In this document: positions 1-64,000 of the stretch, piece by piece
Position numbering within the stretch: the first letter of the stretch is position 1
How the letters are laid out: every line of letters starts with the position of its first letter
Assembly (NCBI RefSeq): GCF_024713945.1
Contig: NC_134682.1
Location: forward strand, 124,001-188,000
Length of the DNA stretch: 64,000 nucleotides
Reading direction: 5' to 3'
From: Dermatophagoides farinae
Taxonomy: Eukaryota > Arthropoda > Arachnida > Sarcoptiformes > Pyroglyphidae
The notes under the pieces: model-generated
Told to the model about the DNA's origin: nothing
What the model saw: only the letters and a program-made list of their open reading frames with translations
Database searches by the model: none
Position numbers and translations under genes: made by a program

Positions 1-1823
1 AAAGTTTTTGTTTTCTGTCCATCGTTTGATTTAGTTTGTACGATGTGTGTGTGTGTGTGTGTGTGTGTGCACGAATTCACGTTTAAATCATCACAACAAA
101 TAACAATTGTAATGATGAAAAGAAGCAGACAATTCTTCTTTTGTATCGCTGCCACCACTACCACCAGTGAATTGAGTGAGAAATTCATTTGAGTGTGAAA
201 TATACCATAATATAGTTGAGTCAGCAATTTCATCATCCAAAGGATAAAAACAAAACAGAACAAAACAGAAAAAGTTTGAACAAAATAATACCGAGTCCGA
301 TTTCAAACGAACGAAACCAACCGACCAACTAATTATTATTAGTAACAATAGACTTGGATGAGCTGAGCTTCTCATTAATAAACTCTGACCCATCGATAAG
401 ACGATTATTATCGTCAATTTTTTCCATTTTTTACCTCACACAAATCCAAATATTACATGTTATTGTTGTTAGTGAATCAATGATAATTGGACCTCAGAAT
501 CCTGTCCGAATTGTTTGATCGACATGCGAATGGAAATGGCACGCGCGTTGTATTTGTTTTAGTGGAAATAAACAAATAACAACAACATTCCAATATTGGT
601 TAGAGGCATATATCATGTAATGAACACATCGATAATTGATTCAGATTCAGATCCTGAACAAAACACAAAGACCAAGACAAATTTTTGGGCTTGTTGATGA
701 TGATTATTGAGCCATCTTGTTAATTTGATGATGATGATGATGATATGTTTGTCCTTTTCAAATCAGATTAAGACATCATCATAATCATCACGGATCTTTC
801 CTTTATACATACAATACCTGCACGTATTTGTCATTATTCGGCAAACGCCGTGTTTTGTCCTTGTTTCACTTGTTGTCATTATATTATCTTCTTTATAATA
901 GAACAATTTATTCTGAAAAAAATCAATCACACATCTCATAGCAATCACGCGAGAATGAAACAAAAAAATGAAATTCGATTATCTGATTATTCTCATATCA
1001 TGATGATGATCATAATGATTGAATTGAATATCCATTTGGCTAATGGAGAGGAGAAAATATGTTTTCTATTTTCCACCAAAAAAAAATTTCGAATTAATTT
1101 GCGTGTAATTTTGTTGTATTTCATTTTTTGTTTGAGGGTTGTCGGCTCGCCTTTCGTTTGATTAATGATTTTGATGATTATTATTACCACCCCTACTCTA
1201 TACTCTACACATGATGATAATGATGATGATGGTCACAATCGAATCGAATAAGCCAAATTCAAGCAAGCAAGCAAGATCGTATCATCATCATCATCATTCG
1301 ATTTGATGATGATCATCATTGAGAATGGAAGACCCCAGACCAGAAATACTGGAAAGATCGATGGATAGAAACAAGGCGTGTTCGTGTGTACGCTAAAGCT
1401 TACAATTTTGTCTTGTATATTCCATACACCTATTCTATAGGATCATCATGATCATCATCTCAATAATAATGTCTTTATTCATTCCATTCGATTCGATTTG
1501 ATTTCGGTTCTGGTCATGGATACTTTTTGATTATCATCATAATACACGACTAGTTCATTAGTTGTATGTTTTTCTTTTCTTTTCTTTTTTGGTGATGAGT
1601 ATATTCAAACTCTAAATAATGATATGATAAGATGTTTTTCCACACACACACACACACAAATTGCATTGATCTGTCATCATTAACATGAACAACAATTTGC
1701 ATATTAATCAATGTTTGTCTAAAACTTTTCTTTCCGGTCGGCCGAAAAGTATTTGTTTTTTTCGCAAATTTACAAATTTTCAATCGATTAATTTCTTTTC
1801 TTTTTCCACATCCATCCCCACAG
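1..1823. other. Non-coding, probably Sema2 intron
   Basis: I see no exon here. The exon at 1824 begins mid-codon, so this stretch is most simply an intron whose upstream exon is off the window. It holds a (GT)n run near 44-69, many ATC/GAT triplets and an (AC)n run near 1640-1659. I looked for an exon encoding the conserved sema segment just before the one at 1824 and did not find it. Confidence 0.6.
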
Positions 1824-4800
1824 GGACAACATTTTTCGCCTTAATTTGAACAACATCAATAGGACCCATTGTGAGGTAAGTCATTTTCCATTTTAATATT
1901 TTTCATTCAATCAAGATCTTTTCTCGTTGGACGCGCGACATGCATGTTTGTCTCTATTTTTTCCGGGCTATGCCTTTTAATGACCTCAGATTGTAGATAT
2001 TTTTGAAATTATAATTGCACAACAGTGTGTCTGTGTGTTGAACTATTTTTATTTTGTCACGATTTCCATTTTCAATTGCTCGTTGCATCGAAATGTTGTT
2101 GACAACAACGGAAAAAATGCGAGTTTGAAAAATATAAAATTTTTCCTATTGCCCCACACTTATAATTTATGTAAATCACATCTTTTGTCAATCTAAATCG
2201 AAATGTTCATAATTGTATAGTTGTAAAAAGGCAAAGTACAATCTATTTGTATGTCGTTGATAATGGCGCCCAGAACCTCAAAAACGACAACCCAATTTAC
2301 TGCCGCTTCTGTAGCCGAAAATTCTTTTTTTTTAAACCCGACCAGTCCATAATCAAAATTGTAGCCACAAAATCATTTTTTTGGTTGTTGGCAATCGTAC
2401 ACAAAAAAAGACAAAAAAGTGAGCGAAATAAAGAGAGAAAAAAATTTGCCCAAAAGCAATATATTCTCATTATAATGTTGATTTTGATCTGGCTATCTTT
2501 TGATTTGATCTGATTTGATTTCACAAAATGGTGATGGCGATCATCGCCCTTTTTGGTTTTTTTGTTTGTTTGTTGAGCTTTTCTGATGATTTGTGAAAAA
2601 AGCTAAAGATTTTTCTAATCGAAATCGATTGATGGTGAGAATTGGCGAAAAAAATGACTGATCAAAATGTCCTGTGATAATCAAGACATCACAACAATCC
2701 ATGGCTTGTTTTATAACCTTTTTCTCATTTTATTCACTGATCACAGATACATACATACTAAAGAGCGCCCAACTTACACATTTATAATAATTCAATGGAT
2801 CGATTGAATTTTGAATTTGAAAAAACAAGATTTACCTTTGATTGAACAAATTGAGTGGGTATACACACACACGCACACACATTGCTTGCTAATAAAGACA
2901 TTTTACATCATAATTCAAAAAAATGAATGACGCCAATCATTGTGGCCAATTCAATATTATTGGAGCCATCACTTATGTTATTATTTTTGCCTGGCCAATT
3001 TTCTCTCCCTTTTATATTCAAACAAATCTGGAGCAAAGTTCACCATCAATCTATAGATTTGATCTATCCGAATGTTTATTTATTTTTCCTCCCAACATGT
3101 GTTTTTTGTTTGTTGTTTGGAAAAGATCCATTATTGAATTGTATTGCATTTTCTTATTCAGATTGGAAATTTTTTAAATCTCGTAAATCAAGAATAAAAT
3201 GATCGATATCTAATCGTTGATTTTAGCTATATTTGTGTAGGAATTTTTTCACTTCAAAAAAAGCTTTTTTCCGTTTTTTTTCGTGAGATTTTTTCTTCAT
3301 TTATTCATTTTTTATCCTCATGGTCGATGTGAACACAGACACATTGAAAAGTCATTAATTATGGCACACACACACACACACATATGCATTCAATAGATCA
3401 AGTTTTTTGCCTATTGTTTCAAGCAATTTCTTGTTTCGATCCGTTTCACATCGATTGTTGTTTATTATCATGATATTCGTGTCGAAGTTGTTGAAAAAAA
3501 ATTGGAGTTTATCACTAATTCAATACAATTCATTTTGAAGAAATGTCGACATTAATTAATTAATAATTAACCTTTGTGCCACATCATGATGACAATAACC
3601 ATGGTTGAATGGGAAAAAAGGTCATTTTAATAATAATTAATTAATTGATCTCTCTTGCTGCCCATTCGTTTGGTTTCAAGTTAATGTCAGCTATTCTTCC
3701 GTCAACGGTCTTCTGTCATCAAGATTGATGATCAGCCTGCCCATAGTATACTATTAGCTCATTCATCATCATTCTGTTGACCATTATATGAATTTCAATG
3801 TCAACTACATCCATTCACTTCATTCATTAATGAAATGTTGGCAAAAAAAAACAGATTCATCATCATCATGAATCAATCTGCTCCAATAATTGTCATCATC
3901 ATCATAATCATTGAGGCGGCTGTTTTTTCTGTTTGTTTGTTTGTTCAAATCAATTTTGCCTCTGGATCGATCTCGATTCTATGATGATGATAATGACGAC
4001 TGTTTTCTCATCATCCACACTAATTTAATTTCCAAATTATCTTCTTGTTCTTTTTTCATCTGTTGGCAAATTACCAACACTAATCATCATTACACAAATC
4101 CAACTCATTCACTGAAATAAGTTAGTCAGTTAGTTAGTTGGTTAGTTGATAATAATCAATTTATTCGGGCCATCATCATAATCGTTGCTGAAAGACATCT
4201 GCTAAAATCAATGTTTATTTGCTTTTCCATCATTCAATCAGTCGATCGATCGATTGGCCTCATGAAATTGATTTTGATTTATTTTATAAAAAAGGTAGAA
4301 TAGAAATAGAAATGAATGATAATCGCTGTATGTGTGTGCATAGGCCTAATTCATGAAATTGTGATTTTTTCATGTCATGCATATTCATATATATGGTCTA
4401 ATCCAATGTGATTCACATTTCATTTCATAATTTTCAAAAAAAAATTTGTTCATTTATTTATGAACAAAACAACAACAGCAACAACAAAACTGGGAAAAAT
4501 GAACATATATTGTGCCCTTTATTCATCACCATGAATTCATGGACAATATTCAGAAATTCCATTCAAATTCATATCGTATGTCTAGGTTTGAATATCATTA
4601 CATTTACTCATTTTTCAATTCGAGCAACAACAACAACAACAACAACAACAAAAACATTCAAACAAACAGAGAATGCTGTAAAGAAAAATGGCCATGGATT
4701 CCTGAAATTTATATAATTTTTTCTTTTTTTTTCCATCGTCATCTTTATTCAGGAAACAACAACGACAAGAAGAGAAATATAAATTGTATAGATATAGATA

Positions 4801-7800
4801 GATTCTGAATTCTTTCGATAGAAGCTACTGAATAAGCGAATGAATAAATGAATAAATAAATCAGCTACATGAATCTGGTCGGAAAGAATCTGGATGGATA
4901 TTCATTTTTAATGAAAAGTTAAATCCGTTTGCCAGTATTTACCAGTGAATTGTTTCTCCACATTCAAGTTCCGTTCTCCTTTTGTGTGTGGATGAGAAAT
5001 GTTCAAAACGTGAATGGTGATTTGTTCTGCTCTGTTCAGTGAAACTGTGAAAAAAGTGCAAGTTGGTCCACAAGACCTTTTGAATTTAATCCCGACAATG
5101 GCGAATCAGCCATACCACCATATTAAACAATGTGAAAAGATTTTACAAGTTACATAAGTTAATTAACTTTTCTCATTTCTTTTTGTGCATCATTTTCATT
5201 TTCCCGCTCCAAACATTTTACATTCATTATGATGATGATGGTGGTGGTTGAGCTTTGCATTCATACCAAAAAACATCATCATCGTCATCATCACCATAGA
5301 ACTTTGTTTCGAAAAAGAAAAAAAATTGTGTAAGCAATAACATTGATGATCGAATAGCGCCGATATAAAATACGGGTTCACTAAGAATCTTGGAGCTTTT
5401 ATGCAAGAATTCTATTGAAATCAAAGAACCAGAAAATGATGATTCTTTTCTTTCTTTTTTCTTTGCATTACTATGAATTTTATTCTCATATTAATTATTG
5501 ATCATCACCATCAAGATCATTACAGTTGCCTTTACAAATTCTTCTTCTGGTTCAATGAATGCATGAATTGTGGGAGGAAGAGAATTCCATCATCATCGAT
5601 GTTTGAACTTGAGTTCCGATTTTCCGATACTTTTTATTTTTTCAGATTTAATTTTCCAATCTTTTTTTTCTTCTTTTCTGCATTGTCGATTAGTTGTTGT
5701 AAAACGATTATATATTCTCTTTTTCTCTTTCTTTTTTTCTGCAACTGGGTTATTATTTTATTTTATTCTTGCTGCCGATATATCATTATATTCAGCCTTT
5801 GTAATTATAATGAATCGATGCCATGATTCCATCATGATGATCTTGATGGTGATGATAACCCTATCGTCAATGTTTCGTAATCTAATTGTTTTTTCTGCGT
5901 TTGTCTGTATGTGTATGTAACAGGGAGTCTTTTTGATTGTTGTTCTCATGACATGATTTGATGATGATCGTCATTGACTTTACATTTCATTGGAATTTTT
6001 TCCTTCCAACATCATCAAAGAATCCAATAATAACAACAACGACGACGATGAAAAAAGGTCGGCATTTAGAGAATTGTCAGAATATTTGTTTGGTCATACA
6101 AAATTGTTGTTGAAATATTTTACCCCTGACTGTAAGGTTTTTTATATGCGCAGGGCAGAGGTTGTGCAGTGTACATAAATACGATGATGATTGACACCAG
6201 CTCGTAGCCTATCTTTATCGTCTAAATATGTGCACTAGTTTTGTATTTTTGTTTTGTATCTGGCTATAAAATCGAGTCTATTATCTCTTTGTGTTATTCT
6301 CTTCAAATTGTCGTACAAGATATTGTTTGAATATAATGGTGAGATGATGTTGGAAAAATGTAAAAACGATTCAGAAACAATTGCTGTATTTCTGAATTTT
6401 TTTTTTCAAATTCATCATCATTATTGCACATAGACTTTTCGTTCCAATTGCATCTTTTGATCGGTTATCAACATCATTTGTGGTTGTTGAATTATCTTCA
6501 TGAATGTTATGTTCATTATCATCATGTTTTTTTGAATTCAAAAACGGTTGCTCATCATCCTTCTTTTACTTATGCGCTAGTAGTATTCCAAGTTCATATT
6601 GTAACTTTTCGTTGGTTAGTTCTAGTGTCCAAAACGCAATACAGTATACAAAACATGTATCATTAGTCATCATTCTTTATTTTCTTTCTTTCCAGATTCT
6701 TTTTCTTTTTTCAATCATGAAAAAACAAGGATGTTGTTGTTGTTTCTGTTGTCTATATGGGGACCCTAGAGAACAAATTCGTTCCTTGTCTATTGTGTGT
6801 GTGTGTGTGAATGCATACGTGCCTTTCTTACACACTTGACTCTCTATTGTACCCCTTGTATCTTGAAAATGGTTCTTGGAACACACACACAAGACTAGTG
6901 AAATGTAAACTTTAATACAGGCTGTATAAGTTGTTCCTTTTCCATTTTTTTGGGTGAAAAACAAAAAAATTTATTAATAATGATCATCTTTCAATGAAAT
7001 AAAAGAAAAAAGTTGATGTTTGTTGTTGATGATGTCGGTAACACCTGCAACAGCAGCAGTAGCAGCAACAACAAGAGATCATGATGTTGAAGACCGCTTG
7101 TCAGTTGCATCAACCTGCGACAGCTCGGTTTTCAAATATAGTCCCGTTATGATTGTGCAAATATGAAAGGTACAACAACCAAAAAAAAAAAAATTTAAAG
7201 TGAAAAAAGCGTTTTGCAATCATCAACATAAACATCATCATTATCACGATGTAAACCTGGCGTCATAATGGACGACAGGTGTAAACATGTTGTGTATATA
7301 ATTATATTATGTATATGTATTGTGTATGTATGTGTGGCCTATCCCCCAACCTTAAAATGGCTTCATTCATTTAAATTTACATTTTTTCTTCAATCAAACA
7401 AACTCGATAAATTCGTTTGTTTCGTAAATTCAACCATCATTCATTCATTCTGAATTTGGAAAACAAAAACCACACACGCAGATTATTAGCCAGAATGGCT
7501 GTCATAAAAAGCCAACCAATAATGAATCTTTAAGCTGGTCTTTTTTTGGTCGTTTGTTTGTGGTTTATATCCGACAATCCTTTTTAGGTTGTCATTTATC
7601 CATTTGAGGACAATTTAAATACACACACTTGTCTTGTGTGTGTGTGTGCCTTATGACTTTGGTGATATTATCATTATCAATGATCATTGCTCTAGCGTTT
7701 ATTTTGTTTTCATCACAAATCGCTTAATAAAAATAATGGTTTTGAATTTTCCACACTTCACACTTATTATTGTTGTTGTTGTTGTTGTTATATTGAATCT

Positions 7801-9382
7801 GGTTTTTGTCATTATATCTTGGTTGTTGTTGTGAATGTTGTGTTTGGCTGGCAAAGAAGAATAATAACAAGATTATACTGCTTTAGCTTTGTATGATTTT
7901 TTTGATGCTAAAAATAACGAATAAAAAAATTGCAATTTAAATTGAATAAGAAAAAAATGAATGAATGAGGGTAGCACTTGGCGCCCGGCGTGACACGACA
8001 TTCGGCACAAATTTTTTCTGTTTTTTTTTTCGTTTTTAAAACAACAACATGATATAGTGTGCGTGTGTGTGTGTTGAATGAAATTCAATTTTCGCGTAAC
8101 CGAGAAGAGGAAGAAAAAGAAGAATCAATTTACACCCGAAAATTGGAGAAATTCTGCAATCTGCAATTTATTGTTTTTGTTTAAAAGTTTTATTTTTTTC
8201 ATTTGAACACTAATCGTTGGCTGGCGCCACTTGATATTCAAAAGTCGCCGGTTCGATTTGGTTCGGTGTTTTAATTGTGATATTTTTTTTGGAAATTTTA
8301 AAAAATTGAAAATTCCACTCATCACTGGTGCGTAATCCATCCATGCATCCATGTTTCGAAACAAATTCACTCATTTCGTTTCGTTTAATTTTTGGTAAGG
8401 CAGTTCCTACTCGATTCGCATGTCTTGAGTCATAAAAATTGTTTTTTGCTTTGTTTTGTTTTGTTTTATTAGCATCTTTGTTTTTGTTGTTGATGCTGTA
8501 ATCTTACTATAGCACCATTTTATTATTGTTAACCGAATCATCGGCACTTAAGAAGCAAACTTTTCATTTTTTAGTGTGTTTGAGAGATTCTGTAAGTGAA
8601 ATAATAAAAAATAAAAAATGTTTAATGGCTTTTCTCATATTACACTTTTTTAGCAATTCTTGGCCAGTTTATCTGTGATTTGGCCTCATATCATGGATCA
8701 AAGTTCACCACTTGAGTTTAATTCCTCAAAAAAATCTCAAGTTTTTCTTTTAAACACTATTGATGCGGCTTTTTCTCTGTGAACTGTTGGCCCCTTTCAA
8801 TACTCAGAAAAGGGTTGATTCTCTCTCTAGTTTTTTTTTCGTATTAAATTGGTTCGTGCTTCATTTGATGCATGATGATTATGATGAATCCATTACATTC
8901 ACATTAACTGATGATGAGAGAATTCGTGAACATTATCGATGGACGACTATTCATCCATCTCTGATATATTATGATTATGATAATGATAATAATGTTTTGT
9001 GTGTGTGAACCAAATAAATCTCGACAGTTTGAATCCTCATTAATGATTATGGTGACTTGGGAAAAAATGCATATTTTTAATCGGCTAAATATTATTATTA
9101 CCCAAACACACACACACACACGCACCGATTTATGTAACAAAACGATAGATCAAAATTGAGCTTTTTTGAAAGAATTTACCCGTCTTAATCTCTCTGTGTG
9201 TGTGTGTTCACTAAGATTGAGACGGCCAATAGTGATATAATGTGATTAGAATAAATGAAATACATTTTTCATCCATCCATTGAACCATTCAACCGGCTAC
9301 TGAACCGTCGATCAATTTGTTTTCAAATTAATCATTATCATCGTCATTGATAATCCCGAATAAGTGTGTGCACAGAACTGGT

Positions 9383-9414
<32 letters not shown>

Positions 9415-9464
9415 CGAGACGCAGAGAGAGGGAGAGAGAGAGAGAGAGAGGAGGAGAGGAGAGA

Positions 9465-9510
<46 letters not shown>

Positions 9511-9534
9511 AGGAGAGAGAGAGGAGAGAAGGAG

Positions 9535-9587
<53 letters not shown>

Positions 9588-9936
9588 CTGAATCTGTTTC
9601 ATTTTTCTCATCTTGCTTCTTAATAATTTTAATTTATCTTTTTTTCATATGGATCATTATTTTGCTAGTGATCATCATGTTTCATGATCATTATTATTAT
9701 GCAATTTATTCATCATGCATCGAAAAGTGTTGAGCAAAAAATACATTGTTTAAATCGGTTTTAGCTTCTTTCTTTCTTTCTTTTTCATCTCATCGAGATC
9801 AGATTACATTCATCAGTTGCTGTTTGTAAAGAGAAATTTTTTTTTTGTTTTTTGATGGAAAATATAATCCTAGAGAATAAGTGATAATCCATATGAAAAC
9901 ACAAAACAAAACGAATGCACAAACCAATATGACATC

Positions 9937-9967
<31 letters not shown>

Positions 9968-12900
9968 TACACAAGTTCTGATTCCATTATTGTACGATTG
10001 TCAACTTTATTATTTCGCCATTTTAATTCATTATGATCGGAATGAGTAGTCACAAAATGATGTTTGTTTGATCTATGTGTGTATGTATGTAGTAATGACA
10101 TCGACCGACAACACAATGAGTGAATGAAATGGTACGCTTAATTAATTGTCATGGCTCACTAAGGATTCTCTCATTCATATGCATGCATGAATAAAAAAAT
10201 CGATCGAATTCATTGCATTTCCATTGTGTATGATTGTGTGTTGTTATACTTCCGTTTCGAATGTTTCACCCCTTTTCTCATTGATTTCAAATGAAAATCG
10301 TATTTTCTCTCTGTTCTTTTTACTTTTTTAATTCGTTTTATCGAAAAAGAAAAGAACAGAGAGAAACTTACTGTGAAGAGAGTGTAAGTGAGCGATTCTT
10401 AGAATCGGGCGATCGAGATAGATAGAAAAATATTATGATTTATGACCGTCGTCGTCTCAACTTTTACAAGAACATGCAAAACGAACAAGAAAGGCAAGAG
10501 GAGAAGAGTACGACCGAAAAACAAGAGAAATCTTATCTATCTAGACATTCATTTATTCATCTACTATCTATAAATGTCGACTAATGTTTGTCGTCGTATG
10601 GTAAAGCGAAAAGAAATTAATATCTTTAATGATTATGTGGGCCATAAAATAAAAATCAACTTGAACCAAAAACCAAAAAAAGAATGAAAGAAACACGTCT
10701 TTTGTGATTCTTATTTTCACAATGAATCTTCTTTTGCTCGAGTGTGAAAATTTCTCTCATACGTTCATTACAATGGTAATGTTTCCTGTGAACAACAACA
10801 ACAATCGAAAAATGAAAATAAAATGCAATGGCATAGCAGCATATATTCATGTGTGGATGGCATTGGCAATCATGTCCATTGTGTGAAAGTTTTTTGTTGT
10901 AAAAGTTTCACTGATTCAAATGAGAGAGAAAGAGAGAGAGAGAGTGAGATTAACCGATACAACTTGTCAACACAATACACACGGCTAACATATTGATGAG
11001 AAACGAATGAAATCGACTCATCTTCATTGTTCATGTTGTAATATCCGAGATAAAGTGTTCCGAAAAAAAGTTTCTGAAAAAGGAAAAAGAAAAAACAAGT
11101 TATCGTATAATAAAACTTTTTTCTTTGTTTTACACGAATAGGATGTTTGTCGGTGTGTGTGTAAATCAAATATTTCAATGTTTCTCGATCTTAGAATTCG
11201 ATGTTGATACTTTTATCTGTTTGTTCAATGTCCGGTCTGGTTTATGTTTTGAACATTGGAAACATTGCTTCATTTGACATTTTTCCATGCATTTCAGAAT
11301 TCTACATTACAACAATTTACCATTCGTTGATTTTCTTTTCCGTGATTCTGATCATTTTCTTTTTTTTTCGCTTGAATCTTTTTCAAAATCGATTCTTTGC
11401 ATCGATTTTTTGTTCACCCATTTTCTATTGGTATCTGTCTGTTTGTTTGTTTGTTTGTTTGCATCGATAAATACACACACACACACACGGCGGCCGAGAA
11501 GAATAAATAACCGAATTGAATGCCGGGTCGATTTCTTCTTGTTTTTCTTCACTTGCAAATGTTTTGCCAATAGTCATTCTTGTGTGTGTGTTGACATATT
11601 CGATCCAAATTCGAGGATCGATTACAGGCAAAGGATCTTTCCACATTCTCATAACAATAATAATCTCAGCAAAGCAACAACAACAACAAAAAACAAGAAA
11701 ATTATTCCATTTCAACATTGAAATTGATTCGTGCTACATAACCATCATCCATTCCTGATTATGACAACAGAAACAAAAAAAAAAACTTCATGAAACTTTA
11801 ATCATATAATAAACAAAAAAGAAATGAGTGAATGGTAAAGACCGATATCTCGTTTATATATTTTTATGGAACGGTAATTCAATTTCCATGTTCATCATCA
11901 AGTTATTTTTCAGTTGATTCCGATGTGTATGTACCGAAGGGTCCTTATCTTATTATTTTGGAAACATTTTTTCATTTTTTTCTCTTATTCTCTCGCCAGC
12001 ACACACACACACACACACACATAAACACATGGACAAGTTAATTAGACCTACACTACTATTAGTGGTGAGCGAGATAGAGAAATGAATTTGTTTTTTTCTT
12101 TCTCTCTGTTGAATGATAATCGTTGATGTTTGACTTTAACAACAAACTGGATAAAAGAAGAGGGTATTGTGTTTTTTTTTGTTGCAGTCAACTTTGGATT
12201 CATCCACACACACACACAATCCAGTTTAACATTCCGGTAGATGTGAATGTTATTGTTGCTGATGATGAGAGCCATTAGTTTTCCCTATCCAATCATGATG
12301 ATGATGATGAACTTTTTTCCCTTTAGTTTTGCTCTACATTGTTCATTCACAATGTGATTAATTTATGATTTTTGTTTTTCTCTTGTCTGTCTCAATAATG
12401 ATGATGATGGTGATGGCGATGGTGATAAGCAAGCAAAGAAAAAGGAGTAAAATGTGCATAGGCTCACTGAACTGTTGTTGTCCATGAATTAAACAACTAT
12501 GACTATGACAAAAAGAAAAATTGACTAACTATCATTGATGATGATGATCATAATAAGCAAAAAATGAAAAACGCTGGTTCGCAGTCTTTTTTTCTATCAC
12601 ATTTCATTGTTTCGATTCGGCATTTTTTTTCTCTAATCAAAAACGCCTTCATCTCGCATAGTTTCTATGTTCACATTCTGTACTGAATATTCTGACGTGT
12701 CAAGATTCTGAAAATGAATTGAACTCTCTCTCTCAAACACACACATGCAACACCGAAATTCGAAATTAACTGAAAACTTAAAGCTTAGCTTATTTTCCTG
12801 TCATCGTCATCAGTCTGTAGTAAGTTTGTGAAAACACAAAAGAGTTATATTCTCATTTTCATTCAATTTTTTTTGTGCAGATCCAATTTGTTCATTTATT

Positions 12901-15900
12901 CATTTTTACCTTATCAGCAAATTAACAATCTCTGTTGTGTGATAATATGCGGCCAAAACCAAAGAACGATACAGGATATTCATTGTGTGTGTGTTTGTGT
13001 TTTAATTTATTTTTCATATTTAAGCTTATATGTCATCCAGAAATTTTAAACCGTATATTTTTCGATAATTACAAACGCAATATATATGGGACCAAATTGA
13101 TACAACTAACAGTACAACATGTAATGTACAACGTGTGTCTGTGTGTATGCTCACTCAGATGTAATGTAATCCATTGAGAACCAACCAGGAGTCTCGACCA
13201 TCAATCAGATTAGACTATGGAATTTTTTTCGGTTCGCCGATAGATAGATAATGTGAGAATCTTTGCCAGACGTCCATCATGTCATTTGTGTTGCAACGAG
13301 AAATCTAATTTCGTAACGTAGATTGGAAATTCTTTCTTTCTTTCATTTTATTTCAATTGTAATTCTAATTCTAATTCTCATTTTCAATTTGTTCTCCTTT
13401 TTTTCCACATCCATAATAGTTTGATTCGATAAAATTGAATCCACAAAGCATATCAAGCTGTATAGCCAAAGGCAAATCCGAGGTAAGTGTCCACCATGTA
13501 ATGTTTTCTTTCTGTTTCGCTCAAAAATCATCACATTACATTATACATCAAATTTTCATTCATCATCATCCGTCGTCGTCGTTGTCGTTGATTTCAATTA
13601 AAAATCCGAATGAATTTTCCACCATCATCATCATCATCAACTAAATCGTGGCATCATTTGGGTTAATTTCTCTTCCACATGCAGTTGATGAGGATCATTG
13701 AGTGAAAATGAAAATTACCGACGCTGATGATGATGATGATGATGATGATGTTCATCATTATCATCATCATCATCATCAAATCGACATTAAAATAAATAAA
13801 ATTAGTTCCACCAAGAGAGAAAGTTGATGCCAAATTTTCATATGGCCTCTAACCATTTTATTCTTCTCGGTTTTTTCAAACATTCCACCGTTAATGGTAA
13901 AAACATATTGAACAAGGGGAAAGAAAACGAAAACCGGAAAAACGAACAAAAAGCATACCATAAAGACATTGTCAGAAGAAGATAATTTACATTTGAATTC
14001 GAATGGCACATTCATTCATGTCTTATGTTCGATTGGAAAGAAAATTTTCTTCACCCGGAAAAGAAATTGGATTGCTGCTTTAGCTCACAACTGAAAACGA
14101 AATTTTTTTTTGATTTTCAATCAATTCGTATGTGTGTGTGTGTGTTTGATTTGTTGATTTTTTTCCATTTTCGTTTTGTTTGTATGCTCTGGCATAGCCG
14201 TTCAATTGATTCATTCATTTATTATCATCATCATCACTGTATTACACTTGAATTGGCCCGAAGAAAAAACGAAAAAGAATCGTAAAAGGCGTCAAAATCG
14301 ATTCCAATGTGTAGGCGCCAATTGTCTTTGATGATGATTGTTCCTTTTATCCTTCTTCATCTTCTTTTCTATTTTTTTTCATTCAGTTCTATCAGCGAAT
14401 TTTCTTCACATACACAAACAGGGAAAGAAATGATAATAAACTGCCAAACGAAAACGATGACGACTGTTAAGTAAGAAAAATTAAGTCCCATTCTTTGGTT
14501 TTTTTGGGGAGAAAAGATTTTATACCAAAGAAAAAAGCACACACACATCGCTTGTGTCTGTTGGGGCGATTAATCGAAAATATAATAAACCACGTTTGAT
14601 TGCTGCTGAATGCGCGCTTCCAGATTGTCAGAGTCGTCATCAGTGAATCTTTGCCCTTCGACCAGTATCATAATAGGCAATCGAATGGAAACGAAAAGGA
14701 AAAAAATTCTCGTCAAGATAACACACTGCAATCCTGGAGCCTTTCGGTTATTTCTTACCGAATGTGCGATCTTTGATTTGGCTGTGTTGTTGGAACAATA
14801 ACAATGTTTTTCATTTTTTGTTTCCTTTTTCTCCATGAAAATGGTTGTGAAGAAAGTGGTTTTTGCATCGGTCGGCCAAGCCAGCTTGGATATTGATTTT
14901 GACAATTTCAATTTTCGTTTTCTGTTTCTATTGTGTGTGATACACTCGTCGTCGTTTTCAATATTTTTCATTCACTCACTTAGATATTCGAACATCATGG
15001 GTATTTGAACTTCAATTTTTTGGCGATAATAAGACTTTTGGGTTCCAAATAAAATGAAATTTTTTTTATTAATTTTAAAACCAAAAAAAGAAACTAAACT
15101 TTAATCGATGAAAATAGAAATAAAATTCTCGGATGGATTCTGCAATCTATTGATTCTGAGCCCGTCGGCGATGGCGGGCTTTCCACCCATTAATCCGTCG
15201 ATGATGATGTTGAGCGCATTTTCAAGATCATTTTCTTCAGAATTTAAAAAAGGACACAAAATACTGACTTTATTTATTTTTATTTTTATTTTTTTTCACC
15301 ATCATCATCATTGCCATGCTTTAGCTTTATGATTGCCGTAATCATATCCGTGTCATACAACCGATTGGTACGAATCATGATCGTTTCTATGTATGTGGCA
15401 CGAATGCACACAATCCCAAAGATTGGATCATTAACGTAAGTCTTTTTTGTTCATTCGTTGAAGAAAAGAAAAAAGTTTCAATGTTTGTTTACGATGAACG
15501 AAAACCCATTTGGTTCGTTCGTTATTCGTTGACAAATCAATTTTCTTTTTTTTCTTTTTCTTTAAACTGGTAAAAAAACGATTTAAAAATATTCCCAACC
15601 GTCCCATTGATCGATTCTTTTATTTTTTTCATTTTTTCTTTGTTGAAATCTCAATATTTCTTCAATTTTCGCAAAATCGATTCTTTTAAAATTCTTCATC
15701 ATCGCTCCATAAATGATACAGTCCAATTTGACCGTATCGAACGAACCATTACCTGGCATCGGTAGCGGTATCGCTAAATGTCCATTCGATCCGGAAGATA
15801 ATTCCACTGCTATTTGGGTTGGTAAGTAGTTTTTTTTCGATTTCATTTGCTTTTTTCGGAATCATCATTTTTCCACTCTCTCTCACTCAATATATTATCA

Positions 15901-18900
15901 TTTTTTTTGTAGAGAATGGCAATCCTGGTGATCTAGCCGGCCTTTACAGTGGTTCAGTGGCCGAATTTACCAAAGCTGACACTGTCATTTTTCGTACCGA
16001 TCTTTATAATACAACATCTATGCAACGAATGTATCCATTCAAGCGAACTATCAAATATGATTCCAAATGGCTTGACAGTATGTATCTTTATTCTCCATGT
16101 TTGTTTGTTTGTTTGTTGATATTTCTATTCATTTAATATAAATTATCATCACAATATCTATTGATTGAGCTCAATTCCATTTTTCCAATCACTAATATAT
16201 AACCATTGTGATTATTGATCATATTTTTTTCTTCTATTTCTTCCTCACAGAACCCAATTTCGTTGGATCATTCGATATTGGTGACTATGTTTATTTTTTC
16301 TTTCGTGAAAGCGCCGTTGAATATATCAACTGTGGAAAGGCAATCTATTCACGAGTAGCTCGGGTTTGTAAGGTATGGTTATCACTTATCAATCATCTGA
16401 ATCAAATTGCTGACTTTATCATTCTTTTTTCCACACTCATCGAATAAATAGCGAGATACTGGTGGCAAAAATATACTCAACAAGAATTGGGCATCATTTC
16501 TGAAGGCCAGACTTAATTGTTCGATTCCGGGTGAATTTCCATTCTATTTCAATGAAATCCGTAAGTATCGTTTTTTTTTCTCAGACAAAAATCTCAATTT
16601 TTAGCCACCATTAAGATGTCACAAGACAGAAACAAATCTGATTGTGTGTTTATCAGTGATAAGACACCTGACGATGCTTTTAACAAACGAAAAAATAACA
16701 TCGCCATAGCATTGCCAAAGATTCGATTCATTTCAACTGCAGATGCCCAATAATTTATATCTTCGCAACATTGGAATTTTTTTTGAGCCAATAAATTAAA
16801 CCATCAGACACACACAAACTCGAAAGAAATAGTATTTTGTTTTCTTTTTTTAAAAAGAAAATTTAATGTCACCTCAAAAGTATTAGAGTAAAGAGCTCTG
16901 TTATCAGTGAAAAGAAAGAAGAATTATATTAATTTGTTCGGCATTTATCTTGATTTCAAATGTCATCATCATTTGATAATTGACTATTAATATTGCCCAT
17001 CTTTTCTCTCTCTCTTTCTCTCTCTTATACAGAAAGCGTTTATAAATATCCGGGTGATGATCGAAAATTTTACGCCGTATTTAGTACATCGACAAACGGC
17101 CTAATGGGTTCGGCCATTTGTACATTTAGTTTGAACAAAATTGAAGAAGTTTTCTATGGAAAATTCAAAGAACAATCAACATCATCATCTGCATGGCTAC
17201 CGGTTTTATCCAGTAAAGTGCCCGAACCAAGACCCGGAACATGTGTTAATGATACTCAAGTATTACCCGATTCTGTGCTTAATTTTATTCGTGGTCATCC
17301 ATTGATGGATTCTGCCGTCGAACATGATAATGGAAAACCCATTTTCTACAAAAGAGATGTCATCTTTACACGAATCGTTGTCGATCGGTTAGAAGTGGAT
17401 GGCATACAGTACACAGCCTATTTTGCTGCCACCAATAATGGTCTCGTTTATAAGATCATCGAATGGTATGATCAGTCTGGCCAGGTTCATTCGAATCTGG
17501 TCGATGTGATTGAAGCGACCGTTGGTGAACCAATACGAGCCATTGAAATATCTGCTCGACATAAATCGCTTTATATTGCATCGGATTCAGTGGTCCGGCA
17601 AATCGATTTGTTTATGTGCAAAGGTCGTTATGAAAGCTGTACCAGGTGCATTCAAGATCCTTATTGTGGCTGGGATCGTGATCAAAATGAATGTAAACCA
17701 TATACCATTGGGTTAGTATCACTACTCATTTATTCTCGTTTCGATCCCTTTTCCATTTTACTCATTCATATTCAATTCAATGAATATGAATATATATTGG
17801 TTACGCCTATCCAATACATTCGATTGATTTGAGCTTGCATCCTGTCTATCTATCGTGCCAATTTATTATAATACATTCCGATGGCATAGAAATGAATTGA
17901 TGGTAAATAGCATAGCTTTGAACGAACAAAAAAAAATAACGATAACGATAACAAATGGCTGCAATTATTGTTATGATTGAATCGTTTGTTTTTTTCTCTT
18001 TCTCGGTTATTGGTTCTATGGTTCGACACCATCTATCTATCCTTGTGGAATAGGAATATTTTTTTTCTTTCTAAACAGAAATAGAAATTCTTCGGTTCAC
18101 TTTCCTTTTTTGCATTGTAATCGATCCTGATTTGGCACATGAAACAAATTATCTATCCCCACAAAAAAAAATACGACCGATGGATTGAAGTGTCGAGATT
18201 AGTTTTCTTGTTCCCCCCATTTATTTCGATCTGTGAATAGTGTAGTTGGGCGCCATACCATTATTTATTATTATCATCATCATCATATTATTGGTGAACA
18301 TGATTGTTACTTTGATTCTTATTCTTATTATTCTTTTTTGTTTGTTCTCTCATTTTTATTATTATTGCCAATCAACCAAACAACGAATGAATGAATGAAT
18401 GAATGAATGACGATTACACAGATTGATGCAAGACATAATGAATGTTACGGCTGGGATTTGTGATAGCACTATTGAGCATAAAATAATGAAAGTCAATTGG
18501 GGACAAAGTATTCATCTGCCATGTCAGATACATAGTCCGGACGTTTCGACTGTCATACAAACACAAGGTCCATTGAAATGGTACTATTTTCGTAGTGATA
18601 AATCAAGCGGTTTTGAAGTGTATCCCAAACGTGATAAATATGTTCACACTTCGGATCATGGCCTCGTTATATTGGGCGTTACTGATCGTGAAACAGGCCG
18701 TTATGATTGTCGCCTTGGATCGAATACATTGTTCAGCTATACGATCAATGTGGATGCAAGTAAGTTGTTGATTATTATGATTATCACCAAACATTTCTAA
18801 CATTTATCTTTTCTTCACCTCTATCAATCAAACAGAAACTTGTTCAGCGCCAAATGAATCGGAATTTCGTAAAATATATTCAGACTGGTGTCATGAATTT

Positions 18901-18981
18901 GAAAAATATAAAAGTGCAATGAAAAATTGGCAAATTAAACAATCGGTTCGTATTTTACTTCATTTGAATTGTTCCATGTGA
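1824..18981 (+). CDS. Sema2a: Semaphorin-2-like secreted guidance protein (5' partial)
   Basis: Secreted axon-guidance ligand of the invertebrate semaphorin-2 class, which signals through plexin B. Ten exons join in phase: 1824-1875, 13420-13482, 15325-15435, 15722-15821, 15913-16077, 16251-16372, 16452-16560, 17033-17711, 18422-18759 and 18836-18981, giving about 628 residues. The first exon starts mid-codon, so the signal peptide and the start of the sema domain lie upstream of the window. Sema-domain landmarks are [63 protein letters not shown] and [16 protein letters not shown] module follows near 17615-17700 ([16 protein letters not shown]), then one Ig-like domain (about 18490-18750; Cys in HLPC and YDC). 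No membrane helix is visible, which fits a secreted class-2 protein. The last exon retains [12 protein letters not shown] but then reads through a weak GTTCGT site to TGA, so the true C-terminus is uncertain. Family assignment is strong. Confidence 0.93.
9394..9583. repeat. (GA)n-rich microsatellite block
   Basis: About 190 bases of nearly pure GA dinucleotides, with occasional GC, GGA and ATA interruptions, directly after a short GT run. The frames open across it on both strands encode only Arg-Glu or Ser-Leu repeats and are not genes. A polypurine/polypyrimidine strand of this length can adopt triplex structure. It lies in the giant Sema2 intron. Confidence 0.95.
9938..9966. repeat. (ATC)n trinucleotide run
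   Basis: About ten uninterrupted ATC units. This is one of the longest pure examples of the ATC/GAT triplet that recurs throughout the non-coding DNA of the window. Confidence 0.9.
10304..10366. repeat. 17-bp perfect inverted repeat with 29-base spacer
   Basis: The left arm 10304-10320 reads TTTCTCTCTGTTCTTTT. The right arm 10350-10366 is its exact reverse complement. The spacer is poly-T rich. It would form a stable hairpin in the transcribed Sema2 intron. No transposon-like gene or target duplication was seen. Confidence 0.85.
13725..13778. repeat. Head-to-head (TGA)n / (TCA)n hairpin
   Basis: A run of TGA units (13725-13750) is followed after two bases by a run of TCA/ATC units (13753-13778) that can pair with it with about one mismatch. 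It lies in the Sema2 intron between 13482 and 15325 and probably arose by triplet slippage and inversion. Confidence 0.8.
14570..15262 (-). other. Two short antisense coding-like fragments in a Sema2 intron
   Basis: Read on minus, 15262-15101 encodes a peptide containing [20 protein letters not shown] and ending in IFID before TAA. Its composition is protein-like and lacks the local triplet repeats. A second open stretch, 14971-14570, ends [20 protein letters not shown] then IFD before TAA. Both end in a similar D-N-L-E ... IF(I)D pattern, so they could be two related C-terminal fragments. A poly-A-like AATAAA lies just below the first stop. I do not recognise the family. Sema2 exon 15325-15435 leaves no room for a large upstream exon, so these may be remnants or chance. 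Confidence 0.25.
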
Positions 18982-20479
18982 CTAATTATCAATTATCAAT
19001 TATCAATGTTTATGAAATAGAAATGCCTTGTAAAACAACAACAAAATCATTTGAAAAAATAATCAATGCTCAATTCTGGTCAAACTCTTCTTCCCTTTTT
19101 GTTCAATCATCAACGATGATCAATTATTGAAGCAGCATCTATGTATAATCTGCCTGTGATAATCTGATCACAAACAATTTGTCATCAATTTGTTGTTTGT
19201 GATCCAATCTTTTTTTTCACCAATCAATCAATCAATTCAATGTACAATATAGCCTTGATTCCAACATCACATCCACTGTGTACAATCATAGAACACAACA
19301 TGTCCACTCACACACATTTAGAAAAAAATGTTGAATATTTTTTTTCTCATTCGAAAATTGTTTGTCACTTTTGTCAACTTTTGTTCGTCATCGATCATCA
19401 TAACTAAATAAATAAATTGTTATTTTGTTTGTTTATATCATCATCACTTAATTGATCTTTTTAATTATTAATTGCTCTTGTGATAATTTGAGATCATAGA
19501 GATGGCAGAATTCTGTGATTGATTGATCAATTGATCAATTGATTTGGATTTTGGGACAATTTTTTTTTTGTAAATATAAATCAAATAAATCAAATTATCA
19601 CAATTATAATTGTAAAAATTTCACGCGTACTTATTCTATGTATTTCTCTCTCACCTGTACTTGTAATTGATATATGATTGTATTTGTCTTGTTTTTTTTT
19701 GTATCTGCTGTTCCATCCATCCACTCATTTGATGAATGTAAAAATCTAAAAATTTTTTCTCTGTACAAAAATGATAATGAAGAAACGAATAAAGTTTTTT
19801 TTTACAAAATAGACATTTAAGATATGTTGATGATCACGATCATCACCATGGTATTTGTGGTCGTCTGCATGAGACAAGAAAAACAAAAAAAAAACAAGTT
19901 TGAATTTTACCGATATTCTTATCTTTTTTTCATACACTGAATTTCGATTTTCTTTCCAGGTTTCAATGGGGCTGAAATTTTTAAAATGCCTTTTTCAAAT
20001 ATTCTCAACTAAAAAACAATTATTCTTTCCGACAATGGATTCAAAAACTTGGGTTTCGTTTTCGGCAAAAATTTCGATTAGATATTGCATGCCAGATAAT
20101 GTCAAACATTAAAAAAATCGAAAATTTCTTCGAAAAAAGTCATATGAATATCGATTTTAATTTTCATCTGTTCTACTGAACCAAGAAACCGTAATTTCAA
20201 TAATTTATTTTTGTTTTTTTGAAAAAAAATTCAAAATTCAAGTTTTGGAAACCAAGGTATCCCAGTCGACAATAACAACAACAAAAGAAACAGAAAAAGT
20301 ACGTTGGAAAGTAAAAAACTTAATTTCAATTTTTTTCTCGGTTCAGAAATTCTGGAACGATATATGTGCACTGCGAATAGTTTTCGCTAAACGCTGTCGC
20401 TGGTGGTGGTTGTGTTCCGATCAAAATTGTTGTTGGTTAACATTGTGTTTCATACATCTGAATCATATCTTTGTTAATC
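18982..20479. other. Sema2 3' UTR and intergenic DNA
   Basis: This holds the presumed Sema2 3' UTR with AATAAA-like hexamers near 19408 and 19784, and upstream sequence of the receptor gene. A pyrimidine tract with AG at about 19961 precedes a 50-codon open stretch ending at 20112. It could be an alternative Sema2 terminal exon, but it has no recognisable semaphorin similarity. Confidence 0.5.
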
Positions 20480-22078
20480 ATGGATCAAATGAAAGGTTTC
20501 AATTCGCAAATGCTGAATCGAGATGCATTCACCATACCGAAATTGGCATATGAATCCTATTTTAAAATATTCGGGTAATTTCCATTCATCACCATTATGA
20601 AACAATTGATTGGACCATAATCTGTGTTTCTTTCTCGAATTTTCTAGCCTAATATCATCTGGCCTAGACTTCGGCCAGCGTTATGGCCCAGTTAAACAGG
20701 ATAAAACATCGTCAAATCTAAAACGTTTCTATTGTCAATTCGTTTGTTTATTGTTATGGTTCTTTGCCATTCGTAGTTTTGTACTAATGTTCATCGGTGA
20801 TCGTGAAATTCAATTGATGATGGGCGATTTGACTGGATTTTGGAATGATTACCGAATGTATTATCTGATGCCTACATTCTATTATTCATTACAGACGGCC
20901 ATCATAGCGACAATTTTCTTGCGAAACGAAAGCGAGGTATTCAATTGATAGCTTGATATGATGTAAATTGATTGATTATTGATGAAAATATTTCAACTTT
21001 CAATAGTTGGCCTGGCTAGTTCCATTCATATCGGTGAAACAGATGCAAACAAATTCGATACGTACAGCCAAGTACGATACGAACAATCATGAACGGCGAA
21101 CTCAGATAACGATCATAATGAACAATCTGATTGTATTGATTGCTACCGGTATGGTTGCCATGCTTTATTTGCTTACAGCCTATGAGAATATGGATGATAC
21201 AACTTTCAAAATGTTCTTGCCATGGATTGGCATACAAGCTGTTTGGATATTCTTCATGACTGGAATCAATATGTTTACAATGACCTATTTCAATCTGGTC
21301 TGTTTAATTCTATCCAATCGTTTCAAACAGGTGTGCAAAGATATTGAAGCATTGGCTGAATCCGACCCTGGACCATTGGGCAGTAAGAACAATGCATTGT
21401 CAACGTTGTACTATGAACATAATGAAATATGCGAATTGGTCGATGAATCGAATAGCTTTTGGCAATCATTCATATTTTTCAACTATCTATGCCATATTCC
21501 TTGCAATTGTTATGCATTGTATAATCTATTCTTTGCTGAATTCGATGATCTATTGGCCATTGTTACATGGACCGTATTCCTCCACACTATACTATTCTTG
21601 GCATTCATCTCATTATCGGCTGCCGATGTATCGGCAGAAGCTCATAGTCCATATACAGCGTTGCATACATTGTCATTGCTTCAATTACCAATCGATCTTG
21701 AAGTTAACGTAAGATTTTTTTTCCAAATACTTTTCAAACATTTTACAATGTATTTTATAGATGTCAACATTTTTGCATCGTGTTCGTGGTCCTACCATTG
21801 GTTTCTCTTGTTTGGATCTGTTTGTCATAACCAATGCTAGTATTTCAAATGTAAGTTGTTATGTAATTCATATGTGGAGATGAACAAAATTAATAACAAT
21901 TTCATTTCATCCTGAACAAATGTTTAAACAGACAATCGCTGCTGTTGCTTCATACTTTTTGATTGTTGCCGATTTCAGCCGATCAACTGCAGCGGCAAAT
22001 GCTGCAGAAAAACGTGAAGAAGCGGCCAAAGCAGCATTGAATTTGACTACAACAGTTGCACCCCCGGTCACACAATAA
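20480..22078 (+). CDS. Gustatory-receptor-like seven-helix protein
   Basis: Probable chemosensory ligand-gated channel of the arthropod gustatory receptor (7tm_7) family, in the plasma membrane of sensory neurons. Five exons join in phase: 20480-20574, 20648-20936, 21007-21708, 21761-21850 and 21932-22078, giving 440 residues, a usual length for the family. Seven hydrophobic segments lie roughly at residues 60-84, 103-122, 168-188, 200-232, 286-310, 314-337 and 370-400. The last two small exons encode the end of the protein, where family members carry a TY...QF signature. Here the equivalent may be SYFLIVADF at the last helix, so the hallmark Gln is replaced. A short Ala/Lys-rich tail and TTTVAPPVTQ finish the protein. 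The start is the first ATG before a conventional donor. Ligand class cannot be told. Mites lack insect odorant receptors, which supports a gustatory-type call over an odorant one. Confidence 0.75.
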
Positions 22079-22710
22079 TTTGGAAAACGAAAACAAAATT
22101 CCAAATTCAAAACCGGTTCACTGGATAACAATTATTGATATAACAAGCTTATTATTATCATCACAAATCACAAATATTAATTACAACACACTAAGTAGTA
22201 CTAGTAGTAGTACACAATTAGATTGCACCATATAAACAAAGCAAACGATAAAAAATGTCAAATCAAAACAAACCAAGCAAAAAAATTAATCACAATTTCG
22301 ATTATTATTACCAATTATCAGTATCAATATCGATCGAAGGAGTATTGGAAATCATTTATACTTTTGATAAGATAAAAATGATTCTTGAATTGTTGTGACA
22401 TTGCTCTATAAATCGAAAAGAATGAAAGAAGGAATTTATTTATTTATTTATTTATCCATGCGTATGACCGACAAAAAATATATACTTATTCAATTAAAGT
22501 GTCCGATTTCTGTGTGTCTGAATTTTTTTTTGTTTTTGTTTTCATCCAACAATTATCGATTCAATCAAGCGCTAACGAATATATTGAATCATGATTTGCA
22601 AACAATTCAAAATTGGCGATATCATTTATGAATGCGCCACCAAGCGACAGCTGACTGCATCTATGCATGCTTGATTCTTTTTCGGTGATCATAAACAAAA
22701 TTTGCAAAAA
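22079..22710. other. Intergenic, receptor 3' UTR and mRpL24 upstream region
   Basis: AT-rich with short repeats (TAG triplets near 22190-22210, TTTA repeats near 22436-22455). I see no further coding exon. The mRpL24 promoter should be in the last few hundred bases, but no TATA-like motif was identified. Confidence 0.5.
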
Positions 22711-23466
22711 ATGAAATTATTTGTGACATTATTGGCACGTTTACCTCGGCCATATCATTATTCGAATTATCCCGAACGATTCATACGTAAACAAACGGAA
22801 TTTATCGAATGGAAAACACCACCATATCCAAATTATCAACCAAGAATAGTTCGATATCGAAAGAATGCCTACTATGATATTAATCGTCCATGGACAACAG
22901 AATTTCAGGATCAAAATGCACCGAATATTAAGCATCCAAAAATATATGTCGAACCATTCAAACAATTTCCAATATTTCTCGGTGATATTGTACAGGTGAT
23001 GCGTGGAAAAGATCGTGGTAGAAAAGGAACGGTCAACTATGTAGTAGAGGAACGAAATTGGGTATGTGTTCGTGGCCTAAATCGCAAATATCGTCTCATG
23101 CAACGTGATCCATCGTTTCCAGGTGTATTGAATACGACAGAAGAACCGTTACTAGTGCCTCGTGATGTATCGTTAGTCGACCCGGAAGATAATCAGCCTA
23201 CCACCATTGAATGGCGTTATGATGAAGATGGTAATCAGGTACGTGTTAGTGTACGTACCGGTCGTGTTATACCAATACCACGTAAAGCGTATGAAACACG
23301 TGATTATACCGTTCCTGAAGCTTATAAAGATCAACCAAAAGATACGGCATCAGATGAAGTGGTTAAAGCAACTTTCAAACCAAAATTGAAAACATTTGAA
23401 ATGGATATCATGGAAGATCATGGTATCCAAGAACATCGTATTCCATATCCAATGTATTGGTATTGA
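22711..23466 (+). CDS. mRpL24: Mitochondrial ribosomal protein uL24m
   Basis: Component of the large subunit of the mitochondrial ribosome, homologous to bacterial L24, which binds 23S-type rRNA early in assembly. A single uninterrupted exon encodes 251 residues. A basic N-terminus (MKLFVTLLARLPRPYHY) looks like a mitochondrial targeting signal. The KOW motif starts at about residue 91 (GDIVQVMRGKDRGRKGTVNY) and is followed by NWVCVRGLNRKYR, typical of the mitochondrial form. The C-terminal extension with EHRIPYPMYWY is characteristic of animal MRPL24. I chose the ATG at 22711. A TTG nine bases upstream is in frame but unlikely. Poly-A signals follow at 23520-23532. The lack of introns contrasts with its neighbours. 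Confidence 0.93.
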   Translation: MKLFVTLLARLPRPYHYSNYPERFIRKQTEFIEWKTPPYPNYQPRIVRYRKNAYYDINRPWTTEFQDQNAPNIKHPKIYVEPFKQFPIFLGDIVQVMRGKDRGRKGTVNYVVEERNWVCVRGLNRKYRLMQRDPSFPGVLNTTEEPLLVPRDVSLVDPEDNQPTTIEWRYDEDGNQVRVSVRTGRVIPIPRKAYETRDYTVPEAYKDQPKDTASDEVVKATFKPKLKTFEMDIMEDHGIQEHRIPYPMYWY

Positions 23467-23519
23467 TGAAATTATATTCAATCTTGTATTTAGAGTATCC
23501 ATGATTCATTTTTGTACGT

Positions 23520-23532
23520 AATAAAAAATAAA
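23520..23532 (+). promoter_or_regulatory. Poly-A signals of mRpL24
   Basis: Two AATAAA hexamers (23520-23525 and 23527-23532) lie 54-66 bases past the mRpL24 stop codon, the expected place for 3' end formation. Confidence 0.7.
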
Positions 23533-23749
23533 GAACTGGTCATATAGAATTCAATCATCATTTTTTAATAAAATTTAAAATGAAAAAAGTTGTCACTATT
23601 TAAACATCGAGGACGAAATAGACACGTGAGCCAATTTTTTTGTCAACAATTATAAACATTCACATCATTGATTGATTTTTGATTTAATCGCGATGTAATG
23701 TGTCAAATGGAAAGCCAAATTATTCATCGTTAAAATCGTATGCAACGAG

Positions 23750-24699
23750 ATGATGATCACGGCTTCTACAACTGGATCTCTGGACAATAATAATAGCAGC
23801 CAAGCAATTGTACATTCGGTCGGAAACGTCTTTCAAATCAGTCCGTTCAGTCTGGCTAGCCGACGGAGTGCATTTTCGCCTTACAGGGTAAGTGTTCGAT
23901 TTTCATCGTTAGATATTGATCTAATCTAATATCATTTATCAGCCATCGACTGTATTGACCAATCTACAACGTGGTAACATCCAAACACAAACATCGAATG
24001 AACCAGTTTATCGTAGTGTCCATCAATTGGCTGCATTGGGTGAATTATTCTTGTGTCATTTAGGTAGCTATTGTTTTCAGCTGTAAAAAAATTAAATTTA
24101 AACTGAAATTTTTTCCAATTTTTCGACAGACAATAAAGTTGTCAACAAAATCGATGAAAAAGGATTGACACCAATACTATGGGCTGCTTCTTATGGCCAA
24201 TTAGCATCCATACAAACATTACATAAACATGGTGCCAATATTCATTTCAAAGGATCAGCTGGCGAGAATGCATTAATGTTGGCAGCATCTAATGGACATT
24301 TAGCCGTAATCAAACATTTAATTCAGTTGGGTATCGATCTTAACGAAACGGATGAAGTATAATGCCTAAGAGAATAATGATGTGTCATTATCATGTTGCT
24401 AATATCAATTTTTGTTTTATCCACTAGGATGGCAACACTGCATTAATGTATGCCGTTTATGGTGATTATAAAACTTGTGTGCAAGAATTGTTGAATAATA
24501 ATGCTGATATAACTGCTGAGAATAGTAATCTTGATACGGCTTATTCTATTGCGGTAAAACGAAATTTTCATTCAGGTAATGTGTGTGTGTCTATTGGATT
24601 AGAGATTTTACTAATCAAATGTCTGATCTGATTATTTCATTAGTTCGTGAGCTATTGGAAACGTATACATTTAATTTATTGAATCATCAACAAACTTAA
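23750..24699 (+). CDS. ANKRA2/RFXANK-like ankyrin-repeat protein
   Basis: Small ankyrin protein. The vertebrate relatives ANKRA2 and RFXANK bind PxLPx(I/L) peptides in partners such as class IIa histone deacetylases, and RFXANK is also part of the RFX complex. Five exons join in phase: 23750-23887, 23943-24063, 24130-24356, 24428-24575 and 24644-24699, giving 229 residues. An N-terminal low-complexity part (about 60 residues) is followed by VHQLAALGEL, the usual lead-in of this family. Ankyrin repeats follow (GLTPILWAASYGQLASIQTL, ENALMLAASNGHLAVIKHL, GNTALMYAVYGDYKTCVQEL) and a degenerate last repeat. The length matches the family. Invertebrates usually have one such gene, so I do not choose between the two vertebrate names. 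AATAAA follows at 24741. The gene converges on the phosphatase gene with a gap of 118 bases. Confidence 0.85.
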
Positions 24700-24817
24700 A
24701 ACGATCTTCGAACATCTTTTACTCACATTTGTTTCACATGAATAAAAACACAGTTCCATCACTACTATTTTTTCAGTCTTTGTTTTCAGATTTAATTTAA
24801 TATATATTGATTGTTGT

Positions 24818-27676
24818 TCATCGAATGATTGATTGCTGTTGAAATTGATCGGTAGCCGGTTGATTAGCGGTCGTATCGATACGAATGACACGAATTTTTT
24901 CTTGATGAGCAAATAAAACACAGCATTCATTGTCATTGCCACAATAATGTGAGCAGGAAAAAATGGTGACACATTTTTGGCCAAAATGTATCATGAATCC
25001 AAGTTTAGGTACTTCATGTGCCCGAATCAAATGTGTGAGACGATTTTCGGCGAAAAAATTATCCAATGCACGTTCATTGAAATAAAATGCTGTACCACGT
25101 TTCGTATTGGGCAGATATCCTTGTCGTAGATTTTCATTACGAATTTGATAGAGATTCTGTATGGTCATAAAATGTTCTTGATTTATTGGATCCGACCACA
25201 TTATTTCCCATGCAACGGGACAATCCGATTCTGGACTCATTACGATGGGCGGTATTCGTTTTTCCAGATCGGTCAAACGTGTTACCTGATGTGGAATACC
25301 ACCATGTGAACAGAATATCGTCTCATCAATGGTAGCACTCAGTGGTAGCCTATCAAACAGACGATTGGTTAGATCCCAAAATCTTTGTCCATAAACTTGA
25401 TCATATTTTTGCCATAGTTCACGTCGATATGTGTATTTGTTTTGTATTTCACGAATTTCATGATTTCCTCTTAGTAATGTGATCATTTTTGGCATCAAAA
25501 CTTTCATCGAAAACAGATAAAGTGCACATTCAATACTCCAACGACCACGATCAACATAATCGCCAAGGAATAGATAATGTACACCAGCGGCTGGAAATTG
25601 TTTCCAAATTGTCATCTCTAATGACATAAGATCTTCAAGATTACCATGTATGTCACCAATGATAAAACATGGTGAATTTAATTGTTTTACACGTTGTTCT
25701 TTCTGTAGCATTGGTTCCAATTCATCGGCCATCATCTGAAACATTTGAAACAATCGCTCACGTTCATTCACCATGAATCCATCAATGAATCTTTTTGTAT
25801 GATTAAATTCACGTATTTTACGTAGGAAAAAATTTGCCGGATATTCTGGTTCTAAAAGATGAATTCGTTGTATATCTACCAATGCTGATTTTCGTTGTGG
25901 TGAATCACTTTTCGCTTTATTATTCTCATGCCTTACAAGTTCACATCGATCATAGTAACCATCCTGATTGATGTGTATTTGAATCGGTGATAATTTATAA
26001 CGTTTCGATCGGCATGATTGACAGATTTCATTCTGATATTTGCGCTGAACAACCAATCGAAGTACTGATGATGCCGATTCTTGCTTAGATGATTGATTTG
26101 CCGATTGAGTTGTTGTTATACGTTTCGTAATATGATCGAATATCGATTTTTTTGATCGACACAACAATGATGTACCACGAAATTGATGTGTTGCAATGAT
26201 GGTCAAAAATTTTCGCCACGTAATCGCCTGTTTCGCGCGATTTCCTTTTCCAACCGATTGTGCCTGAAATAATTCCATTGCTTCACGAGTTTTCTGTTCC
26301 AATGGATCGCCACGTAACTTTTTATCACCACACGTGATATTGTAAAGGTCTCTAAGCATTCTTTTCATGTCTTCTTCATACAGGACACCATTTTGTTTCG
26401 TATCATAATAACGAAATACGAATTTAATGCGTACTTCATCATGTGGTGTATCCTGTTCCAAAGCGACCAAACCGAGTAATAGTTCATGAAAGCAAAGAAA
26501 ACCATTCTTCATGTAATTGAATGCAATGAATAAACGATCCAAATTCAAATCCGGTAAATCCAGGCCAAGCCTGAGTAAACATTGACGAAACGAATCGGAT
26601 GTCATATAATAACTAGGATAACAATGTTCCAAGAATTCATAATACAATCGTTCAACATCATTTTCGGTCACTTTCACGGATTTTAGCCACGATTCTTCAA
26701 TGTTTCTCGGTATACCGTCTTTAGAAACGAAATGGAATACCTGATTTGAACTAAATTCTTCAATCTTTTGCGCAATCATATGTGGATTGATATTGGCCGG
26801 GGGACAAAATTTGACTAGTTCTGGCCCCCAAAGATTTTCCACAGAACCATCTCGAACGTGATTTAAATCAAGCCAATCAAGACGATCACTGGTTTGGCAG
26901 CAAACAAATTTATCAGGCGATTGTTCAATGTTTGAATCGATACGTACATAGAATGCTAATCGTGTAATGAATCGATTTGTCTGTGGTAATTGTAATCGAA
27001 GGATTTCAATCAATCGAATGTGGCTGTAGAATGGATGATTCTTAAGGTATTCATATCGATTTGCCGATTCATTGGCGAATATCCATGAAACGCTTTCTTT
27101 GGCTGATTTGATCCAGCAATTTTTCTGTGGCCATTGTGCAACGACACACGGTAACCATATGAATGGTGATGATGATGATTTCAATATGCATACCTTTTCA
27201 TGAACAGGACAATGGATGAAAAAACAGCAACAATCATAAAGCTTTTCATAAATATTCGATACCGAACCAATGGGAAGAATGTAGGCCATGTTTTTCGTTT
27301 CAACCATCGATACTGTTGATCTATGATAACTTAGACGAACATATTTCTGTGATGGTTCACGAACATTTTTTCGACTGTGAACAGATGAAACTGTTGCCGG
27401 TGATTTGACCACAGGAATTGTTGTTGTTGCCGTCGAACGATTTGATTTTCGTTGTTGTTGTTGTTGTTCTTTTTTGGGCATCATACGATTGAGAACATTT
27501 TTCATTGGACGAGGAATATTTTGTGTCAAATTCGTTACAGCCGAATAGATATGATCCATCATATGATTGGCAGATGGTAATTTCATTTGAATTTCATTCA
27601 TATCGATATTGGCTGCTTTGATGTTGTTGTTGATCGCTGGACGTCGGCCATCTTTTTTCGGTGACCAAAATGACAT
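24818..27676 (-). CDS. PPP-family Ser/Thr phosphatase with N-terminal EF-hand-like region
   Basis: Intronless reading frame of 952 residues. The C-terminal third is a metal-dependent Ser/Thr phosphatase domain. GDIHG (about residue 673), GDYVDRG, LRGNHE (about 736), CSHGGIP (about 791) and a final RAHE supply the metal ligands and catalytic His/Asp, so it looks active. Before it, around residues 370-500, is an EF-hand-like region with degenerate loops (NYMKNGFLCFHE and DTKQNGVLYEED), resembling neuronal-calcium-sensor geometry more than strong calcium sites. A CxxC pair (EICQSCRSKRY) sits between the two. The first 330 residues begin low-complexity and then form an unrecognised globular region rich in Trp and Cys. 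Known PPEF/RdgC phosphatases carry EF-hands after the catalytic domain, so this order is reversed. The start ATG at 27676 is the first in the frame. The absence of introns could mean an old retrocopy, but the frame is intact. Confidence 0.85.
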   Translation of the reverse strand: MSFWSPKKDGRRPAINNNIKAANIDMNEIQMKLPSANHMMDHIYSAVTNLTQNIPRPMKNVLNRMMPKKEQQQQQRKSNRSTATTTIPVVKSPATVSSVHSRKNVREPSQKYVRLSYHRSTVSMVETKNMAYILPIGSVSNIYEKLYDCCCFFIHCPVHEKVCILKSSSSPFIWLPCVVAQWPQKNCWIKSAKESVSWIFANESANRYEYLKNHPFYSHIRLIEILRLQLPQTNRFITRLAFYVRIDSNIEQSPDKFVCCQTSDRLDWLDLNHVRDGSVENLWGPELVKFCPPANINPHMIAQKIEEFSSNQVFHFVSKDGIPRNIEESWLKSVKVTENDVERLYYEFLEHCYPSYYMTSDSFRQCLLRLGLDLPDLNLDRLFIAFNYMKNGFLCFHELLLGLVALEQDTPHDEVRIKFVFRYYDTKQNGVLYEEDMKRMLRDLYNITCGDKKLRGDPLEQKTREAMELFQAQSVGKGNRAKQAITWRKFLTIIATHQFRGTSLLCRSKKSIFDHITKRITTTQSANQSSKQESASSVLRLVVQRKYQNEICQSCRSKRYKLSPIQIHINQDGYYDRCELVRHENNKAKSDSPQRKSALVDIQRIHLLEPEYPANFFLRKIREFNHTKRFIDGFMVNERERLFQMFQMMADELEPMLQKEQRVKQLNSPCFIIGDIHGNLEDLMSLEMTIWKQFPAAGVHYLFLGDYVDRGRWSIECALYLFSMKVLMPKMITLLRGNHEIREIQNKYTYRRELWQKYDQVYGQRFWDLTNRLFDRLPLSATIDETIFCSHGGIPHQVTRLTDLEKRIPPIVMSPESDCPVAWEIMWSDPINQEHFMTIQNLYQIRNENLRQGYLPNTKRGTAFYFNERALDNFFAENRLTHLIRAHEVPKLGFMIHFGQKCVTIFSCSHYCGNDNECCVLFAHQEKIRVIRIDTTANQPATDQFQQQSIIR

Positions 27677-28105
27677 TCGAATTTTGGATGAATATTGTTA
27701 TTTTACCCACCAGGTTAAACACACAAATCAGAAATTACTGCTAAATAATGCTTATTTATATGCACAACACGGCCAACAACCAATAATGGACAAGAATTCA
27801 AATTCAAATTCAAATTTATTAGATTTTATTTCAATTAAAAAATAAGTTCAGTTTATAATTTCATTTTGTTTTTTTCTTGACAAAGGGGGGCGGTATATGT
27901 ATGTATGTATGAGGTGTGTGTATTATCGGATTCGATAGTTTGTGCATGGATGTTGTGAATGCACAGACATTTGCAAAAAAAAAATATAAATTAATAACGA
28001 CAATCGATCAGTTAATTTCAATTAAAAACATTTGAATTTATGGTAGAAAAGAGTTAAAAAAAATTCGATTGATCCATCTTGATGATCCAGTTGTTTCAGT
28101 TCTTC
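27677..28105. other. Intergenic between phosphatase 5' end and eEF2 3' end
   Basis: Both flanking genes are on minus, so this holds the eEF2 3' UTR and the phosphatase promoter. It has a G-rich patch (GGGGGG near 27886-27891) and TATG repeats near 27897-27911. I see no gene in it. Confidence 0.5.
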
Positions 28106-30834
28106 TCAAAGTTTATCGAAATAATTGTCCAATTCGGGCAATGAATCCTTAAGACCTTTACGTTTACGTGTATCCATAACAACTTGATATGGACGGGATT
28201 TACCATCCAACGGATCGCCAGGCAAAATTTGCCAATGATCAAATACACATTGTGGGAAAGCTTGGCCACCAGTGTTTGAACGAAGATCGGCAGTAAAACC
28301 GAATGATTCATTTACTGGCAAATAGGCTTTGACAGTGAACATAGGTGTACCGACAACTTGTGATTCTTCAAATACATGGCCACGACGTCTATTCAACACA
28401 CCATAGATACCACCAACGGCTTGTTCAGGACATTGAATTTCCACCAAATAGACCGGTTCCAAAAGACGAGGTTGAGCGGTCAAAAGGCAGGCATAAAGAC
28501 AACGACGAGCTGTCGGAATGATTTGACCACCACCACGATGGATAGCATCAGCATGCAAAGTTACATCATGAATGTTGAAACGAACACCACGCATGTTTTC
28601 TTCACAAAGTACACTCTGTGTTCCAAGATGATAATGAGAATTAGTCAATTAATTAGATAATAATAATCGGTAATGACTTACCTCTTTGGTGGCCCATTGA
28701 AATCCAGCAACAACGCTATCTTTGATTTCGTTTAAATATTGCACACCTTTGGTTACATCGACCAAAAGATTTGGTCCAGTACCTTCGGGTCCAAAAGCCC
28801 AGATTTTACGGGCATCGGTTGCATCCCAATTATATTTATCAGCTAAGAATCGAGCACGCACTTTGAAATCATCACGTGGATTGATGTCACCTTTATCAAT
28901 GTCTTCGGCAATACCATCCTGAAGAGGACATGCTTTCATGAACAAACGATTATGTTTGTTTGGTGATTTAGACAAGCACATAATTTCAGATTCTTCTGAA
29001 ACAGTTTCTCGATACGATACAACTGGATCCGATGTTTTGATTGGAATTTGGGCATGATCTTCTTCCAAATCTTTTAGACAAATTTCCAAATGAAGTTCAC
29101 CAGCACCTGCTACAATATGTTCACCCGATTCTTCAATGATACATTGTACCATAGGATCAGATTTAGCCAAACGTTTTAAACCTTCTACCAATTTAGGTAA
29201 ATCGGCAGGATTTTTCGGTTCAACAGCAACACGCACAACAGGCGATACGGAGAATTTCATCACTTTCATGTTGTGTGCATCTTTAAATGTTGAAATGGTA
29301 CCGGTTTTGACCAAAAATTGATCAACACCAACTAAACCACAAATATTGCCGCATGGTACATTTTCAATTGATTCCACATAACGACCCATCATCAATACAG
29401 TTCTATTGAAATAAACAATGATTAATACATGATTCAATTCAATTTGAAAGTTCATCACACAACACTTACCGTTGAATGGCCTTCTCAACCAAATCCTCTT
29501 TTTTACCATGCACATAATTTGGTCCCATTATACGGACTTTTTGCCCAGAAGCGACAATACCAGAGAAAACACGACCAAAAGCATAGAAACGTCCTTTATC
29601 AGATGTCGGTACCATTTTCGAAATGTACATCATCAATGGACCTTCCGGATTACAAGATTTAATGGCAACAGCAGCTTCATCATCATGTGGTCCTTCATAC
29701 AACAATTCCATACGATACTTTTGAGCTGTGATTGGTGATGGCAAATGAATGGCAATCATCTGAAGCAATGAATCACCAGCAGGTAACCAGGTTCGCATAA
29801 CAACTTTCAATAAATTCTTGCCATCTTTTTCTTTATCTTCACCTTTCAATACGATGTTTAATTTCTCCAACAATTTAGCAGTCTCCTCTTTTTTAAAGTT
29901 CATGATGGCATCGAAAACTTTAAAGATTGGATCCAAGACAAACATACAGAAAGCACGTTTGTATCCTTCATCAAAACGTTTTGACCACTTTTTCGCTGTA
30001 GGATTGTAAAAGTTTTCCCCCCATAATCGATTCATCAATTTATCGACATCAATTTTGAATTTTTCCGAATACAATTCAGCAAATTGTTTCAATGAAAAAG
30101 CCCAGCCATGTAAACCGGAACCAAAACCAACGGAACCTTTGGATGGATCGACACGAATGTCGCCCATGGGCCCATTTTCATCAGCATATGTCGAAATGAT
30201 GACGTTGACATTTTCGACGATACGAGTGAATTTTTGATACAAATCTTCTTGCTCCAATTGAAGGGTAAGCATGGCCAAGTCCATTTTGTTCATGAACAAT
30301 ACCGGCTTGATACGTTCGGCAATAGCTTGACGTAATACAGTTTCAGTTTGGACACAAACACCAGACACACAATCAACGACAACCAAAGCACCATCGGTTA
30401 CACGAAGAGCAGCCGTAACTTCGGATGAAAAATCAACGTGGCCGGGACTATCAATCAAATTGATCAAGAAACCTTTTTCGTCGGATTCTTTTTGATCGGC
30501 ACTAGTGATGAAAACCATATCTTGTTCACGCATTTCGAAATACATCGAAATAGCGGTCGATTTGATCGTAATACAACGTTCTTGTTCATCCTTACGGGTA
30601 TCGGTAAAACGCATTTCACCAGCTTTAGCTGCAGCAATGATACCGGCTTTCGATACCAATGAATCGGTCAATGTCGATTTACCATGATCGACATGAGCAA
30701 TGACAGACATGTTACGAATATTCCGTTTTTTGTTCATAAGAACACGGATTTCGTCGACAGTAAAATTGACCTAAGCAAATATTGGTATATAAATCATCAT
30801 TCAATCAAATAAATATTCGATAATAACTTACCAT
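28106..30834 (-). CDS. eEF2: Eukaryotic translation elongation factor 2
   Basis: GTPase that moves peptidyl-tRNA and mRNA through the cytosolic ribosome after each peptide bond. Four coding exons on minus: 30834-30832 (the ATG alone), 30770-29470, 29402-28682 and 28615-28106, giving 844 residues, the usual arthropod length. The P-loop is AHVDHGKST at residues 26-34. [10 protein letters not shown] contains the Thr that eEF2 kinase modifies in other animals. NKMD and the switch sequences are present. The diphthamide His is about residue 701 in DAIHRGGGQ. The protein ends in NYFDKL where most animals have NFLDKL. The introns are 49-66 bases, and the first splits directly after the start codon. 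No anomaly suggests loss of function. The gene diverges from TRAP-beta. Confidence 0.98.
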
Positions 30835-31766
30835 TTTTGTTGTTGTCGGTTAAATACAATAGCGATGAATTCGTCAAAAAGAAAATTTGAAATAACAAAA
30901 AAAACTAAGAAAAATGAAAATAAAATGAAGGAGCTTTTTTCCTTTTATTGGATGATTTTTTTTTTGACGACGACGATGGTTGATGATTCGAAAACGTTAT
31001 GGCTAAGACAATGTGTGTGTGTGAGTGTGCAGAAGCAAAATGCAATGAGAAACAATGTGTGTGTGTGTGTGGTTTTTAAAACAGTGCGTTGAAAGCACGA
31101 CAGGACAGCGTGTACAATACGGAAGACAGCCTATGATGTTGCTTCCACTTGTCTTCTGAGTGTGTCAATAGTTTTAGCTGTAGCTTTTTTACATTAATGA
31201 GCTTGACTTTTATTCGTACGTTCTATCTGAACAGTTTTAAAATTTTTTGATACTTTTTTCATCAATTTAATATTCAAAATAATTTCTCTGAACTTGAATT
31301 GGATGATTAATAATTGATAATTTTTTAATTAATCATCCAGTATGCATGAATGACAATTTAAGGATTGGAATATAATTTTATTTTCAAATTTTTTTCAACA
31401 ACTTGGCCGGAAATTAGAATCGATCGAGATTATCTTTCACTGATTCCGCTATTTGATGAATTGCATTTTTGTCAGAAAAATCTATGAATATGGCCATTCA
31501 ATTTATGATTAAAAATAGAATTATCAGCTTGCTATTATCAAAAAGACGGGAATAAAAATTAAAATCATTGAATCAAACATTGTATATGAACGGTTATTGC
31601 ATACGTCATGCTAATATTGGCTGTACGTCTATTATAATAGCGGCTCGTGCATTTTTTGAAATAAAAATTTTTCCACGTATTCTTCGGATATCGTATACTT
31701 TCATCGAGATAAACACTGAGTGTATATTGGATTTATTAAATTTTTCCATCAATTTTTTCGACCACC
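30835..31766. promoter_or_regulatory. Divergent upstream region of eEF2 and TRAP-beta
   Basis: About 930 bases lie between two outward-facing start codons, so both promoters must be here unless 5' UTR introns extend further. It contains two GT/TG runs near 31013-31070 and a perfect 11-bp inverted repeat (GGATGATTAAT and its complement) near 31300-31340. No canonical TATA box was identified. A 91-codon open stretch at 31568-31843 lacks an ATG start and is not supported. Confidence 0.5.
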
Positions 31767-32553
31767 ATGTTGACCATGACCAGAAACATTCCTTTCATAT
31801 TGTTTGTTCTAATAAGCTGGACATTAATGGTCAGTACAGATGAACAGAATTCGGATCGTGCGAGGTTATTGGCTGAAAAACAAGTGCTAAATAAATATTT
31901 GGTCGAAAATAAAGACATTCTGATTAATTACAACATTTTCAATGTTGGTTCTAGGTTTGTAGAAAAATTAACCTTTTCCATTTGACTCGTTTCTAATATA
32001 TACGATTTATTGTTTACATATTCAAAATTAGCTCAGCAATAAATGTTAAACTTTCCGATAATACATTTTCGTTGGCTCATTTCGACATTGTTGGTGGTTC
32101 ATTGAAATTTACAATACCACGAATTGCACCGTAAGTAAATCAAAATTTGAAATCAACTCTTTTATTTAATAAATATTCTTAGACAATCAAATACAACGCA
32201 CACTGTTGTCGTACGACCTAAAGAAGGTATATGGGGTCGTTTTAATTTTACCGCTGGTGAATTGATCTATTCGAGTGAAGGAAGTAACGAATTACAATAT
32301 GGATATACAAGTGAACCAGGTGATGGATATATTGTTTCACTCAAAGAATTTGATAAACGATTCTCACCACATTATGTAAGTTATTGCTTCAACAATATTG
32401 ATTGCTTAAATCGAATCTTTTTTATTTCGAAAAAAATAGTATGATTGGGCCGCATTTTTAATCATCTCAATGGCAACCGTTTTACTTCCATATCTTCTTT
32501 GGAATGGTAGCAAAAATAAATATGAAAAATTAAGTGCTCGAAAAACAAAATGA
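31767..32553 (+). CDS. SSR2: Translocon-associated protein beta subunit
   Basis: Subunit of the TRAP complex, which sits beside the Sec61 channel in the ER membrane and aids translocation of selected nascent proteins. Four exons join in phase: 31767-31954, 32032-32130, 32183-32375 and 32440-32553, giving 197 residues. The N-terminus is a signal peptide (hydrophobic RNIPFILFVLISWTLMV). A lumenal domain follows with the family landmarks ARLLAEKQVLNKYLVE, YNIFNVGS, IPRIAP, THTVVVRP and FNFTAGELIYS. The segment EFDKRFSPHYYDWAAF leads into one membrane helix (about residues 164-183), then a short basic cytosolic tail (NKYEKLSARKTK). The length matches the family. Three closely spaced start ATGs or Met codons allow a few residues of doubt. 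A poly-A signal is at 32639-32644. The 3' end faces MFE-2 with a gap of 135 bases. Confidence 0.95.
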
Positions 32554-32638
32554 TCTGATGGAATGAATGAGTGAATCAATCAATCAATTTTCTTTATATT
32601 CATCATTGTTAATTGTATATGGGAATAATTATTTTATA

Positions 32639-32644
32639 AATAAA
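32639..32644 (+). promoter_or_regulatory. Poly-A signal of TRAP-beta
   Basis: AATAAA 86 bases past the TRAP-beta stop. Transcripts ending here would nearly touch the MFE-2 3' end from the other strand. Confidence 0.65.
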
Positions 32645-32688
32645 AAAAATTTTGAAAAAAATCTGCCATTTTTTAGCCAACAAATTGA

Positions 32689-35600
32689 TTAAAGTTTTAC
32701 TCTTGATGTCGGTGTTTTGAATATAATCGATATTTTCGGTATAATTGAATGATCACCACGAATTTTCACACGGCCAGATTTGCATGCTTGTTCCAATGTG
32801 AAACGATGATATGTGAGCCGCACAAAATCATTATCTGTCATTGTCATGATGGCAAATGATTCGCTTTCGGGTAGACCACGATCAAATACACCTGTACGAT
32901 CATTTTTACCAAAATCTAATTTATATTCGGCTGCCACTTGACCATCTTTGAAAATTTCGAATCCAATCAATGTTGGAATCTCTTTACATAGATATGGTAA
33001 TCGAATTAAACGTTGAATCAACTCGACAATCATCATTTCGCTTCGTAATCCGGGTTTAAGATCCTATTCGGAAAAAAATAAATTGGTAAATTGTCTATCT
33101 GAACAAAACCATTACTCACGGTTTTTGACATGAGGTCCGTTATGAAAGGAAGTTCGGGTGTTTTACCCATTTTCTGTAATTCCAACCAAAGTGAATATAA
33201 TCGTTGCAATAGCAATATATTGCCCTTTACTTTCAATTTACCCATCATAAATGCCTGTATATAGAGTTTAGGTTTAAATTAGAAATTAGAAATAATTGAT
33301 CTATTTTAAATACCGTTTGATGATTGACTTACTCTTTGTGGATTCAATTTGCCAAACATCAATTTAATAAGATCATCATCTTCAGCTGTAAGCATACAAT
33401 CTGGTTTACCATTCATAAATGGTTTATTATAAACGCATCCAGTTGGATTGGTTTTATTCTCAGCTGACCAAACAGTTTTTGGTTGACCATTCAATAAGAT
33501 ATTGAATTGATAGCTAGCAGTCAGTCGTTTCATAATTTCTGGCTCTTCATGCATTCGATTTCGGATTATAGTAAACATTATATCGCTTTTCAATCCAGTT
33601 GTCGGTATTGAACGTAATAATTCTTCATCATCCTGATCATTATCATCATTATTATTGGCAACAGGATGGTTATCTTTCGACTGTTGATGATCAGACATAG
33701 GTGTGATTGGTTCATCTTCAGACCATAATTGTTGCAATTTTTGTGCTGCCGTTATATTCCCACTAACCTGTAGTCGGCCACCAATGAATGCTAACATTGG
33801 TTCATCACGTCCTTCGAATATATCGACCAATGCATCATCTTCTACGGTCAATATACATTCGACAGGTAAATCCGATCTTGGTCCATGATAAACTTCACCG
33901 TTTCCATTTTTTAAATCCAATACTAATGTATTTATGGTCAACGAAATTGGAATTCATTCAAAATCTTTAAATGAAATATAAATAAATTGACTAAAAACTT
34001 ACTCCAAACGCTAACCAATTTTCCTTGTCTGGTAATATTAAATTGACAAACCGTATTGATTAATGGGATAAGTTCGGAATGTTTAGCAATTCTTGGGCGG
34101 ATTTTTTCATCGAAAATTCGATTAACTTTACAGTCGATGTCCGTTCCGGGAGCAATCACAATCTTGTCCGATGAAAAATCGGCCATTTTCGGCGATTTCG
34201 GCAACGGTGTTTTCAGATCGACAAATGAAGAGGAAATAATTTTGACACCAGTTTCTCGAACAAAACACTCAAAATGTATTCGTACAATATTTTGATCATT
34301 GAATGAATCAATATCCGATTTCCATACAAGAGTTTCAATTGTTTGGCCAGGTTTTATGGTCCCGGTGAAGCGAACTTTAATCGAATCAAAATAATGACAA
34401 TCGTAATCAGCATAGACGGCCACTATGTGACGGGTGGCAAATCCCAGTGCACACAATCCGTGTAGGATTGGTTGGTTGAAACCTTTTTTCAAAAAAAGAA
34501 GAAAATTATGAAAATAAACGATAAACGACAAGATCGATCACACTCATATGAAGAAGAAAACCTGGCTAGTTATTTTGTTGTTGTTGTTATTTTTGTCATG
34601 TTTTGTTAAGTTTGTCTAAGTCAAGATAACAATTGCACATTATCTTGGATGATGATGTGTGTATTCCGAAGAAGTGGAACAAACACATACATATGAAAAC
34701 CGGTCTGATAGATGCTATGTTTTGACCGAAAATCGGGACAACGATCATTACCGACTTGTCCGAAATAAGCGTTAACCTATTGTCTCTTTTTTTCATTTTG
34801 TTGGTCACAATTGATGTTGTTTACACTGACATCACACAATACATTCATCACATTCGCACTATTTCGAAAAAATATGACATTCCATCTCCATCTTCGATTG
34901 TGTTGCTTACCTGCAATTTTGGAAAAATTACTATCAATATGCAATGGATTTTTATCTCCACATAGCCGAAACATAGCAGCCTGATCATTGGTAGTTGGCT
35001 GTGCAATTATCCAATCTGGTGGTCTATCATTTGGAACATTTTCTGTAGTAATTATTGCTGGAATTTCTGTATGCCTTTTTCCGCCAAAATTACCGCTACC
35101 AATCATGAAGAATGATAATTGATTATAGAAAATAGGCAAATTATTATCAAATGTTGTCACTGTTTTTTGCATATGAAATAATGATAGATATGAAATATGA
35201 ATGAATGAGATCAAGTTAAAAATATCACCAATGTATCAATTACCTTCAATTATAATCAAAGCACCTGATGATCCTTTGTCGAGTACATCCAATATTTTCG
35301 TTTCACATGCTAATGTTATTGGAAGACGAGTAATTTGCTCGTAAATTCGAAGATATTGTTCACCATGTAATGTACGCATTAGATTGTCTTCCAATTTATA
35401 TTGTTCAATCACTTTTTCGAGTATATTGCTTCGATAGACAGCATTCAATGAAATAGTGGTTGCCATTGATGGTAATATAGAAAAATTTTCATCATTTTCA
35501 TATAAATAACGAAGATGATTTGGTTCTTCGGTTGAAACTCCAACTATGGAAAAGGAAGAAATCATTTTAATTGGTCAGAAAATACAGGAATCTGTGGCTA

Positions 35601-37095
35601 GTCAAACCTGAAAGAGCGTATAGAATTGCATCTTCAACCGTAAGATTAATGTAAACACGATCAGATTGAGTTTCAGAGTTTGTCGAAATCGGTTCAGGTA
35701 TGTCATCACCACGTAGTTGAGTCATCAACAATACAGTATGATCTGAAGAAATAAAAATTTTACAAACTGAATATCATTCATCAAAATCAAACCTTCCATT
35801 CCAGTTGGATTCGTCGAGCCATTTGACATGTCGGTAATCTGTGACCAATTATTATGGATATCTTCAATTGTAATTCGATCGGTATCAATGAAAATTTTTC
35901 CTTTCGAACGCTGCCATTGATAACGACCAAAATATCCACCAGCTGCTTCGATCACTTCACCATTGGCTTGACATGATTCATGACATAGATAACCGACCAT
36001 CGGTGCTACACAACTTGGTTTTAGTAGATTGAAAATTTCTATTGATAATGATCATCAAAAGAATCAAATTATTGGTCATTTAAAAAAATTTTAATTACAA
36101 TCAACCTTCGGGTAATAAATCTTCAGTTAATCGAGAAGCAGCAACAGGTACAATTGTGTTACATTTGATATCATATTTGCTGCCTTCGATGGCCAATGTT
36201 TTTGCCAATGCCAACAGGCCAAGTTTGGCTGAATTTTTGCCAGAATAAAAAGAATTGTACAACTTATTAGTATGTGTGAATGCATGTATAATATGTCGGT
36301 CATACCGGAACTATAATTTGCTTGGCCAAAATTTCCATAAATCCCAGATGGTGATGCTGTCATTATGATTCTATAATTAGAAAATCAGAAAAAATCATCA
36401 AATAACCCAGTTTCTTTCGCGCGCAAATACCGTCCATAATTCTGTTGACGAAAATATGGCCAAGCTGCTTTGGTTGTCAAAAATGATCCACGAAGATGAA
36501 CACGATGAACAAGATCTATTTAAAAGATTGATTTATCAATTATAGATTATGAATAAATTGACAACAACAAGTCAACTGACCAAAATCTTCTGCTGTCATT
36601 TTCATTAGTGATTTATCTCGTAAAATACCTGCATTATTTATTAGAATGTCTATGTACGGAAAAATAGTAAATTGATCTAGAAATCAATCCACAATATCGA
36701 TTTACCGATTCGGCCAAAGTTATCGATTGCAGTTTGTACAATTTTTTCGCCTTCTTCCACCGAATCTAAAGATCAAGACCATATTATTGATTGAGGAATC
36801 TATAGAATTTTTTTTAGGAAACTTACTGTAATCAGCAACAGCTTGGCCACCACGTTCTTGGATCTCTTTGACAACCGAATCAGCGGCAGCAAAACTTTTG
36901 CCCGTTCCATCGCGACCACCACCAAGATCATTGACTGTGTGAACGAAATAATTTAATGAATTATGTACCATCGTCTAAAACAGAATTACCAATAATGGCA
37001 GCTCCTCTTGATGCTAATAGCAGAGCATATTCACGGCCTAAACCACGTGCGGCCCCAGTTATGATGGCAACTTTTCCGTGAAAATTCAGTAACAT
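32689..37095 (-). CDS. HSD17B4: Peroxisomal multifunctional enzyme type 2 with three SCP2-like domains
   Basis: Carries out the hydration and NAD-dependent dehydrogenation steps of peroxisomal beta-oxidation of very-long-chain and branched acyl-CoAs. Fifteen exons join in phase on minus: 37095-36990, 36934-36827, 36765-36706, 36649-36581, 36515-36431, 36370-36306, 36228-36106, 36038-35793, 35742-35608, 35543-35244, 35159-34911, 34482-34003, 33922-33333, 33254-33120 and 33063-32689, giving 1041 residues. Residues 1-287 are the SDR dehydrogenase ([19 protein letters not shown], catalytic Ser and YSSAK). About 320-610 is the hydratase-2 ([21 protein letters not shown]). Three SCP2-like units follow, roughly at 640-755, 785-915 and 917-1041, the first two separated by an acidic Asp/Asn linker. 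Human HSD17B4 has one SCP2 unit and the fly enzyme none. The C-terminus is VKL, not the usual SKL-type peroxisome signal. The usual NNAG is INAG here. Confidence 0.93.
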
Positions 37096-37557
37096 TGTCT
37101 TTCATGGAAAACAGAGGAAATTTTTTCTTATCAGTGACACACTATTTGACAAATCAAAACAAAACAAAACAAAACTTTCCAACACTTTTGGTCAACAACA
37201 ACATGAAATGCATCGACCAAAAAAAGTGGTTTTTCTCTTTCTCTTTTTTGCAAAGAAATTGAAATGCACACACATCGTATACATTGCAGCGCCAAAAAAA
37301 GAAACCGGTCTTTTGCTAATCTACACATTTAGTAATCGATGAAATGATGATGATGAAACCTATTATTTTGTGAAAAAAAGAAAAAATTTTAATCAACAAC
37401 AGATTTTATTTATTGAAATTCAATTTATAATGTGATGTGATGAATGATGATTATTGCTTCAAACAAAATGCAAAAAAAAGAAAAATTCGTCATTTAATTG
37501 TCGGATTGAAATTTCAGAGGTTTTTCCATCAAAATTGGAGAAAATTGATTGGTTCTA
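37096..37557. other. Intergenic between PTAR1 3' end and MFE-2 start
   Basis: Both flanking genes are on minus, so it holds the MFE-2 promoter and the PTAR1 3' UTR. TTTATT at 37405-37410 (and overlapping at 37409-37414) is AATAAA on minus, about 150 bases past the PTAR1 stop. I see no gene here. Confidence 0.55.
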
Positions 37558-38924
37558 TCAATCAAATGTCCAATTGAGATTACGTTTTAAATATAATAGA
37601 TATCTTTGAATCAATTCTTTTTGCCAATTTTGCTCAGATTTCGTCATCATCATTACTGTTGTAGAATTGGACAATATTCTATGATAAAAATTTAATTCTC
37701 TTTCTTTAAAATGTTCAATTCGTTCTGGATACCATATACATGCTGCATGTAAAATATGACGTCGATGTGAAAATAATGATTCTTGGGCCGGATATAATGG
37801 CCATAATGTGGATAACCATTGGAATTCATTCAAGAATATCTGACAACATTTATCTAATGATGATGACAAATCATCATCTTCATCATTAGTAAATGAATTT
37901 AAATTGGCAGTAGTTGTGCGAGTGGAAGATTTGATATTTGTTCGACTTAATTCATGTACAAAATTGAACAAGAATTGTCTATGTTGGAAGCCACTATAAT
38001 CGGAAATATGTCGTTCTAGCCATTCGGCTGTTATCATCAGGTCATTGATTATTTTCTATAAATACAAATAAAATTTGTATAATTCGAAATATTTTAAAAG
38101 ATTGCAATACAATATACCCGTACATTTATAACATTGGCTGGATGATTATTATGGACAATGTAAACGGTTAGAAGCCATGTACGATGACTCCAAGCATAAT
38201 AATTACGTTGATATCGAGCGGCAGCATCAAGTGTAACACGTAATTCATTCGATACAACATCTTCATTCATTGATCGACCATTATCAAGTTTAATAAAACT
38301 GTTTAATAGCCATTCACGATAGGTAAAAACACTGGCACATTTAGGTTTTCGTATCAACACCAATTGAGTGAAATCAAGTTCTTCCAAATGGGAATCTATC
38401 GATGATTTGTTGAGCAAATCACGTCTGAATATTTGAATTGAAATGATTATTTGAAGAATCGATTAGAAATGACAAACGAACCTTAGATTCCAAGCTGTAG
38501 TAAAATCAGGGTTGAGCAATAATAAGATTCTTGTCCATTGATTGAGTAAAAAGGACTCTGAAATACAATACTCCAAATTGAGTTGACTATTTTCTAAATT
38601 TTTCCAAAAAGAATACCTGTTCGATTATAGGTGGATTGTTTTTTAAAATTCAACATTTTTCCGTAAGCATATTCATATAGATGTGGAACACACCATTTTT
38701 CCAATGCTAAATGATGATCACTATAAATGACTGGACTTTTATTGCACGTAGATTCGGCCACTTCGATTATATCAAATTCGACTCTAGTATAACGAAAAAA
38801 ACGATGTGATTTAAATTCAATTTTTTCATCAACAAAATTCCTACATGTTTGGATCACGTCGGAAAATGTTATCCAAATCCAATAGGATTCGTTCGCAAAG
38901 TGAAATCTTTTCTTCTTCATCCAT
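37558..38924 (-). CDS. PTAR1: Protein prenyltransferase alpha subunit repeat protein 1
   Basis: Alpha-type subunit that, in mammals, pairs with RabGGTB to form geranylgeranyltransferase III, which modifies the Golgi SNARE Ykt6. Five exons join in phase on minus: 38924-38845, 38783-38617, 38557-38482, 38424-38118 and 38055-37558, giving 375 residues (human about 400). The N-terminus has FRRDPN and the conserved ALEKWCVPHLYEYAYGK. Prenyltransferase-alpha (PPTA) helical repeats are marked by NPDFTTAWNLRR, YYAWSHRTWLL, DYSGFQHRQFLF and AQESLFSHRRHIL, in the usual order. An Asp/Ser-rich insertion lies before the last repeat. The exon ending at 38482 uses a less common GTTCGT donor, but the join restores W-N-L-R. 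The C-terminal IQRYLLYLKRNLNW fits the family's end. Confidence 0.9.
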
Positions 38925-40215
38925 TTGTGATGAGTATGGATCAAACTTTTTTGACAATCTAATGGTCAATTTTTGGAGAAAATCATGAAAAAAATGAAAT
39001 TTTATTTACATTCTAAAACTGCAGTTATTTGTATACATACACGAACATATGAGAGAGATGGACACTCGTATCGATACTTGAAAATCGATAGCCGAAGAAA
39101 ACTCTGTTTTTTGTTTTCGTTTGCAATTATGATCAAGATGATGTTCATGTCAAGGATGATGGATCCAACAACAATAAACAGATAGCTTACCTTGATTTAT
39201 TTTTTAAATCAAGTCATCAAATCATTGTCTTCATTGATTGCCTGTGATAATTATCATCTTTAGCATTACGAATCATTGGTCATCATCATCATCGCCAAAT
39301 CAACCATTTATTTTTTAATTAAAATAATAGAATGGCCAAATTCCTCTATAATTATCAGCATAATAATAATAGAATCATTCAGTTGCTCAAACCATCAAGT
39401 TTGCTATATTCATCATGTGTTTACACATTCAAACATAATCTATAAAAATACGGGTTGGAAGGTTTGCAAAAAAACAGAAATATTTTTATCATCAGTAACT
39501 ATAATGTCAATCCATAATGAATAATTGTTGTCAAACCTAATCATCCGTTGAATTTTTTTCTTTTTCGTAAAAATATTTTGTAGTTTCCATTCCAAACGCC
39601 TATAAAAAGCCTTGCGCCATTAATTGTTTAGATTAATAAAAAAAAGTGGCGCCGTATTCAAAATAATAAATTACTCATGTGATCAGCAGCCAACCAACCA
39701 CCATATCAATTCAACAATCAATCAATCATCATCATCATTGATAATACTTGAATGAAACTCCTCTTTAATGATTCCAAATTGATGATACAATAACAAGTAA
39801 CAAGCGCAAAAAGCACAAGTTCAATGGTCCACACGAAACATTTAAAAAACGATAAAACACAAACGCATAATCAATCGTAATTGATAATCAATAACACTTG
39901 TTGTATGTTGTTGTTGTATACTTCGTAGATACAGGCTTCAAAAATTTTGAAAGCTTTCAAATATCTTTCTTTTTATCTCATCCTTATTTTATTATTAATT
40001 GTTTAATAATTATCCCACATTGGGCATCCGTTTTACCGTAACGGATTACCTTCCACTATCAATTTGGTGCATTGCAGCCAAACCAAAAGGCATCAGTCTA
40101 TCATCATCATCATCAGCAGCCAAACATCAGAGCACCATTTGTCTTTCAATAATTTGAATTTGTGAAAAATTAACTCAAATCCTCTGATATTTCGTCCAAA
40201 AAAAAAAAACAAAAA
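38925..40215. promoter_or_regulatory. Divergent upstream region of PTAR1 and MFSD12-like gene
   Basis: About 1.3 kb lies between two outward-facing start codons. TATAAAAAG at 39601-39609 is TATA-like on the + strand, but it is some 600 bases before the MFSD12-like ATG, so it would imply a long or spliced leader. I see no gene in the interval. Start sites cannot be placed without transcript data. Confidence 0.4.
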
Positions 40216-42378
40216 ATGGACAACCCAACCATCACGACAGGAAGATCAGGCAACCATTTGTCTTTGCTACAAAAACTGGCCATCAGTATGGGTCATGTAT
40301 TCAACGATTTATGTGCAGCATTCTGGTTCACATATCTACTAATTTATATGCATTTCGTCAATCAATTTAATAGTAATACTTCGGGTACGCTTATGTTGGT
40401 CGGTCAAGTTGCCGATGGATTGGCCACACCATTCGTCGGTATTGAATGTGATCGAAAATTGGATTGGTTTTTCTGTAAATACGGACGTAGGAAATGTTGG
40501 CATTTGATAGGAACATTGTGTGTATTTTTATCATTTCCATTTCTATTTAATCAATGTATTGGCTGTGAAAATTCGCCGGAACATTCACAGATAATCTATT
40601 ATGCTGCATTTATCACGATATTTCAATTTGGTTGGGCAGCGGTCCAGATTTCTCATCTATCACTGATACCAGCATCGACACCACATTCATCTGAACGTAT
40701 TGAATTAAATTCTTACCGTTATGCATTCACTGTGTTTGCAAACATAACCGTTTATATACTCATGTGGCTACTATTGAAAACAAACGATGAACAAAGTGGA
40801 TCACAAATTAGTCCAAGTGATGCATCGACATTTCGTAATGTGGCTTTCATCATTATTGGAATGGGCACCGTATTCACATTGATATTTCATGCTGGAACAC
40901 GTGAACGAAACACTGATAATGATGGTGAAGTAATGGATCAAGAACAACAACAACAACAACAGGTGGCAACATTATCGACCGATTTGAGAGACGAATGTCG
41001 TGTTACAGTATGGCATGGATGGTTGAAAGAAATTCGTTTCTATAAAGTAGCATTACTTTATATGGGAACACGTTTAACGATCAATCTGACGCAGGTTTAC
41101 ATTCCAAATTATCTCCAAGAAAGTTTATATTTACCAAAAGTATGTGATATTGTTTCATTTGTTTGTTAAAATTATTTTTTATTACAACATACGTTTTCTT
41201 TGATAAAATAGAAAAGTGTTGCTTACATTCCGCTGGTCACTTATACAAGTGGATTTCTTTCATCATTTCTTATGAAATACATTAATCAAACATTGGGCAA
41301 AAAGGTAAGCTAAGTTAATTTTGTGCATCGATTAATAATCATTTTGTTTTCAAACAGGTAACATATCTTATTGGTGCAATATTATCATTGGGTGCTTGTA
41401 CATGGATATTTTTTGGTACCGACGAGAACTTTAAACAGTGGGGAATATTTGTTGTATCTGTCATCATCGGTGCATCAAATTCTATAATGCTTATCACTAG
41501 TCTTGGAATAACAAATGATTTGATTGGCAAAAATACGGTATAACCACAATTTCTATAAATTTTTTTGAAGATGAACTAACCAAATTCAATTCAATTCAAT
41601 TGAAACAGGCAAGTGGATCATTCGTATTTGGGGCAATGAGTTTTGTCGATAAAGTATCTAATGGAATTGCGGTTTGGGTCATTGAACATTTCAAACCTTG
41701 CGCGTACGTTATATTTAATTTGATTTGTTGATGACAATTTTCATTGATTGTTTTTATTATTTTGATAAATTACCAGAACTTTTTCATGTATATGCTGTGA
41801 TTATTATTATCGTGACATATTGACATTTGTTTGTGGTGGTGCTACAGCATTGGCTATTGCCAGTTTAGCTATAATGACAACGGATAAAAAGAAAAAACGA
41901 CCAATTGTGGTCAATGGTAAATGATAGTGATAATGATGATGATGAAACCCGTTTGAAGAAAAGTCGAACAATTCGTTAACCAAACATTTAATCAAAGTTA
42001 ACATATCGTTTCCTGATTATTTGGCCTGATTTAATTTTTTTTAATTAACCCTTTTATCATATAACTAAATAACTAACTAACTGAATTGCATTTACTAATC
42101 ATCAATTAATTTGCATGGCATTTACTTTCCCTGAAATTCCATTTTATTGATTCATCTTTTTTTCTCTCTCAAACATTAATGCGATTTGTGTTTACCAAAT
42201 TCTTAAATTTCACTAAATAGAATATCGAACGGCTACTGTTGTTGCTGCTGCTGCAACAATCATCACACCAGATTCTACAATGCTGTCTAATCATCATGAA
42301 AATATCATCAATAAGGATGAGTTGGAGGATGAACAAACACCATTACTCAATCATTCTTCTAATTCTATTTGCCATTAA
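40216..42378 (+). CDS. MFSD12-like lysosomal major facilitator transporter
   Basis: Member of the GPH-type major facilitator branch. Human MFSD12 is needed for cysteine import into lysosomes and melanosomes. Six exons join in phase: 40216-41139, 41212-41304, 41358-41537, 41609-41703, 41777-41916 and 42221-42378, giving 529 residues with about twelve membrane helices. Family landmarks are GHVFNDLCAAFWFTYLLIYM, VGQVADGLATPFVGIECD, FGWAAVQISHLSLIP, YIPLVTYTSGFLSSFLMK and GAMSFVDKVSNGIAVWVIE. A hydrophilic Gln-rich loop divides the two halves. The sixth exon adds an Ala-rich tail with EQTPLL, which fits an acidic dileucine lysosomal sorting signal. If the GTAAAT donor at 41917 is not used, the protein would stop at TGA 41922-41924 and lack this tail. 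A poly-A signal follows at 42489. The transported substrate here is inferred from the family. Confidence 0.88.
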
Positions 42379-42488
42379 ATTCCATTTTATATATCTACCT
42401 GTGCAATGAATTTTTGATAATTTTTTCATATCATTAGGTTTGTTTTATATTGATATACACATGTTTTTTTTAAAAAATCATCAATTCA

Positions 42489-42494
42489 AATAAA
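42489..42494 (+). promoter_or_regulatory. Poly-A signal of MFSD12-like gene
   Basis: AATAAA 111 bases after the stop codon in the sixth exon. This supports that exon being the real 3' end of the main transcript. Confidence 0.65.
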
Positions 42495-45400
42495 TAATTT
42501 ATTTTTTACATTACTAATTTTTTTTTTGTAAAAAAAGATACATTTTAAACACCTGTTTTATTAAATTAAAAAAAAAACATTGCATCAATGTCAAGTGTGT
42601 GCATTACTATCAAGCCGGATATCCTATTTGTTGCGTATGGATCAGCCATATACTTATTGAATTGCAATTTTCTAATTTTTTTTTTGTTCAGACAATGACA
42701 CTTTGTTGGCAATCATCATCATTGTTAGATACAGGAACCGCAGCAATGATAATGGAGATTGATAACAAGGCCAAGATCAAGGCTGTGTGTCGTTGTATTT
42801 CAAGTGTTTGAGACAAATGTAATATTTTAATTAGATCTAATTTTTTGTCAAATTGATAAATTATTGATTAATTATTTGAGAAAACATCCTGGTCAATCCT
42901 AAATCTAATCTAATGGGATTTCAATAAATAAACACACACACATTTTGTATGTTTAGATATTAAATAAATCTAAATTTTGAAGAAAAAAACCCACAAGCAT
43001 CCAAATATCAAGTTTGAGGTCGCCACTATTATCATTGTTGTCACGTTGTCATGTCATATGAAACAGTGGATACTGCCACACTCATGCACCATAAAATCGC
43101 AATCACAAAGCCTTTTTTTTGTTGGCCATAGCTCTTCAAATAATACTTGCTCACACGAAAAAAAAATTGTGAAAAAATGGTTTAAAAAACTATACTACTG
43201 GATAATAATGCCCACAACGACATAGACACCGATAAAAAAAACCGTACAACCAAATCGAATCGAATTAAATCAAACACGCACAAACATGACAAAGATACCG
43301 TGTCTAAACGTTGCAGTAGAGCATCAAAGTAGATCACTTTTCACAATAACAACAATAATACCAATCTAAGAGAGAGGGTTACCACGAAAGCAAGGAAAAA
43401 AACAAAACATAAAACCACTCCAAGACAACAACCACCGCCTTCCGTTTTTTGCCATTCTAAACAATCGATTATCATCATCATCTCATGTGAACAATGAATT
43501 TTAAAACTGAAAAACAACAACAAACACAGTGTGTGTGTGTGTGTATGGAATCCATAATTCAATCAATGATGATGATCAACACTATTTTTCGAATGAATAA
43601 CGAACAACGAAACCAGAAAAAAATGTTAATAAGAATAGGGCCCGCAAATGGGAAATGTTATTGTCTGTGTGTATCGTTTCGCATATTAGTTATGGATCAA
43701 AAGAAAAAAATGAGAATCATGAGAATGATTATCAATGTAATGATTGTCTATGTGTGTGTGTGTGATACACAAGGGTCTAGAGATGATCATCCTGATTTAT
43801 TGCAATATATATTTTCAGTTTTGTATGTGAAGAATGGTGATGGTGGTAAAAAACACACAAATTTCGGTTTTTCATTTCTAGACAATTGTTATCTATGATC
43901 TGTGTGTGTGTAATCTGTATAACAAATGGCCTTTCCAACACCATTTTTTACGTTTGCCGCCACTTGGCCCAAAATAATGATGATCAGTTGTTGTTTTCAT
44001 TAGATTTATTTATTTCAATGATGTTTATCTAATACACGGACAGGAATTTTGAAAAAATTCCGGAAATATTTTTTTCTGGAGGATTGGCTTGGCCATTTTT
44101 GATTTAAATTTTTTTCCTTCATTCGTTTATTGTTTAACATTTGAGAGATTTGATTCAATCCAATCAAGTGATAATATTGTTTGACCACCATTGTCTTGTA
44201 GTGTGGTCTATGTTTGCATGTTCAAATACAACAATAGACAAAATCTGGTCATCAGCATCATCAATAATGATAACAGGATCAAAAAACAACAATAAGAACA
44301 CCTACTTGAGAACAGGACAAAAACAACAGCAAAAAAAAAATAATGAGATTATCATCATCATCATTTTTGATACAATCGAAATCATTTTAAATCGAAAAAA
44401 AGGAAATTTTTTGTTACATTTAAAGTGATGTGTTTGTTGTTATTCAAATTTTCAAGCCGACTGATAAATTTTCTTTCGGTGATTTGTTTGAAGATCAAAA
44501 AAGCAAAGGTCCAAGAAACCTGAACAACACCTCCCCTACTGTGAATGAGGTGTTATTGCAAATATTTTTTTTTGTTTCAGAAAAAAAAATTTCTTTTTTT
44601 CCTTGAAATTAGCTAGCTTCAAAGTGGAAAAAAATTCTAGGTTACACTCAACCGATATATACCTGCATGTTTGGGGTTGCTTTGTTGCTAATCGAAACAC
44701 CTGAAAATCGCAAAACACCTGAGATTTTTCTGTTTGTTTGTGTGTGTGTGTGAAAACACCAGTGAAATGATCAATAAACAACAACAACAATGTATATAAC
44801 AGATCAAACAACAGTGGTGGTGGTTCCAGAAGAAAAAAAAATAAAGAAAACTGTGGATGAAATCAAAAAGTCAATAGGTTCCACGCCTTGATTTTTTCTA
44901 AAGTTTTTTTTTGTTAGGACAAGAAAAAAAAATCTAACAAAACTGTACAATTTTTGAAAATTAACGCCATCATCATCAGGTAAACAGCGTGTGTGTGTGT
45001 GTTTGTAAATACAAAACAATATTTGAATTTGAAGAAAAAAAAGTTTCAAACATATATAAAAAAAAATAAGATAAACAACAAAATGAACAAAACAAACAAA
45101 CAGAGAACGAGAAATGTGTCAGACCTTAATCAGGTAATTTATTGATGATTTGCAAGATTTTTGACTCTGCGTGTTTTTTTTCGTTTCTCATCATCATTTA
45201 TGACACAAAAAAAATTCAAAAAAAAACCAAAAGAATCCTAGAAGCTAGGTCAGTCAGGTCGTAATCATCCACAAAACATATCATTTTCAATCCACAACCA
45301 TGGTCATCTTTTCATTAGTATAACATTCAATAAGGTTAATAAGTCATCAATTATTACTAGGTAGGAACACACACACGCACCGAAAAAAAACGTGTTTCCA

Positions 45401-48400
45401 ACAACAACATTTGTTTGTCTGTGTTGTTTCAAATCTCGTGAAATAAATAATTGAATTTCAAACAACGAACAAAAACATAGATTGAGGGAGAAAGAAAAAC
45501 TAATTTACTTTTAGCACCTTTATTTTTTCTACAAACAAAATGATAACATTTGTTTGCTACCAACACACACTAAAAATATTCCCATTTATTTATTCATTAG
45601 AATAATAACGATGATGATCATTTGTATAGGAACTGCTTGAAAACGGAAATAAATGTCATCATCATCATCATTGAGACAGATGAGAATTTTTCAAAGAAAA
45701 TCTTGACATTTGGGGGTCACAACCATCACTATTGGAGTGTTTAGATTGATTTTCCTATTCAATATTTGTTTGTTACGTGACTCTACCATTCATCAAATTT
45801 ATCTATGAGAAATTGAAAAAAAATATCTAACCATGATCATACTGGTTATTGTTTTGTTTTTCTTTCTGTTCTTTCTGCCATAATTAGTTTTTTATAAATG
45901 AATTTTTAATAAACAAAACTAGTAGCTTATTATGAATGAAGAAAAGAATAAATATAAATATGTGTGTCCAAACGAGAGAGAAAAACAAAACATTGACATT
46001 TGTTTTTGGTCTCGTTGTTGTTAACGAATTATTAGTACCCTAAATAACAATAATAACCAAGTGGACCATTTGATGATGATTATGGTGATCAATGTCAGCC
46101 AAAAAAAGAGACAGAATTGGCACCTCGATGAGAAAAGATATGTTTGTTCGGTGAATGCATTGAAAAAAATCCAGTAAATAAGAAAAAGACGCAAACACAC
46201 ACACACACACACATTCGATGGTGTCAATGGTAATCACCTATGTTTTTATCTACCAAGCAAAATCTACATCGGCTATAACTTATAAAAATAATAATAATAG
46301 ACCAAACATTATCATTAGAGAGAGTGAGAGAGAGAGAGAATAGTCATATCAGTGTACAATTTGATTGTAGATTGAAGAAAAAACAAAATTCCAAATGATG
46401 ATTATTATTATCATCATCACCGTCTTCGTCTTTGGTCGTCGTCGTCTTTTAGTGGTCTTTAATTATCTAAACAACAAATCCGAATATAAAGAGAATGTAG
46501 AATTCAACAAGAAAAAAAACAAAACAAAAAACAACATTTCTCATCATCAAAACAATCAAACGACAACATTGAACAAATTTCGATTCAAAGATCGTGTAGT
46601 TTTTTTCTGTGTGTGTGTGTGTAGAGGCTAATTTGTTTGTTTGTCCGTCGATGCTGAAATTATGATGATGATGATGAATTTTTCAAGTTTTTTGCTTTCA
46701 AAGTAGAGAGATTTGAAAAAATGGGTAGCTATCATCAACAATCAAAAGATGAATGAAATGATTTGTTTTTTTTTTCTTTCTCAAATCTTCAAAGAAAAAC
46801 AGGTCTTTTTACACCAATGTCGGTAAAATTAGATCACTGCTTTGTTGACCACAGCAACATTATCGTGTCAACAACGAAAATGGACATGATGATGACAAGA
46901 CCATAATAGTGATGTCCGCGGACAACACATGTATGTCGATTGTCCGAATAAAAAGTGTAAAACAACTTTGAACCATTTTTGGTGAATGATTTAAATTTTC
47001 AATTTTTTTCAAAGCAAATCTCTAATCTGAATTCATTATCAAATGAATAAAGTCAAATATTTCATTTTTTACGTGATCATAAATCATCATATGTTTGGTG
47101 TGTGTGTATCATTTGCCAAAGCAATATATTGATGATTTAAAAAGTCAAATAAATGATTTGTTTCGAAAGCCGCAAGCCGATCGAATTTATCATCAGTGAA
47201 TCCACGAAACATTAACAAGCCGAAAAGATCCAATTATTCATCACCTTGATGATAGTCGAATGTATTTTGTTTTCTTTTTTTGTCCCGAAAAATGGGAGAA
47301 CAAAAATATATTCGTCCATCGAAAATGGATGTGATCAGACAAAAAATAGCAAGAGATAATGATCACCATCACCAATCAGTCTATGAAATGGCTATAATCA
47401 TCATCATGATCTGATTCGAATCAATCGTTTTCGATCTAGAATTAATTGAATGTTTTTCTCCAAAACTAAAAATCCGAAAATTAGTACCAAAAAAATGATG
47501 ATGATGATCAGTGGAAAAACCACAATCGTTGCCGCCTCAACAATGATTGTGGTCATCATCATCAGCATCATTATCAACCAGCAACAACAAAAACCATGAT
47601 AATGAATGCCAGAAGGCATTTAATTGATGGGGAGTCTTTCGCTTTTCCTATGTCCACCTCTTCAATCCATTAATGAATTTCCATCCAAAGAAATCCACTA
47701 GGGTTAATTGTCATTGACAAATGAAAGAAGAAAAAAATCCAACTGCTTTCCCGATAACGATAACCTGAAACCTATGATCCAGGCAACGAAGCGCAAACAA
47801 AATTTGAAAATGATAACCTTGGATGTTTCGTGCCGAGAACGTGATTTGACTTTTTTTTATCATCAAATGTCATTCCATTTTTTTTCGAAAATTAATTTCA
47901 AGTAAATTTCATCATTATTCATAGATTTTGTGAAAAAAGAAATCAAAGAAATTCTGAAATGAAAATGATTAGCATATAATAATGAAAATCAAATGAAAAA
48001 TGAATAAATCAATATATAGAGCTTGAAAGTGCGCGCGTGTGTCAAAGCATAACATACACGTTGATCACAAATTCATTTGCATATATCCGGGGCCAAATCG
48101 AATCGAAACAAATTATTTTATTACACAGAAATCAAAGTACATGATGGTCAAGATGATCATTGTGGAGAAAAAAAAATGAAAAACATACACGCGATATGAT
48201 CGACAACAAACTTGACGGTTGGAAGCACGCGCGTGTGCGTATTCAAAATATTTATATAAATTACATTTTTTATAATCAAAGACAAAAAATGCTGCGATTC
48301 GATTCGAAAAAGAATTTAATTCGATTTTTTTGTGCGTATTCTCTGTGCGGACAAATGACAAAATTATGTCCGAATGATGACGACGATGATGATGAGATGG

Positions 48401-51088
48401 ATCAAGTGAACCATAAAAAACAAACTCACAGAAAGTTTCCTATATTAAATGACACAATAGAAAAGTGAATCTATGACATTCGCACGCGGTGAAGCAATTC
48501 TTTATCATCCACATTTGTTTTGTTTCGATTCAATGATTATAGCGCAAGCAGAGAAATGTTATTATTTTATGATTACTTTGCAGCAAATATAATAAATCCA
48601 AAAAAATCAAATATCAATCAACAATTCACTCATCATAAAAAGAATTCTATTTCGGTTTCGATATAACAAAAATAGAATTCTGTTCATCGATACTATTTAC
48701 GATAATAGAAATACCATATATCGCGCCTGATTGATTTCTATTATTAAACACAAACCTTTGTTTGTGTGTTTGATTCTCTCGGATCAATGATCGCCACTAT
48801 TCAAGTTTATGTTTATAGTGCTGGGTTTTTAGTCAAGTTTGATCAAATCAATTTCGATTGATTCGATTGTTATTCAATTCATAATCCATAATCTATAAAA
48901 ATGAGATTTTCCATTCATTCATTTGGACTAAATATTGATATTCGAAACCAACAAACAAACATACATAGACACTCACACACTCTTCATGTGATGTTTTATG
49001 GTTGATTTATAATCGTATATATGGTAGTATAAGTGAGACTAAACGTTCAACATATAACATCATCATCATTTAGGCATAAGAAATGCCCATCAAAATAAAT
49101 AAATAAATCTCTCTATGTATAGCTTGTTTAATTCGGCTTGGATATTAATATTTGGGAGAAGTTGTTGTTGTTGTTCATATAATAGTAATAGGATAAATAT
49201 TTGGATTTAGCTAACACATTTCAAGATATGTCTTCCATGCTTTTCAACAACAACAACAACAACAGCAACAACAACAGATAGATACAGAAACAGCCAGTCA
49301 TCCAAAACAAGAATGAATTAATTGAATGAGTGAAGGATGTGCTGTTGCTGCTTGGATTTGAAAATCGATTTTGTTCATCACATTCAGATTAGGAGTCATA
49401 ATGTATGTGATGTGATGGATGAAAGAATGAATGAAATAGTTAGCCTTCTTGAACTGGAATTGAAAGGAATGGCTCAAAATGAATGTTCTATGTGAAAAAC
49501 GCGAATGAATTGAAACACTAAAGACAGAACAAGAAAGAAAAAAGTTTCGGATGAATGGCCAGAAAATGACTTCAGACACACACACACACGCACACACACA
49601 GACAGAAACACATCCTCAATGTATAGAGAGATCTAATTCATTCATTCATATACAATGAGACTGTATAACAACAAAAAATGAATATAAACTTCCTATTCCT
49701 ACAATCATACTCCCTAATGATTTCCAAAAAAAAACCATGGCGACATTGTTATTGTTTGTTTGTTGTTTCAAACATAAATTCTGAAACAACAACAAATGAC
49801 ATGATGATGAATGGACACCGGGCACTGGAGAAATTCTGGTATATTGAATCGCTACTAACTAACTTTTAACTTTAGTCATTCAACAAACCAACCAAGAAAA
49901 AAAACAACAGTTTATCTTTCTCATAAACAGCATTATAAAAAAAAACTAACTGTGATACAAACAAACAAACAAACAAACAAGCAAAAACCAAATATTGAAC
50001 CAAACAACATAAACAAAATTGGATCAAACACACACACACACACATAGAGGGTGGTCCATCAACCATTTATTTATTATATATGCTACACGATTTGTGGTTT
50101 TTTTGTGTGTTTGTATTTGTGTGCAATTCTTTTTGCTTCGATGATTCAAAACAAAATTGATACAAAAACTAGAGAAATAGCCAATTGGCATCAAATGGTT
50201 AGCAATGATCATTGCTACTACTACTGCTACTATATCCATTCTATAAATTATCTCCGCCTATTAAATATCGTATATATCTTTACACACAAAATACACATAG
50301 TTTTTCTCATTTTTTTTTCATTCAGACACATTGATTGCCCAGAAAACACACATGGGGAAAAACAAACTAAAATTAGCTTGAAAAAAGAGACAGAGAGAAC
50401 TAGCAAGCAAGAAACAAGCCAAGCAAAGCACTATTTTGGATAACGCCTTAATTTTTTTTATTCAACATTTTGAAATGTTGAAAAACATACAGAATAACCA
50501 CGGATGGACAGTGTGTGTGTGTGTACAATATTTCTTGGATAAACATTAAACCAAACACATACATACGATACATGCGATAAATACGAATACAAACAACATC
50601 AACAAAAAAAATGCCATTCGATACGATGATCATGATCATGATGACGGCGATAATGATTGCCATTGCCATTAAATGATTGCTGATGTGCTTGTGCTGTTGT
50701 TCATTGAATGTGATGTTCATTCACAGAATTAATCAAGGTGTCATGATGAATGAGTTTTTGTTTGTAAACATTAAATGTTGAACCATCACCACAATGTGTT
50801 GGACATGATAATAATTTTAATAAATTCAAATTTCATCCATATTTTCACCATCATCAGTGTGTTGTGAGTGTATCAATCAATCAATCGATGATGAATGAAC
50901 AACATCCGATTGATAACCGATTATTTATTTAACTTTGAATCTTTTATTTCTTTCTCTCTCTGTGTGTGTGTGTCAAATTTTGAAGTTTTTAAATTTTCAT
51001 ACAAAGTGTATAATTTCATTTCCATCAGATGTGCGTGTTTTGTCATTGGTTTGATTAACCAGGTGTGACAAACGACAAAAAGAAAAAA
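42495..51088. other. Repeat-rich non-coding stretch upstream of FoxB
   Basis: About 8.6 kb with no supportable exon on either strand. It is dominated by ATC/GAT, CAA, GT/AC and A/T runs. Frames over 100 codons (for example 43494-43898) are made of these repeats and contain runs such as VCVC and MMM. It contains a 12-bp inverted repeat at 48641-48681. An AG after a pyrimidine-poor tract at 51062 could be the acceptor of a 5' UTR intron for FoxB. Long flanking non-coding DNA is usual for developmental regulators and may hold enhancers, though I cannot identify any. Confidence 0.6.
48641..48681. repeat. 12-bp perfect inverted repeat
   Basis: AGAATTCTATTT at 48641-48652 is repeated as its exact reverse complement at 48670-48681 across a 17-base spacer. 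It is not made of the local triplet repeat. Confidence 0.8.
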
Positions 51089-52585
51089 ATGCCTAGGCCA
51101 GGTCGAAATACATATGGTGATCAAAAGCCACCATATTCTTACATATCATTAACATTTATGGCAATACAAAGTTCAGAAGAGAAAATGCTCACATTAAATG
51201 ACATCTATAAATTCATTATGGATCGATTTCCATACTACCGGAAAAATACGCAAAGATGGCAAAATTCCTTGCGTCACAATCTGTCTTTCAACGATTGTTT
51301 CATAAAAATTCCACGGCGTCCAGACAAACCAGGCAAAGGTAGTTATTGGGCTTTACATCCAAATTCTGGTGATATGTTTGAGAATGGAAGTTTTTTACGT
51401 CGTCGTAAACGTTTTAAATTGATGAATGGCCGTTCAATAATGGCAAATGGTCGAAAAATGGATCATGAAATGAATGATTTGAAAAATTATGATTCATCCG
51501 ACAGTATGGATGAAAAATCGAACAAATCATCATCGATGATCTTACCATTTGCTCATCACCATGATGATGATCATCATCATTACAAATCGATAACAATGAA
51601 ATCGAATCAAAAATCTGGAAAAAATGACAAAATCAAATCAATGGCTTGCTTGAATAATATTGATAACGATAGACAAACAACGAAAACGTCGAAAACATCA
51701 TCATTTGCAAAACAATCATTTTCTATTGAACATTTAATTGGGCCGCAAAAAGATTCGACTACGGCCACAACAATTAAATCGAATCCATTGTCTGGATTAA
51801 TTGTAAATAATACAGATGTAGCTGCAACCGCTAATGCAATTCAAGCAGCACTTTCAGCCGCATCATCGGTTTCAAATCATTCCTTATTTTTATCATCAGC
51901 ATCTGGTCATCATCAACAACAACAACAACAACCACATTTATTTCGCACGGAAACGGGTAATCCGTTTCGTTCGATATCATCAACAACATCGGGACTGCCA
52001 CTTTTATCGCCACCATCGACGACGACAACGTCAACAACAGTAGCAGCAAATTCACCACCATCATCTACTGCTGCTGCTGCATTAGCGGCATTAAATCCAC
52101 TAACGTGGACAACATCACCATATGCAGTGGCCGCTGTTGCAGCTGCCTCATTATCATCACAATTGAATGTTCCATTATCATCGGCCGAATTTCCTCAATT
52201 ATTCAACGCTTCATTGTTGAACGGCAATAATAATGCTGCAATGACAAACAACAACAACAACAACAATACTAATAGTGATTCCTTCTCAACAAATCTAGCC
52301 AATCAATTGTCGTTTGTGCGACAGAATTTCTTTCAGAATATTTCTCATTTTCAGACATTTGCATTTGCAGCCGCTGCTGCTGCGCAAGCTGCTCAAATTA
52401 ATCATCATCATCATCATCATCCTAATCATGATGCTGCCGAATTATTACGTGCAGCAGGTTCAGCAACACTAACACCACCACCAAATTCATCATCACCATC
52501 ACCACCGATACGTGTAGATTCGGTCAGTAGTCAAACATCAACAAGATCATTGGACATTTTGAATGATGCCATTGCATTCAAATAA
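51089..52585 (+). CDS. FoxB: Forkhead transcription factor, FoxB class
   Basis: Sequence-specific nuclear activator or repressor. FoxB genes pattern the ventral nervous system and other ectoderm, and the fly has the pair fd96Ca/fd96Cb. A single exon encodes 498 residues. The start [20 protein letters not shown] is the FoxB signature. The winged-helix domain spans about residues 13-104 and includes [20 protein letters not shown] and the basic end [10 protein letters not shown]. The remainder is low-complexity, with His, Gln, Asn, Ala, Ser and Thr tracts. [20 protein letters not shown] lies near the C-terminus. A GTG-initiated extension upstream exists, but the ATG at 51089 gives the conserved N-terminus exactly. 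A poly-A signal is at 52984-52989. No duplicate of the gene is in the window. Confidence 0.95.
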
Positions 52586-52983
52586 TATTTAGAATCATCA
52601 TAATAGATTGACACACACACACACACAAATCATCACCATTCTATAATTTGAAAACACGAAAAAAACGAAAAAATTCTCAACACTCACCTTTGATATTTAC
52701 TTAAATTTAAAAGAAAAATCTCATTTCACCCACACACAGCAACCCACCTTAATTGAAATATATGTAGGCAAATTCAGTTTGAATTTCAGTCAATCAATCA
52801 ATCGATATATAGAATCAAACGACAATGACATCATCATCATTTTGTATCTCAACTCATCTCTCGCAGACATTTGTATTTTATAAATTTGTAATTCAAATTA
52901 CCGAATTTTAAACATAAAAAATTTAATTTCAGCTGACAACGATTGATTTTTTTCTTGTTCAATTTTTTCTCTGTTTGTTTGTA

Positions 52984-52989
52984 AATAAA
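52984..52989 (+). promoter_or_regulatory. Poly-A signal of FoxB
   Basis: AATAAA about 400 bases past the FoxB stop codon, followed by a T-rich stretch. This suggests a short 3' UTR containing an (AC)n run near 52612-52627. Confidence 0.6.
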
Positions 52990-55900
52990 AAAGCTACTTA
53001 TTTATTTGTGACACGACCACAACATTGTGTGTTTTATTATAGTCATCATCAATTTTGATCGATTTATTTATCGAACCACAAAAATATATCGGTTCGAATT
53101 GACATTTTTCGATTATCGGGTCTGTGTGATTGTTTTTGATTCAATTTTCGCTTGAATTGTTTTGTCTTTGTGTGTGTGTGTGTGTGATGGTTACCTTGGT
53201 GATAATGAAAAATTTTGGTTTTTTTTCACTTTGTGAAGCATACTATTTTTGGGTTGAAATATATAAACCAAACACACATGTCAGAAGGGAATGGCAGGAA
53301 TAAATTGAATTGGATTCTTCCGAAAAGTCAATATTCATTTCACATAATTGGCCTGGATATTTTTGGAACCATTTCTTCTGGATCGATTTGAATTATTTTG
53401 TATTTCGTTTGATTTATATTTTCATGTTTTTTTTATCTGATTATATTTCTGGTTGTGAATCTATTAGCTTGTTGCAGTCAAATATTGGTAATGGCAGTAT
53501 AAATCAAATCAGACCATTGAATTGTCTCGATGATGATGGAAGAAAATTATAGCTTTTATCTTTCTTTTTCTCATTATTTGTTGGTGATATTGTTGAATTT
53601 GTTGAAAATGACAATTGACATTAAAGGGGATGATAGAATGATTTTTTTCGGGTTGAGGTTCTACACACGCACGCCTAATTTATTTATTATTTGATCTAAA
53701 CTCATATGTTAAATTTCAAATGCAAAAAAAACAATCGATTGGCGGGGCCTTTTTTTTGCTCCGATCAATCAATCAATCAATCAATCAAATTGAATAATTT
53801 TCAAATGGAAAAAAACGAACAATACCTATTTAATCTTGTCTGCGGAAAAAACATCCTGATAAATTTTTTTTGTTGTAAAATTCTATATTCAATTCTTGTT
53901 ATTTTTTTAATCTTTAACTTTTTTGCAAGCTGGATTCAAATTAAAGCGGTTAAATGTGTTCTGGTCAATATCGCGATACATATCATGACACGACAAATGT
54001 TTTGTATGGTTTATCTTTAACTTTGCCAATTCCAAATCAAATGATTGCTTGTTCACAAGAAAACAACAGAAAAAATGTGTGTGCGTGTGTATGTAACCAG
54101 ACCGTTTTCACAGGGATCAAAGTTCATGACCAGAATATTAGAAATACAACACAAAATTGGATACCTTTCGGTCGATCAATAGATCGAACAAAACAAAACG
54201 AAAACAAAAAAGGTGCGATAATTTGTTCAATAAACGCTACCTTTTGCCGATAAAAAACACCACCACTTTGGAAACTTTCATCTTTTTTTCCAATGGCACA
54301 AATTTCGAGGAAAACATACATGAAATCCAAGAACAAGTAAAGTAAAGTAAAAAAAAGTCGAAACAACAACAAAAAAAGCCGCCGAAGCTTCTGCTGTTGT
54401 TGTTGTCTATGATCATAATCATAATCATCAAATTCATGGCTAAAGGCAACACGTTCAACGACGATTACGATGATGATGATGATGATGATCAACAATCATA
54501 ATTGTTGTAAACAAATATACCCCATGTGTGCCCCCTATAACAATGTATTGTTCTGGTTCAGAACATCATCATATAATTGTTCGGCAGGTTTTTTTTTTGT
54601 TTTGTTTCGGTGAGTTCTAAACTTTCAATCGTTCAAATGAAAATTCCAACCATGAGATTGTGTGTGTGTGTGTCTTGTTTTCGCACATTCTACTTTCATT
54701 TTATACTATGAAATTGTTGTTTTTTTTTTAAAAAACACTGAACGATCAAATAATATAAATACGTGAACCAAGGATGGTCTTCTTCTCATCAAAGCAACAA
54801 CAGCAGCAGCAGTAAACTTTTCAATGTTTACAGGAAGGTTAATTTTTTTTTGTTACAATTTGTTTGGTCGATCTGTCGGTGGTGACCTTTTATTATTGTT
54901 GTTGTTGGTGAGTGTATGTTAACCTCAGCCTTGAACGTGTGTGTAATTTTTTTTCTGTTGTTTTTCAAGTGTTGCATATTGATTAGCTAGTGTGTGTGTG
55001 TGTGGATTCTCATTATAATCATCATCGTACGAATTGAATTGAATTACAACATCCTCATCATAATCATGATGGTGGCGGTGGCGGCGGCGGTTCTTCTTCA
55101 ATTCTTTTGTAGGCTTTTATTTCGCGGTAGAAAAACAAAAAACATCAAATCATCGTATAACCAATCTATTAACAGCACGAGAGAGAGAGAGAATATTTAT
55201 TTATTTAATAATTATTATCATTATCATTATTTACCATGGATATCTATGACTAAATGTTTTCTCATGGGCCAAAATATCTAAATGATAATAATGTCAGCTG
55301 TGGGTTTGTTTTTTCTGGTTCATGTTTATCTATCTAGCACCAAGAAAAATTGAAGCTTCTCTGAAAAGAAATCTATTTCATTTTCTCAGTAGTGCTGGTG
55401 TTGGTCGTAATGATGATGATGGTGGTGGTTGAAGGCAAAAAAAAACAATTAGCCATCTGTTCAACAAATTGTGTTTGTGTGTAAAAAACAATTGCTTGTT
55501 CAACTGCACTGATAGACAGAAAATAGGAAACGGTATAATTTTTTTCTAGTGTGTTTTTGGCAAAAAAATTGACAATTGAATTTTCAATTTTCCAAGCAAA
55601 GGTAACCACCACCTATTCAACAAAATGATGATGTTTTTTTTTTGTTTCTCAATTTAGACGCATCAATTTACAGAGATAAGACTTATGTGTACCATCATCA
55701 TCAGTGTGTTTTTTGTTGCGAGCATTGACGATTGTTTTTTTTCCAGTCATCATTATGATGTTTAGTAATCAAAGGTTATATGATGATGGACACACACACA
55801 CACACACACAAACACAACAAAACAACCTTTTCATATTTTCACATCAAGTACAGAGTAACAACAAAATCATTATCATCATCAGTGGCAATCATCATCATCA

Positions 55901-58900
55901 TTATTGAATATTAAATAAATGAGTGAATAGAACCATCACCAGTACAAGTGGATATCTTTGCAACAAGCAAAGCAAGTATTTTGTTTCGTTGGATAATCAT
56001 ACATTATTTGGATGTGTATAGTGTGTGTGTGTTGATACAGATATTACATTATTACAGTTATTTGCTGATGTTGTGGATGATAATTACGATGCTAATATGA
56101 TGTGTATGTGTATGAAATGTTGAAATTCATAATTATCATCATGGACATTATTGGTCAAGTTAGAATTGTTCTGCTTTCTGCTTATTCAATTATTAGTTTG
56201 TCTGTTTGTTTGTTTGGTTAACATTAACATTTGATTGATATTAAAAATTTATTATTTGATCAATGAAAATTGCAAGTTTTTCAAATTTTCAAAAAGCCAA
56301 TTTGAATTGTTAATTCATCCATGCATCCATGTATGTAAACGCAAGCAACACCTAAACATTGTAATCTTGTTTTTTTGTTATATCAAGTTCAGATCATCAT
56401 CATCATCATCTTCAGTATAGTGAGCATCAATTAGCTGAAATTATAATCACAATGATGTGATTTATAGATATTTTCCCTTAATTGATCATTGTTTATGAGT
56501 AATCTATAAATGATAATTTTATTCAATAAAAAAAAACAAAGAGAGAAAGAGAAGCAGAAAGATGTTTTGGTGTTTATAGAGTTCATCATCATCATCATCA
56601 TCACATAGTCATCTCTGTTTGTTTTACCAGATTTCATACACAAACTAAACCAAACCAAACATCCATCTATTCATTCATTCATTCATTTTTGTTTGGTTAA
56701 CAATATAAAAAGGCAGTCCTTTTTTTTGTTGTTTGCTCACTATTATTGGTATGATAACAGCGCATGTTTTGAAAAAAAGTATTTTGCTGCCGCTTCCAAT
56801 GCTGAATGGACGAAAATATTTCCTATTTGACTTTTAATGTTTTTGTTTTTTTGTTTTGTTTTGTTATGTTTTTGTCATGGATATTTCATTTCAAACATTT
56901 ATTTCTTTCTCATTATCTTTTGTGTGAATTAAATGAATATATCTTGGACACACATTTATCAAATGATCATTAGCAAAATAATGGAAAAAAGCTAAGTAGT
57001 TAGTATTCTGTTTTGTTTGACTCTGGTTGGTTGAACATACACACATATCATGATGATGGTGTAATGGTCAATGATGATGATGATGATGATGATAATGATT
57101 ATATGATGATGATCATCATCATATAATCATAACCAGCAGCAGCTCATCTCCACCTCTTCGATTTTTGGTAAATGCAAAACAGAAACAGAAACAGTAATGA
57201 AACAAAAAAAAACACAAGTCACAAAATGTCTTTCAAGTGTGTGTGTGTGTGCGTGTACCTTGTTACCTTTTTTCGTTTGTATCATAAATTCATTAAAAGG
57301 CAACAAAACTATTACATAAGGTTCTCTCTCTTTCTCTGGCCAATGGTTGTTTTGTTAGTTGATCCCAGGGTATATCAATGATGATGATCATGGTCTAATT
57401 GAATATAAATTAAGATCAAATATCGATTATGAATGTTGAAATAGAAAAGGCAATGATAATAATAATAATGAGATCATATCATTAAATCAAATCAAATCTT
57501 TGTTCCGGCCAAACAAAATATTTGTTTCGATTAAGCTAGCCAATCATTGATTGTAATGAAGAAATCTTTGGATGGGGAAATTACAAATTCAGAAAATATC
57601 GGATCATGTCATGTTTCAGTAAAATGTAATTCAATATGGCAAATCAAATGAAAAAAGGCCATAATAATTAACAATTGATGAACAGAAGCAGAAGCAGCAG
57701 TTATTAATGGATTGTCAATGGAATGTTTTTTGCACGATTGTAATATTTTTTTTCTTTTTTGTATGATCAATTAAAGAGCCATTTACTACTTTCTATCACT
57801 ATGTATGTATTCACATTACATAACATCAGAATATACCGGATACTATAAATACATTCATATGTGACAAAAGTTGACAATCATTTCATTTCATTCATTGGTA
57901 CTTTTGTGCAAACTGAAAACTGATTTTCAATTCAAAATAAAACCTATTTAGAAAACTAAAGGAAATGAAATTTCATCATCAACATCATTGGGTTCTTTAT
58001 TTTTTTTTTTTTTTTTTGCTGCAAAATTATGATGATAATGATTGCCATCATCATCATCATCATCACTGACTGAAATGGTGATGACAAGTTGAAATTTTTT
58101 CAACCAAAAATGAAATGAACCATAAGAGAATAACTGCCACCACCACAATGATAATAATGTGTATATATATTGACTTTACTCAAAAGATTTTAGATGATGA
58201 TGATGATGATGGAAGATGGAAGCGATGAAACTTTCAAATGTTTCTCATAAGAATTATATGACAATAGAAAATGAATGAATGACTAAACTAACTGACGGAA
58301 AAAGATGGAGCGAGTTATAATGAGCCATAATGATGATGATGATGATGGTGACATTTATATTTGTGTGCTGTTCTGCGTTTGTATTAGCACAAATGGTTGA
58401 AAATCTTTGCTGGAAAAAAAATTTGCCATTTACAATCAACTCTAATTTGGTCGACTTGTCGTCATTTCAGCAAGCGAGATGAAAAATCAAATGAACAAAT
58501 GTAAATGGAAAAAAAAGGAAATCACATCATCGTATGAATATTAAAAGGAAACCCATTTTATAAATGATGAATCGTTTTTGGGTGAACAAAAAAATATATC
58601 TGGAACAAACAATGAATGAATATTAACATTGTAGGATTTTTTTTTCATCAATTTCATTCTCTCCTGATAATTTTGCTTTGCCATTGTTTTCATTCTTCAT
58701 TAAGAAATGTCACAAAATTAACCCATTCACACATATAACAAATGAAACTTGAGTCTATCGATCTATTTTATATTTGTTTTCGATCTGACTATTATATTGT
58801 ATTGGATTGGCCACCAAAATAGAAAAATTGATCTGATTTTCTATACATACTTTATCCAAATCACAATCACCACAACACAGTGTAGTGTTGTTTGTTAGGT

Positions 58901-61784
58901 ATATCGAGTAATGAGTTGATTTTTTTCTGTCTGCTATTTGTTCACCATTATTATTATTATACAAGCACGATTTTAAAAACAAAAAACATCATCATCATCC
59001 TCACTTGTACTAACGATGCTGATGATCATCATTGTTTTGTTTTGTTTTGTTTTCCTCAATCCTATAATAATAGCCATTGTAATTCTAAACATCAAAAATC
59101 AAACAACAACAACAACAATGAAAACAAAACAAAACAAAACAATGCTCCTTTCATCACCATTGGATGGATGGATGTTGGAATCATAAATATGTTGAATGAA
59201 TGAGTGAATGAATGAATCGAATCGAAATGAAATGAATAAAAAAAAGCCGAATAAAAAACGATAACGCAGTGTAGTGTAGTGTGTGTGCGAGTGAGTCTCT
59301 CTTTCAACACCATGATTATTGTCATCATCATCATTTTGAATTTGTTGGATGTTTTCTTCTCTCAACTATACTATACGGCCCCGTAATAATGTTATGCTAT
59401 AAAAGTTGTTGTTGTTGTTGTAGTTGTTGTTATCCTAATGGATCATCATCAACAACATCAACATATATCTTATATTGAATTGTGGCTTTTTTTTCAATTT
59501 TGCCGTTGCCGTTGTTGTTGTTGTTGTGTTGTTATTGTTATGTTTGTGTTGAATAAACCACAAACAACAACAACAACAACAATAATGATAACGATGATGA
59601 TAATAACTACAACTAACAAACAGAAAAAGAGACATGGAAAATTGACAATGACAATATATACTAATGTACCAAGCATAATAAGGACATGTGATATGTGGAA
59701 TAGGCCAAAATATGTATAACATCATTAAACTGATTTCTGTATGATTTTTTTTTGTTGTTTAATGTTTGTTGTCCTCATGAACATTTATATTCAAAAACAT
59801 TACTTTTTTACAAGAGGGAAATGTGTGGAAGGAAAAATGAAATGATCTGAGGCCCAATTTCATACACACACACACACAGTGATGGTTATAATGATGTTGG
59901 CTACTATTACTCACACACCATTTGGCTATTTGACTTTTCTTGTACTAGTGATATCATCAAAAATGGACTAAATTTATTATTTTCTCAATCAACGATTGAT
60001 TCCCCAATTACATAACACGAAAACAAAAACACACAAAACACGAGTAAGACAAAAAAGGAACCTCGATTTTCGTTTATGAAATTTATGTATGAAAAAAGGT
60101 TAGATAATAGTAAAAATCGGTAACAAAGTGCAATAAAAAAAAATGAAGATTACTCTCACTCGTCATCATTATTATGTTGATGAAATAATGATGTAAAAGA
60201 ACTAACAAAACAAAATAATTGTTATGAATGTTAATGATCATTAATGATAATAAAATGAAATGAATGAATGGCCATCGTGCACGTATCATCTCACTGACCG
60301 AACAAACGACCAAGTCAATGTTTTTTGTTTCCATTGTTATTCTACTCCTTTTTTCGGATGTCACCATAATGTAACAAAATATATGGCCACATTTATCATT
60401 TCTTACGTTTTTTTTTGTCTGTTTGCAATTACCTCGAATAATAAATAAATAATGAGATGAGATATAATAATGACATTATTAATAATCATGTCATCATCAT
60501 ATATGACGATGACCACGCCAAATAATCCAAATGTCTATGAAAATAAATGATAATGATGATGATGATAATTAAAAATTATATTCATCAACCACATTGTCGT
60601 TGGTGTGGAAAAGAAAAAATAAAAATAAAAAGTCGTTATCATCACTTCATGTCAACATTTTTCATTCATTCAATCAACTATTAATTCAAAATGATCAATC
60701 ATTATATCGTATCGATTGATTGATTGATTCATTTATCAATTTTAAACAGCAGTAATTTATAAATTTTGTAATAAATAAGTAGAACAACACAAACAGACAT
60801 TTACAATCCAGCCATTAAATTATAATCAAAATCAACAACCAGGTAATATGAACAACAACAAAAAACGAATGAATGAATGAACATGATTTGAATTTGAAAA
60901 AAAAACTTCATTGATGATCAACATTAAATGGGGCGAGGGTATAGAGGAGTTTGAATGTATTCACGAATTTTCAATTACGTGAAAAAAAGGTTTTCTTTCA
61001 TTTCACAATTCATAATTTAATCTACTAGAAAGAATATAAAGAAATGATGATAATGATGATTAAATGTCGATGAAATTTGTAAAAAAAAAAAATTTGATTT
61101 TCGCTCACACACACAACAACAACAACAAAAAGAGATAAAGAATTTACAACATAGCAATGGATTATGATTACAAAAAAAACATACCATACAGAAGCTTTAC
61201 AGTGAATGAATTGCTCCATTGGTCATTGTTCATTTTAATCGTCGTCGTTGTTGATATTCACGGATGGAAAATGTGAACAAAAATAAAATGATTTTACAAA
61301 TCATATGGAAATTATGATTATTAATAACAATAACAACAATTTAATGACGATGCACAGCGATCATCATAATCGAATTTGTTTTTCATATTCTTTTTTCTTG
61401 TTGTATAAAATTAAATTCAGTTTTTCATTGTGCCAACAATAACAATAGATGAACCAAACACAATACACTCACAAACACACACATTCATATTTATGAGATT
61501 TTCAGAATGATTACGATAAGATCATCTTGATTGATTTTTTTTTCATTTTCACTGTTTGATATCCGTGCTCACAATTTGAATGGATCATTATTTTGGTGAT
61601 TGTTGTTGTTGTTGTTGTCGATCATTGAATAGCTAATGTGGCTAATTTTAAAAAAGTGGATAATAATCATCATCATCATCACTATCAATTGAAATCTAAT
61701 TGTCCAATGTTCAATGCCCCATACCTCATTTTAATTTACAGTGGGTAATAATTACATTTTTGTAAATCATCATTTAATAGTTGG
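52990..61784. other. Repeat-rich non-coding stretch downstream of FoxB
   Basis: About 8.8 kb without a supportable gene on either strand. It contains ATC/GAT, CAA/GTT and GT runs, a poly-T tract near 57999-58018 and a perfect 36-bp palindrome at 57095-57130. TATAAAAAGG occurs at about 56705, but no coding exon follows it. The open stretches are all low-complexity. Confidence 0.6.
57095..57130. repeat. 36-bp perfect palindrome
   Basis: The sequence from 57095 to 57130 equals its own reverse complement with no spacer. The centre is GATGATGATCATCATC, and it extends outward through ATATG/CATAT and ATGATT/AATCAT. The outer arms are not simple triplets, so it is more than a slippage product. It follows an (ATG)n run at 57071-57091. 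Confidence 0.9.
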
Positions 61785-63365
61785 ATGAACGATCAAAAAA
61801 TAAACAATCAAAATGTCTATTATGACAATAATGATACCGGTAAGTTCAAATAGGTTTTTCCAATTGATTTGAATTGAATTTTTTTTTTGCTTTGTTTATT
61901 GTTTTCATTCAAAATTTTGAAATGAATATTTAGAAAGTAATAAAGATTTTTCTATATTTGTGATTTTTTTTTATTTTCCAGTTAATAAATTCACAACAAC
62001 AACAACAACAGCAAAATTTTAATGCCGTCATGATTAAGTGAACAACATCCACATCCTCAACAGCATCATCATTTCGAGGATTATATAATGTTATGTGTTG
62101 TTTTCCATCCATACAGAAGCATAACTAATTCATTTTTCCTGTTTTTCTCATCATTCTCTCTCTCGATGCTGATGATGATGATTCATTCATTCATTTTTTT
62201 CAACTTTACAAATTTCGATTTATGATGATGTGATCATCAACAAAAACAACCAGAATAGACCCCAAGATAGATGGAAGTGACCATGGTCATACACAACTGT
62301 TCAACTATAGATTTTCAAGGTAATTAAACTTTAATTATTATCAAAATGGACTAAACGAATCGATGTTTGGCTGTTTTATGGTAAAAAGATGATGGATGCA
62401 TATCGACCTTTAACTTGCTGAAAGTTTATTTTTTTTTTTTTTTTTTTTGAAATTGCATGAATGAATCGAACAAACAAACGTTAACATTATGATTTTGTGC
62501 AGTGAGGGGTGAGGAAATATGAATGAAAACTCCCACACTACACAATTAGAAAACATCATTTAATTGAATCTTGAAAATCTGCCATTCAATCAATCTAGTC
62601 TAGTATATATTTGATTTTTGATTGAATGAAAATTTCTCCGGTACATTTAATTTGTTTTTCAATTTCAAAACATTTTTTTTCACTTTCTTAATTTTGTTAT
62701 TGTTGAACAACAACAGCTTTATTAAACCAGAAAAAATTGGTTATAATGATTGTGTAGCAATTATAAAATTGATTTTTCTTTTTTCTTTTTTTTCGAGCAC
62801 CACAACCATTTGTTTGTCAATTGTTTTTCGGTTGTTGTTGCACATGAACAACAGCCGAAAAACAATTAACAAACAATACATACAGATCAGTCGATCGAAA
62901 CCACTGGCGGCGAATGGGAGAAAAATCAAAAAACAAAAAACCGACAAAACTGCATCGATGGACATTTGTAAATTGAATTACATTTTTTATATATAATAAT
63001 TTCCAAGCAAATTCTCAAATATTGGATATTCATTCATGATGATGTGATCAAAGAATGAAAGCTTTTCTATTTTGCCTGATGATAATGTTTGATTTGTACA
63101 TAACAAAACATTATTTGTTTCCATCAATGTTCATGGTTGGCCGGCTCGACAATGCATACATGCATGCAGGCAGTCCATTTTTTCCATCATCAGAATAATA
63201 ATTGACAACCACAAAAGAAATCAACTTTTATTCATTCATTGAGTTTGTTTCTGTGTGTGTATAGGAGACACAAATGCACAGAGTGTGGTTCAGCCAACCA
63301 AGAATCCTATATTAGCAGATGATGGAACTACAAATATTTTGATTGTAGCCACCACTACCACCATG
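61785..63365 (+). CDS. Candidate first coding exons of an unknown gene (3' partial)
   Basis: Two exons join in phase: 61785-61839 begins with ATG and ends at a consensus GTAAGT, and 63265-63365 follows a T/G-rich tract with AG and ends at GTAACC. Together they encode 52 residues, starting MNDQKINNQNVYYDNND and continuing with NAQSVVQPTKNPILADDG and LIVATTTTM. The second part is free of the local simple repeats, which is unusual for open stretches here. An alternative acceptor with a strong pyrimidine tract at 61981 also exists but leads quickly to stops in each frame. I do not recognise the protein. It is hydrophilic with no clear signal peptide. The rest of the gene would lie beyond the window end. 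Confidence 0.3.
62430..62448. repeat. Poly-T tract
   Basis: A run of about 18 T. It is one of the longest homopolymers in the window, matched by another near 57999-58018. Confidence 0.9.
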
Positions 63366-64000
63366 GTAACCAATCTCATTCATGATAGCATACATGTTTA
63401 TGTTTGTGTGTGTGTGTCTGTGTATGTGACAAATAATAAGACAAATATTTATGTTATGTTATATAATAATGTACAAAATGATTTTATTTTATTTTTCTCT
63501 AGTCATGAATTACAATGTGAATGGTGAATGAATGAATGAATGAATGAAAGTTGTAATTGAAATTGAAATTGAAATGAATGACAGTGAAGCCAACATTTTT
63601 GTTGTTGTTGTTGTTGGTGGTGGTGGAGGTTCATAGTCAAATCAAGTGATTCCATATTGCCCGCCCCCACAATAACAAATGATGACAACAATAAATTATG
63701 TAACAGTTTCGAAAAAAAGATGGGTTTTTTCAGTTTTTGTTGTTGGTTCAATCTTTCGGTCGTTCGGTAGCAATCATATCATTTTGTTCTTTTTTTTTGA
63801 TAGCTAGGTTGTTGTGTTTTTGTCCTTTTTGTAGTCACTGTGTCTGTATTATTATCCTGAAAAAATTTGAATGATGATATGTGGTACACAAATGAAAAGA
63901 CTATGTATTTATTATTTTGGACAAAACCATGGCCATTATAATGCATGTGCTACAATTGAATAATTGTTCCATATCTTTGTGTTTGATTTTCGATTCATCC
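63366..64000. other. Non-coding end of window
   Basis: It contains a (GT)n run near 63402-63420, a (GAAT)n run near 63525-63546 and (GTT)n near 63600-63615. No further exon of the candidate gene at 61785 was identified. Confidence 0.5.

Follow-up and report, generated by a model that had tools for sequence, protein, structure and literature searches.

Human HSD17B4, also known as MFE-2 or D-bifunctional protein, is built in the order dehydrogenase, hydratase 2, SCP2, and its chain ends in AKL. The accessible parts of two papers give a single SCP2 unit for the human enzyme (PMC3538638) and for other vertebrate forms (PMC2858028), in agreement with an earlier first-pass annotation of the DNA described here. 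The exact function of this unit was called unknown, even in humans, in the accessible part of the 2013 paper (PMC3538638). The same domain family includes SCP-2 and SCPx (rabbit 1c44, Helicoverpa 4uei), and HSDL2 likewise joins an SDR to one SCP2 unit. Edqvist and Blomqvist are said to have treated the fusion and fission of SCP-2. Among the literature matches listed, with subscription papers mostly outside the scope, none described an MFE-2 carrying more than one SCP2 unit or a free protein with three such units, and both arrangements appear undescribed within the literature searched.

Here, we describe an MFE-2 gene of the mite Dermatophagoides farinae with three SCP2 units where the human enzyme has one (PMC3538638, accessible part). 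The gene lies in the window, by which we mean the whole stretch of 64,000 nucleotides that was analysed. Fifteen exons on the minus strand, from 37095 to 32689, splice into one 1041-residue frame with zero in-frame stops, the length claimed in the first-pass annotation. The exon borders were set by hand using homology and frame, and GT-AG borders are present at 14/14 introns. The features are as follows:

35878..37095, minus strand: (3R)-hydroxyacyl-CoA dehydrogenase (SDR), aa 1-259, exons 1-8; Pfam adh_short 128.9 bits, aa 8-193
35146..35653, minus strand: hydratase 2 N-terminal domain, about aa 318-437; Pfam MFE-2_hydrat-2_N 103.5 bits, aa 321-453
34208..35022, minus strand: hydratase 2 catalytic MaoC domain, about aa 479-607; Pfam MaoC 87.9 bits, aa 477-578
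33723..34129, minus strand: SCP2 unit 1, aa 634-742, 57.1 bits; phase-1 intron inside (exons 12/13)
33174..33596, minus strand: SCP2 unit 2, aa 785-899, 67.1 bits; phase-0 intron inside (exons 13/14)
33064..33119, minus strand: intron 14, between units 2 and 3; 56 bases, phase 0
32692..33051, minus strand: SCP2 unit 3, aa 922-1041, 23.2 bits; wholly in the last exon, ends -SRVKL

By its domains the protein is an MFE-2, and (3R)-hydroxyacyl-CoA activity is predicted for it. The human chains 1gz6, 1zbq, 1s9c and 1ikt match, and the closest catalytic core among solved structures is that of Drosophila melanogaster MFE-2 (3oml), which aligns with aa 3-609 at E 1.9e-166. A segment of 20 residues beginning at aa 147 contains the S-Y-K feature of the SDR dehydrogenases; we take its S, Y and K to be the residues that fill the roles known for this family. 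The enzyme has both the hydratase 2 N-terminal hot-dog domain and the MaoC D/H motif, the latter in GDKNPLHID at aa 500, which the alignment shows to be conserved in 3oml and whose D and H are presumably the catalytic residues of a MaoC-type hydratase. The MFE-2 hydratase family PF22622 was found at a single place in the whole genome, namely this gene, and neither that profile nor the whole enzyme as query disclosed a second complete MFE-2 there. In the 613-residue chain of 3oml, the match (15-602) ends with the hydratase and leaves no room for an SCP2 unit, which fits the earlier statement that Drosophila Mfe2 carries none, though a solved structure may cover less than the full-length protein.

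Beyond the hydratase, the Pfam SCP2 profile (PF02036) finds three stretches in the whole enzyme (133.6 bits, limit E 1). Cut out singly, units 1, 2 and 3 score E 2.4e-15, 1.9e-18 and 9.3e-5, and each exceeds by itself the curated cut-off of 21.3 bits, unit 3 being the weakest at 1.9 bits above it. All three align with the SCP2 unit of human MFE-2 (1ikt, 120 residues): unit 1 with chain positions 22-114 (E 2.4e-16), unit 2 with 6-115 (E 9.9e-16; its best chain is 8af2, E 2.1e-16) and unit 3 with 7-115 (E 1.6e-5). The first-pass annotation had proposed three tandem SCP2-like units after the hydratase, and both the proposal and the motifs quoted for it, of 19 residues in unit 1, 15 in unit 2 and 11 in unit 3, hold up. 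The three-unit anatomy of the mite MFE-2 is thus well supported by profile and structure matches.

The mite's own genome (62.4 Mb, 22 contigs) was the arthropod genome searched for further units, with the Pfam SCP2 profile. In keeping with an astigmatan mite, this genome holds a frame resembling the group 2 allergens, which matches Der p 2 and Der f 2 (best E 1.6e-30) without being identical to either, and three places for the Blo-t-5 family. Nine places were found with the SCP2 profile: four in the MFE-2 gene, three HSDL2-type units on contig C10 and two that share an open frame on contig C8, part of a second gene:

G000:C8:2027679-2029338: free three-unit SCP2 gene, six exons, 446 aa, no enzyme part

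The donor of its intron 3 was picked so that the frame is kept. Across the whole C8 protein, Pfam finds three SCP2 stretches at the loose limit of E 1; singly, units 1', 2' and 3' score 30.9, 60.6 and 14.6 bits, the last falling below the 21.3-bit cut-off. Unit 2' pairs with unit 2 of the enzyme, and the diverged unit 3' is similar to unit 3 alone, so that a matching partner in a second gene adds to the case for unit 3 as an SCP2 unit. The middle unit is 40% identical to residues 1-108 of rabbit SCP-2. In contrast to SCPx, the C8 protein has no thiolase and holds three units in one chain. With the whole enzyme as query, the only match in the vicinity of this gene was at 2028003-2028701, within the SCP2 units. 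The closest frames upstream, judged by eye, are those of a lipase-like gene on the opposite strand.

The standard peroxisomal C-terminal signal is [SAC][KRH][LM]. The C8 protein ends in AKL and conforms to it. The enzyme ends in SRVKL (window 32689-32706, minus strand), a KL-type ending outside the standard signal, with VKL where human MFE-2 has AKL; it is weak-looking as a peroxisomal signal beside the AKL of the free protein.

We give a probability of roughly three in four to the reading that this is a complete peroxisomal MFE-2 in which the one C-terminal SCP2 unit became three, with roles as substrate holders on the enzyme and as a free carrier. It starts from what the DNA itself establishes, namely the domains, the single frame, the units' common origin and the second three-unit gene. 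Each SCP2 unit would form a separate hydrophobic pocket for a fatty acyl-CoA or a sterol-like lipid, and one enzyme chain would bear three such holders on linkers. These could keep poorly soluble intermediates near the two active sites, raising the local concentration of acyl-CoA or sterol side-chain intermediates. The free three-unit protein would derive from the same arrangement as the enzyme's arm and, with its good peroxisomal signal, may replace an SCP-2 carrier that we did not find in the genome. A tie of the arm to dietary sterol or cuticular lipids, as put forward in the first-pass annotation, is possible but speculative.

The introns bear on where the units came from. Inside the six units of the two genes there are five introns and, in two alignments, all fall at two places with equal phase: a phase 1 place in units 1, 1' and 3', which follows the W of the second strand, and a phase 0 place in units 2 and 3', which precedes the AF of NPQ-AF. 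When introns were placed at random with the phase mix of both genes, two sites or fewer arose in 1/400,000 trials for exact matching and in 183/400,000 with two columns of slack. Because of these common places and phases, a single ancestral unit that already had introns is the most likely source of all six. The duplication of the SCP2 unit within the MFE-2 gene, as proposed in the first-pass annotation, is supported by the shared intron positions together with the domain matches. The introns in the linker between the second and third units differ in phase, 0 in the enzyme and 1 in the free protein.

As to age, identity is 19-35% among the enzyme units and 24-32% between them and human MFE-2. 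Since the units are about as unlike one another as they are unlike the human one, either the duplication happened long ago or these sequences evolve quickly, and this low identity disfavours a recent tandem duplication. We see only a little less than an even chance that the arm with three units goes back to chelicerates or arthropods at large and was simply retained in the mite; it would then not be special to mites, and this would be compatible with the reading preferred above. The near equality of the two divergences points that way, as does the order of units 2 and 3, which predates the split from the second gene; fast change in this lineage, suggested by two long branches in the tree, may nevertheless account for the divergence.

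A different proposal concerns function: the extra units may be structural spacers or docking arms that have lost lipid binding. This seems unlikely to us, though units 3 and 3' have diverged (23.2 and 14.6 bits) and the conserved NPQ-AF residues are lost from unit 3. In Helicoverpa SCP-2, according to the accessible part of the paper, 18 hydrophobic residues line the pocket and certain residue changes lower cholesterol binding, F53 having the strongest effect (PMC4674756). We mapped the 18 lining residues and F110 onto the mite units (19 columns), leaving the hydrophilic T128 and Q131 out of the count and taking V, I, L, M, F, W, Y, A, C and P as hydrophobic. Units 1, 2 and 3 are hydrophobic at 18/19, 18/19 and 17/19 positions, and units 1', 2' and 3' at 19/19, 18/19 and 17/19. 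The F53 position is F in all three enzyme units and V, I and L in units 1', 2' and 3', while the Q131 position is W, W and F in enzyme units 1-3. Against loss of binding stand the retained F and the 17/19 count in unit 3, and units 1 and 2 score as ordinary SCP2. The pocket counts fit a lipid pocket in every unit, as they would also fit a plain hydrophobic core.

Far less probable is an enzyme with two SCP2 units only, the last exon belonging to a gene of its own or serving as an infrequent alternative end. Exon 12 spans the hydratase and the start of unit 1, and exon 13 the end of unit 1 and unit 2, so these two joins are independent of any splice guess. Unit 3, the most divergent of the three, hangs on one splice, the exon 14/15 junction, and reading through intron 14 would yield a two-unit protein. 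Splicing of this intron, however, keeps phase 0 and the frame, whereas read-through shifts the frame and runs 28 codons past exon 14 to a stop, giving a product without the KL ending. Within exon 14 and intron 14, a scan for six poly(A)-like motifs returned just AATATA at 33221, and the 56 bases of the intron leave scant room for a promoter. The C8 gene, moreover, has its second and third units joined by a linker of the same type within a single gene model. A separate gene for unit 3 is thus disfavoured by frame, phase, intron length and the second gene, and the evidence that unit 3 belongs to the enzyme chain is good but indirect.

Least credible of all is an origin of the units by fusion, whether from a bacterial SCP2 or from the mite's own HSDL2-type gene, for the genome does hold three HSDL2-type units but these form a separate group in the tree (99/100), which disfavours them as the source, and the intron sites are common to the units. 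Bacterial or viral gain was likewise set aside, as the scans confirmed no relative: one scan of viral contigs with a five-unit alignment gave 24 pattern matches and one of prokaryotic genome contigs with unit 2' alone gave 35, with 0 confirmed in either and only close relatives detectable by such scans. A plasmid search with unit 2 returned one weak record at 30.4% identity.

Whether the mite has a conventional SCP-2 carrier was approached through three kinds of search, and none found a free SCP-2 or any part of an SCPx gene in its genome. A rabbit SCP-2 query hit seven places, all in the MFE-2, C8 or HSDL2-type genes already named. The thiolase C-terminal family that we take to be of the SCPx type had 0 matches in the mite and was present in 8/14 prokaryotic control genomes. 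With the profile PRK08256, presumably for SCPx-like lipid-transfer proteins, the highest score was 35.3 bits where 436 is required, and the three places concerned had all been picked up by the general thiolase family; the control genomes also stayed under this cut-off, which leaves the profile without a positive control. The SCPx searches were run exon by exon, could miss a gene with many introns and had no animal positive control. Peroxisomes are likely in the mite, since the family of PEX3, at 32.9 bits with a cut-off of 27.6, and that of acyl-CoA oxidase, at 127.1 bits, were found. A missing thiolase-SCP-2 fusion would not be strange in itself, because C. elegans has thiolase and SCP-2 in separate genes, as the accessible part of one paper reports (PMC4966567).

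From this we draw a tentative and somewhat doubtful scenario, in which the mite lost SCPx/SCP-2 and rebuilt carriage from MFE-2, tripling the carrier unit and turning an enzyme-free copy of the arm into a free peroxisomal carrier. An enzyme with three units, a free protein with three more and the apparent absence of SCPx would together make a natural experiment on whether the SCP2 unit serves as a substrate holder for its enzyme or as a general carrier.

HSDL2 differs from the mite MFE-2 in belonging to another SDR subfamily (PRK08278) and in having SCP2 units of a separate group, and it is present in the same genome. An HSDL2-type gene, SDR plus SCP2, lies at G000:C10:1754858-1757291 (L001, L002); its first readable SDR exon is preceded, at a distance of a few hundred bases, by a free frame for one SCP2 unit. 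A third, similar unit is found about 640 kb away at G000:C10:2397924-2398430 (L004), and the three C10 units make one tight group in the tree. SCP2 units may have been freed from an enzyme more than once in this genome.

Two neighbouring genes in the window were recognised by eye. A short multi-exon gene on the plus strand at approximately 31770-32553 resembles translocon-associated protein beta; it lies on the opposite strand to the MFE-2 gene, with some 140 bases between the ends of the two. At 24818-27697 on the minus strand, one uninterrupted open frame (959 codons) resembles an EF-hand protein phosphatase of the rdgC/PPEF kind.
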